NCBI RefSeq assembly: GCF_003670115.1 | Contig: NZ_QQTY01000004.1 | Span: 496,001 to 560,000 of the forward strand | DNA: 64,000 nucleotides | Source of the DNA: Natronorubrum halophilum | GTDB lineage: Archaea > Halobacteriota > Halobacteria > Halobacteriales > Natrialbaceae | Direction of reading: 5' to 3' | Shown: positions 1 through 64,000 of the stretch, in pieces | Layout: each line of letters starts with the position of its first letter | Numbering within the stretch: position 1 is the stretch's first letter | Notes under the pieces: generated by a model | What the model was told of the DNA's origin: nothing | Seen by the model: only the letters and a program-made list of their open reading frames with translations | Database searches by the model: none | Made by a program: the position numbers and the translations under genes

Positions 1-898
1 TGTAGAACGTGACCGTATCCATCCCGCTGGCGACGGCATCGATGTTGATATCGCTCTCGGAAAGCGCCTTCGAGAGGTGGTTGAAGATGCCGGGCTGATT
101 GCGGATCGCACGGCCGGCGACGGTCAGACAGGCCAGCGGCCGCTCGCGAAGGTCGACGAGGTTCTTGAACTCGCCCTCGATGCTGGTGCCGCCGGAGAGC
201 AGATCGCCGTGCTGGTAGTGGACGACCCGGACGTCGAGGTTGCCGCCCTTGTACGACAGTGCGGAGGGCGCGACGACTTCGGCCCCGCGAAAGGAGAGGT
301 TGCGGAGTTCGTCGACGGAGATCTCGCCGACGTTGCGAGCGCCTTCGACGACGTGGGGATCGCCGGTCATGACGCCCTCGACGTCGGTGACGATGACGAC
401 CTCGTCGGCGTCCATGTACTTGCCCATCATGACGGCCGTGGTGTCGCTGCCACCGCGGCCCAGCGTCGTGATCGAGCCCTCCGGCCCTTCCGCGAGAAAG
501 CCCGTGAGAACCGGGACGGTGTCCTCGAGGCCCTCGGCGACCTCGAGGGCGCGTTTCTGGGTCTCCTCGACGTTGACCTCGCCGAACTCGTCGGTGACGA
601 CCGGCCAGTCGTCGCCGCCGGGTTCGAGGAACGTCGCGTCGATGCCGCGAGCCGACAGTGCGGCCTTCAACATCCGGACGGACGTCCGTTCGCCCATGCT
701 GACGATCTGGGCGCGGTCGGCTTCGTCCGTCTCGAAGGTGATGTCGTCGAGCAGGTCGTCGGTCGTCGATCCCATCGCGCTGGCGACGACAGCGATCTCG
801 TGACCGTCCTCGACGGCCGCCGCGATCGAATCCGCCGCGCGGTTGATACGATCCCCGCTCCCGAGACTCGTGCCGCCGAATTTGGCTACGACGCGCAT
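1..898 (-). CDS. lysC: Aspartate kinase (C-terminus cut by window edge)
   Basis: Phosphorylates aspartate, the first step towards lysine, threonine, methionine and diaminopimelate. About 299 codons are visible from an ATG whose complement lies at 896-898. The N-terminus has the kinase signature KFGGTSLGSG, followed by a GRGGSDTTA segment, the amino-acid kinase fold, and the beginning of an ACT regulatory domain near the window start. The C-terminal part of the ACT region runs off the window. A divergent AT-rich stretch near 985-998 could be its promoter. The family is very likely; the symbol is the usual one for a monofunctional aspartokinase. Confidence 0.93.
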   Translation of the reverse strand, partial: MRVVAKFGGTSLGSGDRINRAADSIAAAVEDGHEIAVVASAMGSTTDDLLDDITFETDEADRAQIVSMGERTSVRMLKAALSARGIDATFLEPGGDDWPVVTDEFGEVNVEETQKRALEVAEGLEDTVPVLTGFLAEGPEGSITTLGRGGSDTTAVMMGKYMDADEVVIVTDVEGVMTGDPHVVEGARNVGEISVDELRNLSFRGAEVVAPSALSYKGGNLDVRVVHYQHGDLLSGGTSIEGEFKNLVDLRERPLACLTVAGRAIRNQPGIFNHLSKALSESDINIDAVASGMDTVTFY

Positions 899-1171
899 AC
901 TGCCACCTCATCCCCGACTCGACTGATAATCGCTTCGCTCATATGCCACTCCGTTACCAGAGCGAGCAGATAACTGTGTCCATCGTTCGTATTTTTACCG
1001 TCGTTCGCCGCTCGAGCGAGCGCGAGGACCTCGTTCGAATAGCTGGTGACAGCGGATTCGACGTACGTGGCCACAGATCGTGTCGCTGCCCGAGAGGGTC
1101 TCTCGAGACGTCATCACGTTGCCGGGATCGCGGGCGGGATTTATGTTCGTGCGTAGCATTGCCACACGACA

Positions 1172-1609
1172 ATGAACGTACGGGACGCTCTCGAGGCGGA
1201 CGCCGACGCGCTGGCGTCGATCGCCGACTCGCCGACCGACGTGATGCGAAACCTGGTCCACGACCGGACGGTGCGCGTCGCCGAGGACGGGGCCCACGAT
1301 CCGAACATGGACGTCGCGGAGTCACAGTACAAGGGCTCCGATCCCGAGGATCTGCTGGGATTCATCAGCTTCGACGCGAAAGCGGACACCGTCCACGTGA
1401 CCCAGCTCGACGGAACGAGCGAAGCGTGCAAGCGACTGCTCGCCGAGCCGGTTCGGTTCGCCGAGCGCGAATCGATGGCCGTCGAAGTGCTGGTCTCGCC
1501 CGACACGGAGACCATCGAGACGGCTGCCCAAGAACTCGGATTCGAGCGACGGGGACGCGGTCCGCGCTTCGACGGCTCCCCGACGGTTCGGTTTCGACTC
1601 GAGCCCTAG
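1172..1609 (+). CDS. GNAT-like small protein, haloarchaeal
   Basis: This 145-residue acidic protein starts like an acetyltransferase (MNVRDALEADADALASIAD) and ends with a stretch resembling the last strands of a GNAT fold (AAQELGFERRGRGPRF). The usual acetyl-CoA loop Q/RxxGxG/A is not evident, so activity is uncertain. A TATA-like ggatttatg lies about 30 bases before the start. It is a single gene between lysC and an acyl-CoA synthetase. The acetyltransferase call rests on fold-like pattern only. Confidence 0.75.
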   Translation: MNVRDALEADADALASIADSPTDVMRNLVHDRTVRVAEDGAHDPNMDVAESQYKGSDPEDLLGFISFDAKADTVHVTQLDGTSEACKRLLAEPVRFAERESMAVEVLVSPDTETIETAAQELGFERRGRGPRFDGSPTVRFRLEP

Positions 1610-1966
1610 TCGACGCGCCATCCCCATTCTTATAGGAGCCACTGAACGTCACTGCACACCAGATCGCACGAGGCCAGCGCGGTTCGGAGCGAGCGCGGTT
1701 CGGAGCGAACGAAGTGAGCGAGAACCGCGGGAACGCGAACGGTGAGCCCTGCGAGCCGTGAGCGAACGAAGTGAACGAGAACTGCGGGGATGCGATCGGT
1801 GTGTAACTCGTTTCAGTTGTGACTATAGCGACGACGAGACGCACCGATCGCCGACGCCGAGGACGCGCGAGAACGACGTCCGTCTCTGCGGTCGCGGGTT
1901 TTCTCCAGTATCTCGGCTGTGAAAATACCCGAAGCAATTATTGCCGCAAGCGATGGCGTCCGGTGT
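1610..1966. repeat. Intergenic region with imperfect direct repeats
   Basis: No gene is seen in this gap of about 357 bases. It contains a short tandem duplication (gcgcggttcggagcga at about 1677 and 1693) and two related copies of a roughly 42-base unit at 1703-1744 and 1760-1801, both built on gagcgaacgaagtgarcgag. The 3' end holds an AT-rich aattatt about 27 bases before the acyl-CoA synthetase ATG, a likely promoter. The repeat family resembles low-complexity intergenic elements common in haloarchaea; its function is unknown. Confidence 0.55.
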
Positions 1967-3649
1967 ATGGTATCTGACCACAACATGCCCGACTACGAGC
2001 AAGTGCGGGACGGATTCGCGTGGACGGACATCTACGAGGCAGCGGACTGGGACGCGCCCGAGGAACTGAACATCGCCCACGAGGTCTGTGACCGCCACGC
2101 CGAGAACAACGAGACGGTCGCGCTCTACCAGGTGAGCGAGGACGGGGAGTTGACCACGACGACGTTCTGGGAACTGGCCGAGGCGACGAACCGGTTCGCG
2201 AACGTCCTCGAGTCCCTGGGGATCGAACGAGGCGACCGCGTCTTCTCCTACATGCCGCGGATCCCCGAACACTACGTCGCGCTGGTGGGAACGCTCAAGC
2301 GCGGTGCCGTCTTCGGCGGCATCAACGAGCGGTTCGGCCCCGACGGCATCTCGTATCGACTGGCCGACTGCGACGCGACGGCGGTCGTCACTACCGCGGA
2401 CAATCGCGATATCGTCGCTGACGCGCTCGAGGACGCCCCCTCGGTCGAACACGTCATCGTCGTCAGCGACGACGGGACGGGGATCCGACGCGGCGACGTC
2501 AGCTACCGCGCCGAGATGGAGACGGCGAGCCGCGAGTACGAAGCGGCGGATACCGGCGGCGAGGACGATGCGCTGCTGTACTACACCAGCGGCACGACCG
2601 GGCTGGCGAAGGGGGTACTCCACAAACACCGGTGGGTCGCCGGCGTTGCCGCCACGCAGAAGTACGCCGCCGACTTGCAGGCGGGCGATTGCTACTGGTC
2701 GACGGCCGACCTCGGCTGGCTGACCGGGCCGATCAACACGCTGGGTGCCTGGTACTGGGGTACCGCCTTGTTCACCTACGAGGGCGAGTTCGACCCCGAG
2801 GCGTGGGCCGACCTCCTCGACGCCTATCCGATCACCGTCCTGTTCTCGGTGCCGACGGCCTACCGGATGCTCCGCGAACACGAGGCGGTTCTCGAGGACG
2901 TCTCGCTGGATCTCCGCCACGCGCTCTCGATCGGCGAACCGCTCTCGGCGGGCGTCGTCGAGTGGGGCGAGGAGACTCTCGGCGTCACCATCCACGACAC
3001 CTACGGCCAGACCGAGACGGGAAACATGATCATCAACAACTATCCGTCCATGGACGTTCGGCCTGGTTCGATGGGGAAACCGCTGCCCGGGATCGAGGCC
3101 GCCGTCGTCGACCCCGAGACCGGCGAGGTGCTCGAGCCCGGCGAGACCGGCGAGATCGCCCAGCGCGGGGACTACCCCTGCTTCTTCGCGGAGTACTGGG
3201 AGAAGCCCGAGCAGACCGCGGACTGCTTCGTCGACGGGCCGGAGAACGAGTGGTACCTGTCGGGCGACCTCGCGCACGCGGACGAGGACGGCTACATCTG
3301 GTTCGAGGGCCGGGCCGACGACGTCATCCTCTCCTCGGGCTACCGCATCGGTCCCTTCGAGGTCGAGAGTTCGCTCGGCGAACACGAGGCCGTCGCCGAA
3401 GCCGCCGTCGTCCCGAAGCCACACCGGGAGCGAGGCAACATCGTGAAGGCCTACATCGTTCCCAGCGACGGTGTGACGCCGTCGGCGGACCTCGAGGAGG
3501 ACATCACGAACCACGTGAAAACCGAACTGTCGGCCCACGAGTACCCCCGCGAGATCGAGTTCCGCGACGAACTCCCGAAAACGGTCACGGGGAAGATCCG
3601 CCGAACGGAGCTCCAGGATGAGACCGAAACGGACGCCGAGACGACCTGA
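1967..3649 (+). CDS. AMP-forming acyl-CoA synthetase (ANL superfamily)
   Basis: Activates a carboxylic acid to its acyl-CoA through an acyl-adenylate. The 560-residue protein shows the ANL core motifs in order: YYTSGTTGLAKG (about residue 205), TYGQTETG, the GDLA aspartate, GRADDVILSSGYRIGPFEVE at the hinge, and the catalytic lysine region LPKTVTGKIRRTEL. It most resembles the acetyl-/medium-chain (AcsM) branch. The ATG at 1967 is preferred over one 48 bases upstream, because an AT-rich box sits about 27 bases before 1967 and the protein then starts MVSDHNMPDYEQ. It appears monocistronic. The substrate cannot be fixed from sequence. Confidence 0.9.
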   Translation: MVSDHNMPDYEQVRDGFAWTDIYEAADWDAPEELNIAHEVCDRHAENNETVALYQVSEDGELTTTTFWELAEATNRFANVLESLGIERGDRVFSYMPRIPEHYVALVGTLKRGAVFGGINERFGPDGISYRLADCDATAVVTTADNRDIVADALEDAPSVEHVIVVSDDGTGIRRGDVSYRAEMETASREYEAADTGGEDDALLYYTSGTTGLAKGVLHKHRWVAGVAATQKYAADLQAGDCYWSTADLGWLTGPINTLGAWYWGTALFTYEGEFDPEAWADLLDAYPITVLFSVPTAYRMLREHEAVLEDVSLDLRHALSIGEPLSAGVVEWGEETLGVTIHDTYGQTETGNMIINNYPSMDVRPGSMGKPLPGIEAAVVDPETGEVLEPGETGEIAQRGDYPCFFAEYWEKPEQTADCFVDGPENEWYLSGDLAHADEDGYIWFEGRADDVILSSGYRIGPFEVESSLGEHEAVAEAAVVPKPHRERGNIVKAYIVPSDGVTPSADLEEDITNHVKTELSAHEYPREIEFRDELPKTVTGKIRRTELQDETETDAETT

Positions 3650-3724
3650 GACGGACTAAAGCGAGCGCTCGATCCGTGCCGCCGACCGCTACTTCCGAGT
3701 CCGGCCACAGATTCGATCGGGACG

Positions 3725-4483
3725 TCACACGAGCAACAAGATACCGGTGTACCCCATTATCCCGGCGACGAACGCCCAGAATCGGCTCTCGCGATCCCTG
3801 GGAAGCTCCTCCTTGATCACGTTGAGGATGATGCCGCCGGACAAAAACGCGAGCAGGAGGCTGATGAGGATCTCGGGAAGGCCGACGAGGAGTCCGATCA
3901 GCGTTCCGACGAGGATCGCGCCGGCGAGCAGCCATCGGCCGACGCGATCGTAGACCTCCCGGTGGTGCTCGCGCAGACCGTAGTCGTTGACGACGAAGTG
4001 AAGCCCCATCGCCGTCCCGTAGAGCAACAGGCTCGAGAGGCCAGTCTCCTCCTGATGCAATAAGAGATAGCCGATGAGTGCGTTGTACGCGGTAAACGAG
4101 CCGATGTGTATCCAGAACACGCTCGCTCCAGAGTGGATCGTCGTCCCGTCGGTCGCCCGCCGGTCCGGCTCGCGACGCGATCGCCGAGCGATCTGCTCGA
4201 GTCCGTAAAAGAGCGTGAATCCGACGAGCGCCGCGATGAACAGGGATCGTTCGTGAGTCGCCTCGAGGACGATGTTCGTCGGTTCGACGGCTTCGACGAC
4301 TCGGGATTGGTGGTCCGTGATCTCGGGGAGTAAGTGGACGAAAACGTACGCGACGGAGACGCCGCCACACAGCGAGAGCCAGCCGCTTCGAGGAACGCCC
4401 TGGAGGAATCGGAGTCGGCGGGCGCCGATGTGCACCGCCGCGAGACCGCTAGCGACGAGAACCACACCGACTATCGAGACCAT
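3725..4483 (-). CDS. ZIP-like integral membrane protein
   Basis: A 252-residue protein with about seven hydrophobic segments. HLLPEI after the second segment and a glycine-rich last loop (SGGIILNVIKEELPRD) resemble the ZIP metal-transporter fold. However, the ZIP metal motifs (HNxxDG and HExPHE) are not intact: the corresponding helices carry LHFVVNDYG and an N/E-containing loop. It may therefore be a diverged, non-canonical member. The gene stands alone, convergent with the acyl-CoA synthetase. Confidence 0.75.
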   Translation of the reverse strand: MVSIVGVVLVASGLAAVHIGARRLRFLQGVPRSGWLSLCGGVSVAYVFVHLLPEITDHQSRVVEAVEPTNIVLEATHERSLFIAALVGFTLFYGLEQIARRSRREPDRRATDGTTIHSGASVFWIHIGSFTAYNALIGYLLLHQEETGLSSLLLYGTAMGLHFVVNDYGLREHHREVYDRVGRWLLAGAILVGTLIGLLVGLPEILISLLLAFLSGGIILNVIKEELPRDRESRFWAFVAGIMGYTGILLLV

Positions 4484-4523
4484 CGTCGGATACTTCGAGA
4501 AGCGCGGTGATAAAGTACATCCA

Positions 4524-4613
4524 GTGTACGGGGAGCGTGCGAGCGGTGTGCGGGCAATATGCGAGTAGGATACGGGAAATGTGCGAGCAACGTACGGGAA
4601 GTGTGCGGGCAGC
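4524..4613. repeat. Four imperfect ~21-base tandem repeats
   Basis: Between the ZIP-like gene and the polB stop, a unit related to gtacgggaagtgtgcgagc is repeated about four times with substitutions. It lies upstream of the minus-strand membrane protein and just past the polB 3' end. No coding capacity is seen. It may be a slippage array. Confidence 0.55.
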
Positions 4614-4655
4614 GCGTGGATGACGTTTCGCGAGCGTCCGAACGGCCAGGAGCTG

Positions 4656-6212
4656 TCAGCTGAATTTCTGAACGGTCACGTCGAGCGTATCGAGATCGAC
4701 GATGGGCGCGTAGCCGGCGTCTGGATCGATGTTGACGCTCTTCTGAAAATCCGTCTGGGACTGCCAGCAGCCGGAGTTGATCGCGAGCACGTTGTGGTAC
4801 TTCCCGAAGCCGAGTTTGTGGACGTGGCCGGTGTGGAAGATGTCGGGAACGTCCTCCATGATGAGGTAGTCCTGCTCTTCGGGTGCGAGTCGCGTGTGGC
4901 CGCCGAACTGCGGGGCGACGTGGCGCTTTTTGAGAAGGTGATACATCGCCTTGTGTGGCTCCTCGTAGCTCGCCTTCTCCTCGGGCAGTTCCGCGATCAC
5001 TTCGTCCAGCGAGACGCCGTGGTACATCAGTATGGAGACGCCCTCGAGCGTCACCGTCGACGGATTGCTCACGATCCGCGGGTCGTGAGCCGACATGATC
5101 CCGCGGAGTTCCTCGTCGAACCCGGGCTGGGGCTCCGCGAGGCGAACTGCATCGTGATTTCCTGGAATCATGACGATCTCGATGTCGCCGGGAACCCGCT
5201 TGAGGTATTCGTTGAAGGCTTCGTACTGGTCGTAGATGTCGACGATGTCGAGCTCCTCGTCCTGATCGGGGTAGATACCGACGCCCTCGACCATGTCGCC
5301 CGCGATCAACAGGTACTCGACGTGCTGGGCTTGCTCCGTGTGGAGCCAGTCGGCGAACCGGTTCCAGGCGTCGTGCATGAACTCCTGACTGCCGACGTGC
5401 ACGTCGCTAATCAGGGCCGCCTGGACGTGGCGATCCGCCGTCGACGGCTCGTGCGTCCGGGGGATATCCGGGAAGTACATCGAGTCGACGAACGCGATTC
5501 CCGAGTCGTCGGCGAGGGTTCCCTCCATGGCCAACACCTCGTCGCAGAGCAGTTCTTCGACCAGATCGGCGTACTCCCGGTCTTTCATCACCAGCCACGG
5601 GAAGGTCCCGGTGGCGTCCTCGAGTTCGATCAACCAGTGGCCGCTCGCCGTCGACCGGATGTCGTTGACCAGCCCGACCATCGCCACCTCGCCGCCGCCC
5701 GGCATCTTCTGGATCGCTGTCGCCGGTCGGTGATTGATCCGGCTTCGCAGTTTTGCCCCTAATCGCTCGAGTCGATCCCGAAAGACGGCGACGAAATCGC
5801 TGTACTCGCCCGTCCCCGTACTCTGGCCGGTCATATCCCCATCGATCTCGAGCGATCGCAACGCGGGATCGACCGATCTCTCGGCGTCTGTAGACCCCTT
5901 CGTTTCAACTGGAGAATACCCTCCTATGGCGGTTGGATCCGAGACGGTGGCTCCAGTTGAAGCGGAGGGGTCTTCGCCGTCGGGTTCGGAACCGCCCGCT
6001 CCCGGTTTCGAGGTCGGGTCGGACGCCGAAAGCGTCGTTCGAACGTGATCGGATCGAACGACCAGCGCATCCTCGGGAAGGGTCTCGATAACGCGCTCGA
6101 GGGCGGCCTGCGGATCGTCGGCCGACGCGAGGTGGGTCACCGCTTCGCGCTCGGCGTTGTAGCCGCGACTGGTGAGTTCGCTGACGATCCGGGCCGACGC
6201 CTCGAGTGGCAC
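4656..6212 (-). CDS. polB: DNA polymerase D small subunit (DP1), exonuclease
   Basis: The proofreading and structural subunit of the archaeal replicase PolD. The 518-residue protein starts at GTG (complement at 6210-6212). It has an N-terminal domain (1-62), a low-complexity acidic linker (about 63-135), an OB-like domain (about 170-245) and a calcineurin-type nuclease domain with SDVHVGS (269-275), GDMVEG (305-310), GNHD (351-354) and GHVH (462-465), so the metal ligands look intact. It lies about 3.7 kb from orc1, a common haloarchaeal arrangement. Oddly, the linker DNA carries two inverted ORB-like sites. The large subunit is not in the window. Confidence 0.95.
   Translation of the reverse strand: MPLEASARIVSELTSRGYNAEREAVTHLASADDPQAALERVIETLPEDALVVRSDHVRTTLSASDPTSKPGAGGSEPDGEDPSASTGATVSDPTAIGGYSPVETKGSTDAERSVDPALRSLEIDGDMTGQSTGTGEYSDFVAVFRDRLERLGAKLRSRINHRPATAIQKMPGGGEVAMVGLVNDIRSTASGHWLIELEDATGTFPWLVMKDREYADLVEELLCDEVLAMEGTLADDSGIAFVDSMYFPDIPRTHEPSTADRHVQAALISDVHVGSQEFMHDAWNRFADWLHTEQAQHVEYLLIAGDMVEGVGIYPDQDEELDIVDIYDQYEAFNEYLKRVPGDIEIVMIPGNHDAVRLAEPQPGFDEELRGIMSAHDPRIVSNPSTVTLEGVSILMYHGVSLDEVIAELPEEKASYEEPHKAMYHLLKKRHVAPQFGGHTRLAPEEQDYLIMEDVPDIFHTGHVHKLGFGKYHNVLAINSGCWQSQTDFQKSVNIDPDAGYAPIVDLDTLDVTVQKFS
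5894..5971. repeat. Inverted pair of ORB-like elements inside polB
   Basis: ACCCCTTCGTTTCAACTGGA lies at 5894-5913, and an inverted relative reads TCCAGTTGAAGCGGAGGGGT at 5952-5971. They are 38 bases apart and in opposite orientation, matching the 20-mer of the adjacent oriC at 17-19 positions. They fall in the unstructured linker of DP1 (about residues 81-106) in two different reading contexts. Orc1 binding is inferred from similarity only. Confidence 0.65.
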
Positions 6213-6468
6213 ACCCTTCGCATTCGCGAGCGGAGAGAAAAGGATACCGTAATAGTGCGATCGGTGAGCGACGGGGTCGAGATTTCGAACCGATACCTGC
6301 CATCGGTACCAGTGAACCTGTCGATTCGATCGGCGTTGACGGTGGATCGCGATCGAATCTGACGAAAGCGACGGCGTTTACCGTGTCTCTCCGCGGTATC
6401 GATATCCCGTCTCACCGGAAGTTGACGGAGCAGAAGGTTGATTGTGCGTCCCGGCAAAACGGGTGACG

Positions 6469-7422
6469 ATGAGCGGTTCTAACCCCGGCGATCCACCTGA
6501 CGACTCCGGTGATCGCGGCGAGTATACCCGTGATCGGCAGGGTCGAAGCGCAGACGACAACCGGAGTCCGCCCGGGGAATCGTCCGACACGCCCGAAACG
6601 GCCGCCGGTCCCAACCCCACCACCCGCAACGGAATGACGATCGAGGACGACGGCGTCGTCCGCTGGTTCCTGAAATCCGAGGACGGAACGGTCGTGATGG
6701 TGCGGGATATCCTCGGCAGCGTCGCTATCGTCGCCGTCATCGGCCTCATTCTCTTCGGTATCAGTGGCATCTGGCCGCCGCTGGTCGCCGTCGAGAGCGG
6801 CAGTATGGAGCCGAACATGCAGGAAGGCGACCTGATTTTCGTCGTCGCCGACGACCGATTCGTCGGCGACGGCTCCGTCGATAACACCGGTGTCGTCCCG
6901 CTTGAGCAGGGAGCGGAGAGCGGTCACGAGAAGTTCAACGGCGCTGGCGACGTCATCATCTTCCAGCCCAACGGTAATCCAGCGGAGACGCCGGTGATCC
7001 ACCGTGCGCACTTCTGGGTCGAAGAGGGCGAAAACTGGGTGGATACCAAAGCCGACGAAGAGATCATCGGCGACGCGACCTGTGACGAGGTGTACACGTG
7101 CCCGGCGAAACACGATGGGTTCATCACGAAAGGTGATAACAACGACGGCTACGATCAGTACGGGAACGGTATCAGCGACGTCGTTAGACCTGACTGGGTC
7201 ACCGGCAAGGCGATGTTCCGGATCCCGTGGCTCGGCCACGTCCGACTGGCGTTCGATTCGATTCTCGGGGGCACAATGGCTCCATCTCCGGTGATCTACG
7301 ACGATCCGGCGGCATCGATCGACCCCAGGCCATCAGCCGCACACGCCGGACTCGCCGGCGCGACGGGAATCGCAGGTACCGGCGCGGGCGTCGCCGTCGC
7401 GATCGGTCGACATCGAACCTGA
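6469..7422 (+). CDS. Archaeal signal peptidase I (Sec11-like)
   Basis: Membrane protease that removes Sec signal peptides. The 317-residue protein has a long polar N-terminus (1-78), one membrane segment (about 82-100) and the catalytic serine in SGSMEP (Ser112). The general-base histidine is in PVIHR (His178), as expected for the archaeal/eukaryotic Ser-His type, followed by TKGDNN (220-225). After the catalytic domain is a C-terminal extension with a weak second hydrophobic stretch. The ATG at 6469 is preferred over one nine codons upstream. It is divergent from polB and sits in the conserved origin neighbourhood. Confidence 0.92.
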   Translation: MSGSNPGDPPDDSGDRGEYTRDRQGRSADDNRSPPGESSDTPETAAGPNPTTRNGMTIEDDGVVRWFLKSEDGTVVMVRDILGSVAIVAVIGLILFGISGIWPPLVAVESGSMEPNMQEGDLIFVVADDRFVGDGSVDNTGVVPLEQGAESGHEKFNGAGDVIIFQPNGNPAETPVIHRAHFWVEEGENWVDTKADEEIIGDATCDEVYTCPAKHDGFITKGDNNDGYDQYGNGISDVVRPDWVTGKAMFRIPWLGHVRLAFDSILGGTMAPSPVIYDDPAASIDPRPSAAHAGLAGATGIAGTGAGVAVAIGRHRT

Positions 7423-7557
7423 GTTCGCGATCACCGGCCGCCCGCCGGTGAAACGATTTTTGACGGCACCGTTTCGAGTCGAACCGACGGTGGTCGAGAA
7501 GCGACTCGGGGTGAACCAGCACCCGCGACGACTCCCGCGATCGAATAGGCGGCCCGA

Positions 7558-8001
7558 TCACGCGGAAGTCGTGATCTCGAGTCGGAGTTCGTCGCCGTCG
7601 CGGACGTCGTACTCCGCCGGATCGACGGTTTCTCCGTTGACCACAAACGACAGTTCCGTGTCGGAATCGCCGCCGTCGTAGGCGATTCCGTTGATCGTGA
7701 CGACGTGATCGTCGCCGTTCCGGGCGTACTCGAAGTGAGGGAGGAGATCGAGTCCCTCGACGAACGTGACCGGTTCCTCGCCCTCCATGTACCAGTACTC
7801 GTCTCGCTCGTGGAGATGGAACTCGATCGAGTCGTTTTCGGCGTGTTCGGACTGGAATCGGTCCGCGGAGAGATCGACCGGGGAGCCGTCGATGACGACG
7901 TCAATCCCACCGCGATCGTACTCGATCTTGCCGTCGGTGAAGACGCAGCCGGCGAGCGAGGCGAGACTCGCCGTCGTCGCGATGACGGCCCGTCGCTTCA
8001 T
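7558..8001 (-). CDS. Haloarchaeal lipoprotein with ubiquitin-like C-terminus
   Basis: A 147-residue secreted lipoprotein. The N-terminus MKRRAVIATTASLASLAGC carries a basic start, a hydrophobic core and a lipobox LAGC. The C-terminus (VNGETVDPAEYDVRDGD) resembles a MoaD/ThiS or ubiquitin-like beta-grasp strand-loop, a weak inference. A TATA-like tatattgg complement at 8023-8030 lies about 27 bases from the ATG, so the mRNA is probably leaderless. It stands between the signal peptidase and orc1. Function unknown. Confidence 0.78.
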   Translation of the reverse strand: MKRRAVIATTASLASLAGCVFTDGKIEYDRGGIDVVIDGSPVDLSADRFQSEHAENDSIEFHLHERDEYWYMEGEEPVTFVEGLDLLPHFEYARNGDDHVVTINGIAYDGGDSDTELSFVVNGETVDPAEYDVRDGDELRLEITTSA

Positions 8002-8185
8002 GTCGAACCGAACTCACTCGACGTATATTGGTCCATCGTTGAGCCCCGCTGGGACGGATTCGACCTCGGAAACGCAGTTCGCACACGACGGGGAGATCAC
8101 GGCGTACATCTCGAGAGACAGTCTGTACGGACACGTGCTCCGACGATCCGCCTGCAACACCGTCGCGATGACGGCCCGTCGCTTC
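7975..8185. repeat. Direct repeat of the lipoprotein gene's first codons
   Basis: A 25-base segment at 7975-7999 (start of the lipoprotein gene, encoding KRRAVIAT on the minus strand) is repeated exactly at 8161-8185, between that gene and the orc1 stop. The second copy has no start codon and its downstream sequence diverges at once. It looks like the remnant of a duplicated or decayed lipoprotein start. Confidence 0.7.
8023..8030 (-). promoter_or_regulatory. TATA box of the lipoprotein gene
   Basis: On the minus strand the sequence reads ccaatatacgt, centred about 27 bases before the ATG at 8001, the usual archaeal spacing for a leaderless transcript. Confidence 0.5.
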
Positions 8186-8196
8186 TTCGCGTAGAA

Positions 8197-9891
8197 TCAG
8201 TTCTCGAAGCGCGCCTGAACGAACGGCTGTACGTCGTCGATATCGCTCAGCCGAGAGTCCGAGAGGAGAACGGCCTCCGTCTCTTCGAGTGGAACCGAGA
8301 GGCTGATCTCCTTGGTCCGGCCGTAGCGACCCTTGGAGACGACGACGGCGTTGACGATCCCGAGCATGTCGAGTTCGCTGATGAGATCCGTCACCCGCCG
8401 CTGGGTCAGGACGTCGGCGTCGATCTCCTCGCACAGGCGCTTGTAGATGTTGAACACCTCGCCCGTGTTGATGCTGTGAACGCCGTTTTTCTCGAGCAGG
8501 ATGATCGAAAAGAGGACGAGTTTGCTCTGTGTCGGCAGCGTGCGGACGACTTCGACCACGCGGTCGAGTTCGATCTTGTCCTGTGCCTGCCGAACGTGGT
8601 CCTCGACGATCGTCTCCGTCTGGGAGCGTTCGGCCAGTTCGCCGGCCGTGCGAAGGAGGTCCAGGGCGCGACGCGCGTCGCCGTGTTCCTGTGCGGCGAA
8701 GGCCGCACACAGCGGGATCACGTCGTCCGAAAGCGCACCGGCCTTGAACGCGACGTTCGAGCGGTGCTCCAAAATGTCCCGCAGTTGGTTGGCGTCGTAG
8801 GGCGGGAAGACGATCTCTTCTTCGCCCAGCGAGGACTTGACGCGCGGGTCGAGGAAGTCGGTGAACTTCAGGTCGTTCGAGATCCCGATGATCGAGACCC
8901 GGGAGTTCTCGAGTTCGGAGTTCATCCGCGAGAGGTTGTAGAGCGTGTCGTCACCGCTTTTCTCGACGAGCTTGTCGATCTCGTCGAGCATGATGACGAC
9001 GACCCGTTCGTCGTAATCGACGGCGTCGAAGAAGACGCTGTAGACGCGGTCGGTCGGCCACCCGGTCATCGGCACCTCCTCGAACGACTCTTTGTCCTCC
9101 TCGAGGCTCTCGATGCGGGCTTCGATATCGCTTCGGGATCCGAACGAGGTTTCCTCGAGCGGATGGGCCGGACGATCCGCGGCGGTGTCGACGGCGGTTT
9201 CGGTTCCGGCAGCAGCGTCGATAGCGGCGTCAGTATCGGCGTCGGTTTCAGTCGAAATGGAGTCGTCGCCGATATCCGCATCCGGTCCGTCGAACGCGCT
9301 GTTCGGATCGGAGCGGTCGGGTTCACCGAGTTCGTCCCGAGCGTTCACCGCGGAACCGGGGTCGGACGCGGCCGTCGACTCGTACTCCTCGAGGTCGTCG
9401 ATCAGGGCCTCGAGATCGTCGACCCGATCGTCGATCCGGGCTTCGTTCTTCTCGATGAATTTGTTCGCGAGCTGTGCGAGCACGCGGTACTGGGTGTCGG
9501 TGACCTCACAGTTGATGTACTCGACGTCACACGGAACGCTGTACTTCTGGGAGGTGCTCTCGAGTTCCTTGCTGACGAACTTCGCGCTCGCGGTCTTGCC
9601 CGTCCCGGTCTTGCCGTAGATGAGAATGTTCGACGGCGTCTCGCCGCGGAGCGCAGCGACGAGGATGGTCGCCATCTTGTTGATCTGATCGCTTCGGTGA
9701 GGGAGTTCGTGCGGCGTGTAGGAGGGGCGAAGGACCTCTTTGTTCTCGAAGATCGGTTCACCGCTGAGTAGATCGTCGAACAGCCCCTGGCTCGACTCTT
9801 CGTCGTCGAGATCGGAGCCCTCGAAGTTCGAGAACCCCGCTGTCTCGTCGATATCGGCCTCCTCTCTCGTGGTTTCTGAATCGTTTGACAT
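8197..9891 (-). CDS. orc1: Orc1/Cdc6 origin-binding AAA+ initiator
   Basis: Binds ORB elements and loads MCM to start replication. The 564-residue protein has an acidic N-terminus (1-50), the AAA+ domain with Walker A GKTGTGKT (93-100) and Walker B VVVIMLDEID (about 297-306), sensor region IIGISNDLKF, and a C-terminal winged helix with LTQRRVTDLISELDMLGIV. A roughly 110-residue acidic, low-complexity insertion (about 155-265) splits the AAA+ domain between Walker A and B. Its start is 14 bases from an ORB and next to the AT-rich origin, so this is probably the oriC1-linked initiator, possibly autoregulated through that ORB. Confidence 0.96.
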   Translation of the reverse strand: MSNDSETTREEADIDETAGFSNFEGSDLDDEESSQGLFDDLLSGEPIFENKEVLRPSYTPHELPHRSDQINKMATILVAALRGETPSNILIYGKTGTGKTASAKFVSKELESTSQKYSVPCDVEYINCEVTDTQYRVLAQLANKFIEKNEARIDDRVDDLEALIDDLEEYESTAASDPGSAVNARDELGEPDRSDPNSAFDGPDADIGDDSISTETDADTDAAIDAAAGTETAVDTAADRPAHPLEETSFGSRSDIEARIESLEEDKESFEEVPMTGWPTDRVYSVFFDAVDYDERVVVIMLDEIDKLVEKSGDDTLYNLSRMNSELENSRVSIIGISNDLKFTDFLDPRVKSSLGEEEIVFPPYDANQLRDILEHRSNVAFKAGALSDDVIPLCAAFAAQEHGDARRALDLLRTAGELAERSQTETIVEDHVRQAQDKIELDRVVEVVRTLPTQSKLVLFSIILLEKNGVHSINTGEVFNIYKRLCEEIDADVLTQRRVTDLISELDMLGIVNAVVVSKGRYGRTKEISLSVPLEETEAVLLSDSRLSDIDDVQPFVQARFEN

Positions 9892-9904
9892 CCGTCGTAC
9901 ACAT

Positions 9905-9924
9905 ACCCCCTCGTTTCGAGTGGA
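9905..9924 (+). other. ORB element upstream of orc1
   Basis: ACCCCCTCGTTTCGAGTGGA lies directly before the orc1 start. It matches the haloarchaeal ORB core and the two origin ORBs at 10512 and 10830. Its position suggests both origin function and autoregulation of orc1. Confidence 0.8.
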
Positions 9925-9939
9925 ATTCCCGGCCCGAAA

Positions 9940-9992
9940 GCATGAAAATAGCGTAGTAAATGGCCTATGTGGGCCAATTCACTATTTCATGC
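9940..9992. promoter_or_regulatory. Nested dyad in the orc1 promoter region
   Basis: Outer arms gcatgaaaatag (9940-9951) and ctatttcatgc (9982-9992) are complementary apart from one bulged A. Inside them is a perfect tggcc...ggcca dyad (9961-9965 and 9972-9976). It lies 50-100 bases upstream of orc1, between its ORB and the AT-rich origin. It could be an operator, a promoter dyad or an unwinding aid; the role is inferred. Confidence 0.6.
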
Positions 9993-10511
9993 AGCCGGCG
10001 CGGGTCCAGTTGATGCAAACGAAACAGAGGAAAACCATCGTATTAAATTCTTCCCTTCGTTCGACGGATCGGGTCAGTTCGATACTCGGTTAGGGCGTGT
10101 GATACCCTGAGAACGGGTGATTGGCGAAATACGAGCAGTTATCACGAGTCGTGACAGTGGACCCACGTCCGTTTCGAGTCGATTACGAGACGTAGTGGTG
10201 TACTACTGGTCGGTGCCGTCGGCGGGTCGCCGGTGAGAGTTGATAGATGTCGGATATCCAACAGCGGATCGCTGGCGAATAGTCCGCCCGCGGGCAATCC
10301 AGTACGAGTTCGGGAGAAAGAACTCGAGAAACGGATACGAGTTCACCGGTCGAGTGGCGTGAGCCCGCGAGTGAAAGTACGCTGGATCGGTGTGTTACCA
10401 TCAGACAGCATCGAGTGGACGACATCGATCGACTACGTCCGGTGTGAGAACGTGCTCGGGAGTGTGAGTACAAGAACCGAGAAGAAAGAAAGGGATTGCC
10501 GCCAACCCCCC

Positions 10512-10531
10512 ACCCCTTCGTTTCAGGTGGA
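10512..10531 (+). other. Origin ORB 2 with C-string
   Basis: ACCCCTTCGTTTCAGGTGGA preceded by a run of C (10506-10511). It is inverted relative to the ORB at 10830-10849, and together they bracket the AT-rich unwinding region. Confidence 0.85.
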
Positions 10532-10614
10532 ACGTGACGAGAGAGGGGGAGGGGGGATGAGAGGTCTGTGGGATGGGAAGTTTTATTACCATGGCTGAGA
10601 AATTCGGTCCGTAG

Positions 10615-10877
10615 CACTAGCAAAACAGATATTTTACTAGAGATTGGTGTTACAGTTACTAGGACCTACTAGAAACGTCTCTATAAGCGACTCGAGTTAC
10701 TAGAATGACTCTCGTTACCGAATTCGATCGGCTAACACCCTTCTCTATCCTTTTCTCGGTAGTAAAGAGACGATCTTTCCCCGATCCCAGCCGATTCCGT
10801 CGGTTCATCCACCCACCGGCTCGTCCATCTCCACTCGAAACGAAGGGGTGGGGGTCTCTCTTGTGGTGTGCTACTAG
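10615..10877. repeat. CTAG cluster in the unwinding region
   Basis: Six CTAG sites occur within 263 bases: one in cactag at 10615-10620 and five in tactag at 10635, 10657, 10667, 10698 and 10872. CTAG is normally rare in haloarchaeal genomes, so the cluster is conspicuous. Five copies share the longer word tactag, usually followed by a purine. The sequence is AT-rich and non-coding. Confidence 0.7.
10830..10849 (-). other. Origin ORB 3 with G-string
   Basis: TCCACTCGAAACGAAGGGGT followed by gggg; the exact inverse arrangement of the ORB at 10512-10531. The G-string next to the core is a known feature of haloarchaeal ORBs. Confidence 0.85.
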
Positions 10878-11223
10878 AACACATCTAATGAAAACTCATA
10901 AATTTGTTCCCATAATCAACCCTACTCATTTTCACATCCGATCACACCCATATTCTTCCAGTCTCCTCTTCACATCGTGATCGTCTCCCTTGATTGTCTC
11001 CCCTGGCCGTCTTCCCATAATCGTCTCTTCTGATCATCTCTCTTGACTGCCCCCTCCTCATCGTTGGTCATCGTTCTCTCCGCAATTTCGTTCAGCAGTT
11101 CGTGTCTTCGACCGGAACGAGGAACTCTCTCTCGTTGAATTGTCTACACGTCTGACGTAGGCTTAAGTGAGTTCAGTTTGTAGTACGCGCAACTGCACCC
11201 CGCGGTGCTGGAGGCCCCCAAGG

Positions 11224-11862
11224 ATGGGACTGTTCACAGAACTCAAAGATAATATCTCTCGGGTTACGGATCGCCTGTTTTCCGAACAGGAGCCCAAACG
11301 AATCGGCATCTACGGTCCGCCGAACGCCGGAAAGACAACGCTCGCCAATCGTATCGCTCGCGACTGGACCGGTGACGCCATCGGCGCGGAGAGTCACATT
11401 CCCCACGAAACGCGTCGCGCACGAAGAAAAGAAGGCGTCGAGATCGAACGCGACGGCAAGTCGGTAACCATCGACATCGTCGACACGCCCGGTGTAACGA
11501 CGAAAGTCGACTACGAGGAGTTCACCGACGAGATGGAAGAAGACGATGCGATCCGTCGGTCCCGCGAGGCGACCGAAGGCGTCGCGGAAGCGATGCACTG
11601 GCTGCGCGAGGACGTCGACGGCGTCATTTACGTCCTCGACAGCGCCAAGGATCCGATCACGCAGGTCAATACGATGCTGATCGGCATCATCGAATCCCGG
11701 GATCTCCCCGTTCTCATCTTCGCGAACAAGATCGACCTCGACGACTCGAGCGTCAAGCGGATCGAGGACGCCTTCCCACAGCACAAGACCGTCCCGCTGT
11801 CGGCGAAAGAAGGCGAGAACATGGACGAAGTGTACGAAAACATCGCGGAGTACTTCGGGTGA
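11224..11862 (+). CDS. oapA: Origin-associated Era-like GTPase OapA
   Basis: A 212-residue TRAFAC-type GTPase. G1 is GPPNAGKT (31-38), the G3 region is IVDTPGV (85-91) and G4 is FANKIDLDD, with PLSAKEGEN as the G5-like segment. The ATG at 11224 is preceded by ggagg about 9 bases upstream; an upstream in-frame ATG at 11167 would add a poorly conserved N-terminus. It is the first gene of the oapABC operon beside oriC1. In Haloarcula these genes are reported as origin-associated; the molecular role remains unclear. Confidence 0.9.
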   Translation: MGLFTELKDNISRVTDRLFSEQEPKRIGIYGPPNAGKTTLANRIARDWTGDAIGAESHIPHETRRARRKEGVEIERDGKSVTIDIVDTPGVTTKVDYEEFTDEMEEDDAIRRSREATEGVAEAMHWLREDVDGVIYVLDSAKDPITQVNTMLIGIIESRDLPVLIFANKIDLDDSSVKRIEDAFPQHKTVPLSAKEGENMDEVYENIAEYFG

Positions 11863-11868
11863 GAGAGA

Positions 11869-12273
11869 ATGCCAAAAGCAACTAACGCGGACGACTCGGA
11901 TGCTCCCGACGGCGTTCAGATCGATCTGATCAGCGGCGAGCGGATGGACGGGATGGCGACGATGGAGAAGATTCGGATGATCCTCGACGGCGTCCACGAC
12001 GGGAACATCGTCATCTTAGAAGAGGGACTGACCCCCGACGAGGAGAGCCGACTCATCGAGGTAACGATGGCCGAGATCAGCCCCGACGAGTTCAACGGGA
12101 TCGAGATCGAGACCTACCCGAAATCCGATACGCGTGATTCCTCGCTGCTCGGTCGCATCATGGGCGGCGGCGACGAGTCGGCGGCGAAACTGACGGTCAT
12201 CGGGCCGGCGAACCAGATCGAAACGCTTCACAAGGACGAAACGCTCATCAGTGCGCTCGTGTCTCGAGACTAA
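11869..12273 (+). CDS. oapB: Origin-associated protein OapB (DUF2073)
   Basis: A 134-residue acidic protein of the DUF2073 family. It starts 6 bases after the oapA stop with ggtgagaga just upstream, and overlaps the oapC start by one base. The central part (GVQIDLISGERMDGM and EEGLTPDEESRLIEVTM) is typical of the family, which is always linked to the GTPase. No catalytic motif is visible. It is probably co-translated with OapA and OapC and acts in the same complex or pathway. Confidence 0.9.
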   Translation: MPKATNADDSDAPDGVQIDLISGERMDGMATMEKIRMILDGVHDGNIVILEEGLTPDEESRLIEVTMAEISPDEFNGIEIETYPKSDTRDSSLLGRIMGGGDESAAKLTVIGPANQIETLHKDETLISALVSRD

Positions 12274-13292
12274 TGCCCCACGAATGTACGAACTGTGGCC
12301 GGACGTTCCCCGACGGCTCCAAGGAGATGCTGTCTGGATGTCCCGACTGCGGCGGGAACAAGTTTCAGTTCGCGCCCTCCGGACGGGCCGCGACCGGACC
12401 GGCCGACTCTGCTCCACAGGAAGCGACCGACTCGGCTGGCGACCCTGGCACCGACTCGACCGGTGACACCGGAACCGTCGAGCGCGCCGCAGAAACAGTT
12501 CGTGGATGGGTCTCATCCGACTCGACACAGTCGGACGAACTCGTGCAATCGGTAGACACCACCGCGGTCGACGCGAATCGCCACGACGGATCGGAGCAAT
12601 CCTGGCCCTCGGACGACGAGACTCCCGAGACCGACTCGACGGCGGACTCGAGCGATGAAACCGGGGAGTTCACGGAATGGCCGGATACGGCGCGTCGACC
12701 CGAAGACCGAACGACCGCACCGGAGCAGGGCCGCGACGAACACGAGGGCTCTCGATCCGCATCCGACGCGGAGCCCGAATCTGAAATAACCGAACCGACG
12801 AACGCCGGAACGGACTCCACACACGCGAGCCCCGCGTCTTCGTCCGGGGCGTCCGCTGCCGGCGACGCTGCAACCGACTCAGCGGAATCGATCAGTGCCG
12901 TCTCGAGTTCGGACGACAGCGAAAACACGGCCCAGGCCGACGCTCGAAGCGACGTCGTTTCGGCGGACGAACTCCCAACTGGAGAGCAGCGTACTCCGGA
13001 GACCGTCGCTGACGCGGGTACCCGGGCGGACGGTCCGGAACCGGGAGCGGGCGACCAGCCACCGGAACACGGCCGGGTCGTCAGCGAACCGTCCGGTGAC
13101 CAGCCCTCTATCGAAGAGCTCCGAGCGGAACTCAACGAGCAATTCGAGAGCATCAAGATCGTGAGTCCGGGCCAGTACGAACTCAACCTGATGGAACTCT
13201 ACAACCGCGAGGAGTACATCATCTCGCTGCAAGAAGACGGTCGATACGTTATCGACGTACCGGAATCGTGGCACGCGGATGACGATTCGTAG
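12273..13292 (+). CDS. oapC: Origin-associated zinc-ribbon protein OapC
   Basis: A 339-residue protein with an N-terminal zinc ribbon (HECTNCG at 3-9 and GCPDCGG at 22-28). A very long serine/threonine/aspartate-rich disordered linker runs from about 40 to 265. The small conserved C-terminal domain (SIEELRAELNEQFESI through DGRYVIDVPESW) is probably the functional partner domain. Its ATG overlaps the oapB stop by one base, indicating coupling. The linker is unusually long for a protein whose folded ends total about 100 residues. Confidence 0.88.
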   Translation: MPHECTNCGRTFPDGSKEMLSGCPDCGGNKFQFAPSGRAATGPADSAPQEATDSAGDPGTDSTGDTGTVERAAETVRGWVSSDSTQSDELVQSVDTTAVDANRHDGSEQSWPSDDETPETDSTADSSDETGEFTEWPDTARRPEDRTTAPEQGRDEHEGSRSASDAEPESEITEPTNAGTDSTHASPASSSGASAAGDAATDSAESISAVSSSDDSENTAQADARSDVVSADELPTGEQRTPETVADAGTRADGPEPGAGDQPPEHGRVVSEPSGDQPSIEELRAELNEQFESIKIVSPGQYELNLMELYNREEYIISLQEDGRYVIDVPESWHADDDS

Positions 13293-13727
13293 CGTCGAGA
13301 TCGTCGCTCTCAGTCCGGGATGACCGTTCTCGGTACTCGGAATGATGGCTCTCGGTCCGGAATGATCGTTCGAAGCAATTCTCGACTCGAACCAATCCCC
13401 GTCCCGAGCAGAATCAACACCCCTCTATTTCAACTGTAATCACTTCGTCAGGTACTGCTTGCGGAAGATATCGTCGTAATTGGGTTCCATGTGAAATGAT
13501 GGCTATGAGGTACCGTCTCGAGAGCCGAGTAGTTCACCGCTAACCCGAGCGGGTTCAGTGGACCCCGAGAGTGCGTTTCCGGCGTCCGTCAGATCTCCTC
13601 GAGCGCTTCCGCCGCTCGGACGTGCGTCCGTGTCCGCCTCCACGTACGGGGGTGACTCCGGGTCGTGTCGGCCGAAATTACGGCCGAGAAAGATGGATTT
13701 AAGCAACGCGGCTGATTCCGTTCGCGT
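13293..13727. other. Intergenic region with degenerate ORB and a micro-ORF
   Basis: A gap of 435 bases between oapC and a small membrane protein gene. It holds a degenerate ORB-like site (13419-13438, ACCCCTCTATTTCAACTGTA), two copies of an aatgat...ctcggtccggaatgat-like word near 13340-13370, and a minus-strand 16-codon ORF at 13440-13490. A TATA-like gatttaag sits about 31 bases before the ATG at 13728. No larger gene is supported. Confidence 0.6.
13440..13490 (-). other. Possible 16-codon micro-ORF
   Basis: Encodes MEPNYDDIFRKQYLTK. The composition looks protein-like rather than random for this genome, and the stop abuts the degenerate ORB. No clear promoter or ribosome binding site is seen on the minus strand. 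It may be a gene remnant. Confidence 0.25.
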
Positions 13728-13817
13728 ATGAGCACCCCAACCAAGATCGTCCTTACTACGATCGCCGTATCGGCGCTGCTGTCGCTGGTGGTCGTCTTCC
13801 AGACTGTTCTCGTCTGA
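13728..13817 (+). CDS. 29-residue single-span membrane peptide
   Basis: Encodes a 29-residue peptide with a short polar start (MSTPTKI) and one hydrophobic helix (about 9-28). Its TGA overlaps the ATG of the next gene as TGATG, so the two are translationally coupled. The TATA-like gatttaag is 31 bases upstream, which fits a leaderless mRNA and supports this start. It may anchor or regulate the protein encoded downstream. No family is recognised. Confidence 0.65.
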   Translation: MSTPTKIVLTTIAVSALLSLVVVFQTVLV

Positions 13818-14599
13818 TGTTCGAGGTTCGCGACCCCTCGAGTCCGGTCGAGGCAGTCCGCGACGAGTACGCACCCGACGTACAGATACTCGACTGTGAG
13901 CGCGATTTCGAGACGCTGGACCCCGCACGGGCCGAAGACCTCGGACTCCTCGTCGACGCGCTCAAGCCGGCGAGCTATCCGGCTGGGTGGCTGCCCGACG
14001 ACGCGCCGACGCTGCTGACCCGGTATGCGGGTCCACAACTGACCATCGGAATGCCCGGCGACGGCAGCGTCGTCTGGACGCGCCAGACCGAGCCGCCGAT
14101 CGTTCTCGTCAAGGCTCGCGTCGCGGGCTCGCCGGAGTCGTTCGTTGACTTCCTGCTCGCCGAGGCGCTGGTCGAACTCGATCTCGAGGTGCCCGAGCAC
14201 TTCCTCGGCTTCTTCGAGGACGACTATCTCGCGCTCGACGAGGCGACAGACCTCGACCCGAACAGCACCTACCAGGTTGCGGCGGCGCTGTACGACGGCT
14301 GGGTCGGACTCCAGACGCGAGACGTCTTCGCGGGCTGGCGGGACGACCACCCCGAACTCTTCGACGCCTGGCAGGACGCCGGGAGTCGACTCGAGGACCG
14401 CGTTTCCGGACTGCCACGCGCCGTCGCCCGCGGCGAAACGGATTTCGCGGACGCGACGGAGCTGGCGTGTGCGGCGATCAAGCACGGACTCGAGTTGCCA
14501 GCGCCGTTTGCGGCGCTCGATACGAGCGCGTACCGCGATCACGGCTCGGAGTACGCGGTCAAGTGGGCCGAGAAGACGTTCGACTCGCTCGTCGAATAA
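13817..14599 (+). CDS. Conserved haloarchaeal hypothetical protein
   Basis: A 260-residue, very acidic soluble protein. I do not recognise a characterised domain; the sequence has the look of a haloarchaea-specific conserved family (helical middle, FVDFLLAEALVELDLEVPE, and C-terminal ELACAAIKHGLELPAPF). The start overlaps the stop of the 29-residue membrane peptide, indicating an operon of two. No signal peptide or membrane span. Function unknown. Confidence 0.8.
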   Translation: MFEVRDPSSPVEAVRDEYAPDVQILDCERDFETLDPARAEDLGLLVDALKPASYPAGWLPDDAPTLLTRYAGPQLTIGMPGDGSVVWTRQTEPPIVLVKARVAGSPESFVDFLLAEALVELDLEVPEHFLGFFEDDYLALDEATDLDPNSTYQVAAALYDGWVGLQTRDVFAGWRDDHPELFDAWQDAGSRLEDRVSGLPRAVARGETDFADATELACAAIKHGLELPAPFAALDTSAYRDHGSEYAVKWAEKTFDSLVE

Positions 14600-14746
14600 C
14601 GCGATTTCCGTTTCGAGGTGGTGGTTTCGAGTACCCGATCACGAGCTATCCGTCCGGCACCGATCAGCGCGCGCCACCGTGGACGACGAGCCGAGAGCTC
14701 GAGACGTTGCTCTCCGCGAATAACCCGCAGGAAACGGGACCGGGAG

Positions 14747-15325
14747 CTAGAACTCGGCGTCGATGCTCCCGTCCTCGTCCAGATCGATGATCCCGTCGAA
14801 CAGCTCGCGGAAGTCGTCGACGAGCGACTCGTCGTGGGGTTCTTCGGAAACGTGGAAGAGGCCGACCGCGTCGTGTTCCTCGAGCAGTTCCAGAATTCGC
14901 TCGATCGTCTCGAGGGCTTCGTCGTCGCCGGCGTAGTAGGCGAGTTCGGTCACGGAGTCGAAGCTGAGTCGGAGTTTGCCGTCGTGAGACTCGAGGAAGC
15001 CGTCGATGTGTTCGACGATGCCGTCGACGTCGTCGGGTGCGGCGACGTAGTGGACGGTGTCGCTCTTGCGGCGGGAGTAGCCGCGTTCGATGCTGAGGGT
15101 GTCGAGGATTTCCGCGCGCTCTTCGTCGACGTCGTAGTATTCGAGTTTCTGCCTGACCTCGCGGGCAGTGGTTCGCGTGGAGATGACGAGGAAGTTGTCG
15201 GTGTCGGTTTTGAGAAAATCGGTGTCGATGCGGTCCGTTTCGCCCGTACTCGGGTGAAGCAACAGGACACCTGTCCCGCCAGGTACCGTTTCCGGCGTCC
15301 CATCGATTGCAAGCGAATAGTCCAT
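14747..15325 (-). CDS. RecA/KaiC-like protein with degenerate P-loop
   Basis: A 192-residue protein whose N-terminal GTGVLLLHPSTGETDRID aligns in pattern with a KaiC/RadA Walker A but has glutamate-threonine where GKT/S would be, so ATP binding is doubtful. The middle (VISTRTTAREVRQKLEYY) fits the following RecA-like strand and helix. The ATG at 15325 has an acttaatt box about 30 bases upstream, giving a leaderless mRNA; the longer version starting at 15430 is less likely. It may be a regulator derived from the KaiC family. Confidence 0.75.
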   Translation of the reverse strand: MDYSLAIDGTPETVPGGTGVLLLHPSTGETDRIDTDFLKTDTDNFLVISTRTTAREVRQKLEYYDVDEERAEILDTLSIERGYSRRKSDTVHYVAAPDDVDGIVEHIDGFLESHDGKLRLSFDSVTELAYYAGDDEALETIERILELLEEHDAVGLFHVSEEPHDESLVDDFRELFDGIIDLDEDGSIDAEF

Positions 15326-15819
15326 ATTGACGTGAACAACTTTCGGCACCGACTTAATTGTCCCGTCTACAGTCGCCGCTATCGAACGTGACGGATTCGG
15401 GTGAACTCGGAGCGTCTGCTCAGGACCCAACGGTTCTTCTGACGGAAACTAACGCGTCGTCGACTACCGCCGAGACGGTCGGTTCCGATTGTGATGGTCG
15501 GGATACCTCTCCGGAGGAAGCTCACACGCGGAACTGCTCACGCGGACCTGCGGTCCGTTTCACACTGGTGCTGTGAAAAAGCGGCCGAGTAGGAGTTATC
15601 TGTTCGGCCTCGATCCGATGCCCACGGATTTCGGCCAACCTCAACTCCTCCAACCACTACTTTTTAGGCCACCCTAAAAAATCTGTCGGTCGCTCGAATG
15701 TCCGGGACGGTTGGATGTACATCGTTCGACGGAAACCTGACTCGCTTCGACCTGCGGTGCTCGCGCCGTCGGTTCGAGTCGAACGCGTTTTGCCCGCTGA
15801 GACTGACGACTCGTACATG
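15326..15819. other. Intergenic region with iron-regulator-like palindrome
   Basis: A gap of 494 bases. No convincing gene is found. It contains the divergent promoter of the RecA-like gene near 15351, a small ggacc...ggtcc dyad near 15545, the palindrome at 15661-15680, and a promoter-like gcgttttgcc about 30 bases before the methyltransferase ATG. Confidence 0.5.
15661..15680. promoter_or_regulatory. Perfect palindrome, DtxR/Idr-like operator
   Basis: TTTTTAGG, spacer CCAC, CCTAAAAA: an 8-base perfect inverted repeat. The TTAGG...CCTAA core is the classic binding pattern of DtxR-family metal regulators (SirR/Idr in haloarchaea). The right arm also serves as a TATA-like element for a start about 25-35 bases downstream. 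Iron regulation is inferred. Confidence 0.6.
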
Positions 15820-16497
15820 AGCGTTCGCGAGGAGTTCGACGAGTGGGCCTCGAGCGGTCGGGATAGGGGCATGGAAGAACGGCACTGGCACACCGCAAAG
15901 CCCGCGCTCGCGCGCATGCCGATCGAACCCGGCGATACCGTGTTGGATCTCGGCTGTGGCAGCGGGTACGCGGGTCGCGCCCTCCGCGATACGAAGGATG
16001 CCGGGGTGATTTACGGACTCGACGGCTCGCCCGAGATGGCCCACAACGCCGCGGGCTACACGGACGATCCGCAGGTCGGCTTCCTCGTCGGGGATTTCGA
16101 TTCGCTTCCCTTCCAGGACGACTCGATCGACCACATCTGGTCGATGGAGGCGTTCTATTACGCCGCCGATCCCCACCGGACGCTCGAGGAAATCGCGCGT
16201 ATCCTTCGACCCGGCGGGACCTTCTACTGCGCCGTGAACTACTACGAAGAGAACGTCCACTCCCACGAGTGGCAGGAGTTCATCTCCATCGAGATGACCC
16301 GCTGGGACCGCAGGCAGTACCGCGAGGCCTTCCACGACGCTGGTCTCTTCGTCGCCGAGCAGGACAACATTCCCGACCGCGAAACCACGATTCCACCGGA
16401 AGCAGCGTTCCCGACGGACGAGTGGGAGAACCGCGAGACGATGGTCGAACGGTATCGCGAGTTCGGCACGCTACTCACCGTCGGCGTGGCACCCTGA
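15820..16497 (+). CDS. Class I SAM-dependent methyltransferase
   Basis: A 225-residue methyltransferase of the UbiE/MT11 type: VLDLGCGSGYAG (motif I), GLDGSPEM (motif II acidic), VGDFDSLPF (motif III) and ILRPGGTFYCAV (post motif). The conserved aromatic segment AVNYYEENVHSHEW follows. The ATG at 15820 gives an acidic haloarchaeal N-terminus (MSVREEFDEWASSG). An upstream start at 15715 would add 35 basic residues but would match a promoter inside the palindrome, so 5' UTR regulation is possible. Substrate unknown. Confidence 0.85.
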   Translation, partial: SVREEFDEWASSGRDRGMEERHWHTAKPALARMPIEPGDTVLDLGCGSGYAGRALRDTKDAGVIYGLDGSPEMAHNAAGYTDDPQVGFLVGDFDSLPFQDDSIDHIWSMEAFYYAADPHRTLEEIARILRPGGTFYCAVNYYEENVHSHEWQEFISIEMTRWDRRQYREAFHDAGLFVAEQDNIPDRETTIPPEAAFPTDEWENRETMVERYREFGTLLTVGVAP

Positions 16498-16577
16498 CTA
16501 CTCGCCACTGGCCTGGCTTTCCAACTACTCGCTATCGGCCCAACTTCCCAACTACTCGCCGTCGGTTTGGTTCTCTC
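16497..16577. repeat. Three 27-base tandem repeats after the methyltransferase gene
   Basis: Units start actactcgcc(a/g)tcgg-like at 16497, 16524 and 16551, each 27 bases, with substitutions. The first overlaps the TGA stop codon of the methyltransferase gene. The rest of the gap to 16855 holds two further gtttcgactcgag-like words (16631 and 16670) and no gene. Confidence 0.7.
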
Positions 16578-16855
16578 ATTCCTCACTTCCGCCGAATTCA
16601 CCTCGTTTACCCACCGTCGACGATCGCCCCCGTTTCGACTCGAGTTGGCTACCGGCTGGCAACCCCCTCGCTTCGACTCGAGTCGGGCTTCCCGCTGCTG
16701 ATTTCTGGCCTGTGATTCGAGTCGAAGCCACCCATCGTACTCGAACGGGTACCTCCCGATCGCTCGATAGTTCTACTGCTACTACTCGAACGACAGTAAC
16801 CAGTGGACAACGAGAGTAGCCGGTGGCCGTCGACGCAGATCAGATCGCTGCGCTC

Positions 16856-17440
16856 TCACTCGAAGCGTTCGCCCGCCGGAATCGTCACCTCGAGCCAGTT
16901 TTCTTCCGGCGGTAGCGGGCAGTCAAACGTTTCGCTGAAGGCACAAAACGGCGAGTAGGCGATGTTGAAATCGACGACGATCTCGTCGCCGTCCTCGAGT
17001 TCGCGCTCCGACGATAGCTCCATGTAGCGACCGCCGTCGTAGGTCTGCTGGCCGGTCGTCTTATCGCGGAAGGGGACGAACAGCGGCTCCTCGTTCGGAC
17101 TCTCGAGTTGGTACGCCGCGAGTTCGAAGGTGCCGTCTTCCAGATCCTCGTCCTCGCGGTCGAGATCGAACTCGAGGGTGGCAACGCGGAGATAGCGCAT
17201 CTCTCTGCCCGCGGTCGTTTCCATCAGTACGACTTCCGGATCGTCGTGAACCTCGGCGGTCGCGCTCACGCGGTAGGTCGAATCCGGTTCGAAGTAGTCG
17301 AGCCCGTCGAACTCCTCGCGATCCTCGGGCGGGATCGGCGACTGCGGATGGTCCGCGAAAAATTCGTCCTTCTCGGCGCGTTTCGCCTCGAGTTCGTCGC
17401 GCCAGCGGTCGACGTCGATGGCGTCGTCAGAATCGCTCAT
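16856..17440 (-). CDS. DUF1684 family protein
   Basis: A 194-residue soluble protein of the DUF1684 family. The conserved C-terminal core is clear: FRDKTTGQQTYDGGRYMEL, then DFNIAYSPFCAFSETFDCPLPP and ENWLEVTIPAGE. The N-terminus (DEFFADHPQSPIPPEDR) is also typical. The family has a beta-rich fold, and its biochemical role is not established. It is monocistronic and convergent with the methyltransferase. Confidence 0.9.
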   Translation of the reverse strand: MSDSDDAIDVDRWRDELEAKRAEKDEFFADHPQSPIPPEDREEFDGLDYFEPDSTYRVSATAEVHDDPEVVLMETTAGREMRYLRVATLEFDLDREDEDLEDGTFELAAYQLESPNEEPLFVPFRDKTTGQQTYDGGRYMELSSERELEDGDEIVVDFNIAYSPFCAFSETFDCPLPPEENWLEVTIPAGERFE

Positions 17441-17524
17441 ACCGGTCCTACCGGCGCGGGACGGGAATGGGTTGTGTTTCGCTCGAGGGACGCCTCACGT
17501 GTGCATTGACTTTCAGTGGCTACT

Positions 17525-17767
17525 CTATTCCTCGATCGTCAGGACGCCGTTGCGAACCGAGACGTCGCTTGCCTCCGGCGGCAGTTCGAACTCGAACTGT
17601 CGGTCACCGGCGACGATGATCGCGGTCGAATCGACGATATCGATCTCGACGTCGGCGGCGGCGGTACCGAAATCGACCGCGATGACGCTCCCGTCATCGT
17701 ACTCGAACGTACGTAAGACTGCGTCGTCGTCTCGATCGACGTTTTTGAGGGATCTGGGGACCTTCAT
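17525..17767 (-). CDS. Small conserved haloarchaeal protein, Hsp20-like strand pattern
   Basis: An 80-residue protein ending in FELPPEASDVSVRNGVLTIEE, which resembles the last strands of a small heat-shock (alpha-crystallin) domain, especially NGVLTI. The first part (VDRDDDAVLRTFEYDDGSVIAVDF) is short, and the family may be a half-size derivative. It is a single gene, divergent from the helicase gene. Function unknown. Confidence 0.78.
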   Translation of the reverse strand: MKVPRSLKNVDRDDDAVLRTFEYDDGSVIAVDFGTAAADVEIDIVDSTAIIVAGDRQFEFELPPEASDVSVRNGVLTIEE

Positions 17768-17853
17768 GTGCTAGTATTGGGGCGCAGCCAAGTAAAGGGG
17801 CACGCCGGCAGCGGCCGGCCGACCGTGGCCACGGATATCCGGATTCCGTCCGC

Positions 17854-17907
17854 CGATCAGTGTCCAACGATCGCGTCTGTCGATCAGTGCGTAACAATCG
17901 CGTTCGT
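17854..17907. repeat. 27-base tandem repeat in the helicase promoter region
   Basis: Two units starting cgatcagtg (17854-17880 and 17881-17907) differ at a few positions, and a partial third (cgattatcgcgtac) follows. The array ends directly at the TATA-like catttatc near 17921, upstream of the helicase start, so copy number might affect transcription. Confidence 0.65.
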
Positions 17908-17991
17908 CGATTATCGCGTACATTTATCACTCACGGCGCGGCCAACACAGTCCGTCAACGCTATGCACGACCGACGACGAGTACGGTACCC

Positions 17992-20394
17992 ATGACGGAC
18001 TGGCGACCGGTGTTCGGCCACGACCGACCCTACGACGAGCAAGTCGACGGTATCGAAACCGCGATCGACACCGCTCGAGACGGCGGCTACACCGTCATCG
18101 AGGGCGCCTGTGGCACCGGGAAGACGATGATCGCACTCACCGCGGGGATCGACCTCGTGCGCGATCCGGACACCGACTACGAGCGCGTCTTCGTGCTCAC
18201 GAGCGTCAAACAGCAACTGCGCCAGTTCGAAGCCGACCTCGAGACGATCAACGAGAACCTTCCGAGCGACTGGAATCCGGTCTCCGGACTCACCCTCGTC
18301 GGCAAAGCCGACGTCTGTCCGTACAACCGCGAGGGTGCGGCGGGGTTCGACGACGGCAACGTCTACGACCGCTGTGAGACCCTGCGGGATCGAACCCGCG
18401 ACCTCACCGGCGAGGCCGGCGAGACGACCGCCCAGAACCTCGCCGCGCGCGCCCGAAGCCAGCAGATCGGCTTGGCCGACAGCGGCGGTCGCGGCGCTGC
18501 CAACAGCGCCTTCCTCGAGACCGCGGACGAGCCGACACCGTACCCGCCCGACCTCCCGGAGTACGGCGACGGCGGCCCCGTCGGGGCCGAGACCGAGTAC
18601 TGTCCGTTCTACGCGCAGTACCTCGAGGACCTCCCCGAGGAGGGAGGTGACGGCGACGCGAGCGGGCGCAGTTCGCGAGCCGAAGCCGTCCCGTACGACT
18701 TCACCGAGGCCGGGATGATCACGCCCGAGGACCTCGTCGCGCGGTCGGTGAAACACGGCACCTGTCCGCACTCGGTGATGGGTGCCGTTCTGGGTCACGT
18801 CGAGGTCGTCCTCGGAAATTACTACCACGCGTTCGATCCCCGAACGACCGGCTCCTTTACCGGCGCGTTGCTCGACGACTCCACGTTCGTCGTCTGCGAC
18901 GAGGCCCACATGTTGGAGCCGCGCGTGCGCGACCTCGTAAGCGATGGCGTCGCCGATACGACCCTGAGGGACGCCGAAACCGAACTCTCGAGGGTCATCC
19001 AGCCGATCACGTTCGAGCGCGAGGGACGACGGGCCGAAGGCGGCTCGAAAACCGCCGACGCCGACCTCGTGCGCGCGGAACTCAACGACACCGACGTCTC
19101 CTTCGAGGAACTCAGTCGGACCCTCGAGTTCATCCGGGACCTCCGCGGCGAACTCGATCGGCGGGTGAGCGGCTACCTCGACCGGAACCACAAGGGGTGG
19201 CAGTCGAACCTGAACGAGCTCCCGGATGCCGAGATTCCACTTCGCGATCCGACCGAACCCGCCGAGGACGAACTCACGGCGTGGGCCAGAGACGCGGGGT
19301 ACGGCGACGCCAACTGGGTCCGCGCGGAATCCGTCGGTGCCGTCGTCGAACGCGTGCTGAACGAAGCCGAGGAAGAGGACCGAACGCGCGCGGCCCCCGC
19401 CGTCGGCCGCGTCCTCGGCGAGTGGTACCGCCGCGATCACACGGATTACTTCCGAGAGATCGAACTCGAGCGCACGTGGAACGACACCGAACCCGCCGAT
19501 TCGTGGCGGCGAGTCTACGCCGCCCGACTCGCACTGCACAACTGCGTGCCGAGCGACGCCATCGGCGACCGACTCGCCGCCTTCGGCGGCGGCATCCTCA
19601 TGAGCGCGACCCTCGAGCCGATGGACGCCTTCACCGACGTGACCGGCCTGCAGTACCTCGCGAGCGAGGAAGACAGACCGGTCGTCGAGCGACGGTACGG
19701 GCTCCACTTCCCCGACAAAAATCGCGAGAGCTTCGCGGTCTCCGCCCCGAAATTCACCTACGATAATCGCGGCAGGGCAGGGGAAACGAACCCGACCAGA
19801 GCGGCCTACATCGACGCGATCTCGAAGGTCGGCCGCCTTCCGGGCAACGTTCTCGTCGGGATGCCGAGCTACGCCGAAGCCGAGTGGCTCGCCGGGGCGC
19901 TCGAGGGCTGCCTCGAGAAACCCGTCCTGCTCGACGCCGCAAGCGACGACGAGACCACCCAGTCGCTCAAACGCGAGTTCTTCGCGGGCGAGGGGAAGGT
20001 GCTCGTCACGAGCCTTCGGGGAACCTTGACCGAAGGCGTCGACTACAGCGGCGATCGGCTCTCGGCGGCGGTCATCTGTGGCGTCCCGATCGTCAACACC
20101 TCGAGCCCGCGGACGAAGGCGGTCCGGCGGGCCTACGACGACGCGTTCGGCGACGGATTCACCTACGCGCTCACGATCCCCGCGGTCAGAAAGGCCAGAC
20201 AGGCGATCGGTCGCGTCCTCCGCTCGCCGGAGGACGTCGGCGTCCGCGTGCTGTTGGACGAACGCTACGCCCGCGATAGCTGGGATTCGGTCCAGCAGTT
20301 CCTCCCCGACGACGGCGAGTTCCAGACGGTGAGCCCCGACATGCTCGAACTGGGTCTCGAGCGGTTCCGGGATCGACTCGGGGCGGAAAACTGA
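17992..20394 (+). CDS. XPD/DinG-type superfamily 2 DNA helicase
   Basis: An 800-residue 5'-3' helicase. Walker A is EGACGTGKT (37-45) and the DEAH box is in FVVCDEAHML (about 303-306). Four cysteines at about 108, 127, 203 and 257 (VCPYN, RCETL, YCPFY, TCPHS) fit the Fe-S domain of the Rad3/XPD family. The C-terminal domain has SLRGTLTEGVDYSGD and the QAIGRVLRS arginine motif. The ATG at 17992 is preferred to an upstream start at 17860, which would add 44 basic residues and cross the tandem repeat. A role in repair or R-loop/DNA unwinding is inferred. Confidence 0.92.
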   Translation: MTDWRPVFGHDRPYDEQVDGIETAIDTARDGGYTVIEGACGTGKTMIALTAGIDLVRDPDTDYERVFVLTSVKQQLRQFEADLETINENLPSDWNPVSGLTLVGKADVCPYNREGAAGFDDGNVYDRCETLRDRTRDLTGEAGETTAQNLAARARSQQIGLADSGGRGAANSAFLETADEPTPYPPDLPEYGDGGPVGAETEYCPFYAQYLEDLPEEGGDGDASGRSSRAEAVPYDFTEAGMITPEDLVARSVKHGTCPHSVMGAVLGHVEVVLGNYYHAFDPRTTGSFTGALLDDSTFVVCDEAHMLEPRVRDLVSDGVADTTLRDAETELSRVIQPITFEREGRRAEGGSKTADADLVRAELNDTDVSFEELSRTLEFIRDLRGELDRRVSGYLDRNHKGWQSNLNELPDAEIPLRDPTEPAEDELTAWARDAGYGDANWVRAESVGAVVERVLNEAEEEDRTRAAPAVGRVLGEWYRRDHTDYFREIELERTWNDTEPADSWRRVYAARLALHNCVPSDAIGDRLAAFGGGILMSATLEPMDAFTDVTGLQYLASEEDRPVVERRYGLHFPDKNRESFAVSAPKFTYDNRGRAGETNPTRAAYIDAISKVGRLPGNVLVGMPSYAEAEWLAGALEGCLEKPVLLDAASDDETTQSLKREFFAGEGKVLVTSLRGTLTEGVDYSGDRLSAAVICGVPIVNTSSPRTKAVRRAYDDAFGDGFTYALTIPAVRKARQAIGRVLRSPEDVGVRVLLDERYARDSWDSVQQFLPDDGEFQTVSPDMLELGLERFRDRLGAEN

Positions 20395-20476
20395 TACTCA
20401 CGGCCCGATACGCGACCTGACGAGGCCAGTGTCACCCGTTCCCACGCGGAGGAACGACTGAAGGCACCGCAGGATG

Positions 20477-21616
20477 CTACTCGTCCTCGAAGCGGCCGTC
20501 GAACCGCTCGGTCCAGTCCTCGAGCCACCCGCTCAGGTGACCGCGGAGTTCGGTGTAACTCGTCGTCACCGGCTCCGCGGGTTGGCGTGTGGCATCGCTC
20601 AACTCCGGCGAGAGACTGACGTCTTCGACGGCCGGAAACTGGACGTTTCGGCGCGCGAGTTCGTGCTGTGAGTCGACCGAGAGGACGTGCTCGAGAAACG
20701 CGTAGGCCAGATCGGGCTCTTCGCTTCCCTCGAAAATCCCCATGCCTTCGGGGAGTGCGTACCCCTCGTCGTTCGGGAACGCGACTCGATGGCGATCCGC
20801 CGCGTCCTCTTCCGCGGCTGCGAACATCGGATCGGTCGAGTAGGAGACGATCATCGGCCGCTGGGCGTCCGCGTAGGCACCGCGGTAGGCGTCGCTCCAG
20901 GAGTCGTAGATCTCGATCCCGTTCGCCACGAGTTCCTCCCAGTAGTCGAATGCGGTCTCCGCGTCGGTTCGTTCGATCGTCCACAGCAAGAACGCCTGGC
21001 CGGGCATGGAGGTGACGGGATGCTGGGCCAGCAGCGCGTTCTCGTAGGCCGATCCGAGCAAGTCGTCGAAGCTCTCGGGCCTTCCGAGGACGGTTTCGTC
21101 GTAGACCAGGCTGACGTATCCCGTGTCGTAGGCGAGCGCGCGGTTGTGTGGATCGCCGAACTCGAGGTCGTCGCGGATGCGCTCGACGCCGTCGATCCGA
21201 TCGAGATTGAGTTCGCGGAGGAGCCCGCCCGAACCGATTCTGTCGTCGATCCGCGCGAGATCGCCCACGGTAAAACCAAAGCAAACGTCGACGTCGATTT
21301 CGGCGTCGTACCGGCCGCGTTGGATGTAGTGTTCGATCCCCTCGTCCGGGATGACCCACTCGATTTCCGCGTCGGGATAGGCGTCCTCGAACGTCTCTTC
21401 GAGCCACGGTCCCGCCGGGTCGGGACCGGTGACCATCGACCGGTAGGTGGCGATCCGCAACGCCCCCTCGTAACTGGGCTCGTCCGGTTCTGGATCGCCG
21501 TCCTCGGGTCCGTCCTCTGGACCGTCGTCACCGTCGCGCGTCAGACAGCCGGCGAGACCGGCGACTGCGCCCCCGCCGATGCCACCGAGGGTTCGAACGA
21601 CCGTCCGGCGTTTCAT
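20477..21616 (-). CDS. Thiamine-type ABC substrate-binding lipoprotein (ThiB/TbpA family)
   Basis: A 379-residue secreted binding protein. The N-terminus MKRRTVVRTLGG and lipobox LAGC suggest a Tat- or Sec-exported lipoprotein, followed by an acidic linker (30-48) and a periplasmic-binding fold. Segments such as LRIATYRSMVTGPDPAGPWL, WEELVANGI and IVSYSTDPMF are characteristic of thiamine-binding proteins. No permease or ATPase gene is adjacent, so the partner must lie elsewhere. The thiamine substrate is inferred. Confidence 0.87.
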   Translation of the reverse strand: MKRRTVVRTLGGIGGGAVAGLAGCLTRDGDDGPEDGPEDGDPEPDEPSYEGALRIATYRSMVTGPDPAGPWLEETFEDAYPDAEIEWVIPDEGIEHYIQRGRYDAEIDVDVCFGFTVGDLARIDDRIGSGGLLRELNLDRIDGVERIRDDLEFGDPHNRALAYDTGYVSLVYDETVLGRPESFDDLLGSAYENALLAQHPVTSMPGQAFLLWTIERTDAETAFDYWEELVANGIEIYDSWSDAYRGAYADAQRPMIVSYSTDPMFAAAEEDAADRHRVAFPNDEGYALPEGMGIFEGSEEPDLAYAFLEHVLSVDSQHELARRNVQFPAVEDVSLSPELSDATRQPAEPVTTSYTELRGHLSGWLEDWTERFDGRFEDE

Positions 21617-21785
21617 TCATCGGTGCTATGCCGCGTGGACATAAGTCTCGTTCCCAAAATTCTGGTATCCTAACAGGTGTCCGAACTACGCGCCGATCGT
21701 ACAGCTGTCGTGCGATTGTACGCAATCTCATTCGGGCGACTACGATAGTCCGAAGGGTTTTACAGTCTTGGTGTGATTCACCGGT

Positions 21786-22904
21786 GTGACAGCGAACGCA
21801 ACGGCGAACAGGAACCGCCGATACGTCCTTGCCGGCGTCGTCACGGTACTCGGACTCGTTACCGGTGGTATCCTGCTCGAGGTTCTCGGGACGATCCTGT
21901 TCGCGCTGACGGTGGCGTACGTTCTCTTACCCGTTCAGGGCTGGTTGGTGAGACGTGGCCTTTCCGAGTGGCTGTCAGCAGTCGCGGCGACCCTGATCGG
22001 GTTCGTCAGCGCTATCGTCGTCTTCTCGCCGATTTTCATCACGCTCTACTTCCGGATGGATCAGATGATCGCCATCATCGAGGATATTCCTCGAGAGATT
22101 CCGGTGACCGCCTTCGACGTCTCGTACACGATCGACGTCGCCGAGGTGCAGTCGCTCGTGCTCGACTTTCTCAGCGATGCCGCCGTCTCGTTCGCGGCGG
22201 CGCTGCCGGTGCTCGCGATCAAGTTTGCGCTCTTCGTCATCCTCCTGTTCGCGATCCTGTTCAAGGGTGATGCCGCCGGTCGAGCCGCGATCGCACCGGT
22301 TCCGCACGAGTATCGCGACATCGTCTACGCGCTCGCTCGACGCGCGCGTGAAACGCTGTACGCGATCTACGTGCTGCAGCTTGCGACGTCAGTTGCGACG
22401 CTGCTCATCGGCTACCCGCTGTTCTGGGTACTCGGTTACGAGGCGGCGTTTACCCTCGCGATCATCGCTGCGATCCTCCAGTTCGTTCCGATTATCGGCC
22501 CCAGCATGCTCATCGCGCCGATCACGCTCTATCACGTCGCCGCGGGCGACCTCGTCGCTGCCGTCCTCATCGGCGTCCTCGGGATCGGGCTCGTCGCGTG
22601 GTTCCCCGATATCGGCGTTCGACCGCGGCTCGCTCAACGTTCGGCGGGTCTTCCGGGCAGCCTCTATTTCGTCGGCTTCACCGGCGGGCTCTTTACCCTC
22701 GGCGCGATCGGTATCGTCGTCGGCCCGCTGATCGTCGCCGTCTTCGTCGAAGCCGTCGATCTTCTCGCGGACGAGATCAACGGCGAGATCACGTTCTCCG
22801 AACTCGCCGAGTCCGAACTCGAGGGACCACCGGAGGAGCGGACCGGAACTGAGACGACGATGACGTCGCCCGCCGAATCCGGTACGTCATCGTCCGACGA
22901 CTGA
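21786..22904 (+). CDS. AI-2E family (PerM-like) membrane transporter
   Basis: A 372-residue protein with about eight membrane segments starting at a GTG codon. The family signature is visible in the second half (LQFVPIIGPSMLIAPITLY and TLGAIGIVVGPLIVAVF). PerM/YdiK relatives have been linked to export of small molecules or to ion exchange; the substrate is unknown. The C-terminal about 50 residues are polar and disordered. The upstream region contains a short A/T-rich promoter (about 21750). Confidence 0.85.
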   Translation: MTANATANRNRRYVLAGVVTVLGLVTGGILLEVLGTILFALTVAYVLLPVQGWLVRRGLSEWLSAVAATLIGFVSAIVVFSPIFITLYFRMDQMIAIIEDIPREIPVTAFDVSYTIDVAEVQSLVLDFLSDAAVSFAAALPVLAIKFALFVILLFAILFKGDAAGRAAIAPVPHEYRDIVYALARRARETLYAIYVLQLATSVATLLIGYPLFWVLGYEAAFTLAIIAAILQFVPIIGPSMLIAPITLYHVAAGDLVAAVLIGVLGIGLVAWFPDIGVRPRLAQRSAGLPGSLYFVGFTGGLFTLGAIGIVVGPLIVAVFVEAVDLLADEINGEITFSELAESELEGPPEERTGTETTMTSPAESGTSSSDD

Positions 22905-23009
22905 CCGTCCGAGACGCGACCTCGGCAACCGAGTTCACGGTCCCGATGAAGCCTCCCCGTCACCTGTGCGACCACCGTCGCTTTTCTTCGCTCCCCCCGT
23001 TCATTCGGT

Positions 23010-23612
23010 ATGGTCACTTCCAGAACGCTGGTCAACGCGCTCGTTGGTGCCGTCGTCGGCGTCATCCTCTCGTTCGTCCCGTTTTCGACCGTCATCGGCG
23101 GCATCGTCGCGGGCTTTCTCGACGGACCGGACGTCCGCGAGGGAGCCATCGTCGGCGCGCTCGCGGGTGCGATCACGTTCGTTCCGATCGCCGGTTTCGC
23201 GATCTTCGGGCTCGGAATTCTCGGATTCGGGATGGGGATCGTTGCGGCCCCGTTTGAGGGATTCGCGATCGTGGCATTCGTCGTCGTTGCCGCCGTTGCG
23301 GTCCTCTTCCTCTACACCGTCGGACTGTCGTTGCTCGGCGGCTATCTCGGGGCGTACCTCGCACGAGAGTACCCGGAACGACGCGCCCGAACCCGGGAGG
23401 CGATCGGACTATCGTCGTCGAATCGATCGCGGTCGGTCGAATCGACGCGACCCCCGGGGCCACAGTCGGACTCGTCGGTGGTACGCGATCGAGGGACCGA
23501 CAGACTCGACGCACGCGATTCGGGACGGGAACACAAGCCCGGTCGATCCGACGCGGACGACTCGAGACGCGACCGCGATACCGAGCGGTACCGCGACACC
23601 GAGCGAGACTGA
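23010..23612 (+). CDS. DUF5518-type membrane protein
   Basis: A 200-residue protein with about four membrane segments (1-115) rich in glycine, followed by a polar, Arg/Ser/Asp-rich tail (about 125-200). The first helices (VNALVGAVVGVILSFVPF, then GGIVAGFL) resemble the haloarchaeal DUF5518 family. The tail includes the near-repeat DRDTERYRDTERD. It follows the AI-2E gene by about 105 bases on the same strand. Function unknown. Confidence 0.75.
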   Translation: MVTSRTLVNALVGAVVGVILSFVPFSTVIGGIVAGFLDGPDVREGAIVGALAGAITFVPIAGFAIFGLGILGFGMGIVAAPFEGFAIVAFVVVAAVAVLFLYTVGLSLLGGYLGAYLAREYPERRARTREAIGLSSSNRSRSVESTRPPGPQSDSSVVRDRGTDRLDARDSGREHKPGRSDADDSRRDRDTERYRDTERD

Positions 23613-23651
23613 TACTGCCGAGTTCGAGTGCGTCGCCGGTCGATCGCGAGG

Positions 23652-24989
23652 TCATTCGTATCTGAGCGCGTCGATCGGATCCGTCCGCGCCGCCCGCCAC
23701 GCCGGATACAGTCCGGAGCCGATTCCGACGAGAACGCCGACGACGATCGCGAGCGCGACGTACTCGTAGGGGTAGACCAGCGGGAGATCGATGTACCACG
23801 CGCCCAGGTACCCCGCGGCGAGTCCGAGTAGCGTTCCGAGGATCGCCCCGACGATGCCGAGGATCACCGCCTCGGCGAGGAAGAGGCCCAGTATCTCCCG
23901 GTTCTGGGCCCCGATGGCCTTCATGATGCCGATCTCTCGAGTCCGTTCGGTCACCGAGACGAGCATGATATTGGCGATGCCGATCGATCCCACCAGCAAC
24001 GAGATTGCCGCGATGCCGACGATGAAGTTCTGCAGGAGATCCAGCACGTCCTCTAACTGCTGGAGCAACTCCGCGCTTGTCTGGAGGGTTATCTCGAGGT
24101 CGTCGCCCAGCAGGGAACTGGCGTCAGAGTCGTCGCTCTCGAGGTACGCTATCGCGCTCTCCTGGGCGCGATCGACGGCGGCGTCGTCTGCGGATTCGGC
24201 TTCGACGACGATCGCGAGGAAGAGCGCGTCGTCGCCCATACCCGTCTCGTTGCCGTCGGCGTCGGTCCCGTTTTCGCCGCTCTCGTTGGGGTCGCCTTCT
24301 TCGCCACCCGCCGTGCCCCCGCCCGGGACGGCTCCCGCTGCGTCCTCGGTGTAGAACGGATCCGTCGGAACGTAGACGCGCGGCGAGGGCTCGAACCCCT
24401 CGAACGGACTCAGTCCCTCGGACGATTCGGTGATCCCGACGACGGTGACGGTCGTTCGCTGGCCGCCCTGTAACGCGATCGTCAACTCGTCGCCGACGGT
24501 CACGTTCTCCTCGAACTGGCCCGCGACGGCCGGGTTGATGACCGCCTCGCGTTCGCCCTGCTCGAACTGCCTGCCTTCGGCGAGGGTGTTCTCTCTGATG
24601 TACGACGGCCCGGCGGCGACCAGCGCGTCGCTCTGGGGCGATATCTCGTCTTCGTACACGAGCGCCTGCGTGGATAACGGCATGTAGCCGTAGGCCGCGT
24701 CGATATCGTCGTCGTCGGAAAGCGCGTCGAGGTCGTCCTGACTGAAGACGGGCTGAGCACCCGCGAGCGGGCCGCCTTCGGTACCGGGTTCGGCAGCCCA
24801 GCCGTAGCTGTTGCGCTGATCGTCTGGGCTGATGTCGCCGATGACCCCCGCCTGCAGGCTCGCACCCAGCGTGACGAACGCGATCACCGCGGCGATACCG
24901 ATCACGATGCCGAGCGTCGTCAGCGACGAGCGCAGCTTGTGGCCGCGGATCGACCGCCAGGAGAGGCGCAGACTCTCGAGGAGTCGCAT
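23652..24989 (-). CDS. ABC transporter permease, MacB/FtsX type
   Basis: A 445-residue permease: one N-terminal membrane segment (about 20-45), a large extracytoplasmic domain (about 45-310), then three C-terminal segments (NFIVGIAAISLLVGSIGIAN and two more). An EIGIMKAIGA coupling helix lies between the last segments. This is the four-span MacB topology, with a Gly/Asp/Asn-rich loop in the periplasmic domain. Its ATG overlaps the stop of the ATPase gene by one base (TGATG), so the two form an operon. It may export a lipophilic or peptide substrate. Confidence 0.92.
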   Translation of the reverse strand: MRLLESLRLSWRSIRGHKLRSSLTTLGIVIGIAAVIAFVTLGASLQAGVIGDISPDDQRNSYGWAAEPGTEGGPLAGAQPVFSQDDLDALSDDDDIDAAYGYMPLSTQALVYEDEISPQSDALVAAGPSYIRENTLAEGRQFEQGEREAVINPAVAGQFEENVTVGDELTIALQGGQRTTVTVVGITESSEGLSPFEGFEPSPRVYVPTDPFYTEDAAGAVPGGGTAGGEEGDPNESGENGTDADGNETGMGDDALFLAIVVEAESADDAAVDRAQESAIAYLESDDSDASSLLGDDLEITLQTSAELLQQLEDVLDLLQNFIVGIAAISLLVGSIGIANIMLVSVTERTREIGIMKAIGAQNREILGLFLAEAVILGIVGAILGTLLGLAAGYLGAWYIDLPLVYPYEYVALAIVVGVLVGIGSGLYPAWRAARTDPIDALRYE

Positions 24990-25765
24990 CAGTGATTCGC
25001 CCCGCTAGATCTGTCGATGTCACCGACGTTCGAGGGATCGACGCCTTCGCCGTCGAGGTTCTCGATGTGCTCTATTTCGCCGTCCAGTAGGTGGATGATC
25101 CGTTCCGCTCGCTCCGCGACGTGACGTTCGTGGGTGACGACGATCATCGTCGTTCCGCCGTCGTGAAACTCACCGAAGAGGTCGAGCACGTCGGATTCGG
25201 TATCGGTGTCCAGATTGCCCGACGGCTCGTCGGCGAGCACGATGGCGGGATCGTTGACCAGCGCTCGAGCCAGCGCGACCCGCTGGCGCTGCCCGCCCGA
25301 GAGCTCGTTGGGCAGGTGGTCCGCACGATCCGCGAGACCGACCCGGTCGAGTAGCTCCCGCGCCCGGTCGCGGCGCTTCGCCCGGCCGACGTTCTGGAAC
25401 AACTGCGGGAGGGCGACGTTCTCGAGTGCGGTCAGTCGGGGCATGAGGTTGAACGTCTGGAAGACGAAGCCGACCGTCGTTCCCCGGAGCGTGGTTCGCT
25501 CGCGGTCCTCGAGGGCCGCCACGTCCTCGCCGTCGACGACGACGGTTCCCTCGGTGGGCGTGTCGAGACAGCCGACGAGGTTCATCAGCGTCGACTTGCC
25601 CGACCCGCTCGGCCCCATGATCGCCGTGTACGAGCCTTGCGGAATCTCGAGGGAGACGCCGTCGAGCGCGTGAACCGGTTCGCCGAGCTGGTAGGTCTTG
25701 CGGACGTTCTCGAGGCCGACCGCCGTGCCAGTTCCGGGACTATCCCCGGTTGCTGGTGGTGTCAT
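24989..25765 (-). CDS. ABC transporter ATP-binding protein, LolD/MacB type
   Basis: A 258-residue ATPase, partner of the permease just downstream. Walker A MGPSGSGKST, Q-loop FVFQTFNLMP, signature ELSGGQRQRVALARAL, Walker B IVLADEPSGNLD and switch VVTHER are all intact. The C-terminal tail (about 230-258) is acidic and specific. Upstream of it lies a short promoter near 25790 on the minus strand. Confidence 0.93.
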   Translation of the reverse strand: MTPPATGDSPGTGTAVGLENVRKTYQLGEPVHALDGVSLEIPQGSYTAIMGPSGSGKSTLMNLVGCLDTPTEGTVVVDGEDVAALEDRERTTLRGTTVGFVFQTFNLMPRLTALENVALPQLFQNVGRAKRRDRARELLDRVGLADRADHLPNELSGGQRQRVALARALVNDPAIVLADEPSGNLDTDTESDVLDLFGEFHDGGTTMIVVTHERHVAERAERIIHLLDGEIEHIENLDGEGVDPSNVGDIDRSSGANH

Positions 25766-25947
25766 GTGAAGTCAACCACAGCCCCGACAAAAAAGGTATC
25801 AGCGGATCGAAAGCGGAGATCGTGATGTCGACAATCGCTGACGACCTGCGAGAGCGCTCCGCTGGTACCGACTGAAACAGTCACACCCGTCGTCCAGTCG
25901 TCGTCTGAGTCGGCGTGAAGTGGCGTTCACTGGCGACGACGGCACGC

Positions 25948-26376
25948 CTACCGCCGAATCGAGTCCATGAACTCGAGCCACCGCTTGTGATCGTCGAGCG
26001 ACGCCGACTGCGTCTCGGCGGCGAAGCCGTCGCGACGGAGGCTCCGGAGCGCGTTCAGCGCGCGGTCGATGCCGACGATCGTCTCGACGATTCGCTCTCC
26101 GTCCTCGCGGTCGATCGGGGCCGTCTCGAGGCGCTCGACGAGGCGCGCTCGTTCGGCGGTCAGTTCCCGTTCGGTCTCCCTGACTAGCGCCTTCGCATCG
26201 TCGGGAATACCCTCGACTTTCCGGGTCTCGATCAGGAACTCCTCGAGCGGGAGGTCGTCGTCCCCGACGGTGATCGTCTCCGAGAGCGTTTGTCCGATGG
26301 TCGCGCTCTGCCGATTGGCGCGCTCGAGGAAGTCGCGTCTCTGAGCGGTGGTCAGTTCATTATCGGTGGATACCAT
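25948..26376 (-). CDS. Conserved haloarchaeal helical protein (DUF5788-like)
   Basis: A 142-residue soluble, highly charged helical protein. The start at 26376 (MVSTDNELTTAQRRDFLERA) is preferred over an ATG eight codons upstream. A central segment (LPLEEFLIETRKVEGIPDDAKALVRE) and the C-terminal KRWLEFMDSIRR look conserved. I recall this layout from haloarchaeal proteins annotated DUF5788. No domain gives a function. It may share a promoter with nothing else nearby. Confidence 0.7.
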   Translation of the reverse strand: MVSTDNELTTAQRRDFLERANRQSATIGQTLSETITVGDDDLPLEEFLIETRKVEGIPDDAKALVRETERELTAERARLVERLETAPIDREDGERIVETIVGIDRALNALRSLRRDGFAAETQSASLDDHKRWLEFMDSIRR

Positions 26377-26412
26377 ACTGAAATAGTTCGAGAAGGGCAC
26401 TCGTCGTCCAGG

Positions 26413-26712
26413 CTACCAGTCACCGGCGGTCGACTCGTCCTGAACCGGTTCCGTAGGCGTTTCGTCGCTTCGGATGATGAAATACGCGACCACGGCGACG
26501 ATTCCCGCCGGGAAGAACAGAAACAGAAGACCGCCTGTTCCGATTGCCCAGAGGACTTCGTTGTTCTCGCGTTTGGACGCGTCCTTGTAGACCCAGTACG
26601 CGATACCGACTGCGATGAGGATTCCGATCAGCATACCACCGATCATGACTATCGGATCGACAGCGAACTCCTCACCGCTGGTCTGTAACGGAACGAGCAC
26701 GGACGAGATCAT
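26413..26712 (-). CDS. Small two-span membrane protein
   Basis: A 99-residue protein with two hydrophobic helices (about 20-42 and 53-78) separated by WVYKDASKRENNEVLWAIGT. It resembles short haloarchaeal membrane proteins of the phospholipase-D-N-like type with a YKDASKR linker. Function unknown. The gap of 321 bases from it to the next ABC gene holds only promoters. Confidence 0.7.
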   Translation of the reverse strand: MISSVLVPLQTSGEEFAVDPIVMIGGMLIGILIAVGIAYWVYKDASKRENNEVLWAIGTGGLLFLFFPAGIVAVVAYFIIRSDETPTEPVQDESTAGDW

Positions 26713-27033
26713 ACACCGACCACCCGTCGACGACCTGTTTGAGCCCTGTAGCGGGGCTGTCGATCGAGTTCGCGGAGATCGGTTCGCTGCGGGGATACTG
26801 TAGTCATGTGTTTTCTCCAGCTAGAACACTATAGATAACGAATATATTTCTTTCGTTCGTTTCGACCGGAACGTGATCGACAAAATCAACCATTTGCTCG
26901 AGTAGCCGACTTCAGCGCTACGCGAATCGCCAGCAGTAACGGCGGAAAATTCGGGACCGAGACGTCACCTGTGTGAACATATTCCACAAAACAAATTATA
27001 TCTGTGTTGACCAAAAATAAGGGAGTAACTACC
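26713..27033. promoter_or_regulatory. Divergent promoter region before ABC exporter 1
   Basis: An AT-rich region with a tatagataacgaatatat stretch (about 26831-26850). A gtgtt...aacac dyad lies just before it (about 26808-26829). A TATA-like aattatat at 26994-27001 serves the downstream gene, and ggag at about 27023 lies before the GTG at 27034. No gene is seen. It separates a small membrane protein (minus) from the exporter operon (plus). Confidence 0.55.
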
Positions 27034-27963
27034 GTGACTGCTATTGAGACCTCCAGCGTAACGAAACGGTACGGCGACGAAACGGCCCTCGACGGGTTGA
27101 ACCTCACCGTCAACTCCGGCGAGGTGTACGGCTTCCTCGGCCCGAACGGCGCGGGGAAGTCGACGACGATCAACCTCATTCTCGATTTCATTCGTCCTAC
27201 CACCGGCGAAGTTTCCGTGTTCGGCCTCGACGCGCAGGACGATACCCTCGAGATCCGAAACCGAACCGGAATCCTTCCGGAGGGCGCGACGTGTTACGAT
27301 CGACTGACCGGCCGCAAACACGTCGAGTTCGCCATCGAGTCGAAAAACGCCGACGACGATCCCGACGAACTCCTCGAGCGAGTCGGCATCGCCGACTCGG
27401 CCGACAAAAAAGCAGGCGGCTACTCGAAGGGGATGGCCCAGCGGCTCATGCTCGCCACGGCGCTCGTGGGCGAGCCCGATTTGCTGATCCTCGACGAACC
27501 GTCGACGGGGCTCGACCCCAACGGCGCCCGCGAGATGCGTGAAATCATCCGCGAGGAGAACGCTCGCGGCGCGACCGTCTTTTTCTCCTCGCACATCCTC
27601 GGACAGGTCGAGGCCATCTGCGACCGCGTCGGAATCCTCCGAGACGGGCACCTGATCGCGGAGGACACCGTCGAGGGCCTCCGAGACTCCATGCCGAACC
27701 AGACCCGCCTTCGCGTCCAGATCGATCGGGTTCCCGAGAACTCGTCGGCCGCACTCGAGGCGCTCGAGTCGATCGACGGCGTCTCGGAGGTCTCGGCCGA
27801 CGGGACGACGGTCGTCATCACCTGTGCGGACGAGGCGAAGACGACCGCCCTCCGGACGATCGAAGAGTACGCCACGGTCGATGACTTCGCGACCGACGAA
27901 TCGTCGCTCGAGGACCTGTTTATGGCGTATACGACGGGCGATTCGAGGAGGGTGGTCCAATGA
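27034..27963 (+). CDS. ABC exporter ATPase, NosF/CcmA type (copy 1)
   Basis: A 309-residue ATPase with Walker A GPNGAGKST, Q-loop region ILPEGATCYDRLTGRKHVEF, signature YSKGMAQRLMLATAL, Walker B LLILDEPSTGLDP and H-loop FFSSHIL. The C-terminal domain (about 220-309) is the long extension typical of multidrug/NosF-type ATPases. The GTG at 27034 is chosen for a ggag 8 bases upstream and the TATA at 26994; a GTG at 27004 would be a longer alternative. It overlaps the permease gene by 4 bases. Paralogous to the ATPase at 60546. Confidence 0.9.
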   Translation: MTAIETSSVTKRYGDETALDGLNLTVNSGEVYGFLGPNGAGKSTTINLILDFIRPTTGEVSVFGLDAQDDTLEIRNRTGILPEGATCYDRLTGRKHVEFAIESKNADDDPDELLERVGIADSADKKAGGYSKGMAQRLMLATALVGEPDLLILDEPSTGLDPNGAREMREIIREENARGATVFFSSHILGQVEAICDRVGILRDGHLIAEDTVEGLRDSMPNQTRLRVQIDRVPENSSAALEALESIDGVSEVSADGTTVVITCADEAKTTALRTIEEYATVDDFATDESSLEDLFMAYTTGDSRRVVQ

Positions 27964-28811
27964 GTGCGATCACCGTCGCGAAGAAGGACTTCGCCGACGC
28001 CGCCCGCTCGCGCAAGCTGATGGCGCTGACGGCCGTCTTCGCGCTCTTTACGTTCGGCGGCGCGTTTCTGGCCTCGTGGATCGGCGATCTGTTCGCCGAG
28101 ATGGAAGGCGAAGGTGCGGAGACGACGATAGACCTCGTCGTCGCCTTGCAGACGCCCGCGAGTTATCTCGTGCCGATCATCGCACTGATACTCGGCTACG
28201 CCGCGATCGCCGGCGAACGAGAAAGCGGGAGCCTGAAATTCCTGCTCGGACTTCCCCATACGCGTCGCGACGTCGTGCTCGGGAAGATCCTCGGCCGGTC
28301 GGCGGTCGTCGCCGTCTCGATCCTTATCGGCTTCGGCGTCGGCCTGATCGGCCTGTTCGCGTTCGTCGGTTCGGTCTCGATCGTCGATTACCTCCTGTTT
28401 ACGCTCGTGACGATCCTGTTCGGGTTCGTCTACATCTGTATCGCCGTGGGACTCTCCTCGATGACCCGATCGACGACCACGGCGGGAGCCGGCGCGTTCG
28501 GGTTGATCGTCTTTCTCTGGTTCGTCTGGGGTGTCCTCGCGATGGGCGTGCTCTACCTCGTCGAAGGCGAGTTGTGGATGGAATCGCATCCGGACTGGTA
28601 CATCAGCCTCCTCTCGCTGTCGCCCGACGCCGCCTACGGCTCCGCGATCGCGGCCGTCTTCGGCGAGGGGCAGTTCACCATAGCTAGCGCGTACGGCGTC
28701 GAGAACCCGCCGTTGCTCGCCGAGCCCTGGTTCGGCTTCGTCGTGCTCGGGGTCTGGGCGCTCGTCCCGCTGGGGATCGGTATCGTGTTGTTCAACCGCG
28801 CCGATCTCTGA
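27960..28811 (+). CDS. ABC exporter permease, NosY type (copy 1)
   Basis: A 283-residue membrane protein with about six spans, starting at ATGA overlapping the ATPase gene. SAITVAKKDFADAARSRK at the N-terminus and the loop GERESGSLKFLLGLPHTR before the second membrane pair are characteristic of the NosY/ABC-2 family. The pair probably exports a small molecule or a drug. It is homologous to the permease at 61478. Confidence 0.9.
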   Translation: MSAITVAKKDFADAARSRKLMALTAVFALFTFGGAFLASWIGDLFAEMEGEGAETTIDLVVALQTPASYLVPIIALILGYAAIAGERESGSLKFLLGLPHTRRDVVLGKILGRSAVVAVSILIGFGVGLIGLFAFVGSVSIVDYLLFTLVTILFGFVYICIAVGLSSMTRSTTTAGAGAFGLIVFLWFVWGVLAMGVLYLVEGELWMESHPDWYISLLSLSPDAAYGSAIAAVFGEGQFTIASAYGVENPPLLAEPWFGFVVLGVWALVPLGIGIVLFNRADL

Positions 28812-28975
28812 TCGGCTACGGTGAGCCGGTGGGTCCCCGGTGTGCTCCGTCGTCCCGTTTTCGTCCTCCCGTTCTCCCGTCGGTCGACCGTTCCGCCGGT
28901 GGGCTATCGCCATCCGTCGTATCGGTCGCTACCGAGATTGCAACGTTTTTCCCGCCGCCGCCCGCCCTACTAGCC

Positions 28976-29692
28976 ATGAAGACGGCAGGCGGTTCCGACG
29001 CGGCGAAACGGCGGGCCGGCGAACGAGCAGCCGAGGAGGTCGAAGACGGGTTCACCGTCGGACTCGGGACCGGTTCGACGACCGCCCACGCGATCCGGGC
29101 GATCGGTCGGGCCGTCGACGACGGCCTCGACGTTCGGGGAATCCCGACCTCGTTCCAGTCCAGACGGCTGGCGCTCGAGGTCGGAATTCCGTTGACGACG
29201 CTCGACGCGGTCGACGGCGTCGATCTCGCGATCGACGGCGCGGACCAGGTCGCCGACGATCCGAGCGATCCGAACGCGGCGGGAGACGGCACGCTGATCA
29301 AAGGCGGCGGTGGTGCGCACGCGCGCGAGAAACTGGTCGACGCGGCGGCCGACCGGTTCGTCGTCGTCGCCGATCCGTCGAAACTCATCCCGACGCTCGA
29401 GCGACCCGTGCCGGTAGAAGTGATTCCGGACGCCCACAGCGTCGTCGCCGACCGAATTCGTGCGCTGGATGGCGAGCCGACGCTTCGCGAGGCCGAGGGC
29501 AAGGACGGTCCGGTCGTCACCGACAACGGGAATCTGGTGCTGGACTGCGCGTTCGGACCGATCGACGACCCCGGGCAACTCGCGCCGTGGCTCTCGGAAC
29601 TTCCGGGCGTCCTCGAGCACGGGCTGTTCGTCGACCTGGCGGACGCGACCTACGTCGGCAGCGAGGACGGGGTCGAGGTCCGGGAGTACTGA
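28976..29692 (+). CDS. rpiA: Ribose-5-phosphate isomerase A
   Basis: Interconverts ribulose 5-phosphate and ribose 5-phosphate in the pentose pathway. The 238-residue protein carries VGLGTGSTT, the DGADQV substrate-loop motif and LIKGGGGAH with the catalytic region. It ends at the normal length. The ATG at 28976 is chosen over a start 49 codons upstream, because a gtttttcc box lies about 30 bases before it. It stands alone, convergent with a membrane protein gene. Confidence 0.95.
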   Translation: MKTAGGSDAAKRRAGERAAEEVEDGFTVGLGTGSTTAHAIRAIGRAVDDGLDVRGIPTSFQSRRLALEVGIPLTTLDAVDGVDLAIDGADQVADDPSDPNAAGDGTLIKGGGGAHAREKLVDAAADRFVVVADPSKLIPTLERPVPVEVIPDAHSVVADRIRALDGEPTLREAEGKDGPVVTDNGNLVLDCAFGPIDDPGQLAPWLSELPGVLEHGLFVDLADATYVGSEDGVEVREY

Positions 29693-29695
29693 GGC

Positions 29696-30118
29696 TCAGG
29701 TATCCGCCGCCGCCGGCTCGTCCGCCGTCGACCGTCCGGCTGTCCGCACCGCTCGCAGGCCGACGATGAGGTAACACACGCCCAGGAGACGTGTCGCCGG
29801 TGCGATCCACGGCTTCACCTCGAGTTCGTCGGGATTTTCGTAGGCGAGATCGAGACCAACTGCGAGGGCCTGCCGGGGAACCAGCGACATGACCAGCCCG
29901 AGAACGGTGAGCGGTCGTTTGAGTATCGACGCGTGCTCGGGGTGGCGACCGAGCAGCCAGACGAAGAGCACCCCCTCGAGTCGGGCTATCGGAATCGTCT
30001 GCGGTCGCAGTCGGCCGGTGTCGGGATTCTCGAAGGCGAGTCGCTGGGCGGACTCGACGATTCGATTCGGTGCGATGAGCATCGCCAGTCCCACTACGAG
30101 GGCGAGCGGTCGTTGCAT
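29696..30118 (-). CDS. Internally repeated membrane protein A
   Basis: A 140-residue membrane protein made of two related halves: AFENPDTGRLRPQTIPIARL and AYENPDELEVKPWIAPATRL, each followed by a hydrophobic helix. It is also paralogous to the next upstream gene. The start at 30118 (MQRPLALVVG) is preferred over one 16 codons upstream. I do not recognise a family; the tandem arrangement suggests duplication. Role unknown. Confidence 0.72.
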   Translation of the reverse strand: MQRPLALVVGLAMLIAPNRIVESAQRLAFENPDTGRLRPQTIPIARLEGVLFVWLLGRHPEHASILKRPLTVLGLVMSLVPRQALAVGLDLAYENPDELEVKPWIAPATRLLGVCYLIVGLRAVRTAGRSTADEPAAADT

Positions 30119-30209
30119 ATCGTCCCTATGCGAGCCGTCGCCAAAACGGTTGGTCGTGGCGCTCACCGCCGCCGGTGCGAGGGTCCGTTCGCCGACGCTC
30201 GCACTCGAG

Positions 30210-30644
30210 CTACGCCGTCTCCACGGTAGTCTCGGCCGCCATCGATTCCTCCGCGGTTGGCTCGTCGCTTCGCTTCGAGAGAACGACGACGAGCAGGTAG
30301 AGCCCGCCGAGCGCGCGGGCCGCGGGTTTCACCCACGGCCGCAACTCGAGGTCGTCGGCGTTCTCGTACACCAGTCGCTGACTGAGGTCGATGATCGGCT
30401 CCGGAAGCGCAACGAGGATCAGTCCGGCCAGCCCGAGCAGCGTGCTGACGAGCGTCGATCCCGCCCTGCCGCGGACGAGCAGCCAGACGAAGACGAGTCC
30501 CTCGAGCCGGGCCCCCCAGAGCGCGTGCGGTCGGAGTCGGGCCTCGGTGGGATTCTCGAGGCCGATGCGTTCGCAGGCGTCCATCACCGGCTGGGGCTTG
30601 ACGATCTCGAAACAGCCGAAGGCGATAAGGAGTTTCCTGAGCAT
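30210..30644 (-). CDS. Internally repeated membrane protein B
   Basis: A 144-residue paralogue of the downstream gene: GLENPTEARLRPHALWGARL and VYENADDLELRPWVKPAARA appear in the two halves, each ahead of a membrane helix. The start at 30644 (MLRKLLIAFGC) gives a typical hydrophobic N-terminus. The two genes lie about 90 bases apart on the same strand and may form an operon. No known function. Confidence 0.72.
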   Translation of the reverse strand: MLRKLLIAFGCFEIVKPQPVMDACERIGLENPTEARLRPHALWGARLEGLVFVWLLVRGRAGSTLVSTLLGLAGLILVALPEPIIDLSQRLVYENADDLELRPWVKPAARALGGLYLLVVVLSKRSDEPTAEESMAAETTVETA

Positions 30645-30770
30645 GCTGGCCGAAGTACGCCAGCCAGCGTGAAAAAACACGAGCTTGAAGCCAGCTGATA
30701 CGTCGGCCGCGTGGCGTCGATGGACACCTTTTCAACGGTCTCACACCATCCGTTGCGTAGAGACAATCCG

Positions 30771-31832
30771 ATGCCCGAGACATCCGACAGAAAAGACGAT
30801 CACATCCGCATTATCGAAGAAGAGGACGTCGAGACGTCGGGAGCGGGATTCGCCGATATCGACCTCGTTCACGAGGCTCTCCCGGACGTTCACCGCGACG
30901 AGATCGACACGACGACGACGCTGTTCGGGCACGAACTCGCCGCGCCGATCGTCATCGAGAGCATGACCGGCGGCCACCCGAACACGACGAAACTCAACCG
31001 CGCGCTCGCCGAGGCCGCCCAGCGGACGAACGTCGCCATGGGCGTCGGAAGCCAGCGCGCCGGACTCGAACTCGAGGACGAAGCCCTCCTCGAGTCCTAC
31101 ACCGTCGTTCGGGACGTCGCCCCCGATGCCTTCCTGTACGGCAACGTCGGCGCGGCTCAACTCCTCGAGTACACCGTCGACGACGTCGAGGCGGCCGTCG
31201 AGATGATCGACGCCGACGCGATGGCGATCCATCTCAACTTTCTCCAGGAGGCCGTCCAGCCCGAGGGCGACGTGGACGCCCGCGGCTGTCTCGAGCGAAT
31301 CGAGCGGGTCGCCGACGACCTGTCGGTTCCGGTCATCGTCAAGGAGACGGGGAACGGGATCGCTCGAGAGACGGCACGTCGCCTCGCCGACGCCGGCGTC
31401 GACGCGATCGACGTCGCCGGACAGGGCGGGACGACCTGGTCGGGCATCGAATCCTATCGAGCGGCTGCCGTCGGTGCGTCGCGACAGGAACACGTCGGCA
31501 AACTGTTTCGCGCGTGGGGCGTTCCCACCGCGGTCAGTACGCTCGAGGCCGCCGACGTCCACGACTGCGTCATCGCGAGCGGCGGGGTTCGATCGGGGCT
31601 CGACATCGCGAAAGCGATCGCGCTCGGCGCTCGCGCTGGCGGACTCGCGAAGCCGTTCCTTGCTCCGGCGGGGCAGGGAACCGACGCCGTCGTCGATCTC
31701 GTCGAGACGCTGACGCTCGAGTTACGGACCGCGATGTTCGTCACCGGTTCGGCGTCGATAGCCGACCTCCGGGCGGCCGATCACGTGATTTTCGGACGGA
31801 CGAACGCGTACGTCGAGCAACGACGTCAGTAG
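30771..31832 (+). CDS. fni: Type 2 isopentenyl-diphosphate isomerase
   Basis: Interconverts IPP and DMAPP with FMN and NADPH, supplying archaeal lipid precursors. The 353-residue protein has [17 protein letters not shown] (flavin region), [25 protein letters not shown] (catalytic Gln/Glu region), [11 protein letters not shown] and the phosphate-binding [17 protein letters not shown]. The ATG at 30771 is chosen because an upstream alternative (30711) would add 20 residues without conservation. It is divergent from the repeated membrane proteins. Confidence 0.94.
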
Positions 31833-31930
31833 TCGACGGCTGCTGGCACTTTTACTGGTAGCGAGACGCTCGAGGCGAGCCGGCGGCTACCCGACGTGGC
31901 GTCGATAAAAATACGTCCAGGTGCCGTTCC

Positions 31931-32098
31931 TTACAGGTCGCGCGGCTGGACCGTCTTCCGGTCGTTTGCTTCTGCACGTCGGGCTGCGTCTTCGAGGAGC
32001 TCGTCGACTTCCTCGTCGAGCGCTTCGTAGAAGTCCGAGGCAACGTTTTTGTCATCGAGCGCTTCCTTTACGGCGGCTTTGACGATAAGGTCTGCCAT
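31931..32098 (-). CDS. 55-residue histone-fold-like protein (DUF1931-like)
   Basis: Starts MADLIVKAAVKEALDDK and runs through LDEEVDELLEDAARRAEAN to TVQPRDL. This resembles one half of the histone-fold helices (alpha2-alpha3) in DUF1931-type proteins; the homologues I recall in haloarchaea have the same very short size. An ATG at 32098 with TATA-like aatataa (32124-32130) about 29 bases before it supports the start; the longer frame upstream is unlikely. DNA binding is a guess. Confidence 0.8.
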   Translation of the reverse strand: MADLIVKAAVKEALDDKNVASDFYEALDEEVDELLEDAARRAEANDRKTVQPRDL

Positions 32099-32123
32099 AC
32101 GATATACGGGTTTCCCGTTACCC

Positions 32124-32130
32124 AATATAA
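32124..32130 (-). promoter_or_regulatory. TATA box of the 55-residue histone-fold-like gene
   Basis: aatataa, about 29 bases from the ATG at 32098, the normal spacing for a leaderless haloarchaeal mRNA. It lies in the gap to larB (32099-32439), which otherwise holds only AT-rich patches near 32210 and no gene. Confidence 0.5.
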
Positions 32131-32439
32131 GGGTTTTGGTTACTCGTCGGAATACGGGGCTTGCAGCGGTTGACCCGCCTGTTTCGATGGCCGGCACCAC
32201 CGGAAAGTATATGTCTGATGAATTATTGACTCGAATTCCTCCCCCGTTTCCGGGTGTAATCCTGCTCGCGCGCGGTGCTGTGTCCGCTCGTGTGCGCTTG
32301 CGCCGTCCGGAGTCAATCGATCTATTCTCGCCGCCGTCGGCTCCCTCGCGATAACCGATCTCGTTTGTGCGCCGATCGACGATCCACACGCTGCCCGTCG
32401 GGTCGACGGATTCGAGTATGTCCGTTCCTGAGGGGGTGT

Positions 32440-33198
32440 ATGCGCGAACTCCTCGAGGCCGTTGCCGACGGCTCGTTGTCGCCGGCGGCAGCCGAATCTG
32501 AGCTCAGAGGCTACGTAACCGGTGAAGCGGGCCGATTCGACGCAGCCAGAAAGCAGCGCCGCGGAATCCCGGAGGCGATCCTCGCGGAAGGGAAGTCAGC
32601 GGCACAGGTCGTCGCCCTCGCAGAAACCGCCCTCAAGACCACCGGTCGGGCGCTCCTCACTCGCGTTTCTGACCGGCAGGTAGAGGCCCTCGAGACCAGT
32701 CTCGAGGAGCGATTCCCCGACGCGACCCTCGAGCGCCGAGGGTCGACGGTTCGTCTACTGGCGGCCGCCTACGACCAGCCGACGCTCGACGCGACGGTCG
32801 GAATCGTCACGGCGGGGACCGTCGACGGACCCGTCGCCGACGAGGCCGAAGTCGTCTGTACGGATGCTGGGGCGACGATCGACCGGATCGAAGACATCGG
32901 CGTCGCGGCGCTGGACCGAACGCTCGATCAAGTCGACCGGCTCCGCGAGGCGGATGTCTTGATCGTCGCCGCCGGTCGAGAAGGCGCTCTTCCAACCGTG
33001 ATCGCCGGCCTCGTCGATACGCCGGTTATCGCCGTTCCCGTCTCGAGCGGCTACGGACACGGCGGCGACGGTGAGGCGGCACTCTCCGGGATGCTCCAGT
33101 CGTGTACCGTCCTCTCGGTCGTAAACATCGATGCGGGATTCGTCGCCGGAGCGCAGGCGACGCTGATCGCTCGAGCGATCGATAACGCTCGCGAGTGA
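32440..33198 (+). CDS. larB: Nickel-pincer cofactor biosynthesis protein LarB
   Basis: Carboxylates and hydrolyses nicotinic acid adenine dinucleotide to start the nickel-pincer cofactor of lactate racemase; LarB is a PurE-like protein. The 252-residue sequence has the PurE-type core GIVTAGTVDGPVADEAEVVC, then the conserved VIAVPVSSGYG and a VVNIDAGFVAG C-terminus. The ATG at 32440 directly follows gaggggg. LarC and LarE are not in the window. In archaea without lactate racemase LarB may serve another Ni enzyme. Confidence 0.9.
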   Translation: MRELLEAVADGSLSPAAAESELRGYVTGEAGRFDAARKQRRGIPEAILAEGKSAAQVVALAETALKTTGRALLTRVSDRQVEALETSLEERFPDATLERRGSTVRLLAAAYDQPTLDATVGIVTAGTVDGPVADEAEVVCTDAGATIDRIEDIGVAALDRTLDQVDRLREADVLIVAAGREGALPTVIAGLVDTPVIAVPVSSGYGHGGDGEAALSGMLQSCTVLSVVNIDAGFVAGAQATLIARAIDNARE

Positions 33199-33296
33199 GA
33201 TTCGAACAACGGATTTGGAAATATAATCTTGCTTCACCGGAACGTCGAACGGCATTTAGAGAAGGTTATTTACCTATTCGCCGGGTAGAGTAGTGT

Positions 33297-33312
33297 ACCG
33301 GCTTCGGCCGGT
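33297..33312 (+). promoter_or_regulatory. cUUCGg tetraloop hairpin in the leader
   Basis: Perfect 6-base stem accggc / gccggt closed by ttcg, an unusually stable tetraloop. It begins 30 bases before the ATG of the small zinc protein gene at 33327, with a TATA-like ttattta near 33267. The mRNA leader would therefore contain it, which is exceptional for haloarchaea that mostly use leaderless mRNAs. Confidence 0.6.
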
Positions 33313-33326
33313 GTGACCACAGCCCA

Positions 33327-33476
33327 ATGCCCAAGTGTGACCACTGCAGCGCGCACGTGTCCGAGCGCTTCGCGCGCGTCTTCGCCGACGAGAACGGCGA
33401 GATCCGTGCGTGTATCAGTTGCTCGGCAAACGCCGGGATCGCGGAAGCCGCTCGAGACCGTGCACGCGGCACCTGA
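33327..33476 (+). CDS. 49-residue zinc-finger micro-protein
   Basis: Starts MPKCDHCSAHVSERFARVF and ends with an ACISCSANAG motif; the two CxxC pairs would bind one zinc. It is missing from a length-filtered ORF list but has a clear start and stop and is a family of small haloarchaeal zinc proteins (DUF7563-like). The UUCG hairpin in its 5' leader is notable. Probably a regulator or nucleic-acid binder. Confidence 0.8.
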   Translation: MPKCDHCSAHVSERFARVFADENGEIRACISCSANAGIAEAARDRARGT

Positions 33477-33555
33477 TTCGATCGGGAATCACGATCAACG
33501 ACCACGCGCCCCCATCACGTGCTGATTTTTGTGCGTCCGTTCCCATTGATACGCC

Positions 33556-33804
33556 ATGGTCGACCACGCCGTTTACGTACTCGAGTGTGCCGACGGCTCG
33601 CTCTACACCGGCTACACGACGGACCTCGAGCGACGGGTCGCCGAACACGATGCGGGCGAGGGCGCGAAGTACACTCGCGGACGCACGCCCGTCGAACTGC
33701 GGTATCACGAGCGGTTCGAGTCGAAATCGGCCGCGATGTCCCGCGAGTACGAGATCAAACAACTGACCCGCCGAGAGAAGGAACGACTCGTCGGTCTCGA
33801 GTGA
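33556..33804 (+). CDS. GIY-YIG domain protein (UPF0213)
   Basis: An 82-residue single-domain GIY-YIG protein: [20 protein letters not shown] contains the two signature strands (YVL...YTG), and [19 protein letters not shown] with the conserved arginine/histidine follows. The glutamate in [15 protein letters not shown] is the metal ligand. This is the UPF0213/YhbQ type. Role in DNA or RNA processing is not known. Confidence 0.92.
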
Positions 33805-33898
33805 CGCCATCGGTCCGGCTTCGTCTCGAATCGTCGTAGTATTCCAACCATACCGTTCCAAAAAATAAATGCTTCTCGAGATCCTCTACCGAGACGAT

Positions 33899-34867
33899 AT
33901 GGACCTCGATATCGTCGACGATCTCAAACAACCCGAATACACCGGCGAGAATCGGTGTGAGCCGTGTACGATTCTCAACCTGGCTATCGCTGCGGTGGTC
34001 GGGTCGCTCATCGCGCGCAAGTCCAGACTCGGCGGGGCGCTCGCGATCGGTCTTTCGATCGCCCTCATCTATCTGCGAGGGTATCTCGTTCCGGGAACCC
34101 CGACGCTTACGAAACGGTATCTCCCGCCCGCGGTCTTGGAGTGGTTCGGGAAGGAGCCGGAACCCGAACTCGCCAGCGGCTTCGGCGGCGTCGATACCGA
34201 ATCGAGAGACGACGCTCGCGGCGGGGAATCGACGGGTACGGAGTCCGTAGCCGGATCCGGGCACGGGGCCGACGACGCGAGCGCGGCCGAAGTTCCCGCC
34301 GAAACCGCTTCGCACGACGAGTCCGAGACGACCGACGAACGCGAACCGCTCGATCTCGAGGCGTACTTCCTCGAACACGACGTCCTCGAGCCGTGTGCCG
34401 ACAGAGACGACCTCTGTCTCACCGACAAGTTCGAGCGCGCCTGGCTCGAGGGGATCGAGGCGCTGGACGAATCGGGTATCGACGCCGGGGATGCTGCGGA
34501 CGCGTTCGGATTCGACGTCGATCCCGAGGACTTCGAACTCGAATCCCGCGACGACGCCCAGTTGCTGCGCTCCGACCGGGGCGTCGCCGGCCGCTGGCCG
34601 TCCCGAGCCGCACTGATCGCCGATATCGCCGCCAGCGACGTCCTCGAGACGTGGACCCCCGACTGGGAGGCACAGGCGTCCGAGACGAAAGGGCAGGTCT
34701 GCAACGGGCTCAGGATGTTCCTCGAGACGTGTCCGTCCGGCGGTGCGGTGAGCATGGACGAGGAGGTCGTCGAATCGTGCTGTAGCTCACACGACGTGGT
34801 CGCCGTGACCTGCGAGGAGACGGGCGAACGGCTGTTCGAGCAGCGACTCGACGCCGTCGGTGCCTGA
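33899..34867 (+). CDS. Haloarchaeal membrane protein with cysteine-rich C-terminus
   Basis: A 322-residue protein. The N-terminus (EYTGENRCEPCTILNLAIAA) has a CxxC and two membrane helices (about 22-60); an acidic linker follows (about 85-160), then a soluble C-terminal domain with cysteines in LEPCADRDDLC, CNGLRMFLETC and VVESCCSSHDVV. The ATG at 33899 has aaaaataaat about 33 bases before it (leaderless). I do not recognise a family. Cysteines might bind a metal. Confidence 0.75.
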   Translation: MDLDIVDDLKQPEYTGENRCEPCTILNLAIAAVVGSLIARKSRLGGALAIGLSIALIYLRGYLVPGTPTLTKRYLPPAVLEWFGKEPEPELASGFGGVDTESRDDARGGESTGTESVAGSGHGADDASAAEVPAETASHDESETTDEREPLDLEAYFLEHDVLEPCADRDDLCLTDKFERAWLEGIEALDESGIDAGDAADAFGFDVDPEDFELESRDDAQLLRSDRGVAGRWPSRAALIADIAASDVLETWTPDWEAQASETKGQVCNGLRMFLETCPSGGAVSMDEEVVESCCSSHDVVAVTCEETGERLFEQRLDAVGA

Positions 34868-34983
34868 ACGTCCGTTTCGCGCCGTCGAGTGCCTGGCCTC
34901 GAATCCCGACGCACGTCGTCGGCCGACCGTTGTTCTCTGCAACTGCTCTGTCCTCGTTCGGCACCCGAGTACTGCCGACAGTG

Positions 34984-35577
34984 TCAGTTGTCGGCTGCGG
35001 TGGATCGCGCCGACGTGACGCTCGGCTCGATGAACGCGTACTCGGCGAGGTTTCGACCCAGCTTCTCGACTCGCTCCTGAAGGCCCGGGTCGCGAAACCG
35101 ACGACCGTCGATGGCGTCGGGATCCGCCTCGAACTTCTTGGAGGCGTTTCGAACTCCGACCTGATGGGGCAGAACCCAGCCGTGGACGCCCCGAACGGTA
35201 ATTCGCAGGTGATCGAGCGTCGAGCCGTAGCTGCCGCCGCCGGCGGTCGCCAACAGCCCGACGGTCGTGTCCTCGTACTCGTCGAACCCGCAGTAGTCGT
35301 GGAAGTTTTTCAGCACCCCGGAGTAGGAGCCGTGATACACCGGCGTTCCAAGCGCGACGGCGTCGGACTCTCGAACGCGTTGCATCGCGTCCTCGACGTC
35401 GCCTCGCTCGCCAACGTCGGGATCGTACACCGGAATCTCGTGCTCGCGCAGGTCGAGCAGCGTCGTCTCCGCACCGGCGTCGGCGGCCGCCCGAAGGACG
35501 TACTGCAGCGCCGTTCGCGTGTAACTCGTTTCGCGAAGACTTCCGCTAACGGCGACGATGGAGGGTGATCGGGTCAT
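34984..35577 (-). CDS. NAD(P)H-dependent FMN reductase
   Basis: A 197-residue flavodoxin-like reductase. SGSLRETSYTRTAL is the phosphate-binding loop, GTPVYHGSYSGVLKNF is the second FMN loop and GLLATAGGGSYGS the third. It belongs to the NADPH-dependent FMN reductase (SsuE/ArsH-like) family and probably supplies reduced flavin or reduces quinones or metals. It is monocistronic. Confidence 0.92.
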   Translation of the reverse strand: MTRSPSIVAVSGSLRETSYTRTALQYVLRAAADAGAETTLLDLREHEIPVYDPDVGERGDVEDAMQRVRESDAVALGTPVYHGSYSGVLKNFHDYCGFDEYEDTTVGLLATAGGGSYGSTLDHLRITVRGVHGWVLPHQVGVRNASKKFEADPDAIDGRRFRDPGLQERVEKLGRNLAEYAFIEPSVTSARSTAADN

Positions 35578-35719
35578 GGGTGTGATATCGTCGGCAGCCC
35601 GGAAAACGCCGTTGCAATCTCTCAGTGGGGCGTCCTCGCGTCGCCGGTGGTCGGGCTGTTTCCGCTCCCCGCGTGTGCGACAGCGTCGCCTTTTTCGCCG
35701 GTGACGTAGACGGACGCGT

Positions 35720-37120
35720 ATGGAGACGATCAGCTTCGGTACCGACGGCTGGCGGGCGACGCTCGAGGAGTTTACGACGCCTCGGGTTCGGATGGTTGGA
35801 CAGGCTGTCGCGACGTACCTCCACGACGAAGGGCTCGAGGGGACGGTCGTCGTCGGCTACGACGCTCGCGAGACCTCCCGCGGGTTCGCCGAGGAGGTGG
35901 CGCGGGTGCTGTGTGCGAACGGCTTCGACGTCATCGTGCCGGAGCGCGACCGGCCGACGCCGCTGGTCGCCCACGCGATCGTCGAGCGGGACCTGGCGGG
36001 CGGTCTCGCGATCACGGCTTCCCACAACCCGCCGGAGTACAACGGCGTGAAGTTCATTCCCGAGGACGGCGCGCCGGCCCTCCCGGACGTGACGGACGCG
36101 ATCGCGGATCGACTGGCCGAGCCCGACCCCCGTCCCGAAACCGAACACGGCACCGTTCGCGAGGTCGATCTCGTTACCCCCCACGCCGATAGCGTCCTCG
36201 AGTTAGTCGAGACCGTCACCGGCAGTGCCGACCTCTCGGATGCGGACCTGACCGTCGCCTACGACGCCATGCACGGCAGCGGTCGGGGAACGACCGACGC
36301 GTTGCTCGAGCGGGCCGGGGTCTCAGTCGAACGTCTGCGCTGTGAGCGCGACCCCGAGTTCGGCGGGGGCGCACCCGAGCCCGCTCCCGAAAACCTCGAG
36401 GCGCTGATCGAACTCGTCACGGACGACGAAACGGCCCCGGAACTCGGCATCGCGAACGACGGCGACGCGGACCGAATCGCCATCGTCACGCCCGAACGCG
36501 GCTACCTCGACGAGAACCTCTTTTTCGCCGCGCTCTACGACTCCCTGCTCGAGGACGATTCGGGATCGGTCGTCCGGAGCGTCTCCACGACCTACCTGAT
36601 CGACCGCGTAGCTGACGCTCACGGCGAGACCGTCCACGAGGTTCCGGTCGGCTTCAAGTGGGTCGCCGAGGCGATGGGTGACCACGACGCGCTCGTCGGG
36701 GGCGAAGAGTCCGGCGGCTTCACCGTTCGCGGTCACGTCCGCGAGAAAGACGGCGTCCTGATGGCATTGCTCGCGGCCGTCATGCACGCCGCGGAGCCGA
36801 TCGATTCGCGGGTCGACCGCCTGCTCGAGGCGCACGGCGCGGTCGTACAGGACAAGCGAAGCGTGCCCTGTCCCGACCACGAGAAGGCCCGAGTACTCTC
36901 CGAACTCGAGGACGAGATTCCCGAGACCGTCGCGGGAACGGCCGTCGAGGGCGTCAACACCGCCGACGGGTTCAAGCTCCAACTCGCCGACGGCTCGTGG
37001 CTGTTGATCCGCCCCAGCGGGACCGAGCCGGTGTTGCGGGTCTACGCCGAGGGGGCGGACGAGCGTCGGGTCGGCGAGTTGCTCGAGGCCGGCCGGGAGT
37101 TAGTCGAACCGCTCGTGTGA
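35720..37120 (+). CDS. Phosphoglucomutase/phosphomannomutase family protein
   Basis: A 466-residue alpha-D-phosphohexomutase. The phosphoserine loop is ITASHNPPEYNGVK, the metal loop ANDGDADRIAI, the sugar-recognition loop GGEESGGF and the phosphate loop RPSGTEPVLRVYAEG, all intact. It converts hexose 1- and 6-phosphates, or possibly glucosamine phosphate, for glycosylation and cell-surface synthesis. Specificity cannot be set from sequence. Confidence 0.93.
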   Translation: METISFGTDGWRATLEEFTTPRVRMVGQAVATYLHDEGLEGTVVVGYDARETSRGFAEEVARVLCANGFDVIVPERDRPTPLVAHAIVERDLAGGLAITASHNPPEYNGVKFIPEDGAPALPDVTDAIADRLAEPDPRPETEHGTVREVDLVTPHADSVLELVETVTGSADLSDADLTVAYDAMHGSGRGTTDALLERAGVSVERLRCERDPEFGGGAPEPAPENLEALIELVTDDETAPELGIANDGDADRIAIVTPERGYLDENLFFAALYDSLLEDDSGSVVRSVSTTYLIDRVADAHGETVHEVPVGFKWVAEAMGDHDALVGGEESGGFTVRGHVREKDGVLMALLAAVMHAAEPIDSRVDRLLEAHGAVVQDKRSVPCPDHEKARVLSELEDEIPETVAGTAVEGVNTADGFKLQLADGSWLLIRPSGTEPVLRVYAEGADERRVGELLEAGRELVEPLV

Positions 37121-37190
37121 CCGACGAATCGGTTCCAGGGTTGCGATCTCCGGGTCCCTCTTTACCAGTGTCGATCCGTAGCATACAGAC

Positions 37191-37562
37191 ATGAGCGAAG
37201 GCAAGCGCGAGGACGCCGCGTACACGGAACTCACCCCGGACTCGTGGCACCAAAACGACGACGGCAACTACTACATCGACTGTCCGGAGTGTGGCTCCGC
37301 GGCGACGCTGATGAACGTCGTCGCACACGGTCGGTGTAACGGCTATCTCAACCAGCAGGAAGGCGAAACCGAACTCGACGAGGAGGCGTTCGACTGCACG
37401 GCGAAGCTCTGGTTCGAACTAGGTTACACGTCGGAACCCGAGGCGGAAGCGACGGAGTCGGACGTCGAGCAGTCCGCCGAAAGCGTCACCACGGGCGAGG
37501 GCGTCCCGGCCTCGGATCAGCCGCCGGGCTCGGACGGCACAGTGAGCGAAGAACAGCAGTAA
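37191..37562 (+). CDS. Small zinc-ribbon protein, haloarchaeal
   Basis: A 123-residue acidic protein whose core is YYIDCPECGSAATLMN, with further cysteines in GRCNGY and FDCTA. The four could form a zinc site. The C-terminal 45 residues are low-complexity and disordered. It follows the phosphohexomutase gene by 70 bases on the same strand. No known function. Confidence 0.75.
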   Translation: MSEGKREDAAYTELTPDSWHQNDDGNYYIDCPECGSAATLMNVVAHGRCNGYLNQQEGETELDEEAFDCTAKLWFELGYTSEPEAEATESDVEQSAESVTTGEGVPASDQPPGSDGTVSEEQQ

Positions 37563-37615
37563 GCGATCCTCCTTCTCGAGTGGCGACCGTCGTACGGTCT
37601 GCTGTAACGATTTAC

Positions 37616-37651
37616 CGGTGCAACCGAGGGATAGGTCCCGGCTGCACCGGA
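37616..37651. terminator. Bidirectional hairpin between convergent genes
   Basis: CCGGTGCA (37616-37623) and TGCACCGG (37644-37651) form an 8-base perfect stem, with an inner GGGA-tagg-TCCC helix. It stands between a plus-strand gene ending at 37562 and cysE ending at 37673 on the other strand. A role as shared transcript end or 3' structure is inferred. Confidence 0.5.
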
Positions 37652-37672
37652 AATGACTTACAGCGGACCGTA

Positions 37673-38191
37673 TCAGTCGACTCGCTCCGCCGGCACACCG
37701 ACGACCGTCGATCCGGGCTCGACGTCTCGAGTGACGACCGACCCGGCACCGACGGCCGCGTCCGTTCCGACCGTGATATCCCCCAGCAGCGTCGCGTTCG
37801 CACCGATCCGGACGCCTGATTCGACGGTCGGGTGTCGCTTGACCGGCTCGTTCGTGTCGCCGCCGAGCGTGACGCCGTGGTACATGTGGACGTCGTCGCC
37901 GACCTCGGCCGTCTCGCCGATCACGACGCCCATTCCGTGATCGATCGTCACCCGCCGACCGATCGTCGCGCCCGGGTGGATCTCGACGCCGGTGAGCAGG
38001 CGAACCAGGTGGGAGAACAGCCGGGCGAACAGTCGAGCGCCGGGGGCGTCGGCGTTCCAGAACCGGTGGGCGATCCGGTGGCCCCAGACCGCGTGGACGC
38101 CCGGGTAGGCGAGCGCAACTTCGAGACACCGCTTCGCGGCGGGATCGCGACTGCACATCGCCCGCGTATCCTCACGCAGTCGGTCGAACAT
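37673..38191 (-). CDS. cysE: Serine O-acetyltransferase
   Basis: Transfers acetyl from acetyl-CoA to serine, the first step of cysteine synthesis. The 172-residue protein has the N-terminal helix ([22 protein letters not shown]) and the left-handed beta-helix hexapeptides with [28 protein letters not shown] and YHGVTLGG, ending with GVPAERVD. Active-site His/Asp residues are retained. No cysK is nearby. Shorter than bacterial CysE but typical for the archaeal type. Confidence 0.93.
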
Positions 38192-38417
38192 CTCTCACCC
38201 ATCGGATCGCGGCGGTTGTGACGCGACGCCCTCGAGAACCGGCGCGGCGAGCGCTCGAGGGACAACACCGGCCGGCGAGGCGACGAGGAGCGTTCCTGTC
38301 GATACACGTGAGATAGCCGGTGGATACCATATCCGAACGTACCGGCGAAACCGCCTAAAAGGGTTCGTTTCCCGTCGATCGATCCGCCCGCTCTCGTTCC
38401 CCGATCTCCGCTTCGAC

Positions 38418-39086
38418 TCATTTCCCGCGGGCGAGTCGGCGGCCGATCCGCTCGGGGAGTCCGGCCTCGCTGACGGCCTTCTGGACCGTCTCGATATCGT
38501 ACTCGACGCGGTCGGTGTCCACGGTCATCGCCTCGAGGTCGACCACCGCGTAGCCCGCTCGCGGATCGCCGTCTCTCGGCTGTCCGACGCTGCCCGGATT
38601 GACGACGATTCCCTCCGCGTACCGTTCGACCCCCTGAACGTGGGTGTGGCCAAGCGCTAGCACGTCCTCGTCTTCGAGGAGCCGCGGCGAGAACTCGTCC
38701 GGGTAGGTGTAGCGCGTGTACCGCTCCGGATCGTCCGGGTGGCCGTGGACGAGTTTGACCCGTCCGTCGCACTCGAGGCGTTCCTCGGGCAGCGACTCGA
38801 GCCACGCGAACTGGTCGTCCGAAAGCTGCGTTTTCGCGTACTCGACGCCCGCCCGCGCCATCCCGTTGAACCGGAACGCGGTGCCCTCGACGACCGCGGC
38901 GTCGTGGTTGCCGACCACCGTCGGAACGCCCCGCTCCCGGAGCGCGTCGACGCACTCGGCGGGCCAGGGATTGTACCCCACGACGTCGCCCGCACACAGG
39001 AGCCGATCGACCGGTGGCATGTCCTCGAGGACAGCCTCGAGTGCGACCCGATTGCCGTGGACGTCGGAGATGAGCCCGACTTTCAT
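38418..39086 (-). CDS. YfcE/MJ0936-like metallophosphodiesterase
   Basis: A 222-residue calcineurin-like phosphoesterase: LISDVHGN (first metal motif), CAGDVVGYNPWP, VVGNHD, LVHGHPD and LGHTHVQG complete the two-metal centre. The C-terminus adds VNPGSVGQPRDGDPRAG. This family hydrolyses phosphodiesters such as cyclic nucleotides in vitro; the substrate here is unknown. It is monocistronic. Confidence 0.92.
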   Translation of the reverse strand: MKVGLISDVHGNRVALEAVLEDMPPVDRLLCAGDVVGYNPWPAECVDALRERGVPTVVGNHDAAVVEGTAFRFNGMARAGVEYAKTQLSDDQFAWLESLPEERLECDGRVKLVHGHPDDPERYTRYTYPDEFSPRLLEDEDVLALGHTHVQGVERYAEGIVVNPGSVGQPRDGDPRAGYAVVDLEAMTVDTDRVEYDIETVQKAVSEAGLPERIGRRLARGK

Positions 39087-39375
39087 ACGCCGAGGCTAAC
39101 GCTCTCGAGAGGTTTGTAGGTTGGTTGGAACGGTGCTACTCGACCGACGTTCGTGAACGAACCGCCTCGAGGGCGACGACCGCACTGATGCCGAGGATTC
39201 CGCCGAGACCGAAACTCGTCGGGAGGACGACGGGAATCTCGAGTCGGGCGCTGGCGGAATTGATCTGTGTACGTGTTCCGCTCGTAACCGGTTCGGGTCC
39301 CCGTTCCGAACTGCGGCCGATCGACTCTCGTCGCAGTCCGATCCCCTTCGTGACGGACTCCGATGGCGGTAGCGG

Positions 39376-39966
39376 TCAGTCGCCGTTCTCGATCGCCGTC
39401 TCGAAGCCGTCGTCGGTTCGGGCGACGCCGGCCGCACAGACCGCGTGTTCGAACTCGAGATCGTACACCTCGCTCGCGGCGGCGTCGGCGCTCTCGGCCG
39501 TGAGATCGATGGTTTCGGGGGAGTCCTTCTCGTAGGTCGCGACCAGCGTCGGTTCCTCGACCGTTTCGACCAGCAGGGCGTCCTTTCGGACGGTCCCGAT
39601 CAGCGCCTCGCCGTCGCCGCCGATCGTCGCCGCGATCCGGGGCGTGTTGTAGTCGTCCTTCTCGTAATCCAGCGCGAGTAGACTCTCAGCGAGGGCGTCT
39701 CGAGCGGGATAGCCCGACTCGAGTTTCTCCGCGATCGGATCGACGTGCGAGCCGTTCCCGAAGGCGGCCGTCTCGCCCGTCGGCGTCTCGACCACCCGCA
39801 GGCAGTTGTACGACACGTAGGGATTGTCCGTCTCGGGGGCGTCCTCGGTGGGACCGACGGTGAGGGCGTCCTCGCGGGCGGTGATCTTTCGATTCGGGAA
39901 CGAACGCGAGGAGACGCGGTAGGCTCCGACCTCGGGACCGACGACGACGAATCGTCCAACGTACAT
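39376..39966 (-). CDS. purO: Archaeal IMP cyclohydrolase PurO
   Basis: Closes the IMP ring from FAICAR in the archaeal purine pathway. The 196-residue protein starts [20 protein letters not shown] at 39966 (a longer frame starting at 40035 is unlikely). [19 protein letters not shown] and [10 protein letters not shown] are characteristic of the PurO family. The stop at 39376 is followed, in the same frame, by about 79 further sense codons ending in a hydrophobic segment (see findings). Confidence 0.9.
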
Positions 39967-40088
39967 GCTCGAACGTGTGGGGGTGGCGGGAAAAGGAATG
40001 TCGGTTCGCGCTCGAACGGCCGTTTTCGCCGACACCGTGGCGGGTGGTGGGGCGAGGATTTATACGTGAGAGCGAGGCGAACGAGGGC

Positions 40089-40200
40089 GTGACGACGGAA
40101 AGGGCGTGTCTCGAGGCGTTGTGGGAGGCCGCCGATCGCCTGGGCGGATCGCCGACGAAAGCGCAGTACGAGGGGGTGGGGCCGATGCCGGCCTCGATAT
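40089..40200 (+). pseudogene. Truncated homing-endonuclease-associated-repeat gene
   Basis: From a GTG at 40089, with a TATA-like gatttatac about 30 bases upstream, the frame reads RACLEALWEAADRLGGSPT and KAQYEGVGPMPAS, the start of a haloarchaeal homing-endonuclease-associated-repeat (HNH) protein. Similarity ends after about 36 codons. The rest of the usual domain is missing, and the frame runs on into the tRNA-Gln gene. The exact 3' end of the remnant is approximate. Confidence 0.6.
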
Positions 40201-40283
40201 CCGGTCCAGTTCGTAACACTCTAATATGGACACCCACTACTGAGGTGTACGTCGTCGGTAGCCGAGACCGGCGAAACATATCC

Positions 40284-40356
40284 AGTCCATTAGGGTAGTG
40301 GCCAATCCTGAAGCCTTCTGGGGGCTTCGACGCTGGTTCGAATCCAGCATGGACTA
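40284..40356 (+). tRNA. tRNA-Gln (anticodon CUG)
   Basis: Acceptor arms AGTCCAT (40284-40290) and ATGGACT (40349-40355) are perfectly complementary, with discriminator A at 40356. The D stem GGGT/ATCC, the anticodon arm (AAGCC, loop TTCTGGG, GGCTT) and the T arm GCTGG-TTCGAAT-CCAGC are regular. The seven-base loop places CTG at the anticodon, for glutamine codon CAG. CCA is not encoded and no intron is seen. Confidence 0.9.
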
Positions 40357-40405
40357 TTCCACCGTTCTTTCATCTCGAGAATTATACTAGCTCCGTCTCC
40401 ACATT

Positions 40406-40425
40406 TCCAGTCGAAACAAAGGGGT
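40406..40425 (-). repeat. ORB-like element beside tRNA-Gln
   Basis: TCCAGTCGAAACAAAGGGGT matches the origin ORB 20-mer at all but one core position (inverse strand: ACCCCTTTGTTTCGACTGGA). It lies between the tRNA and the lipoprotein gene, far from the origin. Confidence 0.6.
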
Positions 40426-40484
40426 CAGTCCGACGAGTTGACCAACCAGAAACCATATTGAAGCGCGAGCCCTACTCTGCGTCA

Positions 40485-41234
40485 ATGAATCGACGGCAGG
40501 TTCTCACGGCAGGGGCGGCGATGGCCGCTACGGTTGTCGCCGGCTGTCTCAGTGGTGACGGCGATGTCGAGCAGGGCGACGGATACGGTCCGGAATCGGA
40601 TACCGTCCCCGACGAGCGGTCGATCGATACCGACGCCTACGAGACGCAGACGTTCGAGGGCGTCGAGGTTCCACTTGCACCGATAACGGACGTCTACTAC
40701 TGGTATCAGCGACGGGAGTCCCGTATTGCCGATGCGCGAGGTGCTGACCAGTTCAAGGAGAGTCGCATCGTCGGTGCAGCGTTTAGCAAAGCGCCCGACG
40801 GTGTCGACGACGATCCGACCGACGACTGGGCCACCGACGATCGGATCGTCACGTACTGCGGGTGTCCACACCACCTCTCCGGACTGCGTGCTGCGTCGCT
40901 GATCGACGACGGCTACGAGGAGGTGTACGCGCTCGACGAGGGGTTCCAGGCGTGGATCGATCAGGGCTATCCGATCGAGGGAACGGAGGTCTCGTCCGAG
41001 CGGGTGAGCTACGAGATACGAGGACAGTCGGATCCCGCGTACGCCGGGGAGATGGTCTGGCTCGAGCAACTCGACGCGGATCGGGCCGAAGCCGCGCCGA
41101 TCGCCGACGACGGCTCGTACACGCTCCAACTCCACTACGCGGGCTCGACCGACTCCCCCTTCAGAGTCGAGGCCCCCGACTACGCGACCGAGGGAACGCT
41201 CGAGGAACTGACGAGCGACACGATTACGGTCTGA
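40485..41234 (+). CDS. Rhodanese-like secreted lipoprotein
   Basis: A 249-residue exported protein. The N-terminus MNRRQVLTAGAAMAATVVAG is a Tat-type twin-arginine signal ending in a lipobox VAGC. The rhodanese domain (about 60-165) has the active-site cysteine in TYCGCPHHLSGLRA and the flanking GYEEVYALDEGFQAW. The C-terminal 70 residues are beta-rich. The ATG at 40485 has a ccatattg box about 31 bases before it. It might handle sulfane sulfur or cyanide outside the cell; substrate unknown. Confidence 0.85.
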   Translation: MNRRQVLTAGAAMAATVVAGCLSGDGDVEQGDGYGPESDTVPDERSIDTDAYETQTFEGVEVPLAPITDVYYWYQRRESRIADARGADQFKESRIVGAAFSKAPDGVDDDPTDDWATDDRIVTYCGCPHHLSGLRAASLIDDGYEEVYALDEGFQAWIDQGYPIEGTEVSSERVSYEIRGQSDPAYAGEMVWLEQLDADRAEAAPIADDGSYTLQLHYAGSTDSPFRVEAPDYATEGTLEELTSDTITV

Positions 41235-41254
41235 TCCCGGACCCGAAAGACGCG

Positions 41255-42613
41255 TCAGGTCCGTTCGTACGCCCCGTTTCGCTCGAGTTCGCCGCGCTTT
41301 CGAAGCACGTCCGGCGTCCGGCAGATTCCTGGGGCACCGGTCACCTGCGGCACCGTACAGTTGTTACAGCTCTCACAGAGCACGCGCGAGCCGTCGTCTT
41401 CAGACCCAGTCTCGAGTAGTCGCGCCCCTAACCGCGGTTCGGCGTAGAAGGGCCGGGCCATGCCGACCATGTCGCAGGCCGGCGACTCCCCCCCGTCGCT
41501 GGATTCACCGCTCGAGTCCCCCAGCAACCGATCCATCCGCGCTCGCTCGCGGACCCCGCCCTCTGCCAGCACGGGTATCGACACCCGTTCGCGAACGCGC
41601 CGGCAGAAGTCCGCGTTCCACGCGGGTTCGAAGTCGTACTGCAGCGACTGGACCCGATTCGCCACCGAGACGAGTCGCTTGTGCGTCGGACCGCCGAAGG
41701 CCGCGTCGTACTCCGCCTGCAGTCCCTCGTTCGCCCACGCCCGCTCGGGGTACTCACCGCGGACGATGCTCATATCCCAGACGACCGACGTCTGGACGGG
41801 AACCACCGCGTCGTAGCCGATTTCTTCGAGTCGGCGGGCGATTTCGATCCCGTCCTCGAGCGACAGTTTCCGGCGAACGAGCGGCGACGGCGGCGCGGGC
41901 GTCTCGGCGGGCACCTTGGTCATCAGGGGGACGTCACCGGCGCGCTCGCGGATCTCCTCGTGGACGAGCGCGAGAAACTCGAGTCTGGCCTCGGGACTCC
42001 CACCGAACTCGTCGTCGCGGCGGTTGTAGAAGGGCGAGAGAAACTGCTGGACGATCCCCATGTTCGCGCCCGAGAGGTGGATGCCGTCGTAGCCCGCGTC
42101 GACGGCGTACTCGGCCGACCGGCCGAAATCGGCCGCGAGGTCGTACACTTCCGCAGTCGTGAGGACGTGCGGATCGTACTCGAGGAACCCGAGCCGATCG
42201 AGTGACTGCAACTGCCACGGCGGCTCCGAGACGGCGAGTTGCTCGAGGTCCGGATGCTCCCGTCGGTACTCGGCGTGCCAGGTCTCCATACTTCGGAGCC
42301 CGCCGTGCTCGAGTTGGAGGAAGATCCGGCTCCCGTGGTCGTGAATCCGGTCGGTGAGCCGCGAGAGCCGCGAGACGAACTCGGGGTCGTGGACGCGGGT
42401 CATCCCCGGCGCGGCACAGCCGCCGTCGCCGCGGACGATCGTCGCGCCTTGGCAGAGGAGTCCGACGCCCGACGCTGCGGCCGGCTCGAGGTCGTCGATT
42501 AGTGCGTCGACGGCGTCGGGGCCGTTGCCCGCACATTCGAGCAGCGGCGCGCGATAGAGCCGGTTCGGAATCGTCGTGCCGCCGATCTCGATGGGATCCT
42601 CGAGGGTGACCAT
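41255..42613 (-). CDS. NADH:flavin oxidoreductase of the Old Yellow Enzyme family
   Basis: A 452-residue flavoenzyme with the OYE barrel: N-terminal IGGTTIPNRLYRAPL, then GYDGIHLSGANMGIVQQFLS (His and Asn of the active site), FGGSPEARLEFL and a VLAEGGVRERARMD phosphate loop. The C-terminus carries CESCNNCTV and GAPGIC, suggesting a 4Fe-4S cluster as in 2,4-dienoyl-CoA reductase. The start at 42613 is chosen because the frame upstream is arginine-rich and unlike the family. It lies downstream of the ADH gene on the same strand. Confidence 0.85.
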   Translation of the reverse strand: MVTLEDPIEIGGTTIPNRLYRAPLLECAGNGPDAVDALIDDLEPAAASGVGLLCQGATIVRGDGGCAAPGMTRVHDPEFVSRLSRLTDRIHDHGSRIFLQLEHGGLRSMETWHAEYRREHPDLEQLAVSEPPWQLQSLDRLGFLEYDPHVLTTAEVYDLAADFGRSAEYAVDAGYDGIHLSGANMGIVQQFLSPFYNRRDDEFGGSPEARLEFLALVHEEIRERAGDVPLMTKVPAETPAPPSPLVRRKLSLEDGIEIARRLEEIGYDAVVPVQTSVVWDMSIVRGEYPERAWANEGLQAEYDAAFGGPTHKRLVSVANRVQSLQYDFEPAWNADFCRRVRERVSIPVLAEGGVRERARMDRLLGDSSGESSDGGESPACDMVGMARPFYAEPRLGARLLETGSEDDGSRVLCESCNNCTVPQVTGAPGICRTPDVLRKRGELERNGAYERT

Positions 42614-42717
42614 GCAGGGGGTATCATTCGGCTCTACAAGAGCGTAGTGCCGTGCCGGATCGCGGTTCAAATCGTCGCGATTGACACGCCGATCCCGCGA
42701 CGCCAGGGGCGGACAGA

Positions 42718-43761
42718 TTACGGCGGCAAGATAACCGCCCTCCCCTCGATCTCGTTGTGCTCGAGCCGTTCCGCCACCGTGTTGATCTCGTCCAGGTCGT
42801 GGCGTTCGGTGCGCAGTTCGACGTCGCCGCGGTCGACGAGCGCGACGAGTTCCTGCAGTTCGGCGTACTTGCCGACCAGTGTTCCCCGGAACGCGAACTC
42901 GCCGTTGACCAGCGCCTGACTGGGTTCGTGGACGTGACCGCCGTAGCCGACGACGTGGTGGTCGCCACCGGCGGCGACGATCTCGGGCGCGAGTCCGGTC
43001 GTCTCGTCGCCGCCGACGAAGTCGATTACCTGCTGGGCCCCAACGTCGTCGGTTAGATCCGCGATCACGCTCGCGATATCCTCGTCGGCGGAGTTGACGG
43101 TGTGACGCGCCCCTAAATCGTCGGCCAGTTCGAGCGCCTCGTCCTTGATGTCGGCGGCAACGATATCGGCGGCGCTCATCGCGTCGAGACACTGCAGCCC
43201 GATGTGGCCGAGGCCACCGACGCCGATGACGACGCAGGTGTCACCCGGATTCAGCTCGTCGACCGCTTTCTTCGCGGCGTGGTAGGCCGTGATCCCTGCG
43301 TCCGCGTGGGGTGCGATCTCGGTCGGATCGACGCCGTCGGGCAGCGGAATCACTGCGCGCTCGTTGGTCTGGAGGTACTCGGCGAAGCCGCCGTCGGTCG
43401 TGAGTCCGTTGAACGCGCTGTTCTCGCAGTACATGTCCTCGCCGAGTCGGCAGGGCCGACAGATACCACAGGTCTGGACGGGGTGGCAGACCACCGGATC
43501 GCCTTCTTCGACCAACGTTACCTCATCGCCGGTCTCGGCGACGATCCCGGCGTTCTCGTGTCCGAGCGTCATCGGTAGGTCCTGGGGTGCGTAGTCGGTC
43601 CACATTCCTTCGATGATGTGATTGTCCGTCTGACACCACCCCGCGCCTTTCACCTCGATCAGCACCTGATCGGATCGCTCGAGTTCGGGTTGGTCGACGT
43701 CGTCTATCGAGAGCGCTTCGCTCATCTCGTCGGTGTACTCGTGGAGTCGGGCTGCGTGCAT
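42718..43761 (-). CDS. Zinc-dependent alcohol dehydrogenase (MDR family)
   Basis: A 347-residue medium-chain dehydrogenase. Catalytic zinc ligands are in GWCQTDNHIIEG and LGHENAG; the structural zinc cysteines are in CHPVQTCGICRPCRLGEDMYCEN. The Rossmann motif is VIGVGGLGHIGLQC. ATG at 43761 is preferred over one five codons upstream. It is divergent from the amidohydrolase gene and is the first gene of a probable two-gene run with the OYE. It may oxidise a short alcohol, in line with the monooxygenase-like context. Confidence 0.92.
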   Translation of the reverse strand: MHAARLHEYTDEMSEALSIDDVDQPELERSDQVLIEVKGAGWCQTDNHIIEGMWTDYAPQDLPMTLGHENAGIVAETGDEVTLVEEGDPVVCHPVQTCGICRPCRLGEDMYCENSAFNGLTTDGGFAEYLQTNERAVIPLPDGVDPTEIAPHADAGITAYHAAKKAVDELNPGDTCVVIGVGGLGHIGLQCLDAMSAADIVAADIKDEALELADDLGARHTVNSADEDIASVIADLTDDVGAQQVIDFVGGDETTGLAPEIVAAGGDHHVVGYGGHVHEPSQALVNGEFAFRGTLVGKYAELQELVALVDRGDVELRTERHDLDEINTVAERLEHNEIEGRAVILPP

Positions 43762-43852
43762 GGTAGCACGCCCCACTTCACCGCCCTCGATGAAAACTAT
43801 CGCCCTACCTATCGAACGCCGTGAATGTGGCGGACATGATACACGTTCCGGA

Positions 43853-43919
43853 GAACACTAATCCAACGACTATCGTGTTCCCCACTACGTATATCACACG
43901 TCCCTGAATAAGTATAATG
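43853..43919. promoter_or_regulatory. Divergent promoter with inverted repeat, ADH / amidohydrolase
   Basis: GAACAC (43853-43858) and GTGTTC (43875-43880) form an inverted repeat extended to eight of nine bases, separated by 16 bases. A TATA-like gtataat at 43912-43918 lies about 30 bases before the amidohydrolase ATG (43947). The layout suggests one regulator for both divergent transcripts. Confidence 0.6.
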
Positions 43920-43946
43920 TTCTATGATAACGTTTAACTCCCCACG

Positions 43947-45011
43947 ATGTATCAGCACGACGGCGAGGACATCTTCGTCATCGACGGCCACGTTCACCTG
44001 TGGGACGCGACCGAGGAGAACATCATCCACGACGGCGGGGAACAGTTTATCCAGTGTTTCTACGATTATCACACGACGTTCACGCCAGCGGAGCGCCAGT
44101 GGAGCATGGACGAGTATCGGGAGTACGGCGCCGAGCGGATGATCGACGACCTGTTCTCGACCGCCGCCGTCGATATGGCAATCTTCCAGCCCACGTACCT
44201 CACCGACTTCTACGACGAGGGGTTCAACACGACCGAACAGAACGCCGAGTTGGCCGACGAGTATCCGGACCGGTTCGTCCTCAACGGCTCGTTCGATCCT
44301 CGAGACGCCGACCCGGGAATCGAGTACCTCGAGGAACTCCACGAGACGTACGACATCCCGGGCGTGAAACTCTACACCGCCGAGTGGCGCGGCGACTCGA
44401 AGGGGTGGCGACTCGACGACGAGGACGCGTTCCGCTTCCTAGAGAAGTGCGCCGATCTCGGTATCGACACCGTCCACGTCCACAAGGGGCCGACGATCCG
44501 GCCGCTGAACCGCGACGCCTTCGACGTGAAGGACGTCGATGACGCGGCCTCGTCGTTTCCCGATCTCAACTTCGTCGTCGAACACGTCGGTCTGCCTCGT
44601 CTCGACGACTTCTGCTGGATCGCCGCGCAGGAACCGAACGTCTACGGCGGGCTCGCGGTCGCCGCGCCGTTCGCCCAGAACCGGCCGGGTAAGTTCTCGG
44701 AGATCCTGTCCGAACTCCTCTGGTGGCTCGGCGAGGACCGCGTGCTCTTCGGTTCGGACTACGCGATCTGGAATCCCGACTGGCTCGTCGAGGCGGTTCT
44801 CGAAGCCGAACTCACTCAGGAGGATCGCACGGAGTACGGCGTCGAATGGGACGTCGAAACGAAAAAGAAGGTGATGGGCGAGAACGCCGCCGAACTCTAC
44901 GATATCGACATCGAGGCAAAGCGACGGGCGTTTCGGGACGACCAGATCACCGACCGGTTCGATCTCGGAGAACACTACGCGGGTGAGGAATCCGCGACGG
45001 CGGACGACTGA
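43947..45011 (+). CDS. Amidohydrolase-family TIM-barrel protein of monooxygenase-accessory type
   Basis: A 354-residue metal-dependent hydrolase fold. FVIDGHVHLWDATEENIIHD at the N-terminus provides the HxH metal motif. The following FIQCFYDYHTTFTPAERQWS is very like the start of the accessory amidohydrolases found in bacterial propane-type monooxygenase operons. Later FGSDYAIWNPDW gives the C-terminal aspartate. The enzyme may assist assembly or salvage rather than catabolism. It overlaps the DUF59 gene by one base. Confidence 0.87.
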   Translation: MYQHDGEDIFVIDGHVHLWDATEENIIHDGGEQFIQCFYDYHTTFTPAERQWSMDEYREYGAERMIDDLFSTAAVDMAIFQPTYLTDFYDEGFNTTEQNAELADEYPDRFVLNGSFDPRDADPGIEYLEELHETYDIPGVKLYTAEWRGDSKGWRLDDEDAFRFLEKCADLGIDTVHVHKGPTIRPLNRDAFDVKDVDDAASSFPDLNFVVEHVGLPRLDDFCWIAAQEPNVYGGLAVAAPFAQNRPGKFSEILSELLWWLGEDRVLFGSDYAIWNPDWLVEAVLEAELTQEDRTEYGVEWDVETKKKVMGENAAELYDIDIEAKRRAFRDDQITDRFDLGEHYAGEESATADD

Positions 45012-45832
45012 TGACCGCAGATCGTTCCGACGGCCCGACTCGAGCGGCCGTTCGCGATCGGCTGGATCGGGTCACCGATCCGGAACTCGACCGTTCGATC
45101 GTCGACCTCGAGTACATCGATGCGATCGAGATCGACGGCGAACGCGCCAGCGTCGCGTTCACGCTGCCGACGGCGTGGTGCTCGCCGGCGTTCGCCTGGA
45201 TGATGGCGGTCGACGCTCGCGACGCAGTCGAATCGCTGCCGTCGATCGAGACGGCCTGGATTACGCTTTGCGAGCACATGCACGACGACGAGATCAATCG
45301 CGGCGTGAACGAACGACTGTCCTTCGGTGCGGCGTTTCCGGATGCTGACGGCGACATCGAGGCAGTTCGTGCGGAACTAGACGAGAAAGCGCGCGTTGCA
45401 CGGCAGTACGACGCCGTCGAGACGCTACTGGACGCCGGACTCGGGGCGGGTGTCCTCGTCGAACTTCGGCCTCGGGATCTCGACGGTATCGACCTCGCTC
45501 GAGCCGTCGACGATCAGCCGACCGCCACCGAGGCGGAAGCCGATCCGGTCGACGGACTCTCCATCTACGTTCGCGATCGCTCGTTTGCCGTCACCGTCCC
45601 TGCGGAACCGATCGAACGCTACCTCGAGAAGGCTCGTGAGACAGGCCTCGTCTCGGAACCGGACGAGATCCTGTTCCGAACTCCCGAGGGCGACCCGATC
45701 GACGCCGAGTCGTTCGACCTCGTCCATCGGCGTGGACGACTCGCACGGGTCAATATGTCGAGCCAGGGCGGAATCTGCGACGGCCTTCGGGAATCCAGAG
45801 ACGGTCGCCGCGAGGAAGCCGCGGACGACTGA
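45011..45832 (+). CDS. MIP18/DUF59-family metal-cluster assembly protein
   Basis: A 273-residue protein with an N-terminal DUF59 domain: VTDPELDRSIVDLEYIDAI and VAFTLPTAWCSPAFAWMMA with its conserved cysteine. The rest (WITLCEHMHDDEINRGVNE and DEKARVARQYDAVE) again resembles the partner of the monooxygenase-accessory amidohydrolase. It begins at the overlapping TGATG of that gene, so the two are co-translated. The C-terminal 140 residues are acidic and not recognised. It probably helps metallate an iron protein. Confidence 0.87.
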   Translation: MTADRSDGPTRAAVRDRLDRVTDPELDRSIVDLEYIDAIEIDGERASVAFTLPTAWCSPAFAWMMAVDARDAVESLPSIETAWITLCEHMHDDEINRGVNERLSFGAAFPDADGDIEAVRAELDEKARVARQYDAVETLLDAGLGAGVLVELRPRDLDGIDLARAVDDQPTATEAEADPVDGLSIYVRDRSFAVTVPAEPIERYLEKARETGLVSEPDEILFRTPEGDPIDAESFDLVHRRGRLARVNMSSQGGICDGLRESRDGRREEAADD

Positions 45833-45857
45833 CGGGCGTGATGGATGGAGCCCGCCG

Positions 45858-46385
45858 CTACTTCTCGACGTTGAGCAGCGCGACGCGCTCGTGGACCAGC
45901 GCGGCGAGCGAGGCGTCGGTCGCCCCGCGTTCGGCGTCGGTGATCTCGAAGAACGCACACAGCGTCGCCTCGTTCTGGCGCTCGAGCGTCGGCCCGGTCG
46001 CAACGACGGCGTCCAGTTCCGCGAGTTCCTCGAGCGTAGCTGTCTCGGCGTCGTCTCGAACCCCCTCGTTTCCGGTGGAGACATCGGTAACAAGGATCAC
46101 GGCCTGAGTTTCGCCCTCACTGACGCCCATCTCGAGGGCGCGATCGATCTGTCGGCGACCGGCGGCGTACAGCAGGATTTCGACGGCGCGGTCCCGAGCG
46201 ACGTTCTCGCCGCGGGCGATGGCGCGGTCGGCCAGTTCGACGCTCCGCTCGAGGTGGGTGCGATCGGCGACGTATCGGGCATCGAACGCCTGGATCGTCG
46301 TCTCGTGGCGGTCGCCGATCTCGCCGATTCGGGCGACGAACGCGTCCAGATCGTCGATCGCGAGCGTACACTCGAGTACCCGCAT
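45858..46385 (-). CDS. cgi121: KEOPS complex subunit Cgi121
   Basis: A 175-residue subunit of KEOPS, which makes the t6A modification of t[23 protein letters not shown], then the IQAFDARYVADRTHLERSVEL segment and YAAGRRQIDRALEMGVSEG are characteristic. It begins one base inside the hel308 stop (TGATG), so the two are coupled. The gene carries an ORB-like element at 46060-46079. Confidence 0.92.
   Translation of the reverse strand: MRVLECTLAIDDLDAFVARIGEIGDRHETTIQAFDARYVADRTHLERSVELADRAIARGENVARDRAVEILLYAAGRRQIDRALEMGVSEGETQAVILVTDVSTGNEGVRDDAETATLEELAELDAVVATGPTLERQNEATLCAFFEITDAERGATDASLAALVHERVALLNVEK
46060..46079 (+). repeat. ORB-like element inside cgi121
   Basis: ACCCCCTCGTTTCCGGTGGA matches the origin ORB core almost exactly. 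Translated on the gene strand it encodes STGNEGV, in a different frame and orientation from the polB sites. Confidence 0.6.
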
Positions 46386-48778
46386 CAGAAATCACCCAGA
46401 CTCGCCTGACTGTCGTCGTCGTCCGCGTCCGCAGTCGACGGGTCGTCTCCACTGTTCGGCTTTCCCCCTCCGTCGGCGCTCGCCGCCGATTCGGTCGGTT
46501 CGACGCCGTCCATCGCCGGATCCTCTCGGCCGGCGTTCTCGAGGATGGTTTCTGCCGTCTTCTCGCCTTTGAGCACGCCGAGGACGACGCCCTTGTCGGC
46601 GGTGCGAAGGTCGGCCGGCTGCTCGATACCGGCCTCGTAGAGTCGCCGGGCGCGCTTGCGGCCGACGCCGCCGACCGATACCAGCTCGAGCAGTTCCTCG
46701 CCGACGCCGTGTTCGACGCGTGCGCGGGCTTCGCGGACGGCCACGGTCCACTCGCTGTCGATCTCCGCGGCCAGCGACTCGGCCGCGCCGAGGAGCCACT
46801 CGGCGGTGTCGGTTTTTCCCCGAAGATCGCCGGGACCGATCTTGTACCGACCGGTCAGCCGTTCCTCGTCGTCCTCGCTGGCCCAGTCCTCGAGCAGTTT
46901 GCCCGTCTTGAGCGCGGCCAGCCAGTCCTCGAAGCGTTCGTCCTCGAACTCGCTTGGCGTGTCGCCCAGCAGTTCGGCCTCTCGCTCGTAGTAGAGTCCG
47001 CCGTACGTCTCGTCCTCGCCCGAGCGCAAGTAGAGTTGGTACATGTCGGGCGTCCGCGAGACGAGCTGGTAGAGCCCGAGCGCAGTCGGGCGTTCGTCGG
47101 CGCGCTCTAACCCGTGGACGATCTCGGCGGCGCTCATGGGGTCGAGGTAGAGTCGGGAGACGGTGTGGCCGAGGCTGGTCGCCTCGAGTTCGGTGTCGCC
47201 CCGGGCGGCCTGTTGTTCGGCGAGGTCGGCCGCGGAGGTGAACGCGCCGGCGTCGGCGGCCGCGTCGCTCTCGCGCTCTCGCGATATCTCGCTCGAGCCG
47301 TCCGAGGCGCGTGGCGTCTCGCGCTCGATGAAGTCGTTCGATTCCAGATACTGCAGGACCGTCTCCGTTACGGTCTCGAGTCGCCCCGCTTCGCTCGACT
47401 GGCTCGCGTAGAGCGTCGCTTCGAGGAACTCGAGGAGACCGTCTTGCGTGCGCGCGAAGCCGGAGGCGATGGTCGCGAGCACATGGGTCCGCAGGGCGGG
47501 TTCGGCCGCCAGTTTCGAGCGGACGGGTTCGGGATCGGCCCAGACATAGCGGTCGAATAGCTCCTCGCTTTCCTCGTGGCTCTTGGCGAGCAACACGGCC
47601 TCGCCGTAGGGGTCGAGCCCGGGCCGGCCGGCCCGCCCCATCATCTGGTGGACTTCGAGAACGTCGAGCGGTGCCATCCCGCCCGCGCTCGGGTCGAATC
47701 GCCGCCAGTCGCGGACGATGACGCGTCGGGCCGGCGTATTGACGCCGGCGGCGAGCGTGGGGGTGGCCGAGATGACCTTCAACAGCCGGTCGCGAAAGGC
47801 GTCCTCGACGAGCGTTCGCTGCGTGCTCGAGAGCCCGGCGTGGTGGAACGCCGCGCCCTGTTCGACGCACGCGGCTAGGTCCGTGCTCGTCTCGGTGTCG
47901 CTGTCCTCGCGAATCTCGTCGGCGAGGGTCGCCAACTCGGCTCGCTCGTCGTCGGTGAGTTCGTTACTCGAGACCCCACCCAGCCGCCTCGCGGCGGCCT
48001 CGGCGTTTCGCCGGGAGTTGACGAAGACGAGCGAGGAACCCCCCTCCTGGAGGATGTCGCGGACGAGCGCGGCCTCCTGCTTTTCGCTGCCCTCGACGGG
48101 AACCTCCCGCGTCGAGCCGTCGTCGAAGTTCAGGGCGTTGCCGTAGTGGACGCCCATCTGAAGGTCGATCGGCCGCCAGTCGGTGTCGACGAGCGAGGCG
48201 TCGAGCCAGTCGGCGATTTCGTCGGCGTTCCCGACCGTTGCCGAGAGCGCGACGACCTGCATGCCCGGGTTGAGTTTCCGGAGTTTGGCGAGGGTCACCT
48301 CGAGCGTCGGCCCTCGATTCCGGTCGTCGATGAGGTGGACCTCGTCGCTGACGACGCAGGTGAGGTCCGAGAGCCAGTTGGCCCCGTTTCGCACGAGCGA
48401 GTCGACCTTCTCGCTGGTCGCGACGATAATATCCTTCGTGGCGAGCCACTCGCTGGTGCTCTCGTAGTTCCCCGTCGTGACGCCGGTCGTCGCGCCGAAC
48501 TCCTCGTAGGCCTCGAACTCGGCCTTTTTCTCGCTGGCGAGCGCTCGCAGGGGGACGATGTAGAGCGCCTTTCCGCCGCGTTCGACCGCCGACAGCATCG
48601 AAAGCGCGGCGATCATGGTCTTTCCGCTGGCGGTGGGGACGGCGGCGACGAGGTTCTCCCCGTCGGTCGCGCCGCGCTCGACCGCCTCGGCCTGTGGCGG
48701 GTAGAGCTCCTCGATGCCCTCGTTCCGGAAGTGCTCGCGGGCACCGGCTGGGAGCCCCGACAGCTCCTCGATATTCAT
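46385..48778 (-). CDS. hel308: Hel308 family DNA helicase
   Basis: A 797-residue Ski2-like 3'-5' helicase for fork repair. Q-motif and [16 protein letters not shown], Walker A VPTASGKT (about 49-56), DEVH in [13 protein letters not shown]-like [10 protein letters not shown], motif [15 protein letters not shown], and the winged-helix and ratchet domains ([20 protein letters not shown]). It ends in a helix-hairpin-helix ([20 protein letters not shown]) followed by an acidic tail. It overlaps cgi121, the usual euryarchaeal arrangement. Confidence 0.95.
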
Positions 48779-48838
48779 TACTCGTCCTTGGCGCGTCCCG
48801 CGGTTTAAAGTATCGTCTCGATGCGATCGGACGCGGAA

Positions 48839-49894
48839 TTACGTCCGGATCTCTTCGAGCGCTTCGGTGACGCCGTCGGCTACTAACGCCCAGTCGGACT
48901 GCCTGACGTCGGTCGGCTGCTCGATCTGGATCGTCTGTCCGACCGTTGCGAGGTGATTGAGCACGTTCGCGGGATTCGCCCCGGTGTACTCCGTGGCGTC
49001 ACGTTCAACTATCCTGACCGTTCGCTCGGGCAACTGCTCGGAGATGGCGTCCCTCATGATGGCCTTGTCTTCCGTGTCAGCAGTGCCGCCGACGAGGATT
49101 TCTCCATTCGAGTAGCCGTGAAAGGCGACGCCCCAGCCAAAGCGCTGATCGAGCAACGAGTCCAGTCCGGGGAACGACCGCCGATGGATTTCCGTGGAGT
49201 AACTGTGCCAGCGGGTAAACGCACCTCCGCCTTCGTTGAACCCCGAACAGATCCACCCCGTTCCATCGATCGCTTCGGCGACTCGAGTGGCCTGAAAGTC
49301 CGTCCCGTATTCGATGTAGCCCCCGTGCGGGGCGATCACGATTACGTCGTCGCCTTCGACGACGTATTCGACGTACTCGTCGTTCAGTTCTCCACCCTGT
49401 CGGGTATTGTAGCCCGGATGGACCGCCCGGGGACCGATCGTCGCTGTCGCTGACTCGCTCGCTCCGATCCGATCGAGACCGCTCGCCGTCAATCGAAGCG
49501 TATCGTCTTCGTGTTCCGAAGCGACGGTGTACACCGCGTTTTCGAACTCGCCGGCTTCACCGCTTCCCACCCTGATCTGCTGGCCGATCGTCAACTCGTC
49601 GGTGTTGGTCAACGTACACGGAACCGAACAGTACCTGCTCGGATCCGACCGCGCGCTCCAGTTCTCGTTGGCCTCCTCGAGCGTGACTCCCCAGTGATCG
49701 ACGTCCTCACAGCTGTTCGCGTACACCTGTTGGCCGGTTCCGCTCGGTAGTTCGTCCTGCGAGCGAACGATCTGCGTCTGTGCGCCGGCCGCCAGAACGC
49801 CGGTCCCGACGATTCCGACACCGGCTGCGATGACTCGGCGTCGTGAATGGCCGCGTTCCGTCGTTCGTTCTGTTTGACATAATTCCTCTTCCAT
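48839..49894 (-). CDS. Secreted poly-gamma-glutamate hydrolase family protein
   Basis: A 351-residue exported protein of the PghP-like poly-gamma-glutamate hydrolase family (PF05908 type). A twin-arginine-like RGHSRRRVIAAGVGIVGTGV signal begins it. The zinc-peptidase core reads VIAPHGGYIEYGTDFQATRV, followed by YSTEIHRRSFPGLDSLL and GVAFHGYSNGEILVGG. The N-terminal 100 residues look like a separate beta domain (NTDELTIGQQIRVGSGEAG). It may degrade poly-glutamate made by haloarchaeal neighbours or by itself. Confidence 0.85.
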   Translation of the reverse strand: MEEELCQTERTTERGHSRRRVIAAGVGIVGTGVLAAGAQTQIVRSQDELPSGTGQQVYANSCEDVDHWGVTLEEANENWSARSDPSRYCSVPCTLTNTDELTIGQQIRVGSGEAGEFENAVYTVASEHEDDTLRLTASGLDRIGASESATATIGPRAVHPGYNTRQGGELNDEYVEYVVEGDDVIVIAPHGGYIEYGTDFQATRVAEAIDGTGWICSGFNEGGGAFTRWHSYSTEIHRRSFPGLDSLLDQRFGWGVAFHGYSNGEILVGGTADTEDKAIMRDAISEQLPERTVRIVERDATEYTGANPANVLNHLATVGQTIQIEQPTDVRQSDWALVADGVTEALEEIRT

Positions 49895-49998
49895 AACCGT
49901 AATTCCAACGCGATCCTAAACTCATTTTAATCTACTGGTACACGTGCGTTTTGTCCGTCTCGTCGCCCGCCGATCACTGGATTTGGTCCGGAAGCGGT

Positions 49999-50271
49999 AT
50001 GTCTGAGACTCCCGAACCCTCGAGCATGAGAGTCGAGTTCGACGAAGACACGTGTATCGGAATGTACCAGTGTGTCGCCGAGTGGGACGCCTTCGAGAAG
50101 GACAAAGCGGCCGGGAAAGCGACCCTCGAGGGCAGCGAAGCGGTAGAGGACGGCATCTTCGCTCGCGAGATTCCCGAGGACGCGGAACTCGATGCGAAGT
50201 TCGCCGCCCGAACCTGTCCCGTCGACGCGATCAGGATCTACGACGACGACGGTGAGCAGTTGATTCCGTAA
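49999..50271 (+). CDS. Small ferredoxin of the 3Fe-4S / P450 type
   Basis: A 90-residue ferredoxin. CIGMYQC at the N-terminal cluster site and ARTCPVDAI near the C-terminus give three cysteines in a CxxxxxC...CP spacing, typical of single 3Fe-4S (or 4Fe-4S) ferredoxins that serve P450 and related enzymes. The start at 49999 follows a longer frame with no conservation. No P450 is in the window. Confidence 0.9.
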   Translation: MSETPEPSSMRVEFDEDTCIGMYQCVAEWDAFEKDKAAGKATLEGSEAVEDGIFAREIPEDAELDAKFAARTCPVDAIRIYDDDGEQLIP

Positions 50272-50297
50272 CTGATCACCCGTCTGTACTCCCGGTT

Positions 50298-50455
50298 TTA
50301 GCGTCCGAGCGCCGCATCCACGAGTTCCGATTCGATCGTCCGAAGCACCGTTGACGCTGCGCTCTCCGAACAGTCCAGTTCGGCCGCGACCCGCTGCTGT
50401 TTTCGTTTTTCGTGGCTGGGAAAACGAAGGACCGAACGCCGTCGGACTGCCGGCG
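50298..50455 (-). pseudogene. Decayed C-terminal fragment of an HTH-10 regulator
   Basis: On the minus strand the frame reads [13 protein letters not shown], then a short gap, then RVAAELDCSESAASTVLRTI and ends ESELVDAALGR. This matches the helix-turn-helix end of bacterio-opsin-activator-like regulators, but the segment between the first helix and the recognition helix is shortened. No start codon or upstream domain is present; the fragment begins at the mdh stop. Confidence 0.65.
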
Positions 50456-51370
50456 TCAGCTGATTTTGTCGTACTGCTCGGAGAGTTTTTCGGCGGCCTC
50501 GCCGAGTTGGTTGCGCTCGAATTCGGTGAGATCCCACTCGACGACCTCCTCGACGCCATTGGAACCGAGCTTGGCGGGGACGCCGAAGGCGGTTTCCTCG
50601 TGGCCGTACTCGCCCTCGAGCGTCACGCTCGCGGGGAGCACTTCGCCGGTGTCGCGCAGGACGGCTTCGACCATGTGGCCGACGCCGGTGGCCGGCCCCC
50701 ACTCCGTGGCCCCTTTCTTCTCGATGACGTTCATCGCCGAGGTCTGCAGCTCCTCGAGCAGTTCGTCTTTCTCCTCGTCGCTGAACTCGAGGTCCCGGCC
50801 GTTGACGCGGACCTTCGAGAACACGGGGACCTGGGCGTCGCCGTGTTCCCCCAGGATGGTCGCGTCGACGTTCTGGACGGGGACGTCGTAGCGCTGGGAG
50901 ATGACGTAGCGGAACCGAGCGGAGTCGAGTCGACCACCGAAGCCGATGACCTGCTCGCGTGCGCGGTCACCCGTTTCGTAGAGGTGACGGTTGAGCAGGT
51001 CGACCGGGTTCGACGTCGTCACGGTGATGAAGTCGTCGTTGTACTCGGCGATCGAGGAGCCGATATCCTCCATGATCGGCGCGTTGTCGCCCGCGAGGTC
51101 GATGCGGGTCTGGCCCGGCTGGCGCGGAATGCCGGCCGTGATGACGACGACGTCCGACCCTTCGGTCGCCTCGTAGCCGCCCTGTCGGATCGTCGTGTTC
51201 GAGTCGTAGGCTGCGCCGTGGTTGGTGTCTGCAGCCTGTCCGATCGTGTCGTCTTCCTTGTCCGGAATGTCGACGAGCACGAGTTCGTCCGCGATGTCCC
51301 GAAGCGCGATGTTGTAGCCTGCGGCGGCCCCGACGGTCCCGGCCGCGCCGACCACGCTAACTTTCGTCAT
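50456..51370 (-). CDS. mdh: Malate dehydrogenase
   Basis: A 304-residue LDH-like malate dehydrogenase: [20 protein letters not shown] (NAD fold), [20 protein letters not shown] with the substrate arginine, [12 protein letters not shown] and [16 protein letters not shown] with the catalytic histidine. A glutamine-proline-glycine-glutamine loop region fits the halophilic tetrameric MDH. Acidic surface is typical. It reduces oxaloacetate in the citric acid cycle. Its neighbour upstream is divergent. Confidence 0.96.
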
Positions 51371-51560
51371 ACCGCGTAATGCTTCGCCATCCCACGCGTT
51401 AAATCCGTCGGAACCTACACTCTCGAACGATCCGACGAGATATCTTTCGACAGCTGCCGAAGACAGTCACGGCACTCGAGCGGTCCGTCTGAACCCGCAC
51501 TCTCACCGGGCGGCCGTGGAGACCGAACCGGTCATTATCGTGCTCACCAGTTGCTCGTGT

Positions 51561-52025
51561 ATGCGTGTCAGCGTTATCGGCGGCGGTGCGATCTCCGACG
51601 AGCAGGCGACTCGAGCCGAAGCCGTCGGTCGAGAACTCGGCGCTCGCGGCCACACGGTCGTCTGCGGCGGCCGCGGCGGGACGATGGAAGCCGTCTGTCG
51701 CGGTGCGAAGGCGGAGGATGGAACGACGCTCGGGATCCTTCCCGGCGAACGCCCCGAGGACGCAAACGAGTACGTCGACCACGCCATCGCAACCGGTCTC
51801 GGTCACGCGCGCAACGCGCTCGTCCCGATGAACGGCGACGCGGTCATCGCGCTCACCGGCGGCGTCGGCACGCTCTCCGAGATCGGGTTCGCCGGCATCT
51901 ACGACCGGCCCGTCGTCGGGCTCGAGACGCACGACGTCTCCGATCTCGGGATCGATCTCGAGACGGTCGACACCCCCGAAGCGGCCGTCGACGCGGTCGA
52001 GGCGGCGCTCGAGCGCTCGGACTGA
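51561..52025 (+). CDS. TIGR00725 / LOG-like Rossmann protein
   Basis: A 154-residue protein: RVSVIGGGAISDEQATRA, CGGRGGTMEAVCRGA, then ILPGERPEDANEYVDHAI and ALTGGVGTLSEIGFAG, which carries the LOG/lysine-decarboxylase-like GGxGTxxE. The start at 51561 is chosen over one 15 codons upstream. Family members are predicted nucleotide or cytokinin-type phosphoribohydrolases; no direct substrate is known. Confidence 0.88.
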   Translation: MRVSVIGGGAISDEQATRAEAVGRELGARGHTVVCGGRGGTMEAVCRGAKAEDGTTLGILPGERPEDANEYVDHAIATGLGHARNALVPMNGDAVIALTGGVGTLSEIGFAGIYDRPVVGLETHDVSDLGIDLETVDTPEAAVDAVEAALERSD

Positions 52026-52188
52026 ACGCGACCGTCGCGGTCGCTCGGAGGACACCGAACCGATTTCGAGGAATTGCGGCTCGCCGCGAACGGACTGTCT
52101 CGACAACTCGAGGGGAGCACTCCGCCGGTCCGTTTTCGAGCCTCGATTCTTCGTAGCCTTTTCGACGGTCCATCGCATCTAGCCGGGT

Positions 52189-52914
52189 ATGAGCGACTTC
52201 GACAAGGAAGCCGAACGCGAGAAGCTTCGGGAGAAGTACGAGCGCGACCGGGAAGAGCGACGAACGACCCAGCGCATGAGCGATCTGTTGCTCAAGGGTG
52301 CGACGATGACGAACGCCCACTGCGGGACCTGTGGCGACCCGCTCTTCCAGCAGGACGACACCACGTTCTGTCCGAGCTGTCACGGCAACCCCGACGCCGT
52401 TCGCGGAACCGATCTCGAGGCCCAGCCGGCCGCGGAGTCGGCCGACGAGGCGGACTCCGAGACGGCGTCCGAACGCACCGCGGATCGCGAACCGTCGAGT
52501 CGAACCGCCGAGACCGAGTCCGCGGCGACCGATGGCAGCAGCGCCGACGCTGCAAAACCGGACCGTCAACGGAGCCAACCGTCCGACGCGGATACTGCGG
52601 ACGACCCACAGCGCTCGAGCACGGACACGGCGGCAGCGTCCCCGTCGCGTGCTGTCGAACCGTCGCCCGGCCAGTCACCGCCACAGACCGACTCCGCTGG
52701 CCGCGACATCGCTCGCCGGTCGGCCGCTGACGATCGCCGTCGCGCATCGTCCTCGCAGCCTGCAGACGGCGACCTCGAGGCTTCCCGCGCCTCGCTCCGG
52801 CAGGCCCTGAAGAAGTTCGCGAGCAAAGCCGCTGCGACGGACGACCCGCGCTACGCGAAAGACTGTCTCGAGGCCGCTCGCGAGGCGAGCGAGACGCTCG
52901 AGACGCTGCGCTGA
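52189..52914 (+). CDS. SSSCA1/p27 family zinc-ribbon protein
   Basis: A 241-residue protein. The N-terminal segment (EKYERDREERRTTQRMSDLL) is followed by AHCGTCGDPLFQQDDTTFC and CPSCHG, one zinc ribbon, as in the Sjogren syndrome/scleroderma autoantigen 1 family. The middle (about 75-200) is a disordered Ala/Ser/Thr/Asp-rich linker. A C-terminal helical segment (ASRASLRQALKKFASKAAA through AAREASETLETLR) is conserved. Function unknown. Confidence 0.87.
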   Translation: MSDFDKEAEREKLREKYERDREERRTTQRMSDLLLKGATMTNAHCGTCGDPLFQQDDTTFCPSCHGNPDAVRGTDLEAQPAAESADEADSETASERTADREPSSRTAETESAATDGSSADAAKPDRQRSQPSDADTADDPQRSSTDTAAASPSRAVEPSPGQSPPQTDSAGRDIARRSAADDRRRASSSQPADGDLEASRASLRQALKKFASKAAATDDPRYAKDCLEAAREASETLETLR

Positions 52915-53208
52915 GTCCGCGACGACGCGATAATTTCTCTCGTTCCCGTTGTGAGGCCGCGCTCGAGGTCGTCGTCGAAGATCGGCTCGATTCCACGTGT
53001 TACTGCGCACTCGACCCGGACGACCGGTTCGGTTTCGATTCGACAGCAGCCCCGCGTGACGCTGCTCACTGGAATCCGTTCCAAACGACAGTCCGATCCG
53101 GTCATGTCTCTTCGAGTGAACGGTGTCCGTTTATGTCGATCCACGTGTACAGATATAAATAAGACGAGAGATATTACAATTTCTAGAAGAACGAGGTAGA
53201 TACCATAT

Positions 53209-54066
53209 ATGGCATTAGCACCTGTTGTGATCGTGACCGCCCTCGCCGTCTGTACCGGACTGACGATGACGTGTGCTCTCTGTGTCCAGCCCCGACAGTT
53301 TCGACGAACCATCGGTGAACTCGATCGTCGACTTCTGGATGTCGCGCCTTATCTCGGCGCTGCGGCGCTGTTCTTCCTGCTGAAGCGAGCAACGCATAAG
53401 TACAGTCTGGAGATCTCGTATGCGCTTGACTGGGACATTACCGACGAACTCTACGCCGTCGAAGGCGAGTTCGTCGCCTACCTTCAGGACATCGTTCCCG
53501 AGGCTACGATAGGTTTCTTCTCGGCGATGTACATGTTCGGGTTCCCGTTCCTCCTGGTGACCGCACCGATCCTCTATTTCCTGTGGTCGTCCCAGCGCCA
53601 CCTCAAGGAGTTGCTCATCGCGTACCTCTTCAATTACCTGCTCGGTTCGATCTGTTACACGTTGTTTATCGCGTACGGACCCCGCAACCACCTGTCGACC
53701 GTCGATGGCTTGATGTACTCCTTCTATCCGGAGACCCAGGAACTCACGTCGGCGGTCTCTGCGAACACGGACGTGTTCCCGTCGCTTCACACGTCGCTGT
53801 CGATCGTCGTCTTGCTGTTTGCCTGGCGGTCGCGCCGGGAGTCCCCACGGTGGTTCCCGATTGCATCGTTCGTGGTCACCTGTGTCGTCTTCTCGACGAT
53901 GTACCTCGGCATTCACTGGTTACTCGATGTCGTGGCAGGCGTCGCACTCGGGGTCGGATCCGTCCTCGCGGCCGAACGGGTCGTCGCCCGCGTGGAAGGC
54001 GATGCTGACCGGGTTTCCGTTCCCGACGAGCACGAGGACGGAATTACGTCGGACGTCGGCGACTGA
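53209..54066 (+). CDS. PAP2-family membrane phosphatase
   Basis: A 285-residue protein with about six membrane helices. The C-terminal active-site motifs are present: FIAYGPRNH, FPSLHTSLSIVV and YLGIHWLLDVVAGVALG, as in inositol-phosphotransferase / PAP2_3 type proteins. A TATA-like atataaat (53153-53160) and gagg (about 53190) precede the ATG. It may dephosphorylate a lipid pyrophosphate. The preceding gap (52915-53208) holds only promoter elements. Confidence 0.85.
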   Translation: MALAPVVIVTALAVCTGLTMTCALCVQPRQFRRTIGELDRRLLDVAPYLGAAALFFLLKRATHKYSLEISYALDWDITDELYAVEGEFVAYLQDIVPEATIGFFSAMYMFGFPFLLVTAPILYFLWSSQRHLKELLIAYLFNYLLGSICYTLFIAYGPRNHLSTVDGLMYSFYPETQELTSAVSANTDVFPSLHTSLSIVVLLFAWRSRRESPRWFPIASFVVTCVVFSTMYLGIHWLLDVVAGVALGVGSVLAAERVVARVEGDADRVSVPDEHEDGITSDVGD

Positions 54067-54406
54067 GTCGTATCTGCCGATCTTGTACCCGTGTGGTTGC
54101 TTCGGTACCTTCCTGACTCCGCCCGACCGACCCCGTTCCGACGCTAGCACGGTTTTTGTTCCCGATCCGTGACTTCAGCGAGCGGGTCGATCGTCTCGTC
54201 TCCACCTTCGGTATGGCGTTGCGACGGCCGTGTCGTACCGTCGCGCTATCCGTTGCTCCCGCGCTCGTACGTATCAATAGCACAAAACTTATACCTGGTT
54301 CATTCACATCTTCTCTCATGTTCCCCGCCGAGAAGTGACGTGAACCGATCGGGAGGGCGGCTCCCTGCGGCAGTCACACGGCCTGGCTAGGGATGACCCG
54401 AGAACC
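54067..54406. promoter_or_regulatory. Leader region of the HTTM gene with a small upstream ORF
   Basis: A 340-base gap with no gene. A TATA-like aacttata at about 54284-54292 lies 27 bases before an ATG at 54318 that opens a six-codon frame, MFPAEK, ending at TGA 54336-54338. A leaderless mRNA would begin with it, and the HTTM start follows 68 bases later. It may be an attenuating uORF or chance. Confidence 0.45.
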
Positions 54407-55975
54407 ATGGGCGGAGAGCTAAAACCGACACGAGGCCAATCGGATGCCGAGACCGTTCGGTCTCTCGAAGCCCGACTCGAGTCGGTACGCGGAAGGGTTC
54501 GGTCGCGCTTCGAGATCGATACGCGCGCCCTCGCCACGCTCCGTATCGCACTCGGTCTGATCCTCTTCGTCGATCTGCTCCATCGGGCACGGCATATCGG
54601 GTACTTCTACACCGATGACGGCGTCTATCCGGTTGCCGTATACGAAGCGACGTCTATCCTCTACGACGGTCATTCGATTCACGGTCTCTCCGGCGAGCTG
54701 TGGTTTCAGCAGTTGTTGTTCGCGGTCGCCGCGGTGTTTGCGGTCGCGCTGATGCTGGGATATCGAACGCGGCTGGTCGCGTTCGTCTCGCTGTTGTTGC
54801 TGGTGTCGTTACAGGTGCGAAACCCGCTGGTCCTCAACGGTGCAGACCGGTTGCTCCGAGTCCTCCTGTTGGTTTCGATCCTGGTTCCGCTCGGGGAACG
54901 ATGGTCGATCGACGCACTCCGTCGTGGCACGGTGCGGACTACCGTGGTCGGGTTTACGACCGCCGCCATGCTCGTTCAACCGGTCGCTGTCCTGACCCAG
55001 AACGCGGTTCTCAAACACGGCGGGGAGACCTGGTACGCCGGCGACGCGCTCGGAATCGCCCTTGCGAACGACGTGATGACGATCCACCTCGGCAACCACC
55101 TCGGCAATTACCCAGCGCTCCTGGAGCTTCTCAACTGGATCTGGGTGACCTTACTGGCCGGTTCGGTCGTGTTTCTCCTGATGACCACCGGGCGGGTGCG
55201 AGCGGTCTTCGCCCTCGCGTACATCGGTGCGTTCCTCGGAATGCTACCGACGATGGCCGTCGGGCTGTTTCCACTCGTTTTGATCGCAGCGGTCCTTCCG
55301 TTCCTCACGACTCCCTTTTGGGACGCGGCCGCGTCGCTGTTCCCGTCTCACCGATGGAGCAACCGACTCCCGACTGCAGCACACCTCGGCCCGATCGGCC
55401 GGCCGCCCGTAGAACGGCGCGTGCTCGAGGCCCTTCGTCGTCGGGGTCACGAATCGGGTACCTCGTTCGTTGTCGCGTACGGCCGGTCGCTGAAGACCAT
55501 CGTCGGTATCATCTTTCTCGTCTGGATCCTGCTATTTAGTGCGAGTCACGCCACCGGGATGGCCGTCCCGGACGAGATCGAATCGAACTTCCCCGACGAA
55601 CAACGATGGGGGCTGTACACTCCCGATCCGTCCGAGTCGTACAGCTGGTACGTCGTCGAAGCGGAGATGGAAGACGGATCGACCCTCGACGTCTTCACCG
55701 GCGGCGATGTCGTACACGATCGACCGCCGGACGCCGCACAGGAGTACGAGACGTTCCGCCACCGGAAGTACATGGAGTCGGTCCACAGCTCCGCGAGCAA
55801 CGATCCGAACGGGATGATCTCCGAAGAGTACACCGACTGGCTCTGCGAGACGGCGACGGACGAACACGGCGACGAGGTCGAGAAGATAACGGTCTATCGA
55901 CACATCCAACAGAGCCCGGTCGACGGTGAGTACGAGGAACCGAATTATTTCACGCTCATCGACCAGAAGTGTTGA
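54407..55975 (+). CDS. HTTM-family (vitamin K carboxylase-like) membrane protein
   Basis: A 522-residue protein with about 8-10 hydrophobic segments in the N-terminal 370 residues (starting RALATLRIALGLILFVDLLH), followed by a soluble domain of about 120 residues (WGLYTPDPSESYSWYVVEAE through EEYTDWLCETATDEHGDEV). The HTTM layout and the aromatic-rich start resemble the bacterial and haloarchaeal HTTM proteins. No glutamyl carboxylation is implied; role unknown. Confidence 0.85.
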   Translation: MGGELKPTRGQSDAETVRSLEARLESVRGRVRSRFEIDTRALATLRIALGLILFVDLLHRARHIGYFYTDDGVYPVAVYEATSILYDGHSIHGLSGELWFQQLLFAVAAVFAVALMLGYRTRLVAFVSLLLLVSLQVRNPLVLNGADRLLRVLLLVSILVPLGERWSIDALRRGTVRTTVVGFTTAAMLVQPVAVLTQNAVLKHGGETWYAGDALGIALANDVMTIHLGNHLGNYPALLELLNWIWVTLLAGSVVFLLMTTGRVRAVFALAYIGAFLGMLPTMAVGLFPLVLIAAVLPFLTTPFWDAAASLFPSHRWSNRLPTAAHLGPIGRPPVERRVLEALRRRGHESGTSFVVAYGRSLKTIVGIIFLVWILLFSASHATGMAVPDEIESNFPDEQRWGLYTPDPSESYSWYVVEAEMEDGSTLDVFTGGDVVHDRPPDAAQEYETFRHRKYMESVHSSASNDPNGMISEEYTDWLCETATDEHGDEVEKITVYRHIQQSPVDGEYEEPNYFTLIDQKC

Positions 55976-56024
55976 GCGGCCTAACGGAGGGCGTCGAGTC
56001 GACACTACCGTCCGGCTGAACGAC

Positions 56025-58517
56025 TCACTTCGAGCCCGTATACTCGTTCCCGATAACCTCCCGCATTCGCTCGGCCGTTACCTTCCCGACGCCGTCTGCG
56101 TCCTGTAGCTCCTCTTCGGTCGCGATCATCACCGCCTCGACGGTCCCGAACTCTTCGAGCAGCGATCTCGCGGTGACGGGGCCGATTTCGGCGATGGAGG
56201 AGACGACGTACTCCTGTTGTTCGGCGATCGTTTTGGACTGCTTTTCGCCGTGGACCGACACCTCCCGGTCGGCGGTTTCTTGCTCGCGGCCCGCGATCAC
56301 CGCGAGCAGTTCCGTCGTGTCGTCCTCGCTCTCGGTTCGCAGAATGCTCGCGCCGAAATCGACGGCCAGACTCGAGAGCGCGCCGCGAATCGCGTTCGGG
56401 TGGATATCCCGCTGTTCGTACAGGCCGTCGCCCTCGACGATCACGATCGGGCGCGAGTAGTGTCTGGCCATCGCGCCGACCTGCTCGAAGACCGACCGGT
56501 CGCCCCCGACGAGCGAGTCGACGAAGTCCGCGACCGACTTGCGTTCGACGACCACGCGATCGGAACAGACGTAGTCGCCCACGTCGAGCGTCTCGAGTCG
56601 GATTTCGATCTCCTCGCGCCTCGAGAGATCGCGAGCGATGTTGGCGTCCATCTCGCGCTGGTCGGCGACGATTTCGATCTCATCGCCTTCCGCGTGTGGT
56701 TCGTGCGTTTCGACGGACTCGTCCTCGCTTTCGGCTCCGTCGTCGCTCGACTCGTCGTCCACAGCGTCGGCTTCATCGGTGCTCGACTCCGAGCTGTCGC
56801 CCGAGAAATCCTGCAGTCCGGGCTGTGTCGAAACCCCCTCACTTCCACTGGAAGACCCGCCGACTGCGCCGGGATTTTTCGTTTTCCCGTTTACATTCAC
56901 TTCGCGCTCGCCGTCGCCCCCGAAGTCGGTCAGCGCCTGCTGGGAGTCGTCCAGTTCCGCTTCGAGATCGTCGGCGACACCCTTCAGGTCGCGCAGTTCC
57001 GACTCCATCTCCTTCTCGCGACGCTGGGAGATCCAGAAGTACGCCTCGTCGCGGGTGTCCTCGGCCATGAGGACGACAACGCGTCCCTCCGACTGGCGGC
57101 CCGTCCGTCCCTTCCGCTGGATGGACCGAATCGCCGTGGGGACGGGTTCGTAAAAGAGCACGAGGTCGACTTCGGGCACGTCCAGGCCCTCCTCGGCGAC
57201 CGACGTCGAGACCAGCACCTCGAACTCGCCGGCCCGGAACTCGTCGAGGACCGCCTGTTGTTGGGTCTGGGTCATCCCGTCCGATCCCTCGCGGTCGCCC
57301 TGGCCGACGAACCGCTTGGCGTCGAAACTCTCGCTCAAGAACTCCGTCAGCGCCTCCGCGGTGTCACGAGACTCCGTGAAGATGATCACCCGCTCGCCGC
57401 CCTCGAGCCCCAGCGTCTCCGCGAGGAGCATTCTGGTCTCTCGGTACTTGGGATGCAGTTCGTCGAAGCTCTCGGACTTCCGCATGGCCTCGCGAACCCG
57501 CGGATCGGAGACCATTCGCTGGCTCGCCTTCGACGCGCCCGACGACCGGGCTTGATTGCGCTGGCGGTCGAAGTACCGCCGCACCGCTTCGACGCTCTGG
57601 GTTTCGACGAGCGTGACGGCCTGGCGGAGCTTCATCACCTCCGCGTGGATGGACATCCCCTTGAACCCCTCCGACTGGTCGTTGTTGATCAGCTGCTGAA
57701 GTTCGGCGCGCATTCGGTTCAGATCCTTCTGGGACTGGTCGGGCTGGGTCGAGCGCGCGACGCCCATCTCCTTTAACTTCTCGAGGCGGTCTTTGACCAC
57801 CTCGTTCAGCGTGTCCCGGATCTCGAGGACCTCCTCCGGAAGGTCGATGCGCTTCCACTCGACGTCGGTGTCGTGGGTGAACTCGGAAACGTCGGCGTCC
57901 TCCTCGGTCATCACCTCGACCTCCTGTAAGCCGAGGTTCTCACAGACTTCGAGGATGGCTTCCTCGTCGCCGCCGGGCGATGCCGACATTCCGGTTACGA
58001 GCGGCTGGTCGGCGTCGGGGTGGTAGCGCTCCGCGATGTAGTTGTAGGCGTAGTCGCCGGTGGCGCGGTGGCACTCGTCGAAGGTGATATGGGTGACGTC
58101 CGACAGGGAGATCCGGCTCCCGACGAGGTCGTTTTCGATCACCTGCGGGGTCGCCATCACGACCCTCGCCTCCTTCCACATCTCGGCTCGGTCGTCCGGG
58201 CTAACGTCGCCGGTGAAGACCACGATCTCCTCGTCGGGGATCTGCAGGGCCTCGCGATAGAAATCCGCGTGTTGCTGGACGAGCGGCTTGGTCGGGGCGA
58301 GCATCAGCGACTTGCCGCCGACCTCGTCGAGCCGTCGTGCGGTGACGAGCAGGCTGACGGTGGTTTTTCCGAGGCCCGTGGGAAGGCAGACGAGCGTGTG
58401 GTGGTTCGCCGCTGTGCCGGCGAGTTTCAGCTGGTAGAGCCGGCGCTCTAAGAAGTTCGGCTCGAGAAGGGGATGCTCGATGGAGGGCGGACCTGCGCCC
58501 TCGTCCGTTGCTGCCAT
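56025..58517 (-). CDS. hef: Hef helicase-nuclease (ERCC4/XPF family)
   Basis: An 830-residue fork-processing protein: SF2 helicase with CLPTGLGKTTVSLL (44-51), DECHRATG (about 171), QRKGRTGRQSEG (motif VI); acidic disordered linker (about 540-620); ERCC4 nuclease with QREMDANIARDLSRREEIE, GDYVCSDRVVVERKSVADF (GDxnERKxxxD); tandem HhH (IGPVTARSLLEEFGTVEAV and VGKVTAERMREVI). Intact and full length. The linker DNA carries an ORB-like element at 56833-56852. It is probably a single-gene transcript. Confidence 0.95.
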   Translation of the reverse strand: MAATDEGAGPPSIEHPLLEPNFLERRLYQLKLAGTAANHHTLVCLPTGLGKTTVSLLVTARRLDEVGGKSLMLAPTKPLVQQHADFYREALQIPDEEIVVFTGDVSPDDRAEMWKEARVVMATPQVIENDLVGSRISLSDVTHITFDECHRATGDYAYNYIAERYHPDADQPLVTGMSASPGGDEEAILEVCENLGLQEVEVMTEEDADVSEFTHDTDVEWKRIDLPEEVLEIRDTLNEVVKDRLEKLKEMGVARSTQPDQSQKDLNRMRAELQQLINNDQSEGFKGMSIHAEVMKLRQAVTLVETQSVEAVRRYFDRQRNQARSSGASKASQRMVSDPRVREAMRKSESFDELHPKYRETRMLLAETLGLEGGERVIIFTESRDTAEALTEFLSESFDAKRFVGQGDREGSDGMTQTQQQAVLDEFRAGEFEVLVSTSVAEEGLDVPEVDLVLFYEPVPTAIRSIQRKGRTGRQSEGRVVVLMAEDTRDEAYFWISQRREKEMESELRDLKGVADDLEAELDDSQQALTDFGGDGEREVNVNGKTKNPGAVGGSSSGSEGVSTQPGLQDFSGDSSESSTDEADAVDDESSDDGAESEDESVETHEPHAEGDEIEIVADQREMDANIARDLSRREEIEIRLETLDVGDYVCSDRVVVERKSVADFVDSLVGGDRSVFEQVGAMARHYSRPIVIVEGDGLYEQRDIHPNAIRGALSSLAVDFGASILRTESEDDTTELLAVIAGREQETADREVSVHGEKQSKTIAEQQEYVVSSIAEIGPVTARSLLEEFGTVEAVMIATEEELQDADGVGKVTAERMREVIGNEYTGSK
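56833..56852 (+). repeat. ORB-like element inside the hef linker
   Basis: ACCCCCTCACTTCCACTGGA is an ORB-like 20-mer, differing at two core bases. In the gene it encodes SSGSEGV in the disordered linker (about residues 555-562). Confidence 0.5.
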
Positions 58518-58663
58518 TGCCGCTGGTTCGACGCGGTCGCGGTTAAGGATTGAGGAAGTACGGTGGAAGTGAAACGCGATCGCTCTACGAGGAGTTCCGA
58601 CGCGAGCGATCGCTTGATGGTGTCGGCATCATCGCTTTCCGGACTCGCGTCGTTCGTTCCGCT

Positions 58664-59170
58664 ATGGTCGCGAACCACACCCGGTCGCCGGGTCGATTAC
58701 CGGACGGCGGGGCGCTCGTTCGACTGGTCGGCTTCGTCGTGCTGATAAACGTGATCGGGAGCCTTCCCGGCGTCTTCTCGTCGCCCGACACGGCCTGGTT
58801 TCGGAGCCTCGAGAAACCGTGGTTCTACCCGCCCGAAATCGCGTTTCCGATCGTCTGGACGCTGCTCTTTACGCTACTGGGCGTCGCGCTCTGGCTCGTC
58901 TGGCGCAGCGACGCGTCGGGTCGACGGCTCGCGCTCGGCCTCTTCGCCGTCCAGATGGCATTTAACGTCGCGTGGTCGCCCACGTTCTTCACGCTCGAGG
59001 CACCGCTGGCCGCTCTCGGTATTATTCTCGCCCTCTGGGTGCTGGTCGTCGCGACGATCGAGGCCTTCCGGCGCGTCGACCGCCGCGCCGCGGCCCTGCT
59101 CGTTCCGTATCTCGCCTGGGTGACGTTCGCGGCCGTCCTCAACTTCGACCTCTGGCGACTGAACGCCTGA
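58664..59170 (+). CDS. TspO/MBR family protein
   Basis: A 168-residue membrane protein with five helices. WFYPPEIAFPIVWTLLFTLL contains the TspO WxPP-like motif, followed by FNVAWSPTFFTLEAPLAALG. The ATG at 58664 gives a normal TspO length; the upstream frame start (58550) is not supported. It binds porphyrins or similar molecules and may act in stress and tetrapyrrole handling. Confidence 0.9.
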   Translation: MVANHTRSPGRLPDGGALVRLVGFVVLINVIGSLPGVFSSPDTAWFRSLEKPWFYPPEIAFPIVWTLLFTLLGVALWLVWRSDASGRRLALGLFAVQMAFNVAWSPTFFTLEAPLAALGIILALWVLVVATIEAFRRVDRRAAALLVPYLAWVTFAAVLNFDLWRLNA

Positions 59171-59196
59171 TACCGCTCGTCTGACCACTCTGACCG

Positions 59197-60447
59197 TCAC
59201 GTTTCAGTACCTTCCGGGAGCCAGCGAATGAGCGCCATCGCTACGACCGCGAAACCGGCCAGTACGAAGTACCCCTCATCGAAGAACCCGCGATCGGCGA
59301 GCGCGCCGAACAGGACCGGACTCGCGGCACCGATGGTCATGTAGAACGTTCGCAGGAACCCCAGTCCCGTCCCCTTCATATCCGCCGGAAACGCTGCGGT
59401 CATGTACGGCAGGGTGATCGTCCCGTAGCCGAGGATGCTCGAGAGAACGACGGTGCCCGCAACGATCGGCCAGAACCCCTCGAGAAACGGCAGCGCGACG
59501 AGGCCGACCACGACGACGCCTAGCACGGCCGGGAGCGACCGCTTGATACCGAACTGATCGTAGAGCCGTCCGGTCAGCGGCTGGACGACGATCCCCATCG
59601 CGAAGAACGCGCTGAACAGCGCCGTCGCCAGCGCCTCCGAGAACCCCTTCGTCTCGATCAGGTAGGTCGGGTAGAACCCCGTAAACGCCTGCCAGATACA
59701 GTACGTGAGGATCTGGATCGCCGTCACGACGACGATGGACGGCTGGCGCACGTGGGACGCGACGTACCGAACCGTCTCGAGCGAGAGGCTGTCGACGGCG
59801 CTCGTCGATCCGGAGGTTCGTGCGGGCACGACGAGCCGGAGCAAGAGGGCGACGAGGACGAATATCGGAACGGCGAGCCCGAAGCCGTACTGCCAGGCGA
59901 GGGCGGCCGCGATGCCGCCGGCGACGAGCGGAATAACGGCGTTACCGACTTCGCCCGCGGCCATCGTGATGCCGATCGCCGTCCCGTCGTTGTCCGGGAA
60001 GACGTCCGAGAGGATCGTGAACCTGGCGACGCCGTAGAGTGCCGTCCCGAACCCGAAACACGCCGTCGCGAGGAAGACGACGGAGACCGTTCCCGCCGCG
60101 GCGACGAGTCCGAGCGCAACTGCCGAGATGAGCGTACTCACGACGAGGATGTTCCCCTCCCCGAATCGATCGGCGAGAACCCCGCCGGGAAGCTGCCCGA
60201 GCGCGTACGCGAACCAGAGAACCGTCAACAGGAATCCCGCCGTCGTCAGATCGAGCCCGTAGGCGTTCTGCACGAACGGGAGCAACACTGGGTACGCAAG
60301 TCGGACGCCGATCGAGAAACACCAGCCGGTCGCGACGGCGAAGAGAATCTTCCCGCGGCCGTCGGCGAGTGCCGTCATCGCCGTCGACGAGTCGTCGAAA
60401 CCCAACAGCCGTCTCACGGTGATTGCGCATCCGACGGCGGCAGCCAT
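59197..60447 (-). CDS. MFS transporter
   Basis: A 416-residue major facilitator with 12 predicted helices. The loop2-3 motif is GVLADRFGEG; a second copy in the other half is LTGRLYDQFGIKRS. VFPDNDGTAIGITMAAGEVGN in the middle half and ADMKGTGLGFLRTFYM in the second are conserved in antibiotic/organic-anion MFS subfamilies. The ATG at 60447 is used, but a GTG at 60417 (MRRLLGFDD) is a good alternative. Substrate unknown. Confidence 0.88.
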   Translation of the reverse strand: MAAAVGCAITVRRLLGFDDSSTAMTALADGRGKILFAVATGWCFSIGVRLAYPVLLPFVQNAYGLDLTTAGFLLTVLWFAYALGQLPGGVLADRFGEGNILVVSTLISAVALGLVAAAGTVSVVFLATACFGFGTALYGVARFTILSDVFPDNDGTAIGITMAAGEVGNAVIPLVAGGIAAALAWQYGFGLAVPIFVLVALLLRLVVPARTSGSTSAVDSLSLETVRYVASHVRQPSIVVVTAIQILTYCIWQAFTGFYPTYLIETKGFSEALATALFSAFFAMGIVVQPLTGRLYDQFGIKRSLPAVLGVVVVGLVALPFLEGFWPIVAGTVVLSSILGYGTITLPYMTAAFPADMKGTGLGFLRTFYMTIGAASPVLFGALADRGFFDEGYFVLAGFAVVAMALIRWLPEGTET

Positions 60448-60545
60448 GACCGCTCCGTTCCGAGACGGTGTTGCCGATATCGGAACCGCCCGACCGCACC
60501 GAACTGATCAAAAGACTAATAGTTGTTTGCTAAGACGTTCGCTAC

Positions 60546-61481
60546 ATGCCCGCTATCGAACTCCGCGGCGTGACCAAACGCTACCACCGCCGCGGGCTCT
60601 TCAGGAGCCGGTCGGTCACCGCCCTCCACGACGTAGACCTCACCGTGCAATCCGGGGAGGTTTTCGGGTTCTTGGGCCCGAACGGTGCCGGGAAGTCGAC
60701 GACGATCGACATCCTGCTCGACTACGCCGCCCCGACCGAGGGCTCGGTCCACGTTCTCGGAAACGACGTTGCGACCGAGAGCACCGCGATCCGAGAGCGC
60801 GTCGGTATCCTTCCGGACGGCTACGGAGCTATCGGCGAACGAACCGGCCGTGAGCACGTCGAGTTCGCTATCGACGCGAAAGACGCGGACGACGACCCGG
60901 CCGAACTCATCGAGCGCGTGGGGATGAGCGGCCTCGACGCGTACCCCATCGCGGAGTACTCGAAAGGGATGGCCCAGCGACTCATGCTCGCGATGGCACT
61001 GGTCGGCGAACCCGACCTGCTGGTCCTGGACGAACCCTCGACCGGACTCGATCCGAACGGCGCTCGGACCATGCGCCGGATCGTCCGCGAGGAAAACGAA
61101 CGCGGCGCGACCGTCTTCTTCTCGAGCCACATCATGGAGCAAGTCGAAGCGGTCTGTGACCGCGTGGGGATCTTGGACGGCGGCGAACTCGTCGCCGTCG
61201 ACACGATCGACGCGTTGCGCGAATCCACCGGCGGGACGTCGACGGTGACGCTCGAGCTATCGACGGTTCCCGAGAGCGCGATGAGCCGCGTCCGATCGCT
61301 CGAGGGCGTGACCGGCATCAAAACCGACGGATCGACCGTCGTCGTTGCCTGCGAAAACGCCGCGAAGGCGTCCGTTATCGCGACGCTGTACGACTCCACG
61401 GCCGAGGTGACGAACGTCACGACGAGCCAGACGTCGCTCGAGGACCTCTTCGAGCGCTACACGCGGGGTGTTGCACAGTGA
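60546..61481 (+). CDS. ABC exporter ATPase, NosF/CcmA type (copy 2)
   Basis: A 311-residue ATPase with the same layout as the one at 27034: LGPNGAGKST, YSKGMAQRLMLAMAL, LLVLDEPSTGLDP, VFFSSHIM, and an SLEDLFERYTRG C-terminal motif (SLEDLFMAYTTG in the other). A promoter aaagactaatag lies about 25 bases before the ATG. It overlaps its permease gene by 4 bases (GTGA). A local paralogue of the exporter at 27 kb. Confidence 0.9.
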   Translation: MPAIELRGVTKRYHRRGLFRSRSVTALHDVDLTVQSGEVFGFLGPNGAGKSTTIDILLDYAAPTEGSVHVLGNDVATESTAIRERVGILPDGYGAIGERTGREHVEFAIDAKDADDDPAELIERVGMSGLDAYPIAEYSKGMAQRLMLAMALVGEPDLLVLDEPSTGLDPNGARTMRRIVREENERGATVFFSSHIMEQVEAVCDRVGILDGGELVAVDTIDALRESTGGTSTVTLELSTVPESAMSRVRSLEGVTGIKTDGSTVVVACENAAKASVIATLYDSTAEVTNVTTSQTSLEDLFERYTRGVAQ

Positions 61482-62308
61482 CCGACCTCCCCTCCCTCGC
61501 ACTGTTCGTCCGCGAGGACGTTCGCGATACCGTCCGCGAGCGCCAGCTCCACCTGCTCGTCGGTCTGTACGTCCTTCTCGGAGCGCTCGTGACCTACACC
61601 AACGGTCGGTTGTCGGCTTCCGGGCCGGAGTTGGTTCCGCCGCTGCTCGCCATCTTTACGATGTTGACGCCGCTGCTCGCGCTCGGATTCTTCGCGTCCG
61701 CGCTGGTCGAAAAGCGCACGACCGGCGCGCTCAAGGTCGTACTCGGGCTCCCGCTCTCTCGAGGCACGGTTGTGCTCGGGACGTTCCTCGGGCGAACGCT
61801 CGTCATCTGTACGGCGATCTTCGCGTCGTTCCTCGCCGCCGTTCCGCTGGCGCTCCTGATGGGCGTGACCGTCGATCCCGTCAGATTCGTCACCGTGGCC
61901 GCGTTGCTCGCCGTTCTCGGGATCACGTTCACCGCGCTCGCCGTCGGCGTCTCGGCCGTCGTTCGAACGGCGACGCGGGCGACGGTCTCCGCGTTCGGAC
62001 TCTTCGTCCTCTTTTTCTTCCAGCTCTGGACGCAACTGCCGCGGGCCGTGCTCTACGTTCGCCACGGCTTTTCGTTCCCTGAGACGAGCCCGGAGTGGGT
62101 CGAGTTCGTCGCAGCCGTGAACCCGGTCGCCGCCTACGCGCACCTGATGGGCAGTTTCTTTCCGGATCTCAACAACGGCACGTTCATCCAGCCGCCGTCC
62201 GATCCGGCGTTTTACGAACGACCAGCGTTCGCACTCGTCATGCTCGTCGGCTGGATCGTCGCCTCGGTCGGCGTCGGCTACTGGCGGTTCAGGTCGACTG
62301 ACATCTGA
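61478..62308 (+). CDS. ABC exporter permease, NosY type (copy 2)
   Basis: A 276-residue membrane protein with about six helices, starting at GTGA overlapping the ATPase stop. FVREDVRDTVRERQLHLLVG at the N-terminus and VEKRTTGALKVVLGLPLSRG match copy 1 in position and type. Both exporters pair with a NosF-type ATPase and may share substrates. It is convergent with the dolichol-kinase-like gene. Confidence 0.88.
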   Translation: MTDLPSLALFVREDVRDTVRERQLHLLVGLYVLLGALVTYTNGRLSASGPELVPPLLAIFTMLTPLLALGFFASALVEKRTTGALKVVLGLPLSRGTVVLGTFLGRTLVICTAIFASFLAAVPLALLMGVTVDPVRFVTVAALLAVLGITFTALAVGVSAVVRTATRATVSAFGLFVLFFFQLWTQLPRAVLYVRHGFSFPETSPEWVEFVAAVNPVAAYAHLMGSFFPDLNNGTFIQPPSDPAFYERPAFALVMLVGWIVASVGVGYWRFRSTDI

Positions 62309-62334
62309 CCGGCCGCCGGCCGCGTACCAACCGC

Positions 62335-62925
62335 TCAGACCGGCCCGAACTCGAGAACCAACCAGGCCAAAACCCCCGCGTAGATGGGGATCGTCAGGTT
62401 GTCGTCGACGATGTAGTCGCCGACTTTGAGTTTGATTCCGTCGGCGAGGGTCGCACCCAGCGCCGCCGCGACGACGGCGAGCGGGTGCTCGTAGAGGAAC
62501 GCCGCGGCGATGATCGCGCTCACGACGAACATCGTGACGAGCACCTTCGGCCCCTTGACGAACTTGAGGCTGTCGTCGGAGACCGCGCCGCTGATCGGAT
62601 CGCCGATGGCGAGCATCAACATCGACGGGAGGGCGATTTCGGGCTCGAAGAGGAGGACGACGATCGTCATGCTAACCATGTAGTAGCCGTAGCCCGCGAA
62701 CTTGTGCTGTTCGTACTCGCGCGTCAGTTTGTCGTACAGCTGCCAGTCGAGTCCGACCTGCAGCCGGAGGAACTCGAGGACGATCGTTCCGAGCGCGAGA
62801 ACGACCATCAGGACCCGAAACCGGGGCCACGTCAGTCCGAAGTCAAAGGCGTCGGAGAGGAGGTAAAGTGCGACCAGCCCCGCCCCGCTCGAGTGGACGA
62901 GTCGTCGCTTCAGTTCGTCAGCCAT
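62335..62925 (-). CDS. Dolichol/undecaprenol kinase-like CTP transferase
   Basis: A 196-residue membrane protein of the SEC59/dolichol kinase and phosphatidate cytidylyltransferase-like group. ELKRRLVHSSGAGLVALYLL, then EYEQHKFAGYGYYMVSMTIV and LAIGDPISGAVSDDSLKFVKGPK with its GDP/DD motif, fit the family. Archaeal members probably phosphorylate dolichol for N-glycosylation. It stands 2 kb from glyS, a common haloarchaeal neighbourhood. ATG at 62925 is taken. Confidence 0.85.
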   Translation of the reverse strand: MADELKRRLVHSSGAGLVALYLLSDAFDFGLTWPRFRVLMVVLALGTIVLEFLRLQVGLDWQLYDKLTREYEQHKFAGYGYYMVSMTIVVLLFEPEIALPSMLMLAIGDPISGAVSDDSLKFVKGPKVLVTMFVVSAIIAAAFLYEHPLAVVAAALGATLADGIKLKVGDYIVDDNLTIPIYAGVLAWLVLEFGPV

Positions 62926-63099
62926 CACGTTCCCCCTCGGACAACGGGGCCTTCAGTCCGTCGGTTGTGTGTGCGCCGGCGGGTCGTCGGTTGCGGTCAT
63001 CGGTGAGCCCTCGAGCGATCGCCCGAAGCCGGTTCCGGCGGAGCTGTTGCGGAACCGATAGCTATTCCGTCCGGCTGCGATAATCGGGACTCGAGAGGG

Positions 63100-63498
63100 A
63101 TGCTACGCTGGTACGGGTTCTTTCCGAATCGGCCGCCGACGAAGGGCGACCTCGTGAGCGCCGTTTGTGGTATCCTCCTCGTGGCGCTCAATGCGTCCAC
63201 TGTCCACGACTGGCGCTGGGTCGCCGTCGGCGTCGTCGTCGGTGCGATCGTGCTGGGACCGCTCGCGCAGTCGCCGGTCGGTCGACGGGTCGAAGTGTCG
63301 TTCCGCGATCTCGGAATCGACGGGCGCATTCTCGTCCTCGTAGTCGGAATTGTCGCCGTGCTGGCGCTCCTGTTTCTGTCGCCAATTCCGATCGAAATCG
63401 CCGTCGACGTTCTGGTCGGTGTCATGATCCTGGTTCCGTTCTACGTTCTCGCTCACTTGCTCGTCGCTCGCGATATCGGCGACTGGAGCCCGGACTGA
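63100..63498 (+). CDS. Small membrane protein, haloarchaeal
   Basis: A 132-residue protein with four hydrophobic segments (about 18-33, 39-55, 77-93 and 97-120). It begins MLRWYGFFPNRPPTKGDLVS and has conserved polar turn FRDLGIDGRIL. I do not recognise a family. It lies between the dolichol-kinase-like gene (minus) and glyS (minus). Function unknown. Confidence 0.7.
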   Translation: MLRWYGFFPNRPPTKGDLVSAVCGILLVALNASTVHDWRWVAVGVVVGAIVLGPLAQSPVGRRVEVSFRDLGIDGRILVLVVGIVAVLALLFLSPIPIEIAVDVLVGVMILVPFYVLAHLLVARDIGDWSPD

Positions 63499-63625
63499 GA
63501 CGGACGTCCGTGCGTCGTTCTCGATGCGACAGCGATCCGTCTGCGATTGTGCCGGTACGTCTGGACGGCAATCTGTACGAAGCCGTCTCGGAACCCGAAC
63601 GAACGCAGAAACTGATCCCGAACCG

Positions 63626-64000
63626 CTACAGTTCGTCGAACTCGAGGTCTCCCTCCCGAATTTCGGCCAGCGTCTCCGCCAGGCCGTCGACCGGCAGTCG
63701 CTTCTGGTCGGTCGTGTCTCGCTCGCGGACCGTGACGGTCGTCTCCTCGTCTTCTATCGTCTCGTAATCGACCGTCAGGCAGAACGGCGTGCCGACCTCG
63801 TCCTGGCGGCGGTACCGACGACCGATGTTGCCCGAGTCGTCGTACGTGACAGACAGGCCGGCCTCGCGCAGGGCCGTGGCGATCTCCTCGGCCTCTGCCT
63901 CGAGTTCGTCGTCGCTTTGTAGCGGGAAGACGCCCACGAAGGTCGGGGCGACTTCGGGATCGAGACCGAGGTAGGTCCGCTCCTCGCCGTCGACCTCGTC
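63626..64000 (-). CDS. glyS: Glycyl-tRNA synthetase (C-terminal part; rest off the window)
   Basis: The visible 124 codons are the anticodon-binding domain: LGLDPEVAPTFVGVFPLQSD, then REAGLSVTYDDSGNIGRRYR, DEVGTPFCLTVDYETIEDEE and VTVRERDTTDQKRLPVD. The DSGNIGRRYRRQDEVGTP core is diagnostic of archaeal/eukaryotic-type class II glycyl-tRNA synthetase. The protein continues upstream (towards higher coordinates) beyond the window edge. Confidence 0.93.
   Translation of the reverse strand, partial: DEVDGEERTYLGLDPEVAPTFVGVFPLQSDDELEAEAEEIATALREAGLSVTYDDSGNIGRRYRRQDEVGTPFCLTVDYETIEDEETTVTVRERDTTDQKRLPVDGLAETLAEIREGDLEFDEL

Follow-up and report, generated by a model that had tools for sequence, protein, structure and literature searches.

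An alcohol dehydrogenase, amidohydrolase and DUF59 gene trio conserved in haloarchaea without a propane-type diiron monooxygenase

The genes for an alcohol dehydrogenase (ADH), an amidohydrolase and a DUF59 protein in Natronorubrum halophilum form a conserved trio of haloarchaea. They were analyzed in a stretch of 64,000 nucleotides (hereafter the window). The self-contained nature of this unit, the absence from the genome of the diiron monooxygenase that accompanies related genes in bacteria, and its presence in about three in ten of the related species sampled suggest that the trio has a job of its own. Our preferred reading, held tentatively and with slightly less than even confidence, is that an amidohydrolase-fold metalloenzyme and the DUF59 protein dedicated to its maturation form a two-protein unit, which together with ADH would constitute a stand-alone catabolic or detoxification module.

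The ADH gene (42718–43776, minus strand) encodes a zinc medium-chain, NAD-type enzyme with Pfam matches to ADH_N and ADH_zinc_N; it starts with GTG, and an alternative ATG is located at 43761. The amidohydrolase gene (43947–45011, plus strand) encodes an Amidohydrolase-2 metal-dependent enzyme of 354 aa (Amidohydro_2, PF04909, 3e-45), and the DUF59 gene (45011–45832, plus strand) encodes a MIP18-fold protein of 273 aa (FeS_assembly_P, that is DUF59, PF01883, 1e-14). The stop codon of the former and the start codon of the latter have one base in common (TGATG). These open reading frames and Pfam matches agree with the three gene calls of the original prediction. The intergenic region between ADH and the amidohydrolase (43777..43946) likely contains divergent promoters serving the genes on both sides. 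A GGTANCA/TGTTACC-like element, some 21 bases ahead of the amidohydrolase start codon, was present in 27 of 71 upstream regions against 2 expected from shuffled sequence, the motif having been picked post hoc; this element (within 43880–43946 in the window, and in relatives) is a possible operator or initiator element. Downstream of the trio lie the KEOPS subunit Cgi121 and a large helicase-like protein, both of which are syntenic background, and the Natronorubrum and Natrinema loci are collinear with the trio and its flanks.

The distribution of the amidohydrolase was surveyed in 392 genomes of the order, one for each of 392 species. It was present in 113 (approximately 29%) and in 43 of 95 genera, a count made at E ≤ 1e-60 that takes in one outlier of 35% identity (G154). 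Identity among the haloarchaeal relatives was 57–87%. DUF59 followed the amidohydrolase in 68 annotated haloarchaeal loci, and the two genes adjoined in nearly every genome having them. ADH was located beside the pair in about 60 of these 68 loci, mostly in divergent orientation, and was the sole further gene conserved there across haloarchaeal families. Small zinc-ribbon-like proteins (60–67 aa) were encoded on the opposite strand just downstream of DUF59 in about 20 haloarchaeal loci (L052, L053 and others).

An OYE-like flavoprotein gene (41255–42613, minus strand; Oxidored_FMN, 5e-36) adjoins the trio, and it had been proposed to take the place of the missing monooxygenase parts. Of 61 relatives, 47 have this gene; among them are three without the trio (G001, G003 and G005) and four others in which it lies far from the trio (G022, G024, G029 and G049); it adjoins the trio only in Natrialbaceae. 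OYE is therefore a common haloarchaeal gene that neighbors the trio by happenstance, and a functional replacement of monooxygenase components by OYE was rejected. In three loci (L032, L033 and L042), a gene resembling VIT1/CCC1-type iron/manganese transporters by eye was observed beside ADH, between it and OYE.

The amidohydrolase and DUF59 are genuinely related to accessory genes in bacterial propane-type soluble diiron monooxygenase (SDIMO) operons, as had been predicted from their resemblance; identity, operon context and phylogeny agree on this point. In a tblastn search against plasmids, the amidohydrolase was 50–60% identical over about 90% of its length to members from Caballeronia, Rhizobium, Aminobacter, Paracoccus, Gemmobacter, Ponticoccus, Bradyrhizobium and Rhodococcus, followed by a gap down to about 35%. 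The annotated operons have the order hydroxylase alpha, reductase, hydroxylase beta, coupling protein, (ADH), amidohydrolase, DUF59 and GroEL, and the order in Rhodococcus is amidohydrolase, DUF59, ADH and GroEL. An equivalent conserved gene set has been described downstream of prmABCD (PMC4428276). The group 5 propane/acetone operons (prm/mim) share with the locus here an amidohydrolase (53–60% identity across about 92% of its length), a DUF59 protein of the long form (26–43%) and an ADH of the secondary-alcohol type (42–48%). They differ in that here the hydroxylase is absent from the genome, no other operon genes lie beside the trio, ADH is divergent rather than co-directional, and the haloarchaeal proteins form a separate clade.

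In the amidohydrolase tree, whose bacterial sequences came from plasmids only, the 66 haloarchaeal sequences grouped in a single clade (97/98). Its sister was a single bacterial clade (99/93) comprising the operon-linked and three stand-alone members, with Thermomicrobium branching first. The haloarchaeal and SDIMO-linked amidohydrolases were jointly monophyletic (100/99) against an outgroup of 29–35% identity, and the DUF59 tree likewise separated haloarchaea from bacteria. The haloarchaeal proteins did not fall in an unrelated clade, in line with the predicted kinship, but nesting within the operon-linked bacterial clade was not seen. Judged from these sequence comparisons, the haloarchaeal genes appear to be neither inside the operon family nor unrelated to it.

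The pair had no hydroxylase beside it at three bacterial loci, in Thermomicrobium, Peribacillus and Rhizobium N324. The megaplasmid of Thermomicrobium roseum carries DUF59, amidohydrolase and ADH genes without an adjoining hydroxylase, as here; unlike here, the three genes are co-directional and preceded by an IclR regulator, and a toluene-type SDIMO with a Rieske protein is located about 370 kb away on the same plasmid. The stand-alone pair neighbors a DJ-1/PfpI protein in Peribacillus and a glyoxalase in Rhizobium N324. At L068 and L067, bacterial loci with no monooxygenase beside the pair, the pair was followed by a DJ-1/PfpI or lactoylglutathione lyase gene; these two families are involved in methylglyoxal handling. 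Pseudonocardia cells growing on acetone or 2-HIBA contain large amounts of the amidohydrolase-like Mim-cluster protein (PMC7176365), which fits the module proposed here but does not tell a part in hydroxylase maturation from one in product metabolism.

The pairing extends beyond the operon family. Four of the five outgroup amidohydrolases (29–35% identical) adjoin a short DUF59 gene of their own, confirmed by Pfam, and such a gene was absent beside the fifth (L157). The neighbors of these distant pairs were a thiolase and an SDR in Natrinema and an aldehyde dehydrogenase and AMP-binding protein in Natronorubrum; by eye, they were LysR-like and alpha/beta-hydrolase-like in Sinorhizobium and IclR-like in Nonomuraea. 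Among 31 genomes, 14 amidohydrolase–DUF59 neighbor pairs were counted against 0.03 expected, five of them with an amidohydrolase of the distant type. The adjacency is not due to chance. Since four of five distant amidohydrolases, located in other operons, adjoin a short DUF59 gene, the pair predates its link to the monooxygenase and occurs more widely. Read most simply, these data mean that DUF59 and the amidohydrolase work together. We found no literature on the two as a pair, nor any assigned role for these genes of the propane/acetone monooxygenase operons.

The DUF59 model had a mean pLDDT of 85, and its N-terminal domain matched DUF59 and CIAO2B structures. The C-terminal extension of about 160 residues was largely helical and gave no confident structure match. 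Cys57 was present in 80 of 80 sequences and in all four distant ones. His89 and Cys256 mark the long form and varied little or not at all across about 80 sequences; the long DUF59 with the extension and Cys256 was found in 79–80 of 80, including the SDIMO-linked family. The N-terminal fold and invariant Cys are common to the SufT/MIP18/PaaD (DUF59) family, unlike which the protein here carries an extra C-terminal domain with the nearly invariant Cys256. Neither suf nor paa genes were seen neighboring DUF59 here. DUF59 proteins are known to act on Fe-S clusters and not on mononuclear sites, and no obvious Fe-S cluster motif was found in the amidohydrolase, whose three well conserved Cys (37, 168 and 223) are scattered; both points, like the lack of an adjacent DUF59 gene at L157, count against the preferred reading.

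The pair had also been suggested to serve a different iron enzyme. DUF59, with or without the amidohydrolase, might mature an oxygenase or Fe-S enzyme encoded elsewhere, the amidohydrolase then being a second accessory factor. We regard this as somewhat unlikely. SufT-like DUF59 proteins do act in Fe-S protein maturation (PMC4982691), and SDIMO operons place the pair next to a diiron enzyme; however, no third enzyme gene besides ADH is conserved by the pair in haloarchaea, and the operons in which DUF59 follows an amidohydrolase have no common iron enzyme. The nearest candidate for such an iron enzyme is the amidohydrolase itself. A more general proposal, which we consider doubtful, is that the amidohydrolase and DUF59 represent a general, undescribed enzyme–maturase pair, with DUF59 assembling an iron or Fe-S center in an amidohydrolase-fold enzyme and the "accessory" genes of propane operons being one instance that would act on the ketone product and not on the hydroxylase. 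We know of no amidohydrolase fold that uses an Fe-S center.

The amidohydrolase residues kept across close and distant members are D13, N25, D76, K141, H179, K180, D196, H213 and N231. H15, D271 and Cys168 were conserved only within the close group, and Cys37 and Cys223 nearly so. No close solved relative was found by sequence, the matches being weak or of repeat type. The active site and metal site were beyond inspection because the AlphaFold model, based on a shallow alignment, had a pLDDT of 64. This low-confidence model matched the folds of LigJ hydratase, LigW decarboxylase and ACMSD. The amidohydrolase here shares its fold family with these PF04909 decarboxylases and hydratases and, unlike them, is paired with DUF59.

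Another possibility is that the amidohydrolase itself is an amidohydrolase-related dinuclear oxygenase (ARO) like AibH2, with a diiron or Mn/Fe center served by DUF59. The ligands of AibH2 are D25, H27, H211, E265, D337 and H340. By motif mapping rather than superposition, the amidohydrolase lacks a conserved D-x-x-H at the last ARO ligand site, on strand 8, where residues 271–274 read D-Y-A/G-I/L, and by motif order its sixth strand carries a conserved His (H213) and not the ARO Glu. The AROs AibH2, PtmU3 and SfbO also belong to PF04909 (PMC7782822, PMC10811679), and an iron-handling partner would be explained, but the ligand motifs do not fit, no Rieske ferredoxin or reductase gene is conserved beside the trio across the haloarchaeal loci, and AROs were not among the fold matches. 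We judge this identity improbable.

In the proposed module of amidohydrolase, DUF59 and ADH, DUF59 would help to load or assemble the metal center of the amidohydrolase via Cys57 and, in the long form, Cys256. The best solved relative of ADH was Aeropyrum pernix ADH (1h2b, 3e-97), followed by R. ruber ADH-A (5e-57), and by sequence the enzyme appears to be NAD-dependent and of the secondary-alcohol type, related to ADH-A. The divergently encoded ADH would oxidize a small alcohol, probably a secondary one. The carbonyl compound so formed, or a product of it, may then be handled by the amidohydrolase through hydrolysis, hydration or decarboxylation, as its nearest structural relatives do. From the ADH kinship and the bacterial operon context, we infer a substrate class of small alcohols, ketones or their products. 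Some bacteria carry this module alongside GroEL and a diiron monooxygenase for propane/acetone, and on this reading the trio here is no remnant of such an operon.

The original prediction noted that the window contains no hydroxylase, and the absence proved to be genome-wide. A profile search of the entire 4.67-Mb genome (approximately 99.99% complete) detected no PF02332 (Phenol_Hydrox) hydroxylase, whereas the same search gave matches in its positive controls, 9 of 13 plasmid records and three haloarchaea. The suggestion that the hydroxylase lies elsewhere thus found no support in this genome, nor in other carriers, as none of the 113 amidohydrolase-bearing genomes of the order had a PF02332 match. 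The coupling protein MmoB/DmpM (PF02406) was not detected in a genome search run without a positive control, and GroEL was neither noticed among the predicted genes of the window nor conserved beside the trio in haloarchaeal loci. PF02332 matches were obtained in only three of the 392 genomes (G025, G236 and G362), all of which are without the amidohydrolase or trio. Their SDIMO clusters are of the toluene-4-monooxygenase type, with two hydroxylase subunits, TmoB, a Rieske ferredoxin, MmoB and a catechol-dioxygenase-like protein. At L085 (G025), L086 (G236) and L087 (G362), alpha, beta, TmoB, Rieske and MmoB genes were observed, as shown by Pfam for L086, and the L087 cluster contains a catechol-2,3-dioxygenase-like (ring-cleavage) gene. 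As the only haloarchaeal SDIMOs found in the 392 genomes are of this type and occur in genomes without the amidohydrolase, they were rejected as a hidden partner of the trio. Despite the high identity to operon-linked bacterial members, it is very improbable that the trio is left over from a lost diiron monooxygenase operon or serves one missing from the assembly, given the near-complete genome and 113 carriers without PF02332, a haloarchaeal clade that is sister to and not within the bacterial one, and candidate active-site residues that are kept with no decay. An accessory set without its monooxygenase is accordingly the wrong frame, as the carriers are all hydroxylase-free and their proteins form a separate clade.

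It is easy to assume that the amidohydrolase and DUF59 genes in operons for propane/acetone monooxygenases aid the hydroxylase. Their occurrence with ADH as a hydroxylase-free unit in approximately 29% of the sampled haloarchaeal genomes, and the DUF59 genes next to much more distant amidohydrolases, are arguments for the pair having its own chemistry. Because no monooxygenase is present there to confuse the result, the role of the pair would be testable in a tractable archaeon.
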